Assembly: GCA_964017185.1 (NCBI GenBank)
Contig: OZ024870.1
Coordinates: 62,040,812 to 62,104,811, forward strand
Reading direction: 5' to 3'
Source of the DNA: Rugalucina vietnamica
Taxonomy: Eukaryota; Mollusca; Bivalvia; Lucinida; Lucinidae
DNA length: 64,000 nucleotides
Under the pieces are notes generated by a model. It was given only the letters and a program-made list of their open reading frames with translations. It searched no databases and was not told the DNA's origin. Positions 1-64,000 of the stretch are shown piece by piece (within the stretch, counting starts at the first letter, position 1; each line of letters opens with the position of its first letter). Made by a program: the position numbers and the translations under genes.

Positions 1-2
1 AG

Positions 3-57
3 TCTAAGCTAGATGCCATAAAAGAAACGGTTGAAGATGTGTCTGCAATCCTGAAAG
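3..57 (+). CDS. Exon (partial) upstream of the NTPase P-loop exon
   Basis: The frame reads SKLDAIKETVEDVSAILK plus one base and stops at a GTAACA donor. It joins in phase 1 to 1528, completing a GAG codon. It is probably the linker before the NTPase domain; exons upstream are not in the window. Confidence 0.65.
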
Positions 58-3000
58 GTAACATACTAGCATTCTTTAATTTAAATCAGATTAAGTCAAG
101 ATCATCATTTGCAATTATATAACGCCGTGTGTTTCTGTAAATGTATGTTATGATTCAATATCAGTAATGCAATATAAGTTAAGCGGAGCAGTCTGGGTCT
201 TTAGTTGAGAGACATACATCCCATTTACTCTGGTATAATCATTTGTTCATTAACCAGTTCCTATATTTCAGATATGACAACAAGGCCGCAAGTTGTAGAT
301 CACGTATATCAGAATTTAAAAGGTATGCTACAATGATGGATTGGAGACTGGATAGGTACTTGTCATATTTGATTTTAAGTGAGTGGACACGTGTAAAACT
401 AACCAATGTTAGAAATGATATAAATGATATTGGATACATTCATCTCTGGGCATCCAGAAATAGGTGAGCGCGGTGGCGTAGTGGTAGAGCATCGGACTCC
501 TGATCGAGAGGTCACGGGTTGATCCCATCTGGTGTCACCGTGTTGTGTCGTTGAGCAAGACACATATTAACTCCACGGAGTACTGGTTAAAACCAAGAAA
601 GCAGGTGGCTCCGTCCCGGTATAACTGAAAGATTGTTTATCTGGGACGTTGAAACTCTATACACACAAAGCTTCCAGAAATTACAATATGAGCCGCCGCA
701 TGGGAAAACAGCATACTGCATATGCGAAAACAAAGGCGCAGTAACTGCGAAGCTGATCAGTGCCTTTGTTTTCGCTACAAGGATAGTACAATTCTTCGTC
801 TTCTAAATCCGAAGTTTCAAGCTTCTAACCTGCTACTGTGAGAGTACAGTCCGGTGTGTGTCAGACCTGGTCAGAAACCCAAATTGTTGGTTTTCTCATG
901 CACAGGCTCATATTGGGTTGATGTTGCTGTTGGGACTGCAAACAATATACAGCATTTCCGCGTGTTACTATTGACTTTTGAGTTTGCTGTCTCCTCCGCA
1001 CCTGAGTCAGAGACAGGTGGATGTGTGTACACGAAAACATGTCCGTATAATGTACACCCCCTTAAACACCACTTTTACATAGCAAAACTGGGGTATGCAG
1101 GGGTATACATATTTTTCTTATTTTTGCTCCAAAACATATATAGATTGTGGGTACTCGTTAGAACCGCCTCGGCGAGGCGGTTCTAACGTGTACTCACAAT
1201 CTATGTTTTGAGCAAAAATAAGAAAAATATCAAAATTTTTCAGCTGAAATTTTTCAATTTTTAAAGCTAAAAATCTCTATATATTGCATTGGCAGGTTTT
1301 CGTAATGCAGATGTCTATGATGCTGTGCTGATCGCCCCTTGTTTACCAATACAACTGTCTTACAGCTATTGTAGTCATGTTTGAAATGACTTGGATGCTC
1401 GTTTGTCACTGTATAGTTGGTCTCATGTGGGTCTATATCTGTCTGGTGTTAAACCTGATCATATGATTTTTCAGAAAAATGGATATTTGTTCAATGTGTA
1501 TATTTCTGTGGCTTTCATTGTTTCCAGAGCAAACTAGAAGTCTGTTCGAGTACAAATGCAAGCAACCTTTCATCCCAACGAAGCAATTTGGGGAAGCCCT
1601 TTCCATGTTTAAGCAGACAGGAAGTGTCATCATTTCCGGAAAACCCGGAGAAGGGAAAACATTTACTGCTTATAAACTGATTGAAAGTTTAGGCCTTACA
1701 GGTATGCTGTCAAGTCCGAAATCAAAGCAAAATGACAATCAGTTTAAATGAATTTGCACCATTTTATACTTGTTTCTGGTTTCCCTTCATCTTCAAGTTA
1801 ATGTGCTAATGAAAAGTGTTATTTTGGCTGTTTCCTGTCTGAAGTTTGGGTGGCGTTTTGTCTGATTGCACCAGTTCCAAATTACTGTTTCTTTAATTTC
1901 TTTAGCTTTGATTATAGAATGCCAATTGGGACCGATAAAAATACACTTTTATTGTTTTAAAATAATAGAAATACTAAAATTACCATGTACCATGTGTATA
2001 GGTGTTCAAAATAGAAATCTAAGTGCTATCCTTCAAAAGAATTGATACATTGTCCCTCAAATTTCAAATCGACAGATAAATGCCTACGACTCTACCATCC
2101 TTCGCAATGGGACCATGTCGGAACAGATGAAATAGATGTTATCTTACTGGATGATATCTTTGGAAAACATCAGCTTGACTCTGGCAGTATAGACAACTGG
2201 TTGCCAGTACTCACAAATTTGGAGGTAAACTCATTTAACAGATTGGCCCCTATCAACTGCAAAGGCAGAGGCATAAAGATGTACCTATTTGTCAATGTAT
2301 AAATACGTTATATGTATGTATATTTACTAAATTTCAATGAGGATTTATAAAAGCGTGTGATTGTCAGGTTTTAGTCCCATGTTATCGATGACGTCATCGC
2401 CATCTTTTCCGATAAGCGGAATATATGAGGGATTATCAATTTGTATTGTGGTGGTGTTACTAAGTGTCATTGTTATATAACTAAAAAGACCAGTATGGGA
2501 TACATGCACATTTTGTTTGGTTGGTTGATAGAGTAGCATGATGTCTAAGTTGCATTTAAACTCGTCTTTATAATCCCATTCTACCTCTTCAGGCCAGCAT
2601 TAAGAGCGGTGAGCTGAAACTTGTTCTTACGTGTAGACAGAACGTTCTCATAGAGGCTGAAAGCAGGCTCAAAGAAATACCATTGATACAGAACAATGTG
2701 ATCAAACTGACTTCCAGTAAACTTACTGAAGGTGAAAAGCATGGTATTCTCGGTGTGTTACTGGATTACCACAAAAGGGACAAGTCTAAAATCAATATTC
2801 CGAAATGCTGTTTTGCATACAAGGCCAACATTGGTTTTCCATATTGTTCATTTTTGTTTAGTGTTGATAAACATCTGTTTGAGTTGCAAGAAAAGTTCTT
2901 TGCAAAGCCAGTTCAGTTTTTCAAAGAGTCTCTTGGTGCAATGAGTAAGAACGTTAAAGCAGCTTTGTTATTTCTGTTTTACATGCAAGGAGAGTGTTCA

Positions 3001-5823
3001 GAAAAAGACTTGAAAAGCAGCATAAAGAAAGCACAATCGAAAAATGAAGAAATACTTGCTTGGATTTCTGACCTAATTGGGATTCAGGATGAAATGTCCC
3101 TCGCTCAGGTTAGGGATTGTTTGGATGAATTATCCGGAGTTTATATCACTCATCTGAATAAATCCTTCACTTTTGCCCACAACATTGTGTATGAGTCCAT
3201 TGCATTAATGCATGCTGAAAAATATCCAGAGGAAGTCATTGAACACTGCACATGGAATTTCATAAAAGGATATGTCGTTACCGTAGGAACACAAGATGTA
3301 GCACAACTGGTTCTCGACAAAGACCTCTATGAAAGCCTGTGTTTAAGGTTTATTACTGTTACCATGACAGGAAAGCCGGAATATCACAATTTTTATGATA
3401 TTCGATCACACCCAACTATGCAGACAAGAGAAATATGTGTGACTTTGTATGAATTGTTACAAAAGCAGGGTAAAATTAGAGACTTCTTCACTTGCCTCAT
3501 GCACGATAATAAGCAAGGGGGTTTCTTGTATGGTTATCTACACAGCAAAGATAAAGATGAAATTCCGTTCTTGGTGGTTGAAGCTATTCCATACTTGAAA
3601 TGCACATGCCACAAACAAAAAATCGACATTTGCTGGAAATGCAACGTAAGGAATGATACAGCACGAGCAGCATGTTTCACAGGAGATATAATCAGTTTTA
3701 TGCTAATGCTTGAAGAGGGTATAACAGTGTCGACTAGTACTATCAGGGATGCATGTACAGGAATGAATCCAGAACTTCTGAAACTTGTGATTTCTACTTT
3801 AAAGGATGAGGGAAAGTTTCTACATGAAGATGTAGGTGTGTCAAAGTCATTAGTCGTGGCAAGAAAGTCAAGCGTTTCCGAGATGTATGAGGTACTAAGA
3901 AACGAAGGAGCAGTAGTCATGCCATTGTGTGTCTATGATGCTGTAGTATTGAAAAGCTTAGAAATTGTTGATCATTTTGTGAAGGAATTGAAAGTGAATG
4001 GTAGATGGGACACTGCAGACTTTTGGCTTCAAAAAGCATTAGAGGAATCTATTTCACATGAAAGCCCTGACATACATAATTTACTCGTTGAAGAGGGGCT
4101 CAAATATCATCGCGGTTGTATATTGTCTGCAGTGAAGAGCAAGGATCTGTCCACTGTTCAAAGGGTTGTAATGGAAATGAAAGCATTGGGCTCTTGGAAG
4201 ACAGCAGATTGGTCCCTTGAACAAGAAATGAGGAAACTCACAAACATGTTACACAGAGGCGAGACAATGGCTGTTCCTACTATCCCATTGCTAGCTGATA
4301 TTGGTGTCAGTGAAGCCCTGATCATCGCAAAGAATTATGAAGACAAAACTATTTATAAATACCTGCAGGATGAAGGGGCGCAAATTACAATGGAAGCTTT
4401 ACCACCTGCCGTTCAGACAAGACAAGAGGATCTTGTTAAAGATGTAATACAGGAACTGAAAGACCAAAATAGATGGGATCCAAACACGCAAAGCTGTGCC
4501 AAAGCTATGCTCACAGCCCTTCGTCAAGATCTTAATGATATACTTGATGTTCTGGTTACAGAGGGATTAACATGTACAATGGAATTATTGTCTCTTATAA
4601 TAACTGAGAAAAATATAACTGTCAAAGACATCGAGACTTTAGTAACCCAAATCAGTGACTTTGGTAATTGGCAACCAGACAGCATTCCTATGCAGTCAGC
4701 ATTAATCCAGGCCTACCAAAGAGAAGAAAAGTCAATATTCAACTTTTTAATAGCAAATGGGGCAACAATTAATCCAGTTTCCGTTTTGACGGCAGTGTTT
4801 TCTCAAGACATCAGCACTGCAAGCATGTGCATTCAAATTCTAAAAGAAAGTCCCAACTGGGACCCATCTGATCAAATATTAAACATGTGCATGCAAATGA
4901 CAAAGTCGACAGCCCCAGAAATGTATGCTCTGTTGCTGAGTGCTGGTGTGGGCTATTCTTCGAAATCTTTACTTGCTGCTGCAGGAAGAAATGATTCAGT
5001 TGCCATTATGATGACCATAAACGAGCTCATAGGTGCGGATATTTGGAAACCAGACACAGACCCAAACATCACACGATCTTTAGAACTTGTTTGTCATCAT
5101 AATAATATGATGATGTTTAACATTTTACAGAAAAAGGGTGCAAAATTAAATGAAGCAGGAGTCTTCAACATCATCCAGGGTTCTAAATCCCTTTGGTATA
5201 ACACTGGTTCTGAAAACCGAAAGGAAGTTATTGGCATACCAACGCTAACTGCCTTGGTTACTGCCTCAATTGCCAGAAAATTTCTAGTACAAGCATTTCA
5301 ACAAAAGGTCATCACTGTTTATGTAAGGCTCATACACGCTCTAGAAGAAACAGGCAGTCTGAATCCTGATGATCCCCTTCTTCGTGACGCTCTTGTGGCA
5401 GCTGTAGAATCAGGAGATATGTTAGCTTATGACATTGCAATGGAGACAGGTACAGAAATGGCAGAAGATATTGTTCTGAAACTGCTATTGAGTATCAAAG
5501 GGGATTTCAGAATTGAACTGCCAGAACGACTCATCAACCTGACATATAAGATTTGCGCCTTTAAATGTTTATTGGAGAGTATTAGGAAAGGAAACATCCG
5601 TGTGGTAGAAGAAATTGCTTTGATAATGAAAGGAAAACAAATGCTGTGTCAAGATGACGAAAGAGTCATTCAAGCTATTGCTGGTATGAAGACATCTAAG
5701 CAAGCTGAAACAATTCAGAAAGTGGTTGCTTTTGAATTTTTATCGGAAAGTGTTGCCCTTCACTTAAAAACAAAACCACAGAAAATGTCAGATGCTGATA
5801 ATGAAGTACCAGCCAATAAATGA
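3..5823 (+). CDS. nSTAND-type P-loop NTPase with C-terminal repeat domain (5' partial, four exons visible)
   Basis: Four exons join in phase: 3-57 (donor GTAACA), 1528-1701 (acceptor TTTCCAG, donor GTATGC), 2076-2224 (donor GTAAAC) and 2593-5823, giving 1202 codons plus TGA. The 5' end lies outside the window. Exon 2 has Walker A GKPGEGKT, exon 3 has Walker B DVILLDDIFG, and exon 4 opens with a sensor-like TCRQN segment. This order is that of the nSTAND3-like NTPases found in many bivalve proteins. Exon 4 then carries a helical region and at least seven repeats of about 62-65 residues (two spacings are longer) marked by W-x-[PT]-x-[DST]; they look like highly diverged ankyrin-like units. STAND proteins generally act as nucleotide-driven signalling switches, often in defence; the ligand and role of this one are unknown. 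No signal peptide or membrane segment is visible in the part present. Confidence 0.85.
466..665 (+). mobile_element. tRNA-derived SINE
   Basis: The head is tRNA-like: A box TGGCGTAGTGG (474-484) and a damaged B box GGGTTGATCCC (516-526, one C short of consensus). The downstream sequence GTCGTTGAGCAAGACAC (547-563) and the GGGACGTTGAAA tail resemble conserved SINE bodies of invertebrates. It lies in the first visible intron of the NTPase gene. It does not fold into a full cloverleaf with paired acceptor ends, so it is not a tRNA gene. Confidence 0.7.
688..911 (+). mobile_element. MITE family B copy (ATGAGCC termini)
   Basis: It begins ATGAGCCGCCGCATGGG and ends GGCTCAT, with the internal GCGAAAACAAAGGCGC block and CTTCTAACCTGCTACTGTGA segment shared by the other copies. 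The left arm of the central hairpin is shortened. It is intronic in the NTPase gene. Confidence 0.8.
1029..1307 (+). mobile_element. MITE family A copy (giant central hairpin)
   Basis: The left end is GAAAACATGTCCGTATAATG and the right end TTTTCGTAATG. The centre is a near-perfect inverted repeat: ATAGATTGTGGGTAC, then GTTAGAACCGCCTC, with their complements on the other side. Both arms extend into CTTATTTTTGCTC / GAGCAAAAATAAG. No coding capacity. It is intronic in the NTPase gene. Confidence 0.85.
1528..1701 (+). CDS. Exon with Walker A motif
   Basis: The acceptor TTTCCAG ends at 1527. The exon encodes about 58 residues, including FEYKCKQPFIPTKQFGEAL and GKPGEGKTFTAYKLIESL, and ends at the donor GTATGC in phase 1. 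GKPGEGKT fits the P-loop pattern GxxGxGK[ST]. It belongs with exons 2076-2224 and 2593-5823. Confidence 0.85.
2076..2224 (+). CDS. Exon with Walker B motif
   Basis: The acceptor AATCGACAG completes the phase-1 codon carried over from 1701. The exon encodes YHPSQWDHVGTDEIDVILLD and then DIFG, which is a Walker B motif with two acidic residues after a hydrophobic strand. It ends at GTAAAC in phase 0. The acceptor is A/T rich and weaker than the others, so the exact 5' edge is a little less certain than the frame. Confidence 0.8.
2593..5823 (+). CDS. Large last exon: NTPase C-part, helical region, WxPxD repeat domain
   Basis: The acceptor CCTCTTCAG precedes 1076 codons. The reading frame is already open upstream of the first Met-like codon, so the exon must be entered by splicing. 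Residues from the exon start to about 200 match the helical/winged-helix region that follows nSTAND NTPases, with the hallmark FPYCSFLF. Repeat landmarks GRWDTAD, GSWKTAD, NRWDPNT, GNWQPDS, PNWDPSD, DIWKPDT and GSLNPDD lie near 4000, 4190, 4470, 4663, 4855, 5038 and 5350. The TGA at 5821-5823 lies inside the terminal ATGAGCC of a MITE. An AATAAA at 6395 is a possible poly(A) signal. Confidence 0.88.
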   Translation, partial: ASIKSGELKLVLTCRQNVLIEAESRLKEIPLIQNNVIKLTSSKLTEGEKHGILGVLLDYHKRDKSKINIPKCCFAYKANIGFPYCSFLFSVDKHLFELQEKFFAKPVQFFKESLGAMSKNVKAALLFLFYMQGECSEKDLKSSIKKAQSKNEEILAWISDLIGIQDEMSLAQVRDCLDELSGVYITHLNKSFTFAHNIVYESIALMHAEKYPEEVIEHCTWNFIKGYVVTVGTQDVAQLVLDKDLYESLCLRFITVTMTGKPEYHNFYDIRSHPTMQTREICVTLYELLQKQGKIRDFFTCLMHDNKQGGFLYGYLHSKDKDEIPFLVVEAIPYLKCTCHKQKIDICWKCNVRNDTARAACFTGDIISFMLMLEEGITVSTSTIRDACTGMNPELLKLVISTLKDEGKFLHEDVGVSKSLVVARKSSVSEMYEVLRNEGAVVMPLCVYDAVVLKSLEIVDHFVKELKVNGRWDTADFWLQKALEESISHESPDIHNLLVEEGLKYHRGCILSAVKSKDLSTVQRVVMEMKALGSWKTADWSLEQEMRKLTNMLHRGETMAVPTIPLLADIGVSEALIIAKNYEDKTIYKYLQDEGAQITMEALPPAVQTRQEDLVKDVIQELKDQNRWDPNTQSCAKAMLTALRQDLNDILDVLVTEGLTCTMELLSLIITEKNITVKDIETLVTQISDFGNWQPDSIPMQSALIQAYQREEKSIFNFLIANGATINPVSVLTAVFSQDISTASMCIQILKESPNWDPSDQILNMCMQMTKSTAPEMYALLLSAGVGYSSKSLLAAAGRNDSVAIMMTINELIGADIWKPDTDPNITRSLELVCHHNNMMMFNILQKKGAKLNEAGVFNIIQGSKSLWYNTGSENRKEVIGIPTLTALVTASIARKFLVQAFQQKVITVYVRLIHALEETGSLNPDDPLLRDALVAAVESGDMLAYDIAMETGTEMAEDIVLKLLLSIKGDFRIELPERLINLTYKICAFKCLLESIRKGNIRVVEEIALIMKGKQMLCQDDERVIQAIAGMKTSKQAETIQKVVAFEFLSESVALHLKTKPQKMSDADNEVPANK

Positions 5824-6039
5824 GCCCCGACACAGGGTTTCTGACCAGGTCCGAAATGGAAAGGCCTATACACCCACAGAAGAAAGATAGAGACTTGAAA
5901 TTTGGGATATAAGTAGAAGAGGAATTATACAATCCGTGTATTGAAAACAATGGCGCAAATCAAGTGTGAAGTTACTGCACAGCTGATCTGCGACTTTTTT
6001 ACATAGGCAAATATCTGTGTTTCCCATGGTGCGGCTCAA
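5820..6039 (-). mobile_element. MITE family B copy overlapping the NTPase stop codon
   Basis: Read from 5820 this is the reverse orientation of the family: ATGAGCCCCG, GGGTTTCTGACCAGGT, then TTGAAATTTGGGATATAAG, and finally GCGGCTCA near 6037. A short stretch after the terminus is deleted compared with the copy at 24286-24513. The gene's TGA is positions 2-4 of the terminal ATGAGCC. Confidence 0.75.
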
Positions 6040-7316
6040 GTAGAAACACCTATGATTTATTTAATAGCCAGATTTGAAACTGTCAGATGTAAATCTTATT
6101 TAAACTTGAGATTGTTTGCTTTTCTTATCTAAGGATCCAAATGCCAAATGTAATTTCTAACCGGGGAAGTTTTTGTAATAATGAATGGGAAATAACTCAA
6201 TGCTATACAAGTTTATAGTTATAATTCTTGCACTTGACAAGCTGTCATATTGTGCTATAGGAATGTATAAAGTTACATCTAAATACTTTTCACAGTTATC
6301 AAGTTAAAGAGCAAACAATATAATCAATCAATCAATCAATCAATCAATGTTATAAAGCTGACAAAATAATATGTATGTAAAATTATCAAACGGAAATAAA
6401 TATGTATTATTGAAGCCAGAATTTTGGTTCTTTCATAATCATTGTGTTTCGTCCCAATATCTCTTACCGTTTTACAACTTATAAAGCGGACACTACGATT
6501 TCAGTGGTTCTAACACTGTTATAAATTCTCATTTGGAGAGGATTACCATCTGCTTTAGAAAGAAATTCTATTTGAATACATGGGTTCAAAATATACTAAT
6601 TTTGCTCATACGGTAGATGATTTATCTCCCCCATTGATATTTTGAGAACAATATGTCACTTGTACCACTTACATGAGACATGCATGCATAAAAAAGTCTA
6701 AGCTTGGTTGGCATGAGACACATTATGCATTAATTTAAATGCAGTAAAATACTTAAACCTATTTTTCTTTGTATTGTCTGTGTATTGTGGCTTGCATCCC
6801 AGTCAACAAAGGATTTCGGAAACTTGTGTTACTGCAGTCGAAAATAAGACTCTATTGTATTTAGACATGTTTAGTGTAACTCAAACAGTCAAATGGTGAC
6901 TTCTTTTAAATTTGGACAAAATAATAGTAAATAGGAATCATTTTAAGTCCATGTTCCCCCTCTTGCCTATTATAAATGACAAATTATACATGTATTATAA
7001 TTCCATGTTTGGTCGAGGGGGTAATGCTGTCATAAATGGGCTCACCTCCATTATTACTCAAAAAATGTATCAAGGCTACGGAAAAAATACTGTTTATGTA
7101 TGTTCGACCCGAATGAACAGACTATCTGTCCTATTTTAATAGGTATATATACATAAAGTGTACACATTACATTGGTTATAAATATGTTGTGCAAAATAAT
7201 ACATTTAGCATTTAAACATTTTTGTTGTTTTATGTTATATTTGAGATACATGCGTGTCTACATGGACAAAAAATCTAACCTCACATCAGCACACCACTAC
7301 AACTGATTTGACTGTA
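6040..7316. other. Intergenic, A/T rich, no gene seen
   Basis: No supported ORF or RNA gene. It contains an AATAAA at 6395 that could serve the upstream gene and an (AATC)n run of about seven units at 6322-6348. Confidence 0.6.
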
Positions 7317-8100
7317 ATTTGGCAAGAATGATGAAGATCCAATCCAAAAAAGGTGCAAGGATGTTGAAAACACTAAATATCAAATTTTTTAAACACTTGA
7401 GGGCAGTTAGCTTCGCAATCAGTAGTGGGACCTTGTCCGATTTTGAACTCATCTCAGATATTATGGTTGTTCCAACTAATGCCAAGAACGAAGATCTGAT
7501 CGAACATTAAGGGCCTAGAGTGTTAACAACACTAACAATTTTATGAACACTCATTGGCAGTTCATTGCTCCACAATCTGTGGTGGGCTGTGGCCGAAATT
7601 CGAACTCTTACCACATATTATGGCCGTCCTTTTAGCTGCCAACAATACGAAAACACGCCCATGCAATATACAGAGATTTTTTCACCTGAAAAAATTGAAA
7701 ATTTCATAAGAAAAATTTTGATATTTTTCTTATTTTTGCTCAAAACATAGATTGTGGGTACATGTTAGAACCGCCTCGCCGAGGCGGTTCTAACGAGTAC
7801 CCACAATCTATGTTTTGGAGCAAAAATTAGAATAAAAGGTATACCCCTGCATACCCCAGTTTTGCTATATAAAAGTGGGGTTCAAGGGGGTATACATTAC
7901 ACGGACATGTTTTCCTGATGTAAAGAGCTGACAACACAAAATATCAACTTTCCAGACATTCAAGCGCAGCTAACTCAACGATCATTCATCAGATTTGGCC
8001 CAATTTCAAATTCATACAAGATGTTATGGTAGTTCTCGTTACTGTGAATAAGAGCTGTCGCAGGACAGCATGCTCGACTGCTTCTGACCTTTGTCAAACA
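7317..8100 (+). repeat. Copy of the 161-bp repeat family split by a MITE
   Basis: 7317-7640 and 7921-8060 match the family seen at 10620-11240 and 30090-32260: GAAGATCCAATC, ACACTTGAGGGCAG, AACTCATCTCAGATATTATG. The MITE at 7644-7920 interrupts it. Confidence 0.7.
7644..7920 (-). mobile_element. MITE family A copy
   Basis: Reverse orientation: ATACGAAAACACGCCCATGC at the left, GGACATGTTTTCCTGATG at the right, and the same central inverted repeat built on GAACCGCCTCGCCGAGGCGG. Inserted in a 161-bp-family repeat. Confidence 0.87.
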
Positions 8101-8170
8101 TAAGGCCAAACCCGACCGGTAACCCAAAGCATTATGCTCATACATCTTTTTGCCTTGATGCGATAAGGCA

Positions 8171-9725
8171 AAATCACTGAACCATGAAAGTTAACTATAA
8201 CTACCTAAGATTTAAAGGTCTCACTCATATTGTGAAAGAAGTGTGTTCATATACCAACTGAGTGCCAAGACACAAGGCAAAATCACTGAACCGTGAAATA
8301 AGGTCACACTGACCTATAAGTATTTCAGGGTCAAAGCCTCAAAGGTCTAATGATACTTACTCATAATGTGAAAGAAATATGATCATATACCCATTCAGTG
8401 TTGAGATATAAAGCAAAATCACTGAACCATGAAATTAGGTCATAGTGACCTATAAGTATGTTTGGGTTAAAGGTCTGGTCATACTCATTCATAATCAGAA
8501 AGAAGTATGAAAAAATACCAACTGAGTGTCGAGATATAAGGCAAAATCACTGAACCATGAAATTAGGTCACAGTGATTCAGGAATACTTTACTGTCAAAG
8601 GTCTTGTCATACTCATACATATCGTGAAAGAAGTATGTTCATATACCAATTGAGTGCCGAGATATAAAGGAAAATCACTGAACCGTGAAATAAGGTCATA
8701 TTGACCTAGGACTACTTTAGGGTCAAAGGTCTTGTCATACGCAAACATAGTGTCAAAGAAGTTTGTTCATAAACTACTTGAGTTCCGAGATACAAGGCAA
8801 AGTCTCTGAACCGTGAAATTAGGTCATAGTGACCTATAAGTATATTGGGGTCAAAGGTCTGGTCATACTCACTCATACTCTGAAAAAAGTATGAAAATAT
8901 TCTAATTGAGTGTCAAGATGTAAGGCAAAATCACTGAACCGTGAAATTAGGTCACAGTGACCTAGGACTACTTCAGGGTCAAAGGTCTTGTCATACACAA
9001 ACATACTTTGAAAGACGTTTGTTCATAAACCATTTGAGTACCGAGATATAAGGCAAAATCACTGAACCGTGAAATTAGGTCACAGTGACCTATAAGTATA
9101 TTGGGGTCAAAGGTCTGGTCATACTCACTCATAATCTGAAAAAAAGTATGAAAATATACTAATTGAGTGTCAAGATATAAGGCAAAATCAATGAACCGTG
9201 AAATTAGGTCACAGTGACCTAGGACTAATTCAGGGTCAAAGGTCTTGTCATACGCAAACATACTTTGAAAGAAGTTTGTTCATAAACCATTTGAGAACCG
9301 AGATATAAGGCAAAATCACTGAACCGTGAAATTAGCTCACAGTGACCTAGGACTAATTCAGGGTCAAAGGTCTTGTCATACGCAAACATACTTTGAAAGA
9401 AGTTTGTTCATAAACCATTTGAGAACCGAGATATAAGGCAAAATCACTGAACCGTGAAATTAGGTCACAGAGACCTATAAGTATATTGGGGTCAAAGGTC
9501 TGGTCATACTCACTCATAATCTGAAAAAAAGTATGAAAATATACTAATTGAGTGTCAAGATATAAGGCAAAATCACTGAACCGTTAAATTAGGTCACAGT
9601 GACTTATAAGTACATTGGGGTCAAAGGCCTGGTCGTACTCACTCATAATCTGAAAGAAGTAAGAAAATATACTAATTGAGTGTCAAGATATAAGGCAAAA
9701 TCACTGAACCATGGAAAGTAGGTCA
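8171..9725 (+). repeat. 128-bp satellite array, about 12 units
   Basis: The phrase AATCACTGAACC recurs at 8173, 8281, 8417, 8545, 8673, (8801, degraded), 8929, 9057, 9186 (one base changed), 9314, 9442, 9571 and 9699. From 8417 on the spacing is 128 or 129 bases. Two unit types alternate irregularly: one with TCTTGTCATACGCAAACATA, the other with TCTGGTCATACTCACTCATA. Most units contain the palindrome AGGTCA-nnn-TGACCT and a GGGTCAAAGGTCT segment. No long ORF. Confidence 0.92.
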
Positions 9726-9840
9726 ACCGACCCTTACCATCATGACACACAAGTCAGTGTCACAAAGTCAAAAGATGAATGACCAACCATCTTCCCAAGT
9801 TGTTTCTATTAAGAAATAAAAAGAAAAAAAATTCGGGGAG

Positions 9841-10515
9841 TTCTAGATTTTGACCTCTAGCCCCGCCCCCCTGACTCAGACCCAGAGGTCCGATGTCATG
9901 GAACCTAAGGTGTATGAAGTATGAATGCTTTATGATAAGTTGTTGTCAAGATATGGACTCCTTGTAAAAGTTACACAGCAGTACATCTATTTTTTACAGT
10001 GTTCTAGTTCTTAACCTCCAGCCCCACCCCCCAGGCATGGACCGAGAGACCCGATGCCATGAAATGAAACTCAACCCTACGGGGTACCTATGATCCGAGT
10101 ATGAAAGCCCTCTGATAAAAAGTTTTCAAGATATAGACTTCTAGAATACTATATCACAGAAAAGCCATTATTATTAATGGTGTTCTAGATTTTAACCTCT
10201 AGCCCCACCCCCTGGCATGGACCCAGGGATCTGATGCCATGGAATGAAAGCCGACCCTACAGGGTGTCAATGGTCCAAGTATCAATGCTTTCTGATGAGT
10301 GGTTGTCAAGATATGGACTTCTAGAAAACTTTAACACAAGAATTGCCATTTTTGAAGGTGTTCTAGATTTTAACCTCCAGCCCCACCCCCTGGCCTGGAC
10401 CCAGGGACCCGATGCCATGGAATGAAAGCTAACCCTACAGTGTATCTATGGTCCAAGTATGAATGCTTTCTGATGAGTGGTTGTCAAGATATGGACCTCT
10501 AGAAAACTTTAACGC
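9841..10515 (+). repeat. About 180-bp tandem repeat, four units
   Basis: TTCTAG followed by AACCTC[CT]AGCCCC recurs at 9841, 10002, 10183 and 10361 (spacings 161, 181 and 178). Each unit also has GATGCCATGGAATGAAA and TTGTCAAGATATGGAC. The short ORFs here are artefacts of the repeat. Confidence 0.85.
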
Positions 10516-10622
10516 AAGTGTGACGCGTACGCGCACACGCACAGGAACGCGCACGGGAACGGGAACGTGGACGACCGGGGTGACTGCAATAGCTCTATGC
10601 ACTTCGTGCAGTCGAGCTAAAA
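10516..10622 (+). repeat. CG-rich junction and terminal hairpin
   Basis: 10525-10580 is a CpG-rich purine/CG stretch (CACGGGAACGGGAACGTGG) of the kind that precedes the terminal hairpin of bivalve repeats. It ends in GCACTTCGTGCAGTCGAGCTAA. Confidence 0.5.
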
Positions 10623-11300
10623 ATGATGAAGAAGATAAGATCAAAAATGATGATGAAGATAAGATCAAAAATGAAGACGCTCAAGTGTTGACAACACTGA
10701 GTATCAATTTTTCAAACACTCAAGGGCAGCTAACTCCGCAATCAAGTGGGATCTGACCGAATTTCAAACTCGTCCTAGAATTTATGGTTGTCCTCCTATA
10801 AACCTGCAAGTATTAAAAGATTTGATACAAAATGGCAGAGAAAATGTGGTAGACACTACTTTCTCCATTATAAGCTTAAGTCTATGTGGATATTTGAAAA
10901 AAAAATGTTTAAGGGCAGCTAACTCCGCAGTCCATGATTGGATCTGGCCGAAATTAGAACCCATCCAAGATATTGTAATTGTTATCATTACCTGCAAGAA
11001 TGAATAACATCTGATGATACTGATCAAAAATGAAGGTGCCATAGTGTTGACAAAATTTTCCCATTATAACCCTATGGGAGCTATCTGTTGCCATGGAAAC
11101 CAGAGTTCTGATCCCACCTGGATTAAAACCTAATGCAGGCAATGATCCCCAAACTCAATGATGCTATTGATAAAGTTTGATTTCAATTGGTCTGCTGATA
11201 TCCGAGACATGTTTGAAAGTGTGAACGCACTCACAGACGCCGGCTCGAGTCCCATCATATAAGCTCACCTTGTGAGCCTATGGCTCTGGTGAGCTAACAA
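10623..11300 (+). repeat. 161-bp-family repeat with bivalve-type 3' terminal hairpin
   Basis: It contains two to three units (CACTCAAGGGCAGCTAACTC, repeated as TAAGGGCAGCTAACTCCGCA) and the shared 3' section CTGTTGCCATGGAAACCAGA. It ends with AGCTCACCTTGTGAGCC / GGTGAGCTAA at 11262-11297. The same end occurs at 17555, 19465, 31820 and 32245. Confidence 0.75.
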
Positions 11301-11773
11301 GTCTCATTAATATGAATAACCAGTAATTGGTGTATAAACAGTTCTACCCAAAGTTTTAGGCTGAAATAAGCATTTCTGGTATTTTCTTGATAATCTATGG
11401 CAAAAAAATATTTTCTGACAATATTTTTTTTCGAAAGAACCTGACCCCTCCCCCTTTGACACAGATTTATGATGCTTGTATGTAAAATCAAGTGGTTTCC
11501 GCTATGCTGTTGCATTTGCCATATATTTGATTTTACGTAGCATGCAACAGATATTCTATACAAATAACACAGAAACTGCAAAAAAACACTCGACCTTTAA
11601 GCGAGAAACCTATGATTATTCCTGAAATCCTTTTGACTTTTTTTAATGTCAAGTCTGGGCTAACTGGAAATTAACCAGTGCTTTGGGGATTAAGTCTGTC
11701 TTGGTTATTGTTGAGGCTCAGAACCAGTGGAGTCCTCCTCACCAAAACCACCATAACCGCCATGCATCCCAAA
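11301..11773. other. No gene seen
   Basis: A/T-rich sequence without a supported ORF, and no repeat shared with the rest of the window that I could recognise. Confidence 0.5.
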
Positions 11774-12049
11774 CATTACGCAAACGTGCCCATGCCATAA
11801 ACAGATTTTTTGAGCTTTAAAAATTGAAATTTTCAGCTGAAAAACTTTTATATTTTTCTTATTTTTGTTCAAAACATAGATTGTGGGTACACGTTAGAAC
11901 CGCCTCGGCGAGGCGGTTCTAACGAGTACCCACAATCTATGTTTTGGAGCAAAAATAAGAAAAATAGGTATACCCCTGCATACCCCAGTTTTGCTATATA
12001 AAAGTGGGGTTTAAGGGGGTATACATTACACGGACATGTTTTCCTGATG
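11774..12049 (-). mobile_element. MITE family A copy
   Basis: Reverse orientation. It has CATTACGCAAACGTGCCCAT at the left, CATGTTTTCCTGATG at the right and the central GAACCGCCTCGGCGAGGCGG hairpin. Confidence 0.87.
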
Positions 12050-12332
12050 ACCCTATATCTGAAGCACCAGTTGTGTCTGCAAGAATATAAATACATGAGA
12101 AACAGCATTCTTTATTTTGAGCAAAATTTGGCATTGTTTTCACAAGCAAAAGGAAGACAAATATTTAAACAAAAATTATAATTAACAACTACACGAATAA
12201 TCACAATATATTGCATATTATTTAAAGCAATTTGAGTTTATATTCGAACCAATACAATAATGAATTTCTTAAAAGGGGTATTTGTTTATTTCTTCCTTTG
12301 AATAATATGACAAGCAATACTTTCAGTGTTCA

Positions 12333-12610
12333 CATCAGGAAAACATGTCCGTGCAATGAATACCCCCTTATACCCTACTTTAATGTAGTAAAACTGGGGT
12401 ATGCAGGGGTATACCTATTTTCATATTTTTGCTCCAAAAAAGAGATATTGGGTACTCGTTAGAACTGCCTCAGTGAGGCGGTTCCAACTTGTACCCACAA
12501 TCTATGTTTTGAGCAAAAATATTAAAGATATCAAATTTTTTCTGATGTAATTTTCAATTTTTACAACTGAAAAAAATCTCTGTTTATTGCATGGGCAAGT
12601 TTTCATAATG
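12333..12610 (+). mobile_element. MITE family A copy (degraded centre)
   Basis: CATCAGGAAAACATGTCC starts it and TTTTCATAATG ends it. The hairpin centre has several mismatches (AACTGCCTCAGTGAGGCGG). Confidence 0.85.
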
Positions 12611-12900
12611 AGTTACCATATTTGTATCAGATGTAGGTCTGAAAATGAGTAACATCAGAAAAACAATAAATAAGTACCCACTTCCATTGAAGAAAATAAT
12701 TAATAATTACAAGGAACTCCTTGTGCTCTTCCAATTTTGGAATCTATAATCCAGAAACCAGCAGACACTGTAAATCAATTTATCTTTGCTGCTATTTGCT
12801 ATTTTTGTTGTGAATTCAAGTTTCTCGTGAAAATATGATGATAAGTCGCTCAGGAAAATAAGTTGTTTTACAGTATAACTGATAAAATGGTGAAAGTCTT

Positions 12901-13179
12901 CATCACGAAAACATGTCCGTGTAATGTATACCCCCTTGAACCCCACTTTTAAATAGCAAAACTGGGGTATGCAGGGGTATACCTATTTTTCTTATTTTTG
13001 CTCCAAAACATAGATTGTGGGTACTCGTTAGAACCGCCTCGTCGAGGCGGTTCTAACGTGTACCCACAATCTATGTTTTGAGCAAAAATAAGAAAAATAT
13101 CAAAACTTTGCTACTGAAAATTTTCGTTTTTTACAACTTAAAAAATCTCTGTATATTGCATGGGCAAGTTTTTGTAATG
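12901..13179 (+). mobile_element. MITE family A copy abutting the C1orf53 stop codon
   Basis: It starts CATCACGAAAACATGTCC and ends TTTTTGTAATG at 13179. The central inverted repeat spans about 13006-13080 with arms near 37 bases. On the minus strand its end begins one base after the TAA of the C1orf53 homologue, so it must form the start of that gene's 3' UTR. Confidence 0.88.
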
Positions 13180-13180
13180 T

Positions 13181-22882
<9,702 letters not shown>

Positions 22883-22906
22883 TTTCAGAATTAAATGTTT
22901 TTGCAA

Positions 22907-23300
22907 AAATGCCAGTATACACGTATTAATTTATCTAAGATGGGTGTTTGGAACTAATTAATAGATACATCATAAAAATGTACATTGTAGATAAATATTA
23001 AATAAAAGAGTGTTTGCCTTCATTTTTTGAACTGATGATCCCCATTTCTTAACAGTTCAAATCTAGACCAAAGACAACTGACTTGTGAGAATCTGGATGA
23101 ATGAAAGCAGGTGTGTCCAAAGTTTCTAGATCTGTAAAAAGAATAAAGAAAACACTGTAATACAACATTCTTAATATGTTATGATTTTACAAAAAAGAAA
23201 ATGCTACACTTGAATATCAGTCAGAAATTCAAAACCAATTGGACCTGCACATGCATTGAAATAGTGTTTAATTTATGCAAACTATTCGATACACAGTAAT
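22907..23300. other. Upstream region of C1orf53, no clear promoter
   Basis: A/T rich, with no CpG island or TATA box that I can support. A minus-strand acceptor-like TTTTTACAG near 23133 suggests the transcription start is further upstream. Confidence 0.35.
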
Positions 23301-24195
23301 CAGGGTTTGACACTAAATTTTCAGGTTAGGCCATTATTTTTTCATTTTCTGGTTCTTGGGAGAGCCGGCCCTATTATTCCAAAAAATCAGAATAAAAATA
23401 AAAGTACTTTACTTCCATTTTATTTGCATTTTTCCCTCCTTCTCTTATTTGTAGATGGAAAAAATATTTTTCAGCCTGCAAGGGTGAGCTAATAAATAAA
23501 CTATGCATATGTTATTATTTTGCTATACTATCTTTTTTTCAGTATTTGATGACTTAGTCTGATTGCAGTGAGTTTTATACATGTATATTTTTGGGTAGTC
23601 AGGGATACTTTGCTATTAAAACACATTTCTGGGCCTAAGAGATGGTCAACTTGTGAATTGAAAATAATGTTGACAGCATTTGAAAAAATAAAAATAGTTG
23701 GAAGTTTTGGGACTTTTATTTTTAATTTTATTCCGACTGGAGGATCTGAGACATTTTAATTTTATTTTTATTTCCTCCTCCTACCCTATGTCTAGCCAAA
23801 CCTTTCCCCGAGAACCAGAAAATAAAATAATAATGGCCTTAAGGAGTCAAAACATCCGAAATCAAGGAGTCCAAACAAAACGTTAGGAGTGCAAGTGGAC
23901 AAAGGCTGGATGCAGACCAGCAATCTGTTAATTTTGTCTTAAGTCGAAACAAGTGACTGTTTCAAAAACCATCATCAAGATGTACAATTCTCTTTTTTAT
24001 AATCTTCCATATTATTCAAATTTTGGACCATAAGACCTACCAAGTCTGAGTAATTGTACTTTATATTGTTAAGAAATATGGCAAAACACATTTTCCCTCA
24101 AGATACAAGGAGTTCGTCGGAGTGCCTAGGAACAAACATAGGGTGTCCAGAGTCTTGGACTCCCAGACTACTGTTACTGTTATTGTCCAACCCTG
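23301..24195. mobile_element. hAT-like non-autonomous element
   Basis: Ends CAGGGTTTGACA and (inverted) CAGGGTTGGACA, flanked by GTAAT on both sides (23296-23300 and 24196-24200). It is 895 bases with no transposase frame. Confidence 0.7.
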
Positions 24196-24285
24196 GTAAT
24201 ATGTAAAATGTAAGGCTCTTTTAGCTCACTTGTTCGTGGGTACATGATTGTATGTGTTTCAGTACGCCTCTGCTCAGCTTCTTAA

Positions 24286-24513
24286 TGTGAGCTGCATCGT
24301 GAGAAAACCAGATTTTTGCCTATGCGAAAACAAAGGGGCAGATCAGCTTCGCAGTAACTGCGAAGCTGATCAGTGCCTTTGTTTTCGCTACATGGATAGT
24401 ACAATTTCTCTTCTTCTTAAATCCGAAATTTCAAGCTTCTAGCCTGTACAGGTCGATTTGTGTCATACCTGGTCAGAAACCCCTAAGCCCGGTTTTCTCG
24501 CATCGCGGCTCAA
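24286..24513 (+). mobile_element. MITE family B copy
   Basis: GTGAGCTGCATCGTGAG to CGCATCGCGGCTCAAATA. Central GATCAGCTTCGCAGTAACTG / CGAAGCTGATC. Confidence 0.85.
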
Positions 24514-26659
24514 ATAATTTGAATAGCCAATCCAGAATATTTTTCCCTAACTTGCTAGGTTCAAAATTAAGCACCCACCCCACATCTGAGGTGATGATAA
24601 GAAAAATGATCTGTGTAAGATACACCAGCAAAGTCTGTTATCTGTAATGACAGCACTCTGTTAAATACCAATGGACTGTCAAGCCAAGATGGCTAAATTG
24701 GCTAGCAGTGACTATCTCACGCCTGGGAAACGGTCAATTTGTACACCGCCGGTGCTCCATTGTAAGTGAAGTTGACGGTTTCCGGTGCCGGAGTTGACCG
24801 ACGTAAATAGAGAGAATTTTACTGGGTCAACCAGTTCAAGGTAAAATATTTTCCTTATTCTAAATCCATTCAAAAATAGGAGAATGTCAGATGATGCGCC
24901 TATGATTGGGGATTTTACAGGAACTCATATTACATGAAAAGTTTACAAAAGTATGTAGTAATAAGTTTTCGCGTTTGAAATACTGGGTTCTTTGGTGAAT
25001 GTACATGTCTTAAAATGCCTGAATTACGTCATGTACACATTCCATATGCGGTGTTGAAAATAAAATACCAAGTTTAGAGTACACATTACTGGTTGAAGGT
25101 ATTGTGTATAAAAGATAACCTTTGGTTACAAGAAATTGGAGTCAAAATTTTACAAGCGTACAAACTGACAACTGGAGTGCAATTTAACTAATGCATTTGC
25201 AATGCTATCGTGATAAATTAAAATAAGAACCGTGATATCAGTACTTTGATGCATGTTGTTTTCCTTGACGACAAAATCCCTTTCTGAAATAATGTTGCTT
25301 GTCTTTTTGTCCCATTTTCATGCCTGCTCATGCTACACTGTCGCAAAGATATAGAAATTGCCGAAAGTCATCGCCATATGAACCGTTAATCAAATAGTCT
25401 GACCTTCATCTTGCCATTACAAGTTACACCACATATCTTAAGCTGTCTTATAAGACTTTCACTTGCAGAAACTTAAATGATTACAATCTTAACGCTTAAT
25501 TTCTGTGGGTGTGCTAATTGACGTTAGGGCGTGCAATTTGACCAATACTAACCCAGTGTAGCAACTTGCTGCTTAACTTCAGTATAGACATCTAGTCCCT
25601 TTAGTGTTTGTTCCTATATTTATGGCTAATGTGAACACGAAATTATAGGTACCAGAAACAGCTTAAACTATTCAAGATTGAAGGTTTAGTTAAAGAATTA
25701 TATTGTTGATATTTAATCTTGCAAGTTTAGATCTCGTGATACAATTAAGTACATATGCTAAAGGAAAAACTACTGGTAACAGAACTGATTTATCCATCCT
25801 GCTTTTGATAACTCATTTGGATTTCGAGATTGCGTGTAACCATTCTAATGATTGCCTATCTGAACACCGATTCAAGGGGTTTTCCATATCAGTCTTACAA
25901 AAGATCCTTGCAGCACAAGTTTTGTTGGCAGGGACAAATTGATTGAAACATGTGACGCCTTTGTTGACAGAAATCTAATAATGTATACTAGTATTTGGCA
26001 GCCCGAATAGAAGATTATCGATTATTCAAATACTCTATTCTTTCAGCCCACATCTTTTTGTGATACATGCATATAGCGTTAAATGTAACTACATGTATTC
26101 CTGGTCATTCAGAAATTCACGTATACACACAAATGTGTAACACTCGTTTTGCTGACTATAATTTGTTTATGTCTCCAGATGGGCTTTAAGGGAAAACCAC
26201 CAAAGGAAGATTCTATTGACTGTGTGTGTGTTTGTGCCTCTAGGCAAAAATTATTCTGACTGACCGACCATATGATTACTCGTTAACCACTTAAAAGGCC
26301 TGAGCCTATCCTTGAAAAGTGGTTGAGTCAAACCATCCATACATATAAACTTCTGTTTGTTACTTGGGTGCCAAATTTCAAACCTTATTTCGCATGTCAT
26401 GACATCCCAAATGTTGGATAGAAGTCAACATAAAATGGAGACCGCTGACACCGTGACGCCCCGACATAACCGAATGTGTTGACTGGGACGTATTTAGCAA
26501 CAAACGAACAAATCGTTCTCGTGCTTTAATTTGTAGTGATATAATTTGTATAATAACTTGATGGAAAAACTTTTGTCGGCCTGAGATTTATTTTAAAATA
26601 TATGTATGTTCCATTGTTGATACATATATCATTTAGTGGGCTGAACCAACCATCAAACA

Positions 26660-27478
26660 CCAATGAGGCTTCCACAGATAGAGTGCAATGTTCTGTTAGA
26701 TGAATTTCCAAACGTCATGGAAACAAGAAAAGTAGTTCAACAACTGTCATCTGGCAAAGCTCCAGGTGCAGATGCAAATATAGCAAAAGTGAGCAAAGCT
26801 CACATACCCCCGGCGGTAGCCATCAGAGGTCATACCTCTTTGAGACAAAATGCAGATTACAGAAAAAGGTATACAACTAGTCATCAAATCAATACCTAGC
26901 TGTACTGTACGCTTCTACAAAGATAGAACATCAAGGTATCTTCTGGTGTAGATTTGTTTAAAATTTAAGAAAATCATAAAAAGTTCACACAATCAGAGAG
27001 AAAGAAAAATAGACAAATAAAGGAACTGATAAGCAGGAGATGGCTGGTTATTTCTTACACAATACTCCTTATCATTCACAATATTTGTACTTAATTTCAC
27101 CTTCCTAAGTCAAGCAGTTCCTGAGAAATCTTTCACAGAAATTGCCATATTCATTATACAGGAGTGACAGATGAAAAAACTACAAAGTGGAAAAAGAATG
27201 GAAAAACAAATACAGGCCATCTGATTTTCTCTTACACAATACACTTGGACACTGTCTAGATGTATACAAAATTTGAAAAAGCTGGCATAAATAGGAGCTG
27301 AGAAATCTGTGACAGAAATTTCAATCAGAGAGAAAGAAAAATGGACAAATAAAGGGACAGATAAGCAGGAGATGGCTGATTCTTTCTTACACAATACAAC
27401 TCACCATACCCAATGTTTGTACCAAATTTCATCATCCTATGTCAAGCAGTTTCAGATAAATCTTTGACAGAAAAAAAG

Positions 27479-27518
<40 letters not shown>

Positions 27519-29140
27519 TCTTCACAGAAAAGACAAAAACTATATACCCCCTATATACTTCGTATATGCCGGGGGTATAATTAATGCAGAGGTTTATGCG
27601 TTTGGTGTGTGTGTGTGGGTGGGGTGTTACCCATGTCAGAGAAAATTACGGAGTTGATTCACTGTATGTGGAGGAAGGAGGCTATCCCGCAAGAATATAA
27701 GGATGCACCCATAATCCACCTATACAAGCGGAAAGGAAATCCTCAAGTCTTTGAAAACCAGAAAGGCATCTCCCTCCTATCCATTGCTGGGAAGATACTG
27801 GCAAAAATTCTGTTGTTTCGCCTGAATGATCATTTTGATCAGAAGGGACCTATCCCAGAAAGTCAATGTGGATTCAGAAAAGACAGAGGGACAATAGACA
27901 TGATCCTCCCAACAAGAAAGCTTCAGGAGAAAAGCCAAAAACAGAATGTAGATCTATACACGACGTTTGTCGACCTCACCAAAGCTTTTGACACAGTCAG
28001 TCGTGATGAATAAAATATAAAAGTTTGATCCTTTGGAAACAATGAAAACGTTCAAAAGGAGGAAGTATATGGATCAGAAATCTGGAAAATCATTGCCAAG
28101 TTTGGCTGTCCACCCAGATTCATAGCAATGGTGCGGCAATTGTACCGTTTTGATGGCAATATATTCAACCCTAGAAGGTTGCAAGCCAAAACTAAGGAGC
28201 AGACTGATGTGCTGGATGAGCTCCTTTATGCTGATGATATAGGTAAGAATTCCAACTCAGAGGCAAAATGCAAAGAGTCATGGATCAAGTCTCACAGTCA
28301 TGTGATACTATGAACTCACAATCAGCACACTAAAGGCAGGTTGTACACCAACCAGCACCAAGAAAGCCGTACAATGAGCCAACCATCACTGTGAATGGAC
28401 ACAAACTGAAAGTTGTTGATAATTATAAATTCTGCAGAGAAGCGCACGTTGATGATGACGTCACTGCCAGAATTGCAAAAGCAAGTGTGTCATTCGGAAG
28501 ACTCTGTGCAAATATCTGGGAGCGAAACGGAATCAAGCTTGACACCAGGCTGAAAGTCTACAAGGCTCTGGTACTGCCAACCCTCTTGTATGTGAGACCT
28601 GGACAGTATACCAGCGTCATGCAAAGAGACTTTACCATTTCCACTTAAGCGGTTTTTTAGAAAGCTTTAAAAAATCAAGTGGCAAGACAATATTCCAGAC
28701 ACGGAGGTCCTGAAGAAAGCAGGGATGCAAAACATGCATACTGTCTTAAAGCTAGCACAGCTTATGTGGACTGGCCATGTTATAAGAATGCCTGATAAGC
28801 AACTTCCAAAGAAAGTCTTCTATGGAGAATTTAAGGAAGGAAAGCGCTCTCAAGGTGGCCAGAGGAAACGCTACAAAGACACTCTCAAAAACTCTATGAA
28901 GGATTTCGACATACCAATGGGGCCTTGGGAACCGACTGCACAGGAGCGATCAAAGTGGCGAGGTCTCATCAACCAAAGAGCAGCTCTCTATGAAAAAAGA
29001 GAATCTGTGAAGCTGAAAGAAAACGCAGAGAACGCAATGCCAATACCAATGGGCCAACAGCTGATTCCATGATATTTGACTTGCTCTACTTGCAACTGAC
29101 AGTTCAGAGCTAGAATTGGCCTAGCCAGTCATCAAAAAAC
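26660..29140 (+). pseudogene. Decayed non-LTR retrotransposon (RTE-like endonuclease-RT protein), 3' part
   Basis: Fragments in order: RT start (LPQIECNVLLDEFP, QLSSGKAPGAD) at 26666-26790; RT core (CMWRKEAIPQEYKDAPIIHL, SQCGFRKDRGTIDMI, DLTKAFDTVSRDE) at 27620-28010; a deletion that removes the GxxQG region; ELLYADD near 28225; thumb/connection (ARIAKASVSFGRL, LKVYKALVLPTLLY) at 28440-28600; and the C-terminal part (LAQLMWTGHVIRMPD, SQGGQRKRYKDTL) at 28725-29070. A CxxC...HxxxH remnant follows at 29073-29140. Frames change several times and an element is inserted at 26790-27585. Clearly non-functional. Confidence 0.85.
26785..27590 (+). mobile_element. Non-autonomous insertion in the LINE, with internal tandem repeats
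   Basis: Left GAGCAAAGCTCACATACCCC followed by CGGCGG, right TATATGCCGGGGGTATAATT. ATACCCCCGGC is the inverted terminal motif. Inside, TTTCTTACACAATAC-type units recur about every 170 bases (27050, 27230, 27385), followed by an (AC)n run at 27483-27513. The minus-strand ORF here is a repeat artefact. Confidence 0.65.
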
Positions 29141-29721
29141 TGACCAACACATATGAACCTATTCAAGAAATAATGATGGCCTTTCTCATTAATGACAAAA
29201 ACAATTTCCCATTAGTCAAATTTCACACCAACCGTCAATTGGTACTGTGAATGGTACACTTTTGAAAAAATGACCCATGGTTCACATATTTTAATTTTTT
29301 CTTTTTAATATTCCATGTAAATTACATGCTCTTGACTTCTGTTGTAATTCTAGGCTATCAGATCAAACTTGAGTTAGCTATATCGGAAAACTGAATCACT
29401 TTTTATCCCACAACACAAGTTTTGACCAGGGTTTCCTAAACCCGAAAAACGATATGTGGATAATTGGTAAGTTTTTGTGCATGCTTTTTTGTATGCATGG
29501 TCTTTATTCATTAGCCCATCATCTGACATTCTCGGATTTTTAGGTACAGGGGGGAAAGAAACAAAAAACTTACCTCGAACACACTCGGGTACAACACAAA
29601 CCTTTAATTTGACCCAACAACTCCTACACCGGAAACCGTCAACTTCTCTTTCCGTGGAGCACCGGCGGTGTACAAATTGACCATTTCCCCGGTGTGTATC
29701 TGTTTGCCTCTGGACAGTGGC

Positions 29722-29892
29722 AAGTTTTGCATTATGAAAACAAAGATGCAGATCAGCTACATGGGTAGTACACTTCCTCTTCCTCTTAAATCCAAAATTT
29801 CAAGCTTCTAGCCTGCTTCTGTGACTGTACAGCCTGATTCGTGTCAGACCTGTTCGGAAACCACATTGTTGGTTTTCTCACGAGACGGCCCT
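29722..29892 (+). mobile_element. MITE family B partial copy
   Basis: GAAAACAAAGATGCAGATCA, AATTTCAAGCTTCTAGCCTG, TGTACAGCCTG and CACATTGTTGGTTTTCTCAC. The central hairpin is largely deleted. Confidence 0.75.
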
Positions 29893-29967
29893 TTTATTAT
29901 TGAAGAATATCACTATCCTAAGGTCAGGCTAAGGATAGGCTAGCTCAGGATACCACAGAATTCTTTC

Positions 29968-30027
29968 CATCAGGAAAACATGTCCATAAAAAGAATACCC
30001 CCTTGAACCCCACTTTTATATAGAACA
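29968..30027 (+). mobile_element. MITE family A terminal fragment
   Basis: CATCAGGAAAACATGTCC, then TACCCCCTTGAACCCCACTT; it stops at 30027. Confidence 0.7.
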
Positions 30028-31500
30028 AGTAGCCCAAGGGCAACGATCGCTCACCTGAGAGTCAACAAGTACAGTCACTGGACAAAGTGGTTGTTTTTTT
30101 TGAAGATCTGATCAAAATTGAAGATGCTGGAGTGGCCACAACACTAAAAATTGATTTTTCAAACATTCAAGGGCAGCTAACTCCGCAGTCCAGGGTCGAA
30201 TCTGGCTCAAATTAGAACTCATCCAAGATGTTATGGTTATCCTTGTTTCTTCTAAGAATGAAGAAGATCCAATCAAAATTAAAGGCGCTAGAGTGGCCAC
30301 AATACAAAATATTGATTTTGCTAACACTAAAGGGCAGCTAACTCTGCAGTCAGAGGTTGGATCTGGCCAAAATTCAAAGTCATCCAAGATATTGTAGTTA
30401 TTCTTGGTTACCTGCAAGAATGAAGAAGATACACTGAAAAACAAAGATGCTAGAGTGGCCACAATACAAAATATTGATTTTTCAAACACTCAAGGGCAGA
30501 TAACTCCGCAGTCAGAGGTCGGATCTGGTCTAAATTCGCATTCATCTGAGATATTGTAGTTATCCTTGTAACCTGCAAGAATGAAGAAGATCCACTGAAA
30601 AACAAAGATGCTAGAGTGGCCACAACACAAAATATTGATTTTTCAAACACTCAAGGGCAGATAACTCTGCAGTCATAGGTCGGATCTGGTCAAAATCCGA
30701 ACTCATCTGAGATATTATGGATGTCTTTGTTACTTCCAAGAATAAAGAAGATCCATATAAAAATGAAGGCGCTAGAGTGGCCACAACACTAAATTTATAT
30801 TGATTTTTCACTCAGTCAAGGGCAGATAACTCTGCAGTCCAGGGTTGGATCTGGCTGAAATTCGAATTCATCCGAGATGTTATGGCTATCCTTGTTACTT
30901 TCAAGTATGAAGAAGATCCAATCAAAATTGAAGGCGATAGAGTGGCCACAACACAAAATAATGATTTTTCAAACACGCAAGGGCAGCTAACTCCACAGTC
31001 AGAGGTCGGATCTAGCTGAAATTCGAACCCATCCGAGATATTATAGTTGTCCTTGTTACCTGCAAGAATGGAGAAGATCCACTGAAAAATAATGGCGCTA
31101 GAGTGGCCACAACATTTTTCCCATTATAAGTCTATGGGGATTTTTCCAGACGCTCAAGGGCAGCTAACTCCGCAATCTGAGGTCGAACCTAGCCGAAATT
31201 CGAACTTATCTGAGATGTTATGGTTGTTCTTGTTATTCCCAAGAATGAAGAAGATCCAATCAAAAATGAAGTTGCTAGAGTGGCCACAACATTTTCCCCA
31301 TTATAACTCAATGGGACCTATCTGTTGCCATGGAAACCAGAGTTCTGATCCGACCTGGCCAAAAACCTAATGCAACCTTTCCCCCTCCTCAATGATGCTT
31401 CAGATAAAATTTGATTGCGAGTGGCCTTGTTGTCTTAGAGATTTTCAAGATTGAAAGTGTGAACGCATGACGGACGCCGCCGGCTCCACTACCATACTAA
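30028..31500 (+). repeat. 161-bp tandem array, eight units
   Basis: AGTGGCCAC recurs at 30131, 30292, 30454, 30615, 30776, 30941, 31102 and 31279, mostly 161-165 apart. Each unit has AAGGGCAG[AC]TAACTC and GAAGAAGATCCA. The array opens with GCTCACCTGAGAGTC (30049) and closes with the bivalve 3' section CTGTTGCCATGGAAACCAGA and ACGGACGCCGCC. Minus-strand ORFs across it are repeat artefacts. Confidence 0.9.
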
Positions 31501-31813
31501 CAGGGATTTTCCTACCTTTTCAAGACAGGGACCCGGGACCAATGATTTTGGGAAAAATAATATGTATATCAGTCAAATTGGGAAAATGGATACAAAACAG
31601 AACAGGGGATAATATGCATATTTGGTGTTAATTTGAGGATATTTCTCCGAAAAAAAATAGTTTGAGGGTATGATCTACGTATCCAAAACAAATGTACAAG
31701 GATTTATTTAATATTTTGGGATTTTTTACCTGAAAATTGGGAAATTTTACACATTTTTTCAATTGGGAAAGGGGCCCATAATGGGCCCCAAAATGAGCCA
31801 AGGAAAATCCATG
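31501..31813. mobile_element. hAT-like MITE with target duplication
   Basis: Ends CAGGGATTTTCCT and, inverted, CATGGATTTTCCT. ACTAA directly repeated at 31496-31500 and 31814-31818. It splits the terminal section of the 161-bp array: the sequence resumes as GTCTATAAGCTCACC. Confidence 0.78.
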
Positions 31814-32260
31814 ACTAAGTCTATAAGCTCACCTTGTGAGCCTTCGGCTCAGGTGAGCTAATAAAGGCGATAGAGTGGCCAGTGGCCACAACATTTTTCC
31901 CATTATAAGTCTATGGGGATTTTTCCAGACCCTCAAGGGCAGCTAACTCTGCAATCTGAGGTTGAACCTGGCCAAAATTCGAACTCATCTGAGATATTAT
32001 GGTTGTCCTTGTTATTCCCAAGAATGAAGAAGATCCAATCTAAAACGAAGTTGCTAGAGTGGCCACAAAATTTTCCCCATTACTCAATGGGAGCTATCTG
32101 TTGCCATGGAAACCAGAGTTCTGATCCGACCTGGCCCAAAACCTAATGCAACCTTTCCCCCTCCTCAATGATGCTTCAGATAAAATTTGATTGCGATTGG
32201 CCTTGTTGTTTTAGAGATATTCAAGATTGAAAGTGTGCACGCACAGCTCAGGTGAGCTAA
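31814..32260 (+). repeat. Second short copy of the 161-bp family end
   Basis: After the hairpin GCTCACCTTGTGAGCC / GGCTCAGGTGAGCT (31828-31860) another one to two units and a complete 3' section follow (AGTGGCCAC, CTGTTGCCATGGAAACCAGA), ending in CTCAGGTGAGCTAA. Confidence 0.8.
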
Positions 32261-32325
32261 AAAAGTGGGGTTCGCAGGGTGGAATAACTACTTTTCTTAT
32301 TTTTGCTCCAAAACATAGATTGAGA
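32261..32325 (-). mobile_element. MITE family A fragment
   Basis: AAAGTGGGGTTCGCAGGG, then CTTATTTTTGCTCC and AAAACATAGATTG; truncated at the hairpin. Confidence 0.55.
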
Positions 32326-32409
32326 AAATATGATACTTAAACACTTTATATATAAAGTGTGCATAAAGAAAATGAAGCATGCTGAACTACGATGTACGAG
32401 ACAATGGCA

Positions 32410-32540
32410 GCAGAAGGTAACGGGTCGTTTCGGCCGTGAGTCGTTTCGGCCTTGAGTCTCTTTTCGGCCCTGGGTCATTTCGGCCTCAGTTGATTGGGCC
32501 CTGAGCGGTTTTGGTCAGTTTTGGTGAGTCGTTTAGGCCT
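32410..32540 (+). repeat. GTCGTTTCGGCC minisatellite
   Basis: About seven degenerate units of roughly 16 bases: GGTCGTTTCGGCCGTGA, GTCGTTTCGGCCTTGA, and others. The same motif occurs in reverse at 42808-42960. Confidence 0.75.
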
Positions 32541-32741
32541 GATTTTCACACTTTAATTGAGTACATTAATGAACAATCACCATGGATTAGCATTGCTGAT
32601 TACAGACACGAGTTTTCACACCTTGATAATCACCCTTAATAGTTATAATTAGATCACCAACAGCTGGTGCATCACTTAAAACTTTTCCCTTGCAATTGCC
32701 GATGACTTCATTACAGTAACTTCAAGTTTAGTTTAATTGTA

Positions 32742-32800
<59 letters not shown>

Positions 32801-32849
32801 CCTACCTACCTTTCTACCTACCTACCTTTCTACCTACCTACCTAGCTAC

Positions 32850-32896
<47 letters not shown>
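32742..32896 (+). repeat. (TCTA)n microsatellite with TACC-rich centre
   Basis: Uninterrupted TCTA/TATC at both sides of CCTACCTACCTTTCTACC. The ORF through it ([11 protein letters not shown]) is not a gene. Confidence 0.95.
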
Positions 32897-33344
32897 GGCC
32901 AAAAATGAAAATTTGTTTGTTTGCCCTCTCCCTTCCTACTCACCAAAAATGGGGCCCGACTCAAAAAATTTTATTGCCCTTTCACCAGATTTTTTTTAAA
33001 TGTTTCTGTCAGAAGATAAATTGTTTTCCCTAGAAAGTAATGTGTTTTCATTTAAACCAAGACCCTCCACACCAACTGGATATTTTGTTCTCATGCTCAA
33101 GCACTACAAAACATAAAATGCAACTGTAATTGTGGGTAGCTTTGACAAAATTGTAGCTAATTCCTTTGACCAAAAATAATGCATAAGGCCAAAAAAAAAT
33201 ATAAAAATGTTTCTCAGGCACCGCCGCATCTGTCTGAAACCCCCCGCATTACCCCTTTTTATCGTCTCAAAAAAAAAAAAAATAAATAAAATAGCGCATC
33301 TGTTACAAATCTTCGTTTTTGTCTTTGGCGATCAAGGAGATAAA

Positions 33345-33935
33345 GCCAAGCGCTTGCAAAGACACACTGGTAAACGTAAACGCACTGGCTAAGGCACGAA
33401 CGTATAGGCTAAGGCAATTTCAACGCTATGGCTAAGAAAGAAAATGGCGGATAGTGAAACACATTTGCAGGTTTGTTGTTGTTTTACAGTTTCATTTTCC
33501 GGTTATCAATGATGACGGCTACTGTTTGGGCGGCGCGGGACCCACAAATGAGTCACAAACTTACGTTTGATGGCCCGATGTCGCCAGCTGCAGCCAGTGA
33601 AAGTGTAACCTCGACAAAGTGGAGGCACTGAACCACGAAATCTCATGATTTTTCATGAAATACTGTTTTTCTCCGATATCGTACACTGTCTTGTAGTTTA
33701 TACATATGCAAATGATAAATCGGACGCCTTTGAGCACGATTCATGAAAAAAATCAAATTGAATGGCCCCCAGCGTGTGACAATACTTGAAGTTTCATTAC
33801 AACGCTGTTGGCTAAGGAACTGGAAACAACGTAGTGGCTAAGACCCCAGAATTTCTCGGGGAGAAAATGATATAATATGGTCGTAAGACTCGTAAGTGTC
33901 TGTCTCAAAGTAGGTTATGAGGTCTAAATTATAGT
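33345..33935 (+). repeat. Left arm of a 580-bp inverted duplication
   Basis: Landmarks ACACTGGTAAACGTAAACGC, GCACGAACGTATAGGCTAAG, CACAAATGAGTCACAAACTT and AGAAAATGATATAATATGGT reappear in reverse complement at 35365-35935. The arm is CpG richer than its surroundings and contains ATGGCGGATAGTGAAACACA at 33444 followed by a GT, which resembles a first coding exon. Confidence 0.85.
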
Positions 33936-34175
33936 TCAAACATGGTTTTTAGAGCTTTGTTAAACCGTTTGAATTTCGTTTTCCACATAAACCGGACTGC
34001 GCAGCGAGACAGAATATGGCTAGAAGCATGGCATTTTGTATTTAGAAAGGAGAGGGAATGTACTATTCGTAAAGCAAAAACAAAGGGGCTGATCAGCTTC
34101 GCGGTTACCGCGAGGCTGATCTTCGCCTTCGTTTTCGCATATGCATATTGATGGTTTTCTCACGACCTGGCTCAT
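33936..34175 (-). mobile_element. MITE family B copy, degraded
   Basis: GATCAGCTTCGCGGTTACCG / GAGGCTGATC centre, CGTTTTCGCATATGCATATT and GGTTTTCTCACG with GGCTCAT at the right end. Confidence 0.75.
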
Positions 34176-34300
34176 TATTATTATGTTGTATGCGTTATAA
34201 ATTTCAAAAATCATTTTCGCAGCCAAAATAAGCCAAAGAATTTGAATAAGTTGTTTAAAAAAATCGAAGCAACCTGGGCCATTTTAAACACAACATAACT

Positions 34301-34420
34301 ATGAACGGAGAAGCAGAAGCAGTACTCTTCACAATAGGTGATGGTAAAGTTACAGATCCCTCCATGTACCGTCAGAAAGAAGGAGTGTGCTTCCAAAGAA
34401 AGGGTAGTTCTTTAAGATAG
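34301..34420 (+). CDS. Short ORF, 39 aa, doubtful
   Basis: ATG at 34301 opens MNGEAEAVLFTIGDGKVTDP, then SMYRQKEGVCFQRK, and TAG at 34418. Composition looks protein-like and an alternative reading splices at ATAG|GTGATG. It lies between repeats with no partner exon seen. It could be a captured first exon or chance. I do not recognise it. Confidence 0.25.
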   Translation: MNGEAEAVLFTIGDGKVTDPSMYRQKEGVCFQRKGSSLR

Positions 34421-34479
34421 TATGTATTGTTGTCACATACTGAGTTTGCTTATCTGACTAGATGTGATGGATATGCACT

Positions 34480-34850
34480 GGCTGCTTCTTTTTCTATTAC
34501 ACGCATTTTGACATTAATGGTCATGTAAAATCGATTTAAGCCCGCCAGTGATTTTATATTACTGATTGTTCCAAGGCGATACTTCTGTGGTGGTTCTTTT
34601 TGTTTTATGTCTTGGTGTTGAATTTTTGTGCTGTTAATTAGCACCTTATGTGCGTTTTCAATATTTTTAGTTAAGTTTGAGTAGCTGAGTGGCCACCTAT
34701 TGGGAAAATGGCTGCCCATTCGGCTTACATTATGTTTCCTTATTGTAAATTTAGGTTTTTCCCACCTCGGTGTTTGGAGTGGGAACTACTTTCTGCTTGC
34801 GCCATTTCCTGATCGTTGCCTACTTTTACTTTTAATAATTACTATTCCCT
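34480..34850 (+). repeat. Retroelement 3' tail fragment (family R3)
   Basis: GGTCATGTAAAATCGATTTA, TATTACTGATTGTTCCAAGG, GAGTGGCCACCTATTGGG, CATTCGGCTTAC and GGAGTGGGAACTACTTTCTG: the most complete tail, extending past where the copy at 53622 is cut by the LTR element. Confidence 0.75.
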
Positions 34851-34952
34851 GCTCCCTCTGTACGCCAATAACGGTAAATCACTGCCACTGTTCGCGACGG
34901 ATTTTTTTTTATCGAGAGGGGAGGGGGCGACGGGAATTCCAGTGGGAATTAA

Positions 34953-35160
34953 ACAATTTTGAAAAAAAAGGTCTATTTCCCCAATCAGTGATCGCATTGT
35001 GATGTCCTAAATCCCCTCGTGGGTCATCAATCAAGTTCGCTGCATATTTTCATGTACAATTTTGAAAAAAGGGTCTATTTCCCCAATCAGTGATCGCATT
35101 GTGATGTCCTAAATCCCCTCGTGGGTCATCAATTTCGCTGCATATTTTCATGTACAATTT
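34953..35160 (+). repeat. Tandem duplication, unit about 103 bases
   Basis: GGTCTATTTCCCCAATCAGT to CATATTTTCATGTACAATTT occurs twice in direct succession, with only a few indels, so the duplication is recent. Confidence 0.9.
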
Positions 35161-35255
35161 CCTAGTAAAGCATCTAATTAACCATCCCTTTGTCATGGTA
35201 CTCTGTCTAATTCCGAGGGATTGGGATAAAATTGTTGTATAATTACACCCGTAAG

Positions 35256-35281
35256 CCCCCCCCCCCAACCCCCCCCCCCCC
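35256..35281. repeat. Poly-C tract interrupted by AA
   Basis: Eleven C, AA, thirteen C; the glycine-rich minus ORF through it is an artefact. Confidence 0.95.
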
Positions 35282-35364
35282 AAAGAAAAACATTGATATG
35301 TGCGTTAATACGACATATTTGTTTTTTAATTTCACTAATGAACCTCAAAACCATGTTGAAAAAT

Positions 35365-35935
35365 GATTTAGACCTCAAAACCTACTTTGAGAAAGACACT
35401 TACGAGTCTAACGACCATATTATATCATTTTCTCCCCGAGAAACTCTGGGGTCTTAGCCACTACGTTGTTTCAGGTTCCTTAGCCAATAGCGTTGTAATG
35501 AAACTTCAAGTATTGACACACGCTGGTGGCCCTTCAATTTCATTTTTTTCACGAATCGTGCTCAAAGGCGTCCGATTTGTCATTTGCATATGTATAAACT
35601 ACAAGACGGCGTACGATATCAGAGAAAAACAGAAATTCAGGAAACATCATGAGATTTCGTGGTTTAGTGTCTCCACTTTGTCTAGGTTACACTTTTACTG
35701 GCTGCAGCTGGCGACATCGGACCATCTTATGTAAGTTTGTGACTCATTTGTGGGTCCCGCGCCGCCAAGACAGTAGCCGTCATCATTGATAACAGAAAAA
35801 TGAAACTGTAAAACAACAACAAACCTGCAAATGTGTTTCACTATCCGCCATTTTCTTTCTTAGCCATAGCGTTGAAATTGCCTTAGCCTATACGTTCGTG
35901 CCTTAGCCAGTGCGTTTACGTTTACCAGTGTGAAA
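35365..35935 (-). repeat. Right arm of the 580-bp inverted duplication
   Basis: Reverse complement of 33345-33935 with scattered substitutions and small indels. The ATGGCGGAT start is preserved on the minus strand at 35851. The arms are separated by 1.4 kb. Confidence 0.85.
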
Positions 35936-36079
35936 GAGGCATGGAAAGCGTCTTCATGATTTTGGGTTAATACAAAACATTTTTTTTTTTTTTTGGACGG
36001 AAACATTTTTACTTTCGGATTCAAGCCGTTTCTTCCCAAGGTTGTTTCGGTCCAGTTTGTTTGAAGAAAAAAAAACACT

Positions 36080-36225
36080 AGTATGGTGGAATGGGTGTAC
36101 CCTTAGAGGGTAGGGTAGGGAGGAATCCTTGTACAGGAGGATGGTTCACTAATAGGGTGGGTGTATCCTAGGAGCTAAGGTAGTGTGGAACCCTGGTAAG
36201 TTAGGGTAGTACAAGGCGCCGTTTT
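36080..36225 (+). repeat. CCCTAGTAGGGT-type minisatellite, part 1
   Basis: Irregular repeats of GGGTAGGGTAGGGAGGAATC, AATAGGGTGGGTGTA and CTTAGAGGGTAGGG. A related block is at 37245-37400. Confidence 0.6.
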
Positions 36226-37244
36226 ACCCTAATATATTCCTGTATTGTATTGCAGTTAAGGCGTTTATGTGCGGATGAATTCACTGTTAAAAAGATCGTT
36301 TGCAGGGAATTCGCCAAGGTTCAATTTTCTTACAGTTTCTCTTTATGGTAAAAAAAAATTAAAGCCGTTGTCAGGCGTTTGCCAAGGAGCGATTTTCTTA
36401 CAGTTTCTCTTTATTGTACATTGAGAACAATTAATGTTAATTATCTTTTGCATATTTAAAACTGACAGAACAGGTTTTCTAATAGAAAGCATAATGTGTT
36501 TACGAACCGTGTCGGCTGCGTGTATATTCACGAGTGATAATTGCCATTTCAGTAATTTTTAGACGGACACAATCCACCGCTCGCGAAGCGTGGATGACAC
36601 ATTGTTTTCTTAAGATTAGCCATAAATGTTGTGAAAATAAGCCAAAAGCACTAGGGGATTATCGATAGACCATAACGAGACGGTAAACACAGACTGCTGT
36701 AGGCTATTTGTGACAACTGTTACGCAACGTTGCTCACTTTCGACGGCGACACAAACCATAGATTTTTTTAAGCATTGGGACACCTATATCTTGTATAATT
36801 CTATCCGATCAGAAAATGCATTTGTGCTTTCTCGATTAAGAACGGCGAATTAAAATAATTGTAAATAAGGAATCTTGACACTTGTCCGCGTTAAATATCC
36901 GGGTGCCCCAATAAGTTAAAGGCGGAACAGCAACATTAGCGTGGTGTTATGGACGGTGTTATTTTCACATTAAATCGTTGTAGATCGTTTTTAATTGATT
37001 AAAATATTGAAACAAGCAAAATTTCACTTTTGTTTATTCCATTTTACAAGGACTCCGGGATAAACCGCCAATTTGCTCGATTAAGCAAATTAACACGCCG
37101 TATAGGAGCTTTTCCCCACCCACAAAAACTACATGAACTTTGATCAGCCTGGTCCGACTCAGTAGATTTGCATTACGCGCTTCACCTATAACGCGCATGC
37201 GACTTGTGGACCCCGACCAGCACCTTATAACGGGTCTGAAGTGT
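36226..37244 (+). repeat. Family T interior, paralogous to 14620-15070
   Basis: ATTCGCCAAG, TTTTCTTACAGTTTCTCTTT (twice, as a local duplication), CACGAGTGATAATTGCCATT, GACACAATCCACCGCTCGCG. The rest of the stretch to 37244 has no gene that I can support. Confidence 0.6.
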
Positions 37245-37400
37245 ACACTAGTAGGGTGGGATGCGTGTACCATGAGAGGGTAGGGTATGGAGGAACCCTA
37301 GTAGGGCATGATGGTTCACTAGTAGTAGGAGTACCCTAGGAGATAACGATAGGGGAAACCCTAGTAGGGTATGGTGGTACACTAGTAGAGTGGGTGGCAA
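37245..37400 (+). repeat. CCCTAGTAGGGT-type minisatellite, part 2
   Basis: GGAACCCTAGTAGGGCATGA, GGTTCACTAGTAGTAGG, GAAACCCTAGTAGGGTATGG: units of about 50 bases related to 36080-36225. Confidence 0.65.
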
Positions 37401-37445
37401 TCGCTGAAAGGTGAATTGAGGATCTGTCAACAGGACAACAATAGG

Positions 37446-37765
37446 AAGCGAGATAGCCGAGTGGTTAGCGCACTGGCTTCTTGTGCTAGAGGTCCCGGGT
37501 TCGATCCCCGCCGGCGGCGAGGAAAATTTGTTGGTCCGAACTTGCTTCCCTTCGTGTCATTTGCAGGAATGACATGATACAGTGCGCCGTCCTTCGGATC
37601 GGGACGTTAACTGGAGGCCCCCTGTGCAGGGACAGTCATCCCCTGTGCAGGTTAAAGATCCCTACACAGGTTCTATCCTCATGCATGTAGGCTCATCCTG
37701 CAAACTCACCGGAGTGTACAATGTACACCTCCCAAGAATAATCAGAAATTGATTGATGGGAGTAA
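37446..37765 (+). mobile_element. tRNA-derived SINE with intact pol III boxes
   Basis: A box TAGCCGAGTGG (37454-37464) and B box GGTTCGATCCC (37498-37508) both fit consensus. The acceptor ends do not pair, and a SINE body follows: CGTCCTTCGGATCGGGACGT, GTTAAAGATCCC, CTCACCGGAGTGTACAATG, ending AATTGATTGATGGG. It is therefore a SINE, not a tRNA gene. The promoter boxes could still be active. Confidence 0.8.
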
Positions 37766-38213
37766 CAGGAAAACAAAACAAAAACAAAACAATTCTGTAA
37801 TACTCCATTGTTGGTGGTGTTCTCATGGACCTGAATTGTTATTAGCTGTAAAAGTCATGGAATAAATGATATAAGGTCGAAACCGCCTGAAAGATGTATC
37901 CAGCAAAGTTCGAAACGTCTACGAAACAATTTCGTTTCGCTCAAAAAACAATAACAAGTTTTGATAAGTTTAACCTCGTTTTCGGACTTACTTTCACTTT
38001 CCACCTACGTGAATGGAGAGCTCACGAAACTCATAATTTTTACTTGTTTAATGGAATTGTCAGACAAAAGTAAGTAAATTATGATGTTTTGTATGTTGTA
38101 TTCAAATTAGCAATAGCAATATTTCTGGCTTATTCTGCGTAGAAGTTGAGATTGATTTGAAATTGAGCGTTCGCCCGATCGCAAATTAGTATTGTCTTGC
38201 CTTGTATCGTAAT
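37766..38213. other. No gene seen
   Basis: Non-coding interior of the long family T element. It contains GTCTACGAAACAATTTCGTT, a small inverted repeat, and nothing else that I can name. Confidence 0.45.
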
Positions 38214-38298
38214 GTTCCCCCGTCGATTTATCGATGCACCTCGTTTTAACCCCGAGAAAGGGTATTACCACCACCAAAGTGACCAGACCCCAATGATA

Positions 38299-40977
38299 TT
38301 CCTCATATGCCGATCACTGAATTGGAAAACGGCTCCGAATCAGTTTGGGTAAAGGTATTTGCGAACAAAACTTCCCATTTTGTGGCAAGTTGGTATCGAC
38401 CTCCAGATGGTAAGATGGAGGAACTTGAGTTATTCAAAGACCAACTTGAAAAGGTGAAAACTTTACATAAAGGAAACAAACCCCCCTCGGTCCATGTCAT
38501 GGGTGATTTCAACTTCAGAGATATTGTTTGGCCAGATAGACTCAACAAACTAGGTTTTTCATTGAGCGTGTCTGAAGGTGCAAAGTTGGTAGAACTTATA
38601 AGTGACCACGAATTGGAACAGGTAGTGCACTTCCCCACAAGAGGACAAAACACATTAGATTTGATTATCACTTCACTTCCCGAACAATTTGTTGATATTC
38701 ATTCCCCGGACAGGCTTAGTGATCATGACATTGTCTCTGGAACTTTGAAAATAGTTATTCCCCCCATCAAGAAACCTAAGAGAAAGGTGTATAAATATCA
38801 GAAAGGTGATTATGAATCTATGAAAGGTGATGCCCTTAAATTTGCAAAGGAGAAATATTTCAACGGTTACTCTGGCACACGGTCGGTTCAAGAAAACTTT
38901 AATTTGATCACATCTTTTATCCAGGAATCAGTGGATAAACATATCCCATCAAAGACTAGTCGCTCAGTTTCCTCAGTCCCATGGTTAACTCCTGAAATAA
39001 GAAGAAAGATTCGTAGAAAAAATGCAACTCACGCTAAAGCGAAGAAAACTGGGAATGCAAAATTTAGAACGAAATTTGAAACTTTGAGAAGAGAAATCAA
39101 AGCAGATATCAGAAAACAGCATGAGTTGTATGTAAATAACTTGGTTGGTGATGTTAAGGCTAATCCAAGAGATTTTTATCGGTACATAAATAGTCAGAAA
39201 AAAGATGTTCAAGGTATCCCCCCTTTGAAAAAGCGAAATGGAAGTGGTCTTGCTGAATCAGATTTTGAAAAGGCTGGTGAATTCAATGGTCAGTTTACGG
39301 ATGTGTTCACCAAAACTGAACATAGCCAGGTCCCTCTTCTGAATAGAAAAGCCCCGTTTATGGAAGACATAGTGGTATCCAAAGAAGGTGTCACAAAACT
39401 TCTGAAAGGTTTGAACCCGTCGAAAGCTTTAGGTCCTGATGAGCTTCATCCCAGAGTCCTTAAGGAATTGGCATCTGAGCTAGGTCCTGTTTTTGCACAT
39501 CTTTTTCAACAGTCAATAGACTCGGGTGAAATCCCCAAAGAATGGTCCTTAGCAAACATTTGTCCCCTGTTCAAAAAGGCTGACAGGTCTCTTGCTTGCA
39601 ACTATCGTCCAGTTTCCTTGACCTGCGTACCCTGCAAACTTCTGGAACATATAGTGTGTTCTAATATCATGTCCCATTTGGATCATCATAAACTTTTGTC
39701 AGACAGGCAACATGCATTCAGGAAATCCCACAGTTGTGAAACCCAGTTAGCTACAGTGATTGATGACTGGGCAAAAATCTTAGACAATCAAGGTCAGGTT
39801 GACACATTTATCTTGGATTTCGAAAAAGCTTTTGACACTCCTCCGCATGAACTCCTTAAAAGCAAATTGTTCAGTTATGGAATTGGTGGGAAGACAATTA
39901 AATGGATTGATGCCTTCCTTTGCTATAGACAACAAAGAGTTGTGGTTAATGGCGTTAAATCAGACTGGGCTCCTGTTGTATCTGGTGTCCCACAGGGCAC
40001 CGTTCTTGGCCCCTTGTTGTTTTCGTTGCATATAAATGATATCACCTCAGATATTGAATCGGAAATCAGACTCTTTGCTGATGATTGTGTTTGTTATCGT
40101 GAAATTAAGAATGTGGAGGATACAGTGAAACTTCAGAAGGATATTGATCGATTAGGAAGTTGGGCCAGGAAATGGGGTATGAGATTTCAACCTGTCAAGT
40201 GCAACATGATGCAGCTGACAAATAAACGTACTAGTAAAATTCAGGCTTCTTACAAGCTTGAGGGTACTGTGCTGGAAAATGTTGAGAGTATCAAATATCT
40301 TGGTGTAACAATAACTAAGGATTTAAAATGGAATACTCACATCAGCAATGTGTGTACCAAAGCCAATAGGACCCTTGGTTTTTGAGACGAAATCTGTTTT
40401 CTTGCCCCCAAGATGTGAGAGAAGCTGCCTATAAAGGTCTGGTGAGACCTATTCTTGAATATGGTAGCTCAGTTTGGGACCCTCATTATGAAGGTTTGAT
40501 AGATGATTTGGAGAAGGTGCAAAAGCGTGCGGCTAGGTTTGTAACTAGGAACTATACATATGAAAAAGGTAGTATGACTGGCATCCTTAAAAAACTAAAA
40601 TGGGAATCCCTGCAGAAAAGAAGGAAGGATAATAGAATTATATTACTTTACAAAGGTCTAAAAGGGAGAGCAAAAATACCCACGGATGACCTTATCCCCA
40701 AAAATAGGCGTTGTAGGAATCAACACTCCTTGGCATTTCAGATACCTTCAGCAAGTACAAATGCCTATTTACACAGTTTCTTCCCCCAGACCATTAGAGA
40801 TTGGAATGAACTCCCTGATTCTCTGATCTCCTCTGCTGAATTGTCAGATGATTGTGTGTCTAAATTTACTTCTCTTGTGAGAGCTCGGGACTAATCCCCT
40901 CCGGTCAAGCCCCATCCCCCCCTGGTGTAGTATTGTCAGTTTGACGTTTCACCAGTAAGCTATTCTGATTCTGATTC
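38299..40977 (+). mobile_element. 5'-truncated Jockey-superfamily (CR1/L2-like) LINE
   Basis: The element begins inside the endonuclease domain and ends in a TTCTGA microsatellite tail (40960-40977). TGATA is present at 38294-38298 and 40978-40982. The uninterrupted paralogue at 15296-15645 (AATGATAGAAC) confirms both edges. The direct flank repeat and near-intact ORF indicate a recent insertion. Confidence 0.88.
38307..40894 (+). pseudogene. LINE endonuclease (partial) and reverse transcriptase, one frameshift
   Basis: 38307-40385 is open for 692 codons: endonuclease C-half (HVMGDFNFRDIVWP, LDLIITS, LSDHDIV), then the RT with YRPVSLTCVPCKLLEHIV, DFEKAFDTPPH, SGVPQGTVLGP and FADDCV (the YxDD box reads FADD, an accepted variant in LINEs). 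A frameshift in the T run at 40379-40384 ends it at TGA. The next frame (40382-40894) continues the thumb/C-terminal region (VRPILEYGSSVWDPH, WNELPDSLISS) to TAA. A one-base loss in the T run explains this. The N-terminal endonuclease is missing through 5' truncation, so the copy is dead. Confidence 0.9.
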
Positions 40978-41230
40978 TGATAGAACTACACTGTCTGCCA
41001 CCAACCATCACCTTGACATATTTACTGTATTCCTATCACTGAGGTTGTTGTTTTTGGAGAAGAGAAGCCAGTCAAATGCTGAGCACCAAGTAAGGTAGCC
41101 ACTGATACCATTTTTAAAGTCTTTGGTATGACCCAGCTGGTATTGAACGCACAAACTCCCACTTCCAAAGCCAACGCTGTAACCATTATGCCAGATGAGA
41201 GTCTGGTATTTCGACAGGAACATCATAATA
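40978..41230 (+). repeat. Right half of the repeat block split by the LINE
   Basis: TAGAACTACACTGTCTGCCA, GGAGAAGAGAAGCCAGT and TACCATTTTTAAAGTCTTTG match 15405-15645. Confidence 0.75.
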
Positions 41231-41239
41231 GAAAATACA

Positions 41240-41400
41240 ACCCACAGGTAAAGCTATGTTGTACAGTGGTATACATATATTTTTGTATTTTTGCTTTAAG
41301 ACAGATTATGGGTGATGCAGCTCTAGTGCATACCCACAATCTATTTTTTTGAGCAAAATTAGAAAAATATCAGTTTTTTTCACGCATGTTTTCCCGGTTG
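41240..41400 (+). mobile_element. MITE family A, strongly decayed
   Basis: GTGGTATACATATATTTTTG, GACAGATTATGGGTGATGCA, ACCCACAATCTATTTTTTTG and AGCAAAATTAGAAAAATATC. Confidence 0.55.
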
Positions 41401-41436
41401 CCATAAAAAAAAAGTGGCCTCATCTGTTTTTTGGTG

Positions 41437-41467
<31 letters not shown>

Positions 41468-41647
41468 CCTGCCTCATCTGTTTTTTCCAAAAAGTGCCTG
41501 AGAAACAATTGTATTTTTTTTTTGGCCTAATGGATACAGTAGTTCAAAAAAAAAAAAAAAACAAAAAAAAAAACTACCTACCTACCTACCTAACTTTTCT
41601 AGTCTAGGGTAGGTATAGGGCAAACAGAAATGATTTTAAATGTGGCC

Positions 41648-41703
<56 letters not shown>

Positions 41704-41730
41704 GATATCTATCTATCTATCTATCTATGA

Positions 41731-41785
<55 letters not shown>

Positions 41786-41786
41786 G

Positions 41787-41843
<57 letters not shown>
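41648..41843 (+). repeat. (TCTA)n microsatellite
   Basis: TCTA units interrupted twice by GATATC and once by GTC. Open frames through it are artefacts. Together with 32742-32896 it lies just outside the two ends of the long family T element. Confidence 0.95.
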
Positions 41844-41849
41844 GCCATC

Positions 41850-42805
41850 CATCAACCCTACCATTCCTTTGTATCTCCAGTATTAATCAATTTATTCATT
41901 AAATGTTAATGGGAACTTTTTTCATACATGTGATATCTCCCGATCTCGGTGTATTTTAGGGATTTCAAGGGCCCACTCCCAACGGTCTCCCGATCTGCCG
42001 AAGTCCCCTAATTGAACTGTTTGCAGTTGTTTTTTTTATCCAACAGTCCAATTTTTAACTTATAGGATGGTAAATAAGGTATTTGACTTGAAGACGCTGC
42101 ATGATATCTTGACCCAGATTATGTGTATATTACATGTGGCTATTTTTGGATGTGTCATAACGTGTGCATAATTGGATTATCAATACTTGATGTTTTTACA
42201 AGAGGGATTAAATCTGATTAATTGGTTTAACAAGTCTGGTGTCAGCTATTTAATTGCTCATCAACATGTGCGTTCAAGTGTAATGAAAATAGACCCTGTA
42301 TTAAAATGATTGTAATCAATAACGGAATGACCAAAAACTATCAAGGAGTGTGTACCGCAGTGAGTCCAAAGAAAATCCCATTGTAGTACTGATATTGGAT
42401 GTTTGTATGTACAAGTTTTAATTTGTTATAATAATATGGTATGAATTTACAAGCTATTCATTTCTATTCTTCATTCTTCGGCTTCAAAATCATCTACAAA
42501 AAAAAAAGAATAAGCTTGATCAGCCTCATTGACGATGTTATATCGGTCATGACCACAAGAAAATAAACCTCCCGATATGAGAGCAAATATTACGATTTCA
42601 AACTGGAAATCTCCCGACCGTGGAAAATATCACATGTATGACTTTTTTTTCCGCGACACTAAGAATATGTGAGACTGGAACTGTGACCACAATACTTTCA
42701 AAACATCCCACATGCATACATCATGTTTATGTCCACGAAAATACATGTACTGAAAGAAGATCAATTTATCTGGAGTTATTACTTAATATTACTTCCATGT
42801 ACTTT
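41850..42805. other. No gene seen
   Basis: A/T rich. Two places carry CTCCCGAT[CA]T-like segments (41936, 42570), hinting at an old repeat. No supported ORF. Confidence 0.45.
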
Positions 42806-42807
42806 GG

Positions 42808-42960
42808 CCGAAACAACTCAGGGCTGAATCTACTCATCTAGAAAATTGGCCGAAACGATCCACCTATCAAGGCTGTACCCACCCCCAAAATTTGCCGAGA
42901 TGGCCCAGGCCAAATCCACTCGGGCCGAAACGACCCGGGGCCGAAACGATCCGGATTCGC
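42808..42960 (-). repeat. GGCCGAAACGAYCC minisatellite
   Basis: GGCCGAAACAACTCAGGGCT, GGCCGAAACGATCC, GGGCCGAAACGACCCGG, GGGCCGAAACGATCCGG: the reverse complement of the array at 32410-32540. Confidence 0.78.
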
Positions 42961-43595
42961 AGCTGAAGTTGGGATTTGTTTTGAAAAGCTAATACTTGTC
43001 AAGTGCTTCAACGTTATAAAACATGGAAAATTCTGGGCTTATATCTTGTGGCATAATTTGAATACTCGTTTATAGCTGTCGACAGGTAGATTTCTAAGGA
43101 ATATGGTTTAAAATTAAGGTCAACCCCAATGTTTACACCGGAAGTATGATTTTTTGTAGACGGGTTCTTGCATTTTGTAACTGGTCGACTCACACCTATG
43201 TCGATTATGTCATGGGTCGCACTTGATATAGCCAATCCGATTGATCCGATCGACCTGAGCATCAAGTAGTCGCAATGGAGCGCGACGAAGCGCTCCGCCG
43301 TCCAAGGTGGTGTGGTCGGAGCAAGTCACGTGACCTGCTCTAAAAAACATGGCTTCAGCAATGTTTCAATGATCTTCAATGCGAGGAGTGCAAAATTTAT
43401 TTCTTCAGCATGGATGTGTTTGTGAGACATCCATGCGTATTGCAGGGTAATAAACCGTAAATCAAAATCATTTAAAGCAACAATTTGACTTTTTTCTTTA
43501 TTGTTTTTCCTCACTTGTTTAGTGAGACCAAAAAAAAAAAATAATAAGAATGTTTCCGGTAACACATGCCAGAAAAAAAATGGGTCGATAGGTCT

Positions 43596-43598
<3 letters not shown>
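42961..43598. other. No gene seen; small hairpin
   Basis: AGCGCGACGAAGCGCT (43280-43295) is a short perfect-arm hairpin. Otherwise there is no recognisable element or gene. Confidence 0.45.
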
Positions 43599-43636
<38 letters not shown>

Positions 43637-43881
43637 AAGCCTTACCATGTAAAATATCTGAACATAGATATACAGTTTAAAATTAAACTGTTTTCTCTAC
43701 CAGTGCACATGCACAGCTTCTTAGTTAAAACTTCAATTCAACATTTTTTATTCTTTTGCCGGTCCGTTACTTGAAAAACACAATCTTTTTTCGATTTTCG
43801 AGTTTTTATTTTCGGAAAACAGGAAAAAAATATTAGAGTCGGGGAGTTTTTGACAGGGTCGGTCGGGTTACTGGAAACATT

Positions 43882-43938
<57 letters not shown>
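43599..43938. repeat. Two long poly-T tracts
   Basis: T33 at 43599-43631 and T55 at 43884-43938. The lysine-rich minus ORFs are their translation. These may be poly(A) tails of minus-strand retro-insertions or slippage products. Confidence 0.9.
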
Positions 43939-43939
<1 letters not shown>

Positions 43940-44345
43940 GCCATTTTGGAATAACAGAGGTAAAGGTGGAGTACTTGCTGTCTCTGTTAGGTTTATTGAA
44001 AATATTCTTAAAGTGATGATGCAATGAATACAGAGAACATACACTCATGCGTAAATTGCACATATTCCAAATTTGAAAGCGTTGATTTCAAATTGTCCAT
44101 TTTGGAATTATAATGGTTAAGGTCGAGTAAATGCATTCTCTGTAAAGAATTTTGAATAAATTCCAAAATGATGATACTATGAACACAGACAGATTACTTT
44201 AATGCGTACTTTGTAAATATTCCATATTGGAAAGCCTATATTCCAAATTGAATCACTGTCCATTTTGGAATAATAGTGTTTAAGATGGAGTACTTGCATT
44301 CACTGTAACAGTTTGATTATAGAATGAAATCGAAAATGATGACAC
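43939..44345 (-). repeat. 160-bp satellite, reverse orientation, left piece
   Basis: CCATTTTGGAATAACAGAGG, GCGTAAATTGCACATATTCC, TTGTCCATTTTGGAATTA: reverse complement of the units in 49190-51300. About 2.5 units. Confidence 0.85.
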
Positions 44346-46397
44346 AATTATCACTCATTCTAAAATAAGCAGCGCACCCCCTGTCTCGGGGTGTTAAATA
44401 AAAATTGGAGTGACATTGTTCAATATATCACCAAGGTTGGCTGTATTTTCAAAATTTGGTACTATCTCCATTTTAATCGAATAAAGTATGATACCCAGTT
44501 ATGTTTTTTAAGATCTCTGGTAGTAGTGAATAATGCATGACCCCACCAAAAACGGCATGTCACAAACTGAAATGCAAAAATTCAAAAGGCGATAGAATGA
44601 ACAAAGTCTATTTTCAAACGAAACAACATCGTTCGATTTACTTAATTTGACATTATCTTTTGATAAAAGAAATGGTTATTTTATATCTTGTAAACAAACA
44701 AAAATATCAAACATCAAAAATCGAAAAAAGCATGTCACAGAGTTTCTGTAATTTACGTGACGCTATAGAAGATTGTCCAAATCTTAATACTGCTTTCTCT
44801 TATTGCAGACCAAACTGTGTCAATTAAATAGTTGAATATGTCCTTTATATGGATAACATATGGATTTTTCATTTTGCTTTACTATTTTGGTCAAATATAT
44901 CTAATCCCCCTGCTTAACCACTGCGTCCCTTTTAAGATGTAATCATACGTGACACCATTTTTCTACAAATCCAACATGGTATTTGAAACAGCGTTATCTG
45001 AATATGAAAGTATGGAGGATGAATACATCTCACAAAAAATAAAGTTAATATCAAACGACCATAAGGTGGTTTTTTCGGATGCTAAAGTTAAAAATGTAAT
45101 AAACGTGACAGTAATTTACGTGACGGTACTTACTTTCAAAATGCCAATATGACGTATTATATAGCTAAGATTGTGCTTTGAATCAGCGTCAATAAATGTT
45201 TTAATGTCCATTATGTATTTTTCAGTAGTTAAGTTTACGGAATATGATGTTTTTTCAAGCAGTGTCACGTAAATTACGCATTTGTCACGTAAAATACAAA
45301 GGTAGTTTAAGTCTATTTATCAGTTATAGTTGAAAACAGTTGAATCTAAAAGGATCACACCTCCTTCAATCAAAGACATAGCAATAATACATTTGTTATT
45401 CGCATTTGTCCATTCCAAAATACTGACCAACAGTAAAATATCCGCCCTGAGATTAATATACATTTTTATCAATATAATACAGTTTTGTTTTACTACATAA
45501 TTACGTGGTTAATTAATCGAAGGATTTACTTCTTGTGCAGACTGGTTCAAATTCCATGCTTCATTTTAAGTTAGCAAAAACTCAAACATATCTATGTTTA
45601 AAAATATTGTAGGTGACTTAAATATTACCGTCACGTAAATTACAGTATTCCGTCACGTATATTACATTTTTATAGAATGTTGTACAAAAAGTAAAACAAT
45701 ATTACAAAATGAAATAGGATCACATACGATTGTCTGTTTGGAGTAAACGTATCCAGATAAAGTCTTTCAGATAATATTTAATTGCATTGTGTATCTGTAT
45801 TGCAAAAATAATTTATGTTGCGGTTTGCAAGTAATTTACGTGACGCTGAATAAAACAAGACCTGCCATATAACAAGATGTATTTAGAAAAGTAATTATAA
45901 GCTCCGCCACTCATGTAGGACAAACGTAATTATCATTACATGTTTTGATATAATTCGGATGTACAGGTCAGATGTTATTATAGTTGCAAGTTAACAACAC
46001 AGAAAATTCTGAATCAAGAAGCCTGCATCCTACACATATTATCTTACATTTTTTGATAGTAGATATGAAAGGACGTTTATTGTTTGATTTAATCTACTTA
46101 ATATTGCTCTTTATTTGAGAAACTGAAGTCTGCTAGTCAGAGATATACGTTGAGTTTGTGTTATGGTTACATTTAGTTCATATGTAGTGCGTCACATTGA
46201 TTACCAAATTGGAATATACCCATCAAGTTTCAAAATGATGTAGAAATTGCAAGAATATCGGGAAGGTGGTGAAATTTTACAGGATGAAGCCTGAATGATG
46301 CACAATAGTGATGGTATGTCGAAAAAGTGTAATTCTAAAAGTTTATTTTTCTTCATTTTTTTCTCCAGGATTTGCACCTTATTTTAGAATGAGTGAA
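44346..46397. mobile_element. 2-kb element inserted in the satellite
   Basis: CACTCATTCTAAAATAAG at the left and its exact reverse complement at 46377-46394 form 18-bp terminal repeats. The satellite reads on across the element (AAAATGATGACACAA ... TGTGTACGAGAGATCAC). The interior has no transposase; it contains eight copies of a 15-bp motif near GTAATTTACGTGACG. Confidence 0.78.
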
Positions 46398-46480
46398 TGT
46401 GTACGAGAGATCACACAAATGTGTACTATGTCAATATTCTTTATTGCAAAGCCTACATTCCAAATAGTGGATTCCCGAAA
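46397..46480 (-). repeat. 160-bp satellite, reverse orientation, right piece
   Basis: GAGAGATCACACAAATGTGT, ACTATGTCAATATTC and GCCTACATTCCAAAT match the reverse complement of 49890-49970. Confidence 0.8.
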
Positions 46481-47313
46481 ATAATATTTCCATAGCAACA
46501 GCTGATAAACATTACCTGTGGATGTAAACACTAACAGCTGGTTGGTACACACAGCTCAGTGTGAGAAATGGATTTCTGTAGGAAATAATCACATTTATTA
46601 AATATGTGTTTGTAAAAAATACATAGGTACATAATTTTCAATCAACTCCGGTGGAGGAATTTCATATCTTTTTGAAGGACAAATGAATTATATTTTTCCA
46701 ATCATAAAAATGAATAAAGCAGCAGGCGAATTAGGCTTGGCCATTGAACCTGATGGCCTTAATGAAGAGAAAGGGATAAATTATTTAATTCTAGCAATAT
46801 GATTTAAAGAAACCAGTGGTTCTAACCACTTAAAGAAACAAAAATATTTCCCTACTTCCTCAGATTTTTGTTACATAGACATTTTCATTACTCAATTCAG
46901 TTCGCAGAGACCAACATTTACCCTACATTAAGAGACGCTAATAAAGGTCACTTTTTACCACTCTTAATATTGTTTGATGGCACAATTGAAAATGTACGGC
47001 CCCAAACACTATGTTTGCGCACAAACAGGTTATTAACCAACTCATAACACCGCTGGGTCCAGTGGGGGAGGGGGGGGGATGTGCTAGGTGATTTCAAAGG
47101 GTACTCTAGTTTTTGCCCATCTACTGATTGGCCCATCTCACATGGGCTGGAATAATTTTGAAAGGGACACAAAGCTGACTCAAATATTAAAAGAGAATAC
47201 ATGTACATGAAAATGAGAAAACACCGCCTGGGGACTTTCCATTGCTAAAAGTTTAGAAGAAAACAGAGAGCTATTCATTGCTAATAATAAGCATGGATCC
47301 AGGTTAGAATATG
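46481..47313. other. No gene seen
   Basis: A/T rich; no supported ORF or shared repeat. Confidence 0.45.
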
Positions 47314-47837
47314 CAGGCTGCCCAGTGCTCCTATTTTTCCTATTTTTTCCTATATTTTCAGGGCTTCCTATTTTTTCCTATATTTTGATCCCAAATCCTA
47401 TATTTTTCCATGAAATTCCTATATTTTTCAAAATGCTGCAGATAATAATGAAATATCAAGGAAAAATCATGGAATTTTGGTTTGAAATGCCAGTTTTGAT
47501 GTCTTTGGCATTCATTTTTTTCCTCGCTCGCTTCGCTCGCTCGTAACTTGATAAATAAAGTATTTTTTCTTCATCAGAAAACAAGATAATCCCGTGAAGT
47601 AAGTTACTTCTACAACTTGAGTAGGTTTTAAAATAATGGATCACACACCTATACCAAAATTACACCAGTAAGATTTGCCTTCTTGCTGCTATATGTTAAT
47701 ATTTATGGTTTTCAATGCTATAAAAAAGCCATTTTAGGCCGATAATTTCCTATTTTTCTCCTATTTTTTGGACATAAATTTCCTATTTTTTGAAGCCCAA
47801 AATATATATTTTGTACCAAACTGCACTGGGCAGCCTG
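47314..47837. mobile_element. 524-bp MITE with 15-bp terminal repeats and AATATG target duplication
   Basis: CAGGCTGCCCAGTGC (47314-47328) and its exact reverse complement (47823-47837), flanked by AATATG at 47308-47313 and 47838-47843. Sub-terminal CCTATTTTTTCCTATATTTT runs occur on both sides. The CAGG start is hAT-like. Confidence 0.88.
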
Positions 47838-48182
47838 AATATGTACGTGAGCAGTCACACATATCATCATACATTATAGAAAAAAAACATCTGTCTTGTT
47901 TCTTATTTTGTCAAATGGTAATCTAATCCGTGGTGCCTGTCCGTGTCCTGTGTGGAGTATTTTTTATTGAAATTTATGTTTGTATTCGTCTGAAATTCCT
48001 TTACCAAAAATGCCTTTCTTTTGTACATATATTTATGAGAAATGAATGACAGCCGTGAAATAACTATTTCAATGATGCATATTTACATTTAGATATGTAC
48101 TTATTTACATGTTGGTACCTATGTATTATATTTTCTAAACATGATATTCCTTATTTCTTGTTTATTTGTGTATAATAGAACC
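47838..48182. other. No gene seen
   Basis: A/T rich; nothing recognisable. Confidence 0.4.
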
Positions 48183-48540
48183 ACTGCAGAAGCTGAGGGC
48201 GAGGTTATGGCCATGTAAAACTAGTTTAAGCCCTCCATTAATTTTATATTACTGATCGTTCCAAGGTTGTGGTTCTTATTGTTTTTCTTCTTATGTCTTG
48301 GTGTTGAATTTCTGTGCTGTTTGCACCTTATGTGCGTTTTCATATTTTTAGTTAGGTTTAGGTAACTAAGTGGCCTAGTTAGGTTTAGGTAACTAAGTGG
48401 CCGCCTATTGCTAAATAGCTGCTCAATCGGCTTACAATATGTTTTCTTAGTACAATTATCTTATTGTCAACTTCGGTTTTTGGAGTGGGACTTTCTTTCT
48501 AATTGCGCCTTTCCTGATGATTGCCTACATGTACCTTAAT
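48183..48540 (+). repeat. Retroelement 3' tail fragment (family R3)
   Basis: CCACTGCAGAAGCTGAGGGC, TATTACTGATCGTTCCAAGG, GGCTTACAATATGTTTTC, TTTGGAGTGGGACTTTCTTT. It includes a local 26-bp tandem duplication (GTTAGGTTTAGGTAACTAAG) near 48350-48400. Confidence 0.75.
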
Positions 48541-49189
48541 TACTATCAAAGTCAGGGACATCTAATGGTGCTTTTAGTGTACACACGAAAACGAAATTCA
48601 TTCCTTACACATTTCCATAAGACTGCGATATCTCTTAATGGTTTAAAAACACAATTTCAAATGGATATGAATTGAGGTAGCGCTCTAAGTTTTGCATATA
48701 TGATGTGTTCTTCAAAATGAATACTGTGCATGTCTCGCATTTTCACCTTATTTCTGCATTTAAGGTTGGAAAGAACTGTAACAATGGTCATTATCAGGAA
48801 CATTTTATGTCTACATTCCAAAACTTTTAAATGAAATAGATAAGTGGTTATTATGTTACTCTAAAGATTTGTATCTGACAGGAACATATTGATACAATAA
48901 ACAAAACTTTATGTTTATACAATTTTCCTGGGATTCTGAGCAGAGATAGAAATATGATCTTTACGCAGATAAAACTGTTAACATATATCTGCATAAACAT
49001 GCAGACGATAATTAATATAGGTATGTAATTACCAATTAATTGACCGATTTATTAGTCTGGGGTAATGATTTCCCATAGACATCAATGTTAAACTGTAAAG
49101 TTGATGTACCAACCGCTCAAGCTAGAAACCAGTAAAAACCAATACTGAGTACCAGCTAGCTGAATTTTGGAAGTAATCTATTGGAACGT
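48541..49189. other. No gene seen
   Basis: A/T rich; no supported ORF or repeat. Confidence 0.4.
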
Positions 49190-51305
49190 CTGTCCAATTT
49201 GAAATCATAGTGCTTAAGGTGGAGAACCTGCATTCTCTTAAAGGATTTAAGACTTATTTCCAAAAATTATGATACAATGTATTCCAATATGAAATATTTA
49301 CAAAGTACGCATTAAAGTAATCTGTTCATAGTGTCATCATTTTGGAATTAATTTTAAATTATTTACAGAGAATGCATTTACTCGACCTTAACCACTATCT
49401 TCCAAAATGGACAATTTGGAACAAACGCTTTCAAATTTGGAATATGTGCAATTTACGCATTCGCATTAGTGTATGTTATGCATTGCATTTAAACTTTTGG
49501 AATATTTTCCATAATCCTAACAGAGACCGCAAATACTCCACCTTTACCTCTGTTATTCCAAAATGGACAGACTCTCCAATTTGGAATTTACACTTTCCAA
49601 TACGAAATATTTACAAAATACGCATTAATAAAATCTCTCTGTATATATTGTGTCATCATTGTTGGTATTATTCTCAAATTCTTACAGAGAATATAGGTCC
49701 GTTACATTTCACACTTTCATTCCAAAATGGACAAACTATCCAATTCGGAATTATATTGACAAAGTACGCATTATTGCAATCTCTCTGTATACATTGTATC
49801 ATAATTTTTGGAAACAAGTCTTAAATCCTTTAAGGGAATGCAGGTTCTCCACCTTAAGCACTATTATTCCAAATTGGACAGACATTCCAATTTGGAATGT
49901 AGGCTTTCCATTGAAGAATATTGACATAGTACGCATTTGTGTGATCTCTCTGTACACATTGTGTCATCATTTTAGATTTCATTCTATAATCAGAACAGTG
50001 AATGCAAGTACTCCATCTTAAACACTATTATTCCAAAATGGACATACATTCAATTTGGAATATAGGCTTTCCAATATGGAATATTTACAAAGTATGCATT
50101 AAAGATCATTAAAGTAATCTGTCTGTGTTCATAGTGTCACCATTTAGGAATTTATTCTAAATTCTTTACAGAGAATGCATTTACTCGAACTCAAACACTA
50201 TCATTCCAAAATGGACAATTTGGAATAAACGCTTTCAAATTTGGAATATGTGCAATTTACGCATTAGTGTATGTTCTCTGTATGCATTGCATCCTCAATT
50301 TTGGAATATTTTCCATAAACCTAACAGAGACAGCAAGTACTCCACCTTTACCTCTGTTATTCCAAATTGGACAGACTCTCCAATTTGGAATTTACACTTT
50401 CCAATACGAAATATTTACAAAATACGCATTAATAAAATCTCTCTGTATATATTGTGTCATCATTGTTGGTATTATTCTCAAATTCTTACAGAGAATATAG
50501 GTCCGTTACATTTCACACTTTCATTCCAAAATGGACAAACTATCCAATTCGGAATATTGACAAAGTACGCATTATTGCAATCTCTCTGTATACATTGTAT
50601 CATAATTTTTGGAAATAAGTCTTAAATCCTTTAAGAGAATGCAGGTTCTCCACCTTAAGCACTATTATTCCGAAATGGACAGATGTTCCAATTTGGAATG
50701 TAGGCTTTCCAATGAAGAATATTGACATAGTACGCATTTGTGTGATCTCTCTGTACATTGTGTCATCATTTTAGATTTAATCTATAATCAGAACAGTGAA
50801 CGCAAGTACTCAATCTTAAACACTATTATTCCAAAATGGACAGACACTCAGTTTGGAATATAGGCTGTCCAATACAGAATATTTACAAAGTACGCATTAA
50901 AGTAATCTGTCTTTGTCCATAGTGTCATCATTTTGGAATTTATTCTAAATTCTTTACAGAGAATGCCTTTATATCCATTATCATTCCAAAATGGACAATT
51001 TGGGAAAAAAACGCTTTCAAATTTGGAATATGTGCAATTTACGCATTAGTGCATGTTCTCTGTATGCATTGCATCATCACTTAATTTGGAATAATTTCAA
51101 TAATCCTAACAGAGACCGCAAGTAATCCACCTTTACCTCTGTTATTCCAAAATGGATATACTCTGCAATTTGGAATATACGCTTTCCAATTCGAAATATT
51201 TACAAAATACGCATTAGTTAAATTTCTCTGTATATATTGTATCATCATTTTTGGAATATTCTTAAATCCTTAAAGAGAATACAGGTACTCGACCTGTAGC
51301 AATGT
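49190..51305 (+). repeat. 160-bp satellite in a five-unit higher-order array
   Basis: TTCCAAA[AT]TGGACA recurs at about 160-base steps (49395, 49555, 49720, 49868, 50029, 50201, 50360, 50523, 50827, 50983, 51146, with a variant at 50668). Whole blocks repeat at about 800 bases: 49395-49900 is nearly identical to 50201-50710, and the next block starts at 50983. Open frames of 120-160 codons here are a consequence of the repeat, not genes. Confidence 0.9.
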
Positions 51306-51314
51306 TGAATATTG

Positions 51315-51570
51315 ACAAAAGGTACAAGTAGGCAAAGATCAGGAAAAGGCGCAATCAGAAAAAGACCCCCACTCCAAAAACCGAGGTGGGAAAAAAACCA
51401 ACAACCTGGCACCTATAACATGTAACATATCGTAAGCCGAATGAGCAGCTATTTTCCCAATAGGTGGCCACTCAGTTACCTTAACTTAACTAAAACTATG
51501 AAAACACATATAAGGCGCCAACAGCACAAAAAATTTTAAACACCAAGACATAAAACAAAAAGAACCACCA
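51315..51570 (-). repeat. Retroelement 3' tail fragment (family R3)
   Basis: CCCCCACTCCAAAAACCGAG, CCCAATAGGTGGCCACTCAG, CGCCAACAGCACAAAAAA: reverse copy of the tail. Confidence 0.72.
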
Positions 51571-52484
51571 CAAAGTACGCATTTGTGTAATCTGTCTGTA
51601 TACATTGCATCTTCGTAAATGATCTCTGAATAATTACTTAATAATAGATATAGTGCCGTAATAAAAATGCGGCCAAGCATCCAGAGAGAGGAACCTCATG
51701 TGAACAGAATCAACAAAGTAAATTCTCATGCGTAAAATTCGACAGTAGAGACACAGAATATAAGTAATGTTCTTTCTTTATGAATTCGAGAACGTCCCCA
51801 GGAGAAGTGGGTTTCGGCGTTGTGCCCGGTAAAAACGTAAAGTTGTGTCCCAGATAGAGTGGTTTGTCTTCATCATGCTTGTGCCCAGTTAAAACGATAA
51901 TTGGTGTCCCAGGAAAAGTGGTTTATCTTCATTATACTTCTGTTTATTGTGCCTACTTCTCTGTTGTACTCGTTCCCTTTCGTTCGTGTTGAAGCTACCT
52001 TGTTGGGAAAGAGCTAGTAATTCTGTTCTTCGAGTGTTTTGTCGGCAAACGTTCTTTTTTTTTTTTTTTTTTTTTGGTGTGTGTTTATGTATTTTTCTTT
52101 CCCACCCACTGTCTATGTTGGGACTTGAAATTTAATTGCATTCGTTCTTGTTCCCTCTATTCTTACATTCCAAGTTGGATAGACTGTCCATTTTAGAATA
52201 ATAAAGCAAAAAGCAGCTAAACTGGTGTAGAGTGTCAGTATACTTTTTCACTGGTATGCACTGCAAATGAAATGCATAAGATGTACCCAAAGCTGTGAAA
52301 TAAAGTACGTCTTATCACTATTAAAGTATTAATTCTCGTAATCTATTCCGGTAATTTGGTCCAATTTGCTAAAAGAAATTGCCAACTTAAAATATATAAT
52401 AAAAGGGTAATACAAAGAAATAAAGCTAACTGCGTGTTTCAAAACATTTAAATTACAAATAGTCACCATTAAAATGGATTGAAA
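51571..52484. other. No gene seen; satellite remnants and poly-T
   Basis: 51572-51605 and 52170-52200 are remnants of the 160-bp satellite (AAAGTACGCATTTGTGTAAT; CATTCCAAGTTGGATAGACT). T21 at 52055-52075. No supported ORF. Confidence 0.5.
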
Positions 52485-53100
52485 TAAGCGCGATGACTTT
52501 GATTTTGATATAGTAAATTTTCCGTTTTTGGATGGTGACGTTCCTCGTCGTGCTTCTTATGGTGTATACTTCTAAAATTTATGATAAGCGCGATGACTTT
52601 GATTTTGATATAGTAAATTGGTGACGTTCCTCGTCGTGCTTCTTATGGTGTATACATTTCGCAACTTATTAGGTTTGCTAGAGTCTGCAATCATGTTACA
52701 GACTTCAACGCTCGAAATAAATCTTTAACGGCCAAACTTCTCCAACAGGGCTATCGGTATCATAAACTTCGAAAAACCTTTTCTAAATTTTATCGTAGAC
52801 ACTATGAATTGATTTCCAAATATAATGTTGGGTTAAAGACGCTTTTAAATGAGGGTCTTTCGGAACCAGAATTTTATGGTGACTTGGTTTACAAATTTAA
52901 GAAACTTATAGGAAGTAATGATTTTTCTTTTCAGTTTAGAAAAATCATAACACGTTACAGACATATAGGTTATAACTTGAATGTTATGCGACAGTCTGCA
53001 TGCTTAGTTTTTAACCCAATCACGGTTGATAACTATGCTGCCTTCTTTAATTGCACGCCGGTGGGTCGGGCGTTAGACTCTATGATGGCCCCGACTTAAA
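52485..53100 (+). pseudogene. C-terminal end of a retroelement reverse-transcriptase ORF, with internal duplication
   Basis: 52486-52568 reads KRDDFDFDIVNFPFLDGDVP, then RRASYGVY, a motif typical of the C-terminal side of an invertebrate retroelement RT protein. The stretch 52582-52657 repeats it with a 16-base deletion. The frame then runs FARVCNHVTDFNARNKSLTA, GYRYHKLRKTFSKFYRRHYE, GLSEPEFYGDLVYKFKKLIG, MRQSACLVFNPITVDN to the stop at 53097 (CTPVGRALDSMMAPT). The upstream RT core is missing. The clade cannot be fixed without the palm motifs. Confidence 0.75.
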
Positions 53101-53359
53101 GCTATTCATTTTAGTTGGTTTGGGCTTGAGCTTCTTGTCTGTTGCTTGGCCCACCGGGGTCCAACTGATGTTTTTCTTTAGCTCCGGAGTTAGTAAGTTA
53201 TTTGGCGCCCAGGGATCTCCATCGTCGGGCAGCTTACTGAATCTGTGAGTCCTGGTTTTTGATTCATCAGGATGTTTATCATGATTTATTTGTTTGTTCT
53301 TGATGATTCATTTACTAGTTAGAGATTCACCACGAGGACCGAAGAACTAACTAAATGTT

Positions 53360-53622
53360 ATGAACCACTGCAGAAGCTGAGGGTGAGGTTACGGCCGTGT
53401 AAAATCGATTTAAACCCGCCAGTAACTTTGTGTTACTGATCGTTCCAAGTCGATACTTCTGTGGTGGTTCTTTTTGTTTTATGTCTTGGTGTTTAAAATA
53501 TTTTTGTGCTGTTGGTGCCTTATGTATGTTTGCATATTTTTAGTTAAGTTAAGGTAACTGAGTGGCCACCTATTGGGAAAATAGCTGCTCATTCGGCTTA
53601 CGAAATGTTTTCATGGTATAAG
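53360..53622 (+). repeat. Retroelement 3' tail (family R3), cut by the LTR element
   Basis: CCACTGCAGAAGCTGAGGGT to TCGGCTTACGAAATGTTTTC, contiguous with the RT fossil 260 bases upstream. It ends where the 5' LTR begins; in other copies the tail continues with GGAGTGGGA. Confidence 0.75.
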
Positions 53623-54852
53623 TGTAGTGACAAGAATTTGGGGTTTAGAGTCTTTCATTAATGGCTTGTTTTGTCCAAGTGGGGGGTTATGATATGCATA
53701 GTTTTCTTTAAAAATGTTAAATTAATATTGTTAATCTTTAAATGTTCCATGGTAACATACTGAAGATTTTATTTGTCTTGGTATTGTACTGTTTTTGACG
53801 AAAGCATCTAAATTTATTAATCTTTTGCAAACTTTATGCCTGTCAAACATCATATTTAAAATTGTTAATTGATAAGTAATTGATTATTGATCTTTGATTT
53901 CTAGGAATTTTCTAAATATAGTTTTCCAATAATTGTGATTTGTACTTTAAAGGTTAAAGTCATCTTCAGGCGCCATATTTGAAAACTTTATAAAATTCAA
54001 CTGTCAACAGATTTTGATCATCTATATCTTTAAAGTAAAGTATTTCCAAATTATCCTGTTTAGTCCATATTGTTCAGAATTTCATCGAGAATTTATTTCT
54101 GTAAATGTTTTATTGCAAATAAGTGAATTTAGTTACATATTTTAAAGTAAAAGGTCGTTGTTTACATTTTTTCCCACGAAATTTTGTGTTGGAAACTCTT
54201 GTGGGATGATGTTGGATGGTTCCGTGGGTGCTTTCTTGTGGGAATTTTGGGACAATTGGGGTGCGGGCATTTGTGGGATATAAAAGGCTGCCGACTGAGT
54301 GTTGCTGGGGGCTTCTTTTCAGAACATTGTAGGGTACAGACGTGTTTTTGGTTAGCTCTTTGAAACTTTGTTTCTTTTCTAAAATCAGCATTATTTTTCT
54401 AAATTTGGATCTAAAAAGTAATTATTAGTAAATTTTGGCATAATTTAAGGAATTTTATCCAGTAAAATATATTTTGTCTTTGATCAATTTTAAATTTTAA
54501 GAGATTCATAATTCAGATAAATTCTTTCATCTATAGAATCATTCCAACATCATCCATATTGATGTAAAAATATTTGTTAATATCATAGTCACTGACACCC
54601 AGATCATTAATTTTGAAATCATATTTATTTTGCCATTATCAAAATAATTAAAAACCATGGAATTTCCATTTTTCTCATCATTTCACAGCCTTATTTAAAT
54701 CTTAAGTTTGAAGCCCCAAATACCCAGCCTTGTCAAAGGTAAACCATAGTATCCTTGTGTCTGGCGTCCGTCGTCCGTCATGCTACCACATATGCATTAG
54801 GCAAACCAAAACAAGGTAGCCTCTGGTACCCCTAACCACCTACCCCGTGACA
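53623..54852 (+). repeat. 5' LTR
   Basis: Begins TGTAGTGACAAG exactly where the older R3 tail is interrupted and ends CCCCGTGACA three bases before the primer site, so it has the TGT...ACA form. It contains a TATA box at 54279. Length about 1230. Its 3' partner is not in the window, so the 5' edge rests on the interrupted repeat. Confidence 0.72.
54279..54286 (+). promoter_or_regulatory. TATA box of the LTR promoter
   Basis: TATAAAAG in the context GGGATATAAAAGGCTGCCGA. Transcription would start about 25-30 bases downstream, near 54310, within the LTR as expected. Confidence 0.65.
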
Positions 54853-54855
54853 ATT

Positions 54856-54869
54856 TGGTGGCAGCGGTG
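54856..54869 (+). promoter_or_regulatory. Primer-binding site, tRNA-Leu type
   Basis: TGGTGGCAGCGGTG is complementary to the 3' end (CACCGCTGCCA plus CCA) of animal tRNA-Leu, and starts three bases after the LTR end. First-strand synthesis is primed here in this class. Confidence 0.78.
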
Positions 54870-54948
54870 AAGATTTTTGTTTTGCCTATTTTTTTGTGTA
54901 TGTGCATTGGCATACACAGAAGTCATTCAGTTGAAGCGTTAACAAATT

Positions 54949-56520
54949 ATGGAGCGAGAAATGGTTTTGACAAGGCAACAGCAGAGAAGACAAGCTGTTA
55001 CAAATGAACAGAATGCATCTCCTGGCTCTAATGGTAGCAGACCAATCCTGGGTATGGGTGATAGAGAAAACTTAGATGAACGGCCGAGGGATACACTGAT
55101 GCTAAGCCGTGAAAACCCAGATGTCCGTGCACCAAGGGAATCTGTCTCATGGAGTATGGGTGATCATCAGCGTATCAGAAGTCAATCTCCAATGAGGACT
55201 GCTGAGCCCCTTTATAACAATGCCATGCATAACATACAAAATAAAGTATCCCAAATTGAAAATACCTTGCAATCTGTTACCGCAGAACTTCGCAATGTTG
55301 TTCAGAATTTCAGTGCCAGAAACACTGAAGCCAGGTCACGGGTGAGCATTGATCATACACATGATGAGGTCCCTAACAGACGTAGATTTAGGCCTAGAGG
55401 CAGAAACCATGCTTCAACGAGCAGTGACAGTGATGAGGAGAGCAGTGGCCTCGAAACTGCTTCTCATTCGCGTATTAGGAGTTCTCGAAGAAATCCGAAA
55501 TTACCACCTTTCACCGGCAAAGAAACTTGGAAAGTGTGGTTCAATAGATTTGAAGAGGTAGCAAACAGGCAAAATTGGACCTCTGAAGAAAGACTTGATG
55601 AGCTTTTGCCTCGACTTCAGGGCGTAGCTGGCGAGTTCGTATACTCACAGTTGTCTCATGAAACACGGTCTGACTATTCTTCTCTATGCAAAGAAATAAA
55701 TAACAGATTTAGAGTGGTCGAAACCTCAAAAGCATTTTGGGTTCAATTCAGTCATCGCAGTCAGAAATACGGTGAGACTGTCGAAGAATACGCGGCCGAG
55801 CTCAAAAAGCTTTACGACAAAGCACACGTGCGCAGAGATACCGAGACGAGACGCGAGGATCTGTTGCGCAGATTTCTAGATGGCCTTGTAGACGATAAGG
55901 CTAGATTTCACGTTGAGTTTATCAAAGAACCAACCGACATAGATGATGCAGTTTATCAGGTGGTTTGCTTTCAGCAGACTAAACAGAAGGTTAAAGGCTC
56001 AGACTTCAAAAATGTCATGTCAGTTGCTCATACAGACAGTGATAGTGACCAAGATGGGCAAACTGTCTCACGTGCAGCACCTGGAAAAAATAAGCACAGG
56101 ATGATAGAAAATCAGTCGAAAGACACCTCAACTTCTGACACCGTGTCAAATAATGTAGAGAGCTTGAATACTGAAAAGCTTCGTGATATTGTACGGTCAG
56201 AATTGCAAGCTTTAAGCATAGGTGCCCAAAATCCTGTCAGTCGACCAAACAACCAGCCCACACAATTTCACTCTAAGGCTTTTGAGCAGCAGAATTACAG
56301 GCCGTACAATAACCGTAATCAGAATAACAGACAACAGTATCAAAGAAGGCCGCAAAGGGGTTCCTGTTATCTATGTGGGGAATTTACTCACTATAAGGTA
56401 AATTGTCCCCTTAACAAAGCCCAACCCCAGCAATCACAAACAGTAGACAATAATGGCAGCTCCAGCAGTAATGACACAAACCAGGGTTTAAACGGGAACG
56501 GACTGGCCCAACAGGCCTAG
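54949..56520 (+). CDS. gag: Gag polyprotein of the LTR retrotransposon, intact
   Basis: 523 codons from ATG 54949 to TAG. N-terminal 180 residues are low-complexity and Ser/Arg rich with a short coiled segment (IQNKVSQIENTLQSVTAELR). Residues 180-350 are the retrotransposon gag capsid region (LPPFTGKETWKVWFNRFEEV, EEYAAELKKLYDKAH). A CCHC zinc knuckle has C473, C476, H481 and C486, followed by a Gln/Asn/Ser tail. It forms the virus-like particle and packages the RNA. No disabling mutation is seen. Pol follows in the -1 frame. Confidence 0.92.
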   Translation: MEREMVLTRQQQRRQAVTNEQNASPGSNGSRPILGMGDRENLDERPRDTLMLSRENPDVRAPRESVSWSMGDHQRIRSQSPMRTAEPLYNNAMHNIQNKVSQIENTLQSVTAELRNVVQNFSARNTEARSRVSIDHTHDEVPNRRRFRPRGRNHASTSSDSDEESSGLETASHSRIRSSRRNPKLPPFTGKETWKVWFNRFEEVANRQNWTSEERLDELLPRLQGVAGEFVYSQLSHETRSDYSSLCKEINNRFRVVETSKAFWVQFSHRSQKYGETVEEYAAELKKLYDKAHVRRDTETRREDLLRRFLDGLVDDKARFHVEFIKEPTDIDDAVYQVVCFQQTKQKVKGSDFKNVMSVAHTDSDSDQDGQTVSRAAPGKNKHRMIENQSKDTSTSDTVSNNVESLNTEKLRDIVRSELQALSIGAQNPVSRPNNQPTQFHSKAFEQQNYRPYNNRNQNNRQQYQRRPQRGSCYLCGEFTHYKVNCPLNKAQPQQSQTVDNNGSSSSNDTNQGLNGNGLAQQA

Positions 56521-56529
56521 GTTCAGTCC
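56487..56529 (+). promoter_or_regulatory. Programmed -1 ribosomal frameshift signal
   Basis: TTTAAAC at 56487-56493 is in the correct frame (T TTA AAC in gag). After a 6-base spacer a stem-loop begins: GGACTG (56500-56505) pairs with CAGTCC (56524-56529), with an inner GCC/GGC stem. The pol frame is -1 to gag and open across the overlap. Expected effect: a fixed minor share of gag translation continues into pol. Confidence 0.85.
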
Positions 56530-58196
56530 AAAGTCAAAATGGCCTGACTCAAGATTCTTCAAAACCTGATGATCCAATACGACGGGGTATCCAATCATCT
56601 GATACCATTTATGTTTCCGGGTCAATTAACGGGGTCAAGGTCAATTTTGTGGTGGACACGGGCGCTGAGAAAACCGTGGTTTCGAAGAAGGTTTTTGACA
56701 AAATCAGTAAAAAGGACCAGCCAAAATTAGTTAAAAAGGGCAAGCTCTTGCATGCAGGTGGTCAAGCGATGACAGTCTATGGTAGATGCAAAGTGAACAT
56801 AACACTAGATCAAGTTAGCTTACATGATGAGGTTGTTATTGCCGAAATCAATGATGAGGTGTTACTTGGCATGGATATTCTTAAAGGCAAGGATGGCAAA
56901 CCAGCAGACATTATACTGAGCCAAAGTAAAATCCTCTTGAATGGGCATGAAATAAATTGTCAACACTATTCGCAAATTTGCGACAGAAAAGTAAGAGCTG
57001 CCGAAGACTATAAAATTCAGGGTCATACTGAGCAAATAATAGATGCATTTGTAGAGCGGTGCGAAAGTGATGACAGCTTATCCAGCTCAGATTTCATAGT
57101 AGAACCGTCAAGAAATTTCATAGAAAATTTCCCCCTTGTAATGGCCCCTTGCTTGATAGACATCAATTATGCACCCACAGTCAAGGTCAGGGTAATGAAT
57201 CCTTTCCCCACAGAGGCTAGTATTAAAGCAGATACAATAATTGGCTATGCAGAAATTCTCACGTGCAAACCAGAAAGTTTTCAAGCATGTGAGAATGAGC
57301 AAGAAAAGGGTAACTCAAGCTCTGTGCGAGGTCTTAAGTTTTCAGATGTGCATGATGACCAGTTAGGTAGAGTAAATACGGTTAAGTCTGAGAACTTTTC
57401 CCATACTGATGCAACATCCAACAATGACCAATTTTCGCCGGCCCAATCTGAAAACCAAGAATGCAACATACCCCAGCACTTGCAACAATTATTCGATGAA
57501 TCGTCTGAAGGCCGGTCACAAAAGGAAACTCTAGAAATTAAAAAGCTGCTATCCGAGTATCAGGACATATTTTCTAAACATGATGATGATCTTGGCCTAA
57601 CCAGTCTTGCGGAGCACCGCATTGATCTGACAGACTCAAAGCCGATCAAACAGCCATTTAGGCGTGTCCCGCTTGCATTTGTAAATGAAGAAAAACAGGC
57701 TATTGACAAATTACTGAAACAGGGTGTAATAAGGCCATCCAGTAGTCCATGGGCATCACCACTTTGTCTCGTGCGGAAAAAAGATGGCAGTGTAAGGCCG
57801 TGTGTGGATTACAGACGACTAAACAAGGTTACAAAACCAGATGCTTTTCCTGTCCCAAAGGTTGATGAATGCATTGATGCAATCTCCGGTTCGAAGATTT
57901 TCAGTACTGTCGATCTCACCTGTGGGTACTTTCAGGTACCCGTCAGAAGCCAGGATATCCCTAAAACAGCTTTTGTTTCTAGACATGGCCTGTACGAATT
58001 TACATCCACCCCATTTGGAATGATAAATAGCGGGGCGACGTTCCAGCGGGTGATGGAGTTAGCCATGAAAGGTCTTAACTGGCAGATATGCATCATATAC
58101 AGTATATTGATGACTGTATCATTTTCTCATCAACATTTGATGAGCACATTGAACGATTACGACTTGTATTTCAGAGATTTCGCCAGGCGAATTTAA
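56490..58196 (+). pseudogene. pol: Pol fragment 1: protease and N-half of reverse transcriptase
   Basis: The frame runs from the slip site. An aspartic protease with the DTGA active site (56655-56666) and LLGMDIL flap-side motif is followed by a linker of about 200 residues and the RT fingers/palm (QGVIRPSSSPWASPLCLVRK, VDYRRLN, FSTVDLTCGYFQVPV, FGMINSGATFQRVM). Near 58098-58110, just before the YIDD box, a short insertion shifts the frame, and this frame ends at 58196 in unrelated residues. It is disabled by that shift; the protease itself looks intact. Confidence 0.88.
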
Positions 58197-59005
58197 AGCT
58201 CAAAGCGAAAAAGTGTGAACTCCTTAGAAATACGGTGACCTTCCTAGGTTTCAAGGTCACAGAAAATGGTGCATGTCCAGACCCAAACAATGTTGCAAAG
58301 GTTTTGCAATGGCCTGTGCCGGCCAATGTAACTGAGGTAAAACAGTTCCTTGGCTTATGCTCTTACTACAGAAAACATGTCAAACAATTTAGTATCATTG
58401 CTAAGCCATTATTTGACCTCACAAAGAAAGACAGCAAACTGGTCTGGAACAATGAGTGCCAATGTGCATTTGACACCCTCAAGAAAGCTCTCACAAGCAA
58501 TCAGGTCATGGCATTACCAACAGCTAATGCGGAAGGTCTGATAATTGATGTAGATGCTTGCGACTACGGAATCGGCTGTGTGTTGAGCCAAGTACAAAAC
58601 GGAGAGGAGAGAGTGATTGCCTATGGTAGCCGGTCACTGAACCGGGCTGAAACAAATTACTGTGTGACAGACAAAGAACTGTTGGCTATAAAATACTTTG
58701 TAGAATATTTCAGGCACTATCTTCTCGGTCAACACTTCGTAGTGCGTTCAGACCATCTTCCATTGAAATTTTTGTTTAGTATGAAGAATCCCACTGGACG
58801 CATTGCTAGATGGATCGAGATCCTGTCTGGATTTGACTTTGAAGTTCAATATCGCAGAGGTTCTCGACATCAGAATGCTGATAGTATGAGCAGGTGTAGA
58901 AATCCAAAAGATTGCTCGTGCTCAGACATTGACAATGACGAAAGTCTCAAATGTGGGCCATGCAAGAAGTGTTTGAAGAGGGCCGAGCAGATGGATTCTT
59001 CCTGA
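58103..59005 (+). pseudogene. pol: Pol fragment 2: RT catalytic YIDD box to RNase H
   Basis: The next frame begins with YIDDCIIFS and continues LKAKKCELLRNTVTFLGFKV, VTEVKQFLGLCSYYRKHVKQ. The RNase H follows (DVDACDYGIGCVLSQ, VTDKELLAIKYFVEYFRHYL, RSDHLPLKFL, ARWIEILSGFDFEVQYRRGS). A Cys-rich tail CSCSDIDND...CGPCKKC precedes TGA at 59003. A frame change just before 59005 leads into the next open segment. Confidence 0.88.
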
Positions 59006-59385
59006 CAGAAAATATCAAATTATCCCATGCATCTAGATGTTCTGATTCAGACTATAGCCAGGAAAATATGGCAAGAGGAGTTATGTCCCTTCTAGCCTGT
59101 GTGACAAAGCATGTTGCTTTGATATTCACAATTCTGATATCCTTATTTCTTGTAACAGGTGAAGGCTGTAGACTTCTACCCCAATTTTATCTTTTCTGTG
59201 GTACATGTCTAACCTTGACTGTTATAGCTGAGAAGAGAAAATCACTGATGTGTAGAGTTAGTGCCGTACTCGTACGCTACCTGAATGCGCTTTTGCTCAG
59301 GGGAGTTGAGTGCACTGGGACTCTCAATCACACTTTACAGATTCTTATGAAAAGAATCGGACTTGCTAGTATCACTATGATGTGA
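59006..59385 (+). other. Pol linker region with hydrophobic open frame
   Basis: In the +1 frame relative to the preceding fragment the sequence stays open for 125 codons and encodes a strongly hydrophobic stretch (TKHVALIFTILISLFLVTGE; QFYLFCGTCLTLTVIAE). RNase H-integrase linkers of this class are normally hydrophilic. It may be a real but unusual linker, an insertion, or frame noise. Confidence 0.4.
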
Positions 59386-60824
59386 GGTTGGCTGCGCTAA
59401 AGACTGGACTGCAATGTCGTGCTGCTACCACGAGGTCCAAGTCCCAAGCGCTAGACAGCTGGTTACCATGGTCAGATGGGTACTCAACTGAAAACCTGCG
59501 AGAAATGCAGGACAAAGATGTTAACATTGGACCTATTTTTAGGTGGTTTAGCTCAGGAAGTAAGCCTGAGGGAAGCATAGCGGCTTCATCTAGTCCGGAG
59601 ACTAGGCATTATTTGCAGTGCTGGGATGCACTGGTGTTGAAAAATGGCATTTTAATGCGGAAATTTCAGAAAAAGGACGGGTCGGGTGAATACGACCAAT
59701 TATTAGTCCCTGCATGTCTGAGAAAAGATGTACTTTTTCAGATGCACAACAGTCTTCTGTCTGGACATTTAGGTCAGAAGAAGACAAAGGAAAAGCTTTT
59801 ACAGTGATACTATTGGTATCAGGTCAGAGAAGATGTGAATCTCTGGGTATCACGGTGTGACATATGCGGTGCCAATAAGCCTCCAGTACACAAACCGAGA
59901 GCCCCTTTAGGGAGCATGCCGGTGGGAGCACCCTTGGACCGCTTGTCCACAGATCTACTTGGGCCATTTCCAAGGACACAGAGGGGCAACCGATATGTGT
60001 TAGTTGTCAGTGACCAGTTTAGTAAATGGGTCGAAATAGTTGCGATTCCAGACCAGACAGCAGAAACCACTGCTAGGGTGATCTTGAATGATGTCATAGC
60101 CAGATTTGGATGTCCCATTTCGATCCATAGTGACCTAGGTGGTAACTATGAAAGCAGAATATTTAAGGAACTTTGTGACTTGTTAGAAATAAAGAAGAGC
60201 CGAACATCAGTAAGAAATCCCAAGGGCAATGGTCAAACTGAGAGGTTCAATAAGACACTTGTCCACATGATACGGGCGTACCTTACTGGTGAGCAAAATG
60301 AGTGGGATTTGAACTTAGGTTGTCTCGCAGCTGCCTACAGGGCAACTCCGAATGAAAGCACTAAAATGACTCCCAATCTGTTGATGCTAGGTAGGGAAGT
60401 AAGACTTCCTGCAGAAGTAGCCTTTGGTAGTACAACCATGTCCGGTGAAAGTGTCTCATCCTATGGTGAATATGTTGAGAAACTGAAGGCAAATATGCAG
60501 AGGGCTCACAATTTCTGCAGGAAGTATCTGAAAGAAAGTGCAAAAAGACAGACGGATATTTATGACCACAGACAATTGTTACACAAGTATGAAAAGGGCG
60601 ATCTTGTCTGGTTCTTACAAGCAACGAGAAAAGAAACCATCTGTCCGAAACTGCAGATGCCGTATGCTGGTCCCTTTCTGGTTAAAGAAAAGCTTAGCAA
60701 CCAGAATTACATTCTGCAGTTTGCCAAGGATGGAGATACCAGAGTCATTCATCATGACAAATTGAAGCCGTACACGGGCGACAGTCCACCAAAGTGGATT
60801 GTCAGTGCGAAGAAATCTCTTTAA
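59382..60824 (+). pseudogene. pol: Pol fragment 3: integrase, one nonsense codon
   Basis: A single frame with one internal TGA at 59805-59807. N-terminal HHCC zinc motif spans the stop: His in MHNSLLSGH, Cys in CDIC. The catalytic core keeps D (LSTDLLGPF), D (SIHSDLGGNY) and E (NGQTERFNKTL). The C-terminal part is KYEKGDLVW and HHDKLKPYTGD, without a chromodomain. A C-to-T change in a CGA codon would explain the stop. Ends at TAA 60822. Confidence 0.9.
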
Positions 60825-61239
60825 GAAGACAACTCTCCTCTCTTGTTCCTATCCAAGCTGTATTAAATCTCTCGACTTATTCCAGGATGGAAGGTTACAT
60901 AGTGTCAGAATGTCATGGTCAAATTCAAGATTCATACTCTGTGTATCTATGTGCATAGAAACATGTTTTGAAATTTCAGGAGGTTGTGCTTGTGAAGAGC
61001 CAGAAAATCTGATCAGCTCCATTACAACACTAATCAATGGTGTCACATTGATGGGAGACTATGATGGTCAGCTGTTGATTGTTAAAAATTGCTGGTAGAA
61101 ATAAACCGTATAAACTGACATGTGTTTGCTGTTCATTTAACAACCCTCCATAGTGACATAGTCTATGATGTTCTATGGTACCGCGCAAATTGAATATCTA
61201 CTATGCAGATTTTCTTGTTGCAGGTGTTGAAGTACTATA
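60825..61239. other. Region between integrase and the downstream ORFs
   Basis: An overlapping 99-codon frame starts at 60799 but has no recognisable features. A splice-acceptor-like TTTTCTTGTTGCAG ends at 61223. Confidence 0.4.
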
Positions 61240-61563
61240 ATGGCTAGCACAAATCCTGATGTTACCATGAAGGCGGAAGGTTCTATGGAAACCAAATCAA
61301 ACCAAGCTCAAGGTCTAACTAGTCAACTTGAAGGTTCTACCCATACTATGGCAGGCTACACATATAATGCGGCTGTAGATCTGTTTGTCCTACAACATAA
61401 AACAGATGAAAATGCTGGCTTGAGAAGACAAATAAGCAAGGTGATGGCTAAAAGATGCAGACTGTTGGAACCACCAGTCCTGTGGATGCTAGAATCAACT
61501 TGTATTGTGATGACCTCTATATCAGGGAGAAGCCTTCTGATACTCAATCTAGAAAATAGATGA
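61240..61563 (+). CDS. Small ORF of the LTR element, 107 aa, unrecognised
   Basis: The ATG is 17 bases after the acceptor-like TTGTTGCAG. It encodes MASTNPDVTMKAEGSMETKS, an acidic/polar N-half and a hydrophobic C-half (PPVLWMLESTCIVMT, GRSLLILNLENR). No domain recognised. It could be an accessory ORF, a degraded exon, or chance. Confidence 0.3.
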   Translation: MASTNPDVTMKAEGSMETKSNQAQGLTSQLEGSTHTMAGYTYNAAVDLFVLQHKTDENAGLRRQISKVMAKRCRLLEPPVLWMLESTCIVMTSISGRSLLILNLENR

Positions 61564-62205
61564 AGTGCAAAATTGTCCAATCATGAATTGTGAGAGACTA
61601 CCTATGAGTTTGTGAACAGTCATGCTAATGAACCGCAATATCATATTGATGATCTATTGCAAAAATTAGTCGAAACCTATCTGCCATGGCATAAAACAGC
61701 CAAATAACTGTAGATGCTTATCACAGATGTTTCGATGCTAGTCAACAAATTGTGTGTATACAGAAAATATAAAACTTTACCATTGACCGGCAACAGTGAA
61801 GAAAATCCGGGTTAAAAGGGCAAAATATCACAGTCATGCAGTCGTCCAGCGACACAGTAAATACATGTATATCACAAAGCACTTAATCCTTATTGTCTGC
61901 AAATTGCAAGTATCACAGAAATATGACGGTTGACCAGCAACCTTGCTATCACAGACGCCATGATTGATATGTACATACCTAGATGCGGTATTCAGTTGAG
62001 GGTGATTTTGTACAAGATGTTATCTGTATCTATAACGACATTGAATGAGAAGCTAGAGTGTCCAAGATTTGTTGTTCCTTCCCCCCCATCACCCCACAAT
62101 GGTCCTCTATATGTCAGTGACTATGGTTTAAGTAAACATGTTTACAGGGATGTCTTATGCTTACAAACACTTCTGCTTCCAGATTAAAATCCAGCCAATC
62201 CAACC
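61564..62205. other. Leader region upstream of ORF3
   Basis: No supported ORF. TTCTGCTTCCAG at 62171-62182 is a good splice acceptor 24 bases before the ORF3 ATG. Confidence 0.45.
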
Positions 62206-63699
62206 ATGTCATCATCAGTGGTAAATTTTGAGGACTTAGACGAAGACAGTCTGAAGAGGTTGCGTCATCGTGGGCGGGCAAACCGGTGCAACACTTGCCT
62301 TGCGGATGAGAACAAGATGGTGATCCTAGAGAAGGGGCGCATGGAGGCACACATCTACCGGGAACATATTCCCTTTGCTAGAGCACCTTTCAGGTGTACC
62401 CTCTGCCAATTCAGGTGTAAAGACAGACAGACTCTGAAGGACCACACTATCAACTATAAGCCTCACGTGAAAGCTGTTAAAGTGGCCGCGTGTCCAGTTA
62501 CTGATGATTGCTTAAAGGAGAGCCTCAACCCGTATATCGTATCCGAAGAAGACTATCATGTATATTCACAGGAGGAATCTGTCAAAGTATGGCATGAACA
62601 GAGGCAGAAGAGGTCAGGTCCTAGAGAAAGCACAGCATTCCTAGACGGGGCTTTAGCAGAGACGATAAATGATGCAGATCTGCAAACAGTGCTGCCAGAT
62701 ACACAGCAGCAGGGGCATACCACAGATGGAGCAGCTCAGGGGCAAGCAGATTCAACTGACCAAACTCTCCAGATTCTATCCAGCCTGCTCAACAGTGGTC
62801 TACTTCAACTCGGTCCCGGGTTTGATGTTGCGTCACTGCAGGCGGCTGTTCCCAACCAGGAACAGGGCTGTGAGCAGACAAAAGTTGACAAACCAGACGA
62901 GACTGCTGCAAGAGCTAGTGCTACACCAGTGCAAGATGAGACGGAAATACCACCGGGTTGGTCACCCACAACCGCCTTCAAAGCCTCGTTACCTCCTAGA
63001 ACAGAGACGAAAAGTCATGATGATTCTGGCCCCATTGACTTGACAAGGAAGACGGTACCACCTCCTCCCGCACATGGCGGGAAGTCAGCCCAACCAGTCC
63101 CCAAAGCACCTGGTGCCCTTGACCTAACAACATCTAAGGAGGTCACAGAGGATATCAGAGGCCAGCTGTTGGAAGATCCTCAGGCCCAAACACTGGACGA
63201 AGATGTCAGGCATGTCAGGGCAAGGTCTGAAGACCCCGAGGCTAAAGAAGGTGCCGCCTCACCCGCCCATAGCACTGGGTCCAGTTATTCTAGCAGCTTC
63301 TCATCTTTAGCTGTGGAGGGTCACCTTGAAGATATAAAGAAGCTGGTCGAAGATAGGACCAAGACGTTAGAGAATGAAGTCAACTCGAACTCCCGAACTA
63401 TCTGGCAGCTTGAGAAGGTGATACGGGAACAGAGTGAAATGCTTAAGACCATGCAGGCAACGTTGAGTACTTTCGTAAGCTATACCCGTGGATACAATAG
63501 AGAAGAGAGACGACTACAGGAGAAGAGAGATGGAGACCGGAAAGCAGAGAGGGAGGAAGACCTGAAGAAGTTAGAAACACTGATCAAATGCCACACCTCA
63601 AAGAGGAAGAGAGATGATGACGAGAGCCCAAAAGAGAACTCCAAGATGAAGTCTCTACTTGGAAATGTGTACCCAAAGAACAAAAAACAAAGGAATTAA
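62206..63699 (+). CDS. ORF3: zinc-finger, CtBP-motif, coiled-coil protein in env position
   Basis: 497 codons, ATG (ACCATGT) to TAA, uninterrupted. Residues 28-54: C28, C31, H49, H54, a C2H2-like finger with a long spacer. Residues 64-87: C64, C67, H80, H87 within FRCTLCQFRCKDRQTLKDH. Residues 145-370 are low-complexity, Gln/Pro/Ser/acid rich, with P276-IDLTRK and A304-LDLTTSK, the first fitting PxDL[ST]xK. Residues 375-455 predict a coiled coil (HLEDIKKLVEDRTKTLENEV). Basic clusters KRKR (466-469) and NKKQRN at the end suggest nuclear import. No signal peptide or membrane segment, so it is not an envelope protein. Inferred role: DNA- or RNA-binding nuclear regulator carried by the retrotransposon. 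A host single-exon gene flanking a truncated element is the alternative. Confidence 0.75.
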   Translation: MSSSVVNFEDLDEDSLKRLRHRGRANRCNTCLADENKMVILEKGRMEAHIYREHIPFARAPFRCTLCQFRCKDRQTLKDHTINYKPHVKAVKVAACPVTDDCLKESLNPYIVSEEDYHVYSQEESVKVWHEQRQKRSGPRESTAFLDGALAETINDADLQTVLPDTQQQGHTTDGAAQGQADSTDQTLQILSSLLNSGLLQLGPGFDVASLQAAVPNQEQGCEQTKVDKPDETAARASATPVQDETEIPPGWSPTTAFKASLPPRTETKSHDDSGPIDLTRKTVPPPPAHGGKSAQPVPKAPGALDLTTSKEVTEDIRGQLLEDPQAQTLDEDVRHVRARSEDPEAKEGAASPAHSTGSSYSSSFSSLAVEGHLEDIKKLVEDRTKTLENEVNSNSRTIWQLEKVIREQSEMLKTMQATLSTFVSYTRGYNREERRLQEKRDGDRKAEREEDLKKLETLIKCHTSKRKRDDDESPKENSKMKSLLGNVYPKNKKQRN

Positions 63700-63790
63700 A
63701 TGTGAAAAGGAACTTAATCATTAAAATAAAATGTGAAAAGGAACTTAATCATTAAAATAAATGTGAAAAGAAACTGAATTGTTCAAAAAA
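63700..63790 (+). repeat. Short tandem repeat after ORF3, 31-32-bp unit
   Basis: AATGTGAAAAGGAACTTAAT followed by CATTAAAATA occurs twice, with a third partial unit (AATGTGAAAAGAAACTGAAT). It is placed directly after the ORF3 stop, in what would be the 3' non-coding region. Confidence 0.85.
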
Positions 63791-64000
63791 TGTGACTAGG
63801 AATTGAATTATAAGAAAAACTGAATGGACTGTAAAGTGTAAAACATATATAATCATTGAATTGTTGTTGAAAAACTTGTGGACAATTTCGTGTTCACATG
63901 ACTGATAAGTTGGTGTGGCACTCATGTGATTTTGAGTTTGACAGACAGGTTGGAAAAATGATTGGATGCAAGGCTTTACCGAGCACCGTTTCATTTTAGC
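63791..64000. other. Window end, no LTR seen
   Basis: No TGTAGTGACAAG and no long polypurine tract are found up to 64000, so the 3' LTR, if present, is outside. Confidence 0.5.

What the first reader, a model, noticed from the sequence alone, without database searches (positions are those of the whole stretch)
62206..63699. Ty3/gypsy element carries an intact zinc-finger / coiled-coil ORF where env would be
Seen: a 497-codon ORF downstream of integrase, on the same strand, before any 3' LTR, with two Cys/His clusters, a coiled coil and C-terminal basic motifs, and no signal peptide or membrane segment. Known: third ORFs in this position of Metaviridae are usually env-like. Inference: this element encodes a nuclear regulatory or nucleic-acid-binding protein instead, which would be a distinct strategy such as self-silencing, targeting or RNA export.
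Basis: partly seen in the sequence, partly recalled or inferred. Interest (0 to 1): 0.88.

Follow-up and report, generated by a model that had tools for sequence, protein, structure and literature searches.

The report
Retrotransposon with a zinc-finger third gene
A virus-like jumping gene in an animal genome, together with many of its relatives there, carries a zinc-finger protein gene in the place where related viruses keep their envelope gene; it probably regulates the element's own RNA or DNA in the nucleus, which would make it a little-noticed kind of accessory gene.

Summary
Observation confirmed and enlarged. The 497-codon ORF lies inside the element: the host genome shows the 3' LTR just past the window (extended 64437-65668), about 99.5% identical to the 5' LTR (53623-54852), with a TAAG target duplication. 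ORF3 travels with the element: at least 50 of 79 ORF3 loci have integrase upstream on the same strand, and no integrase within 8 kb lies in another order or strand. Four distant relatives (about 28% identity) are young elements with open ORF3. ORF3 is under purifying selection, shows no membrane segment, and is modelled as an N-terminal double C2H2 domain, a disordered middle and a long helix. A 3' splice-site-like sequence ends 2-24 nt before the ATG in 24 of 24 copies scored. More distant gypsy groups of this genome also have C2H2 fingers after integrase (10 of 10 read), perhaps acquired separately. Best reading: a spliced accessory gene for a nuclear nucleic-acid-binding regulator, most likely acting on the element's RNA like CERV of Cer1 or Rev. 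Splicing, nuclear location and function are inferred, not shown.

The parts
53619..53622 (.). target site duplication TAAG, left copy (right copy beyond the window at extended 65669-65672)
53623..54852 (+). 5' LTR; 3' LTR at extended 64437-65668 (L009 1248-2479), 4 substitutions and 2 one-base gaps apart
54949..56520 (+). gag, 523 aa
   Evidence: (Retrotrans_gag)
56649..60824 (+). pol: protease, RT, RNase H, integrase; broken into several frames in this copy
60825..62205 (+). spacer between integrase and ORF3, longest stop-free run 110 codons on this strand
62158..62182 (+). 3' splice-site-like sequence (pyrimidine tract and CAG), 23 nt before the ORF3 ATG
   Evidence: rank 8 of 135 AGs in 2 kb
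62206..63699 (+). ORF3, 497 aa: double C2H2 domain, disordered middle, long C-terminal helix
63697..63802 (+). 31-nt tandem repeat, about 3.5 copies, at the ORF3 end
63895..64000 (+). first part of a predicted RNA hairpin that runs on to extended 64059 (L009 706-870)

Best explanation
ORF3 is a third gene of a Ty3/gypsy LTR retrotransposon, in the env position, translated from a spliced subgenomic mRNA whose 3' splice site lies just before the ORF3 ATG. The protein is a nuclear nucleic-acid-binding accessory protein: the double C2H2 domain binds nucleic acid, the long helix makes multimers, the charged C-terminus contacts host RNA-processing factors. Most likely it acts on the element's own unspliced genomic RNA, as CERV does for Cer1 and Rev for lentiviruses: the spliced mRNA makes the protein first, and the protein then lets intron-containing genomic RNA leave the nucleus for Gag-Pol translation and packaging. 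Shown: place inside the LTRs, linkage, conservation, selection, splice-site-like sequence, no membrane segment by hydropathy. Inferred: splicing itself, nuclear location, RNA rather than DNA as target, export.
For: ORF3 inside the LTR pair. Linked to integrase in at least 50 of 79 loci, 0 neighbours in wrong order or strand. Open in four young distant elements. Splice-site-like sequence before the ATG in 24 of 24 copies scored, rank 1-9 of 120-230 AGs. Invariant finger ligands. No membrane segment in 19 of 19 ORF3s. dN/dS 0.06-0.33. C-termini rich in R[ED] pairs, RS repeats in L053, L054 and L056. Strongest predicted RNA structure lies between ORF3 and the 3' LTR in the window element and in h_C5. 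Precedent: CERV, a nuclear, spliced, Cys-finger protein of a Ty3/gypsy element needed for genomic RNA export (PMC10309623).
Against: No RNA data, no localisation. No shared strong splice donor found in the leader. In the window copy the splice-like site is among the weaker ones (rank 8 of 135; 13% of 40-nt windows as good). C2H2 fingers more often bind DNA (general knowledge). CtBP-like motifs in some members point to transcription. The RNA hairpin shows little covariation and could be a fold-back insertion. No canonical export signal was recognised by eye. No significant fold match.
Confidence: 0.5

Rival explanations
1. ORF3 is a DNA or chromatin factor: it binds the LTR or host chromatin and steers transcription or integration, in some members by recruiting a CtBP-type corepressor.
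For: C2H2 arrays (CTCF, Kaiso, Ikaros) are the recurring weak matches in sequence and fold. Motifs of PxDLS type in the window ORF (PIDLT, ALDLT), L049 and L067; motif meaning recalled.
Against: The motif is in 3 of 19 ORF3s only. The RE/RD- and RS-rich C-termini and the spliced layout fit RNA work at least as well.
Confidence: 0.27
2. ORF3 limits the element itself (self-silencing or copy-number control), as the first reader proposed among others.
For: A nucleic-acid-binding protein with corepressor-like motifs could repress its own LTR.
Against: A pure self-brake is not expected to stay intact in young multicopy subfamilies, and ORF3 is open in f, g, h and i and under purifying selection; inference, not a test.
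Confidence: 0.08
3. ORF3 is a structural or cell-exit protein that replaces env (particle or membrane role through the coiled coil).
For: It has the env position and an env-like splice acceptor.
Against: No hydrophobic segment in 19 of 19 ORF3s (highest 19-residue mean 1.38); conserved double finger.
Confidence: 0.08
4. ORF3 is a host gene or a passenger caught by chance next to the element.
For: 29 of 79 ORF3 loci have no integrase found near them; 24 of these were not read.
Against: ORF3 lies between the LTRs of this copy and of f, g, h and i; of the 29, five were read: four are broken remnants and one, L046, has an open frame without integrase in 2.2 kb.
Confidence: 0.02

Closest known systems
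CERV of Cer1, a C. elegans Ty3/gypsy element (PMC10309623; abstract, sections 9 and 15 read)
   Same: Extra non-env protein of a Ty3/gypsy element, from a spliced mRNA, with a Cys-rich finger, a helical multimerising part and basic nuclear signal; fast-evolving between species.
   Different: CERV shares its first exons with gag and has M and G domains; ORF3 has its own ATG, C2H2 fingers and lies wholly after integrase. Sequence homology was not tested.
Bdelloid rotifer LTR-retrotransposon ORF3s (PMC5408684; part 1 of 5 and passages read)
   Same: Varied non-env ORF3s between pol and 3' LTR, described there as usually expressed from spliced messages.
   Different: Those types are GDSL esterase, DEDDy exonuclease, coiled-coil, TM and paramyxovirus-type env; 'zinc finger' does not occur in that text.
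env of gypsy/errantiviruses (recalled)
   Same: Position after integrase and a splice acceptor before the ATG.
   Different: No membrane segment; zinc fingers instead.
Additional ORFs of plant LTR elements (PMC7264820; passages read)
   Same: Extra ORFs between pol and 3' LTR, some nuclear.
   Different: Plant types are env-like in sense or other proteins in antisense; 'zinc finger' does not occur in that text.
Steamer-like elements of Mytilus chilensis (PMC11046912; passages read)
   Same: LTR retrotransposon of a mollusc.
   Different: Single Gag-Pol ORF of 1376 aa between 185-bp LTRs.

Membership tests
Ty3/gypsy (Metaviridae) element | gag, then PR-RT-RNase H-IN in this order | tested here: met
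   pol broken in this copy, open at 1285 aa in h_C5 and i_C15
Ty3/gypsy (Metaviridae) element | LTR pair, target duplication, primer site, purine tract | tested here: met
   primer-site-like TGGTGGCAGCGG two bases after the 5' LTR and AAAGTGGGGGG before the 3' LTR read from sequence
env-bearing gypsy/errantivirus | third ORF between IN and 3' LTR | tested here: met
env-bearing gypsy/errantivirus | membrane-spanning env protein | tested here: not met
   hydropathy only: 19 of 19 without a segment
CERV-like export factor | made from a spliced mRNA | tested here: inconclusive
   splice-site-like sequence in 24 of 24 copies, no transcript data, no donor
CERV-like export factor | nuclear protein needed for genomic RNA export | not testable with these tools
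   basic runs only
CERV-like export factor | sequence or fold homology to CERV | not tested
   CERV sequence was not fetched
C2H2 zinc-finger proteins | conserved Cys2His2 ligands | tested here: met
   7 of 7 sequences; also in the subfamilies aligned
C2H2 zinc-finger proteins | match above a Pfam cut-off | tested here: not met
   window ORF, its relatives and nine loci: only matches under cut-off
SR proteins | RRM domain followed by RS domain | tested here: not met
   no RRM match in the 22 different ORF3 sequences scanned (12, 10 of which P0009 is in both: 21 distinct); RS repeats in some only
CtBP-binding proteins | conserved PxDLS-type motif (motif recalled) | tested here: inconclusive
   in 3 of 19 ORF3s

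The most novel reading that the evidence does not exclude
A large assemblage of Ty3/gypsy elements in this animal has turned the env position into a spliced regulatory gene: a C2H2 zinc-finger protein that controls the element's own RNA in the nucleus in the manner of complex retroviruses, and such genes were taken up more than once in different gypsy lineages.
Probability: 0.35. Interest if true: 0.85.

Novelty: new variant of a known kind. Interest (0 to 1): 0.72.

Why it matters
Third ORFs of gypsy elements are usually filed as env or env-like. Here a whole integrase group, with young members, keeps a non-env zinc-finger gene behind a splice-site-like sequence. If it regulates genomic RNA, complex-retrovirus-style control would be commoner in LTR elements than the one worked example I found (CERV) suggests, and one genome offers dozens of natural variants for testing which parts matter.

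Tried and rejected

Rows dropped: one search leaves out L030 and L044 (no in-frame ATG resolved). One search leaves out P0002 and P0009. One search used the 32 strongest of 57 rows; one search used 7 of 16 rows (fragments and weak rows left out).

Full report
What is there. The ORF at 62206-63699 is real and far longer than chance: 200 shuffles of the surrounding 2 kb gave at most 254 stop-free codons. Upstream on the same strand are gag (54949-56520), protease-RT, RT-RNase H and integrase (to 60824), named by Pfam. Pol of this copy is broken by frame changes and stops; gag and ORF3 are open.

The element. No repeat of the 5' LTR region follows integrase within the window. The host genome is held (1.09 Gb, 47 contigs, unnamed; window = C2:62040812-62104811). 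The next 10 kb holds the 3' LTR at extended 64437-65668. Within the LTRs there are 6 differences, 4 of them substitutions; TAAG flanks the pair and AAAGTGGGGGG precedes the 3' LTR. So the element runs 53623-65668, about 12.0 kb, is young, and holds ORF3.

Linkage. ORF3 has 89 matches in the genome, a lower bound, 79 after merging. Of nine other loci read with 18 kb each, five show gag, pol and ORF3 in order (a_C1, f_C9, g_C4, h_C5, i_C15) and four (b, c, d, e) are remnants without integrase; c has LTR and gag pieces upstream, and a_C1 showed no 3' LTR in the stretch read. f, g, h and i, whose ORF3 is about 28% identical to ours, have LTR pairs of 98.4-100% (their 5' LTR is cut by the edge of the stretch) and ORF3 frames of 709-713 aa; pol is open at 1285 aa in h and i and split in f and g. 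Of 20 further ORF3 copies, 17 have integrase within 2.2 kb upstream and two more (L034, L041) about 2.8 kb upstream; L046 has none in 2.2 kb. By coordinates 46 of 79 loci have integrase within 6 kb upstream on the same strand; four more were found by reading (L040, L043, L045, L047; partial in the last two), making at least 50. No integrase within 8 kb lies in another order or strand. Of the 29 left, five were read: b, c, d, e and L046. The second refutation fails too.

How far the trait reaches. Of 122 integrases scored (of 3080 candidates), 46 of the 70 with 53% or more identity to ours have a window-type ORF3 behind them, and 0 of the 52 below. Four of the 24 apparent exceptions were read: three have a diverged ORF3 with the same two fingers (one of them only 110 codons long), one (L052) has none in 2.5 kb. 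Ten integrases of 37-46% were read downstream (L059-L068): all ten are followed by at least one C2H2 finger; in eight it lies in an ORF from its ATG on, in L063 and L066 the open frame holds the finger before or across its first ATG. Searches with three of these found L062-type ORFs behind 16, L064-type behind 13 and L067-type behind 4 of the 52. Profile comparison joins L061 to the window type but not the L062 type, so both ancient divergence and repeated uptake are possible. No gypsy group below 37% could be read as a control.

Relatives elsewhere. Two protein searches list 15 relatives, all from unnamed ENA or Logan contigs, in clusters of 1-19 members. P0009 is identical to the ORF3 of f_C9 and P0002 has the frame of a_C1, and P0130 and P0132 are 97-98% identical to the window ORF, so these four probably come from the same species. 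P0003 to P0008 (37-56%) have no like copy in the table of this genome, so the window-type ORF3 exists in other genomes. Gag has 414 relatives, 120 listed.

Architecture. Finger ligands are invariant in 7 of 7 sequences. An N-terminal domain of about 130 residues (RGRAY, two fingers, then PY..DY..ES) is shared by the window type across subfamilies. The model (12 sequences, mean pLDDT 54.6, so the middle is not modelled) has a folded part 5-138, disorder 139-365 with a Leu-rich helix 183-196, and one helix 366-472. C-termini are rich in R[ED] pairs; L053, L054 and L056 end in RS repeats. No membrane segment by hydropathy in 19 of 19. No Pfam family reaches its cut-off; fold matches are weak.

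Expression. In 24 of 24 copies with a resolved ATG a pyrimidine tract and AG end 2-24 nt before the ATG; among all AGs of the 2 kb upstream it ranks 1 to 9 of 120-230, and 0 to 16% of 40-nt windows do as well. The matrix was a rough one of my own and copies of one subfamily are not independent, but subfamilies with unlike sequence show it. The window copy is one of the weaker cases (rank 8 of 135). Relatives P0004, P0006 and P0008 carry the same upstream stretch, read in other frames. No shared donor was found.

Selection. dN/dS is 0.06-0.33 for ORF3 in seven comparisons, like gag (0.22 and 0.32). Pol gives 0.04 between h and i and 0.18-0.19 between the window and a_C1. Against a_C1, codons 1-142 differ at 4, 6 and 37 first, second and third positions. 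Deeper pairs are saturated.

RNA. In 160-nt scans the most structured stretch of the window element (z -7.5, 125 windows) and of h_C5 (z -4.0, 143 windows) lies between ORF3 and the 3' LTR. In the window family it is a hairpin of about 60 pairs kept in a_C1 and c_C6, with both sides changed in only two pairs of the arm. It may be a cis element or a fold-back insertion.

Function. CERV of Cer1 (abstract and sections 9 and 15 read) is nuclear, made by splicing, has a Cys finger, and is needed for genomic RNA export. ORF3 shares these features in kind. A splice acceptor in the genomic RNA would itself create the need for such a protein. This is the best-supported mechanism, at about even odds; DNA or chromatin action is the main rival. 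Other papers: PMC5408684 (part 1 of 5 and passages), PMC7264820 and PMC8220671 (passages), PMC11046912 (passages), PMC12440569 (abstract and passages); all others as search listings only.

Verdict. Real, inside the element, conserved, widespread in this genome, and not env. Extra ORFs in this position are a known kind; a C2H2 type behind a splice-site-like sequence, spread over a gypsy assemblage, was not found in the papers searched.

Noticed in passing
62475-62925: This part of ORF3 is about 80% identical to copy a_C1 while the stretches around are mostly 93-99%: a mosaic, probably from recombination between subfamilies.
   Followed up: partly
63697-63802: 31-nt tandem repeat right at the ORF3 end; f_C9 has other tandem repeats soon after its ORF3 and c_C6 in the like place.
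   Followed up: partly
63895-64000 and L009 812-870: Long predicted RNA hairpin between ORF3 and 3' LTR, the most structured stretch of the element.
   Followed up: partly
P0024, P0030, P0091: Gypsy gag proteins filed under the bacterial symbiont Candidatus Thiodiazotropha; probably host DNA in symbiont assemblies.
   Followed up: no
L046 (G000:C9:50037619-50037966): ORF3-type open frame of 745 codons without integrase in 2.2 kb upstream: a divergent element or a freed copy.
   Followed up: no
38307-40894: Reverse-transcriptase-like ORFs of LINE type, by eye from the translation.
   Followed up: no
2683-5823: Open frame of 1046 aa, perhaps a host coding exon.
   Followed up: no
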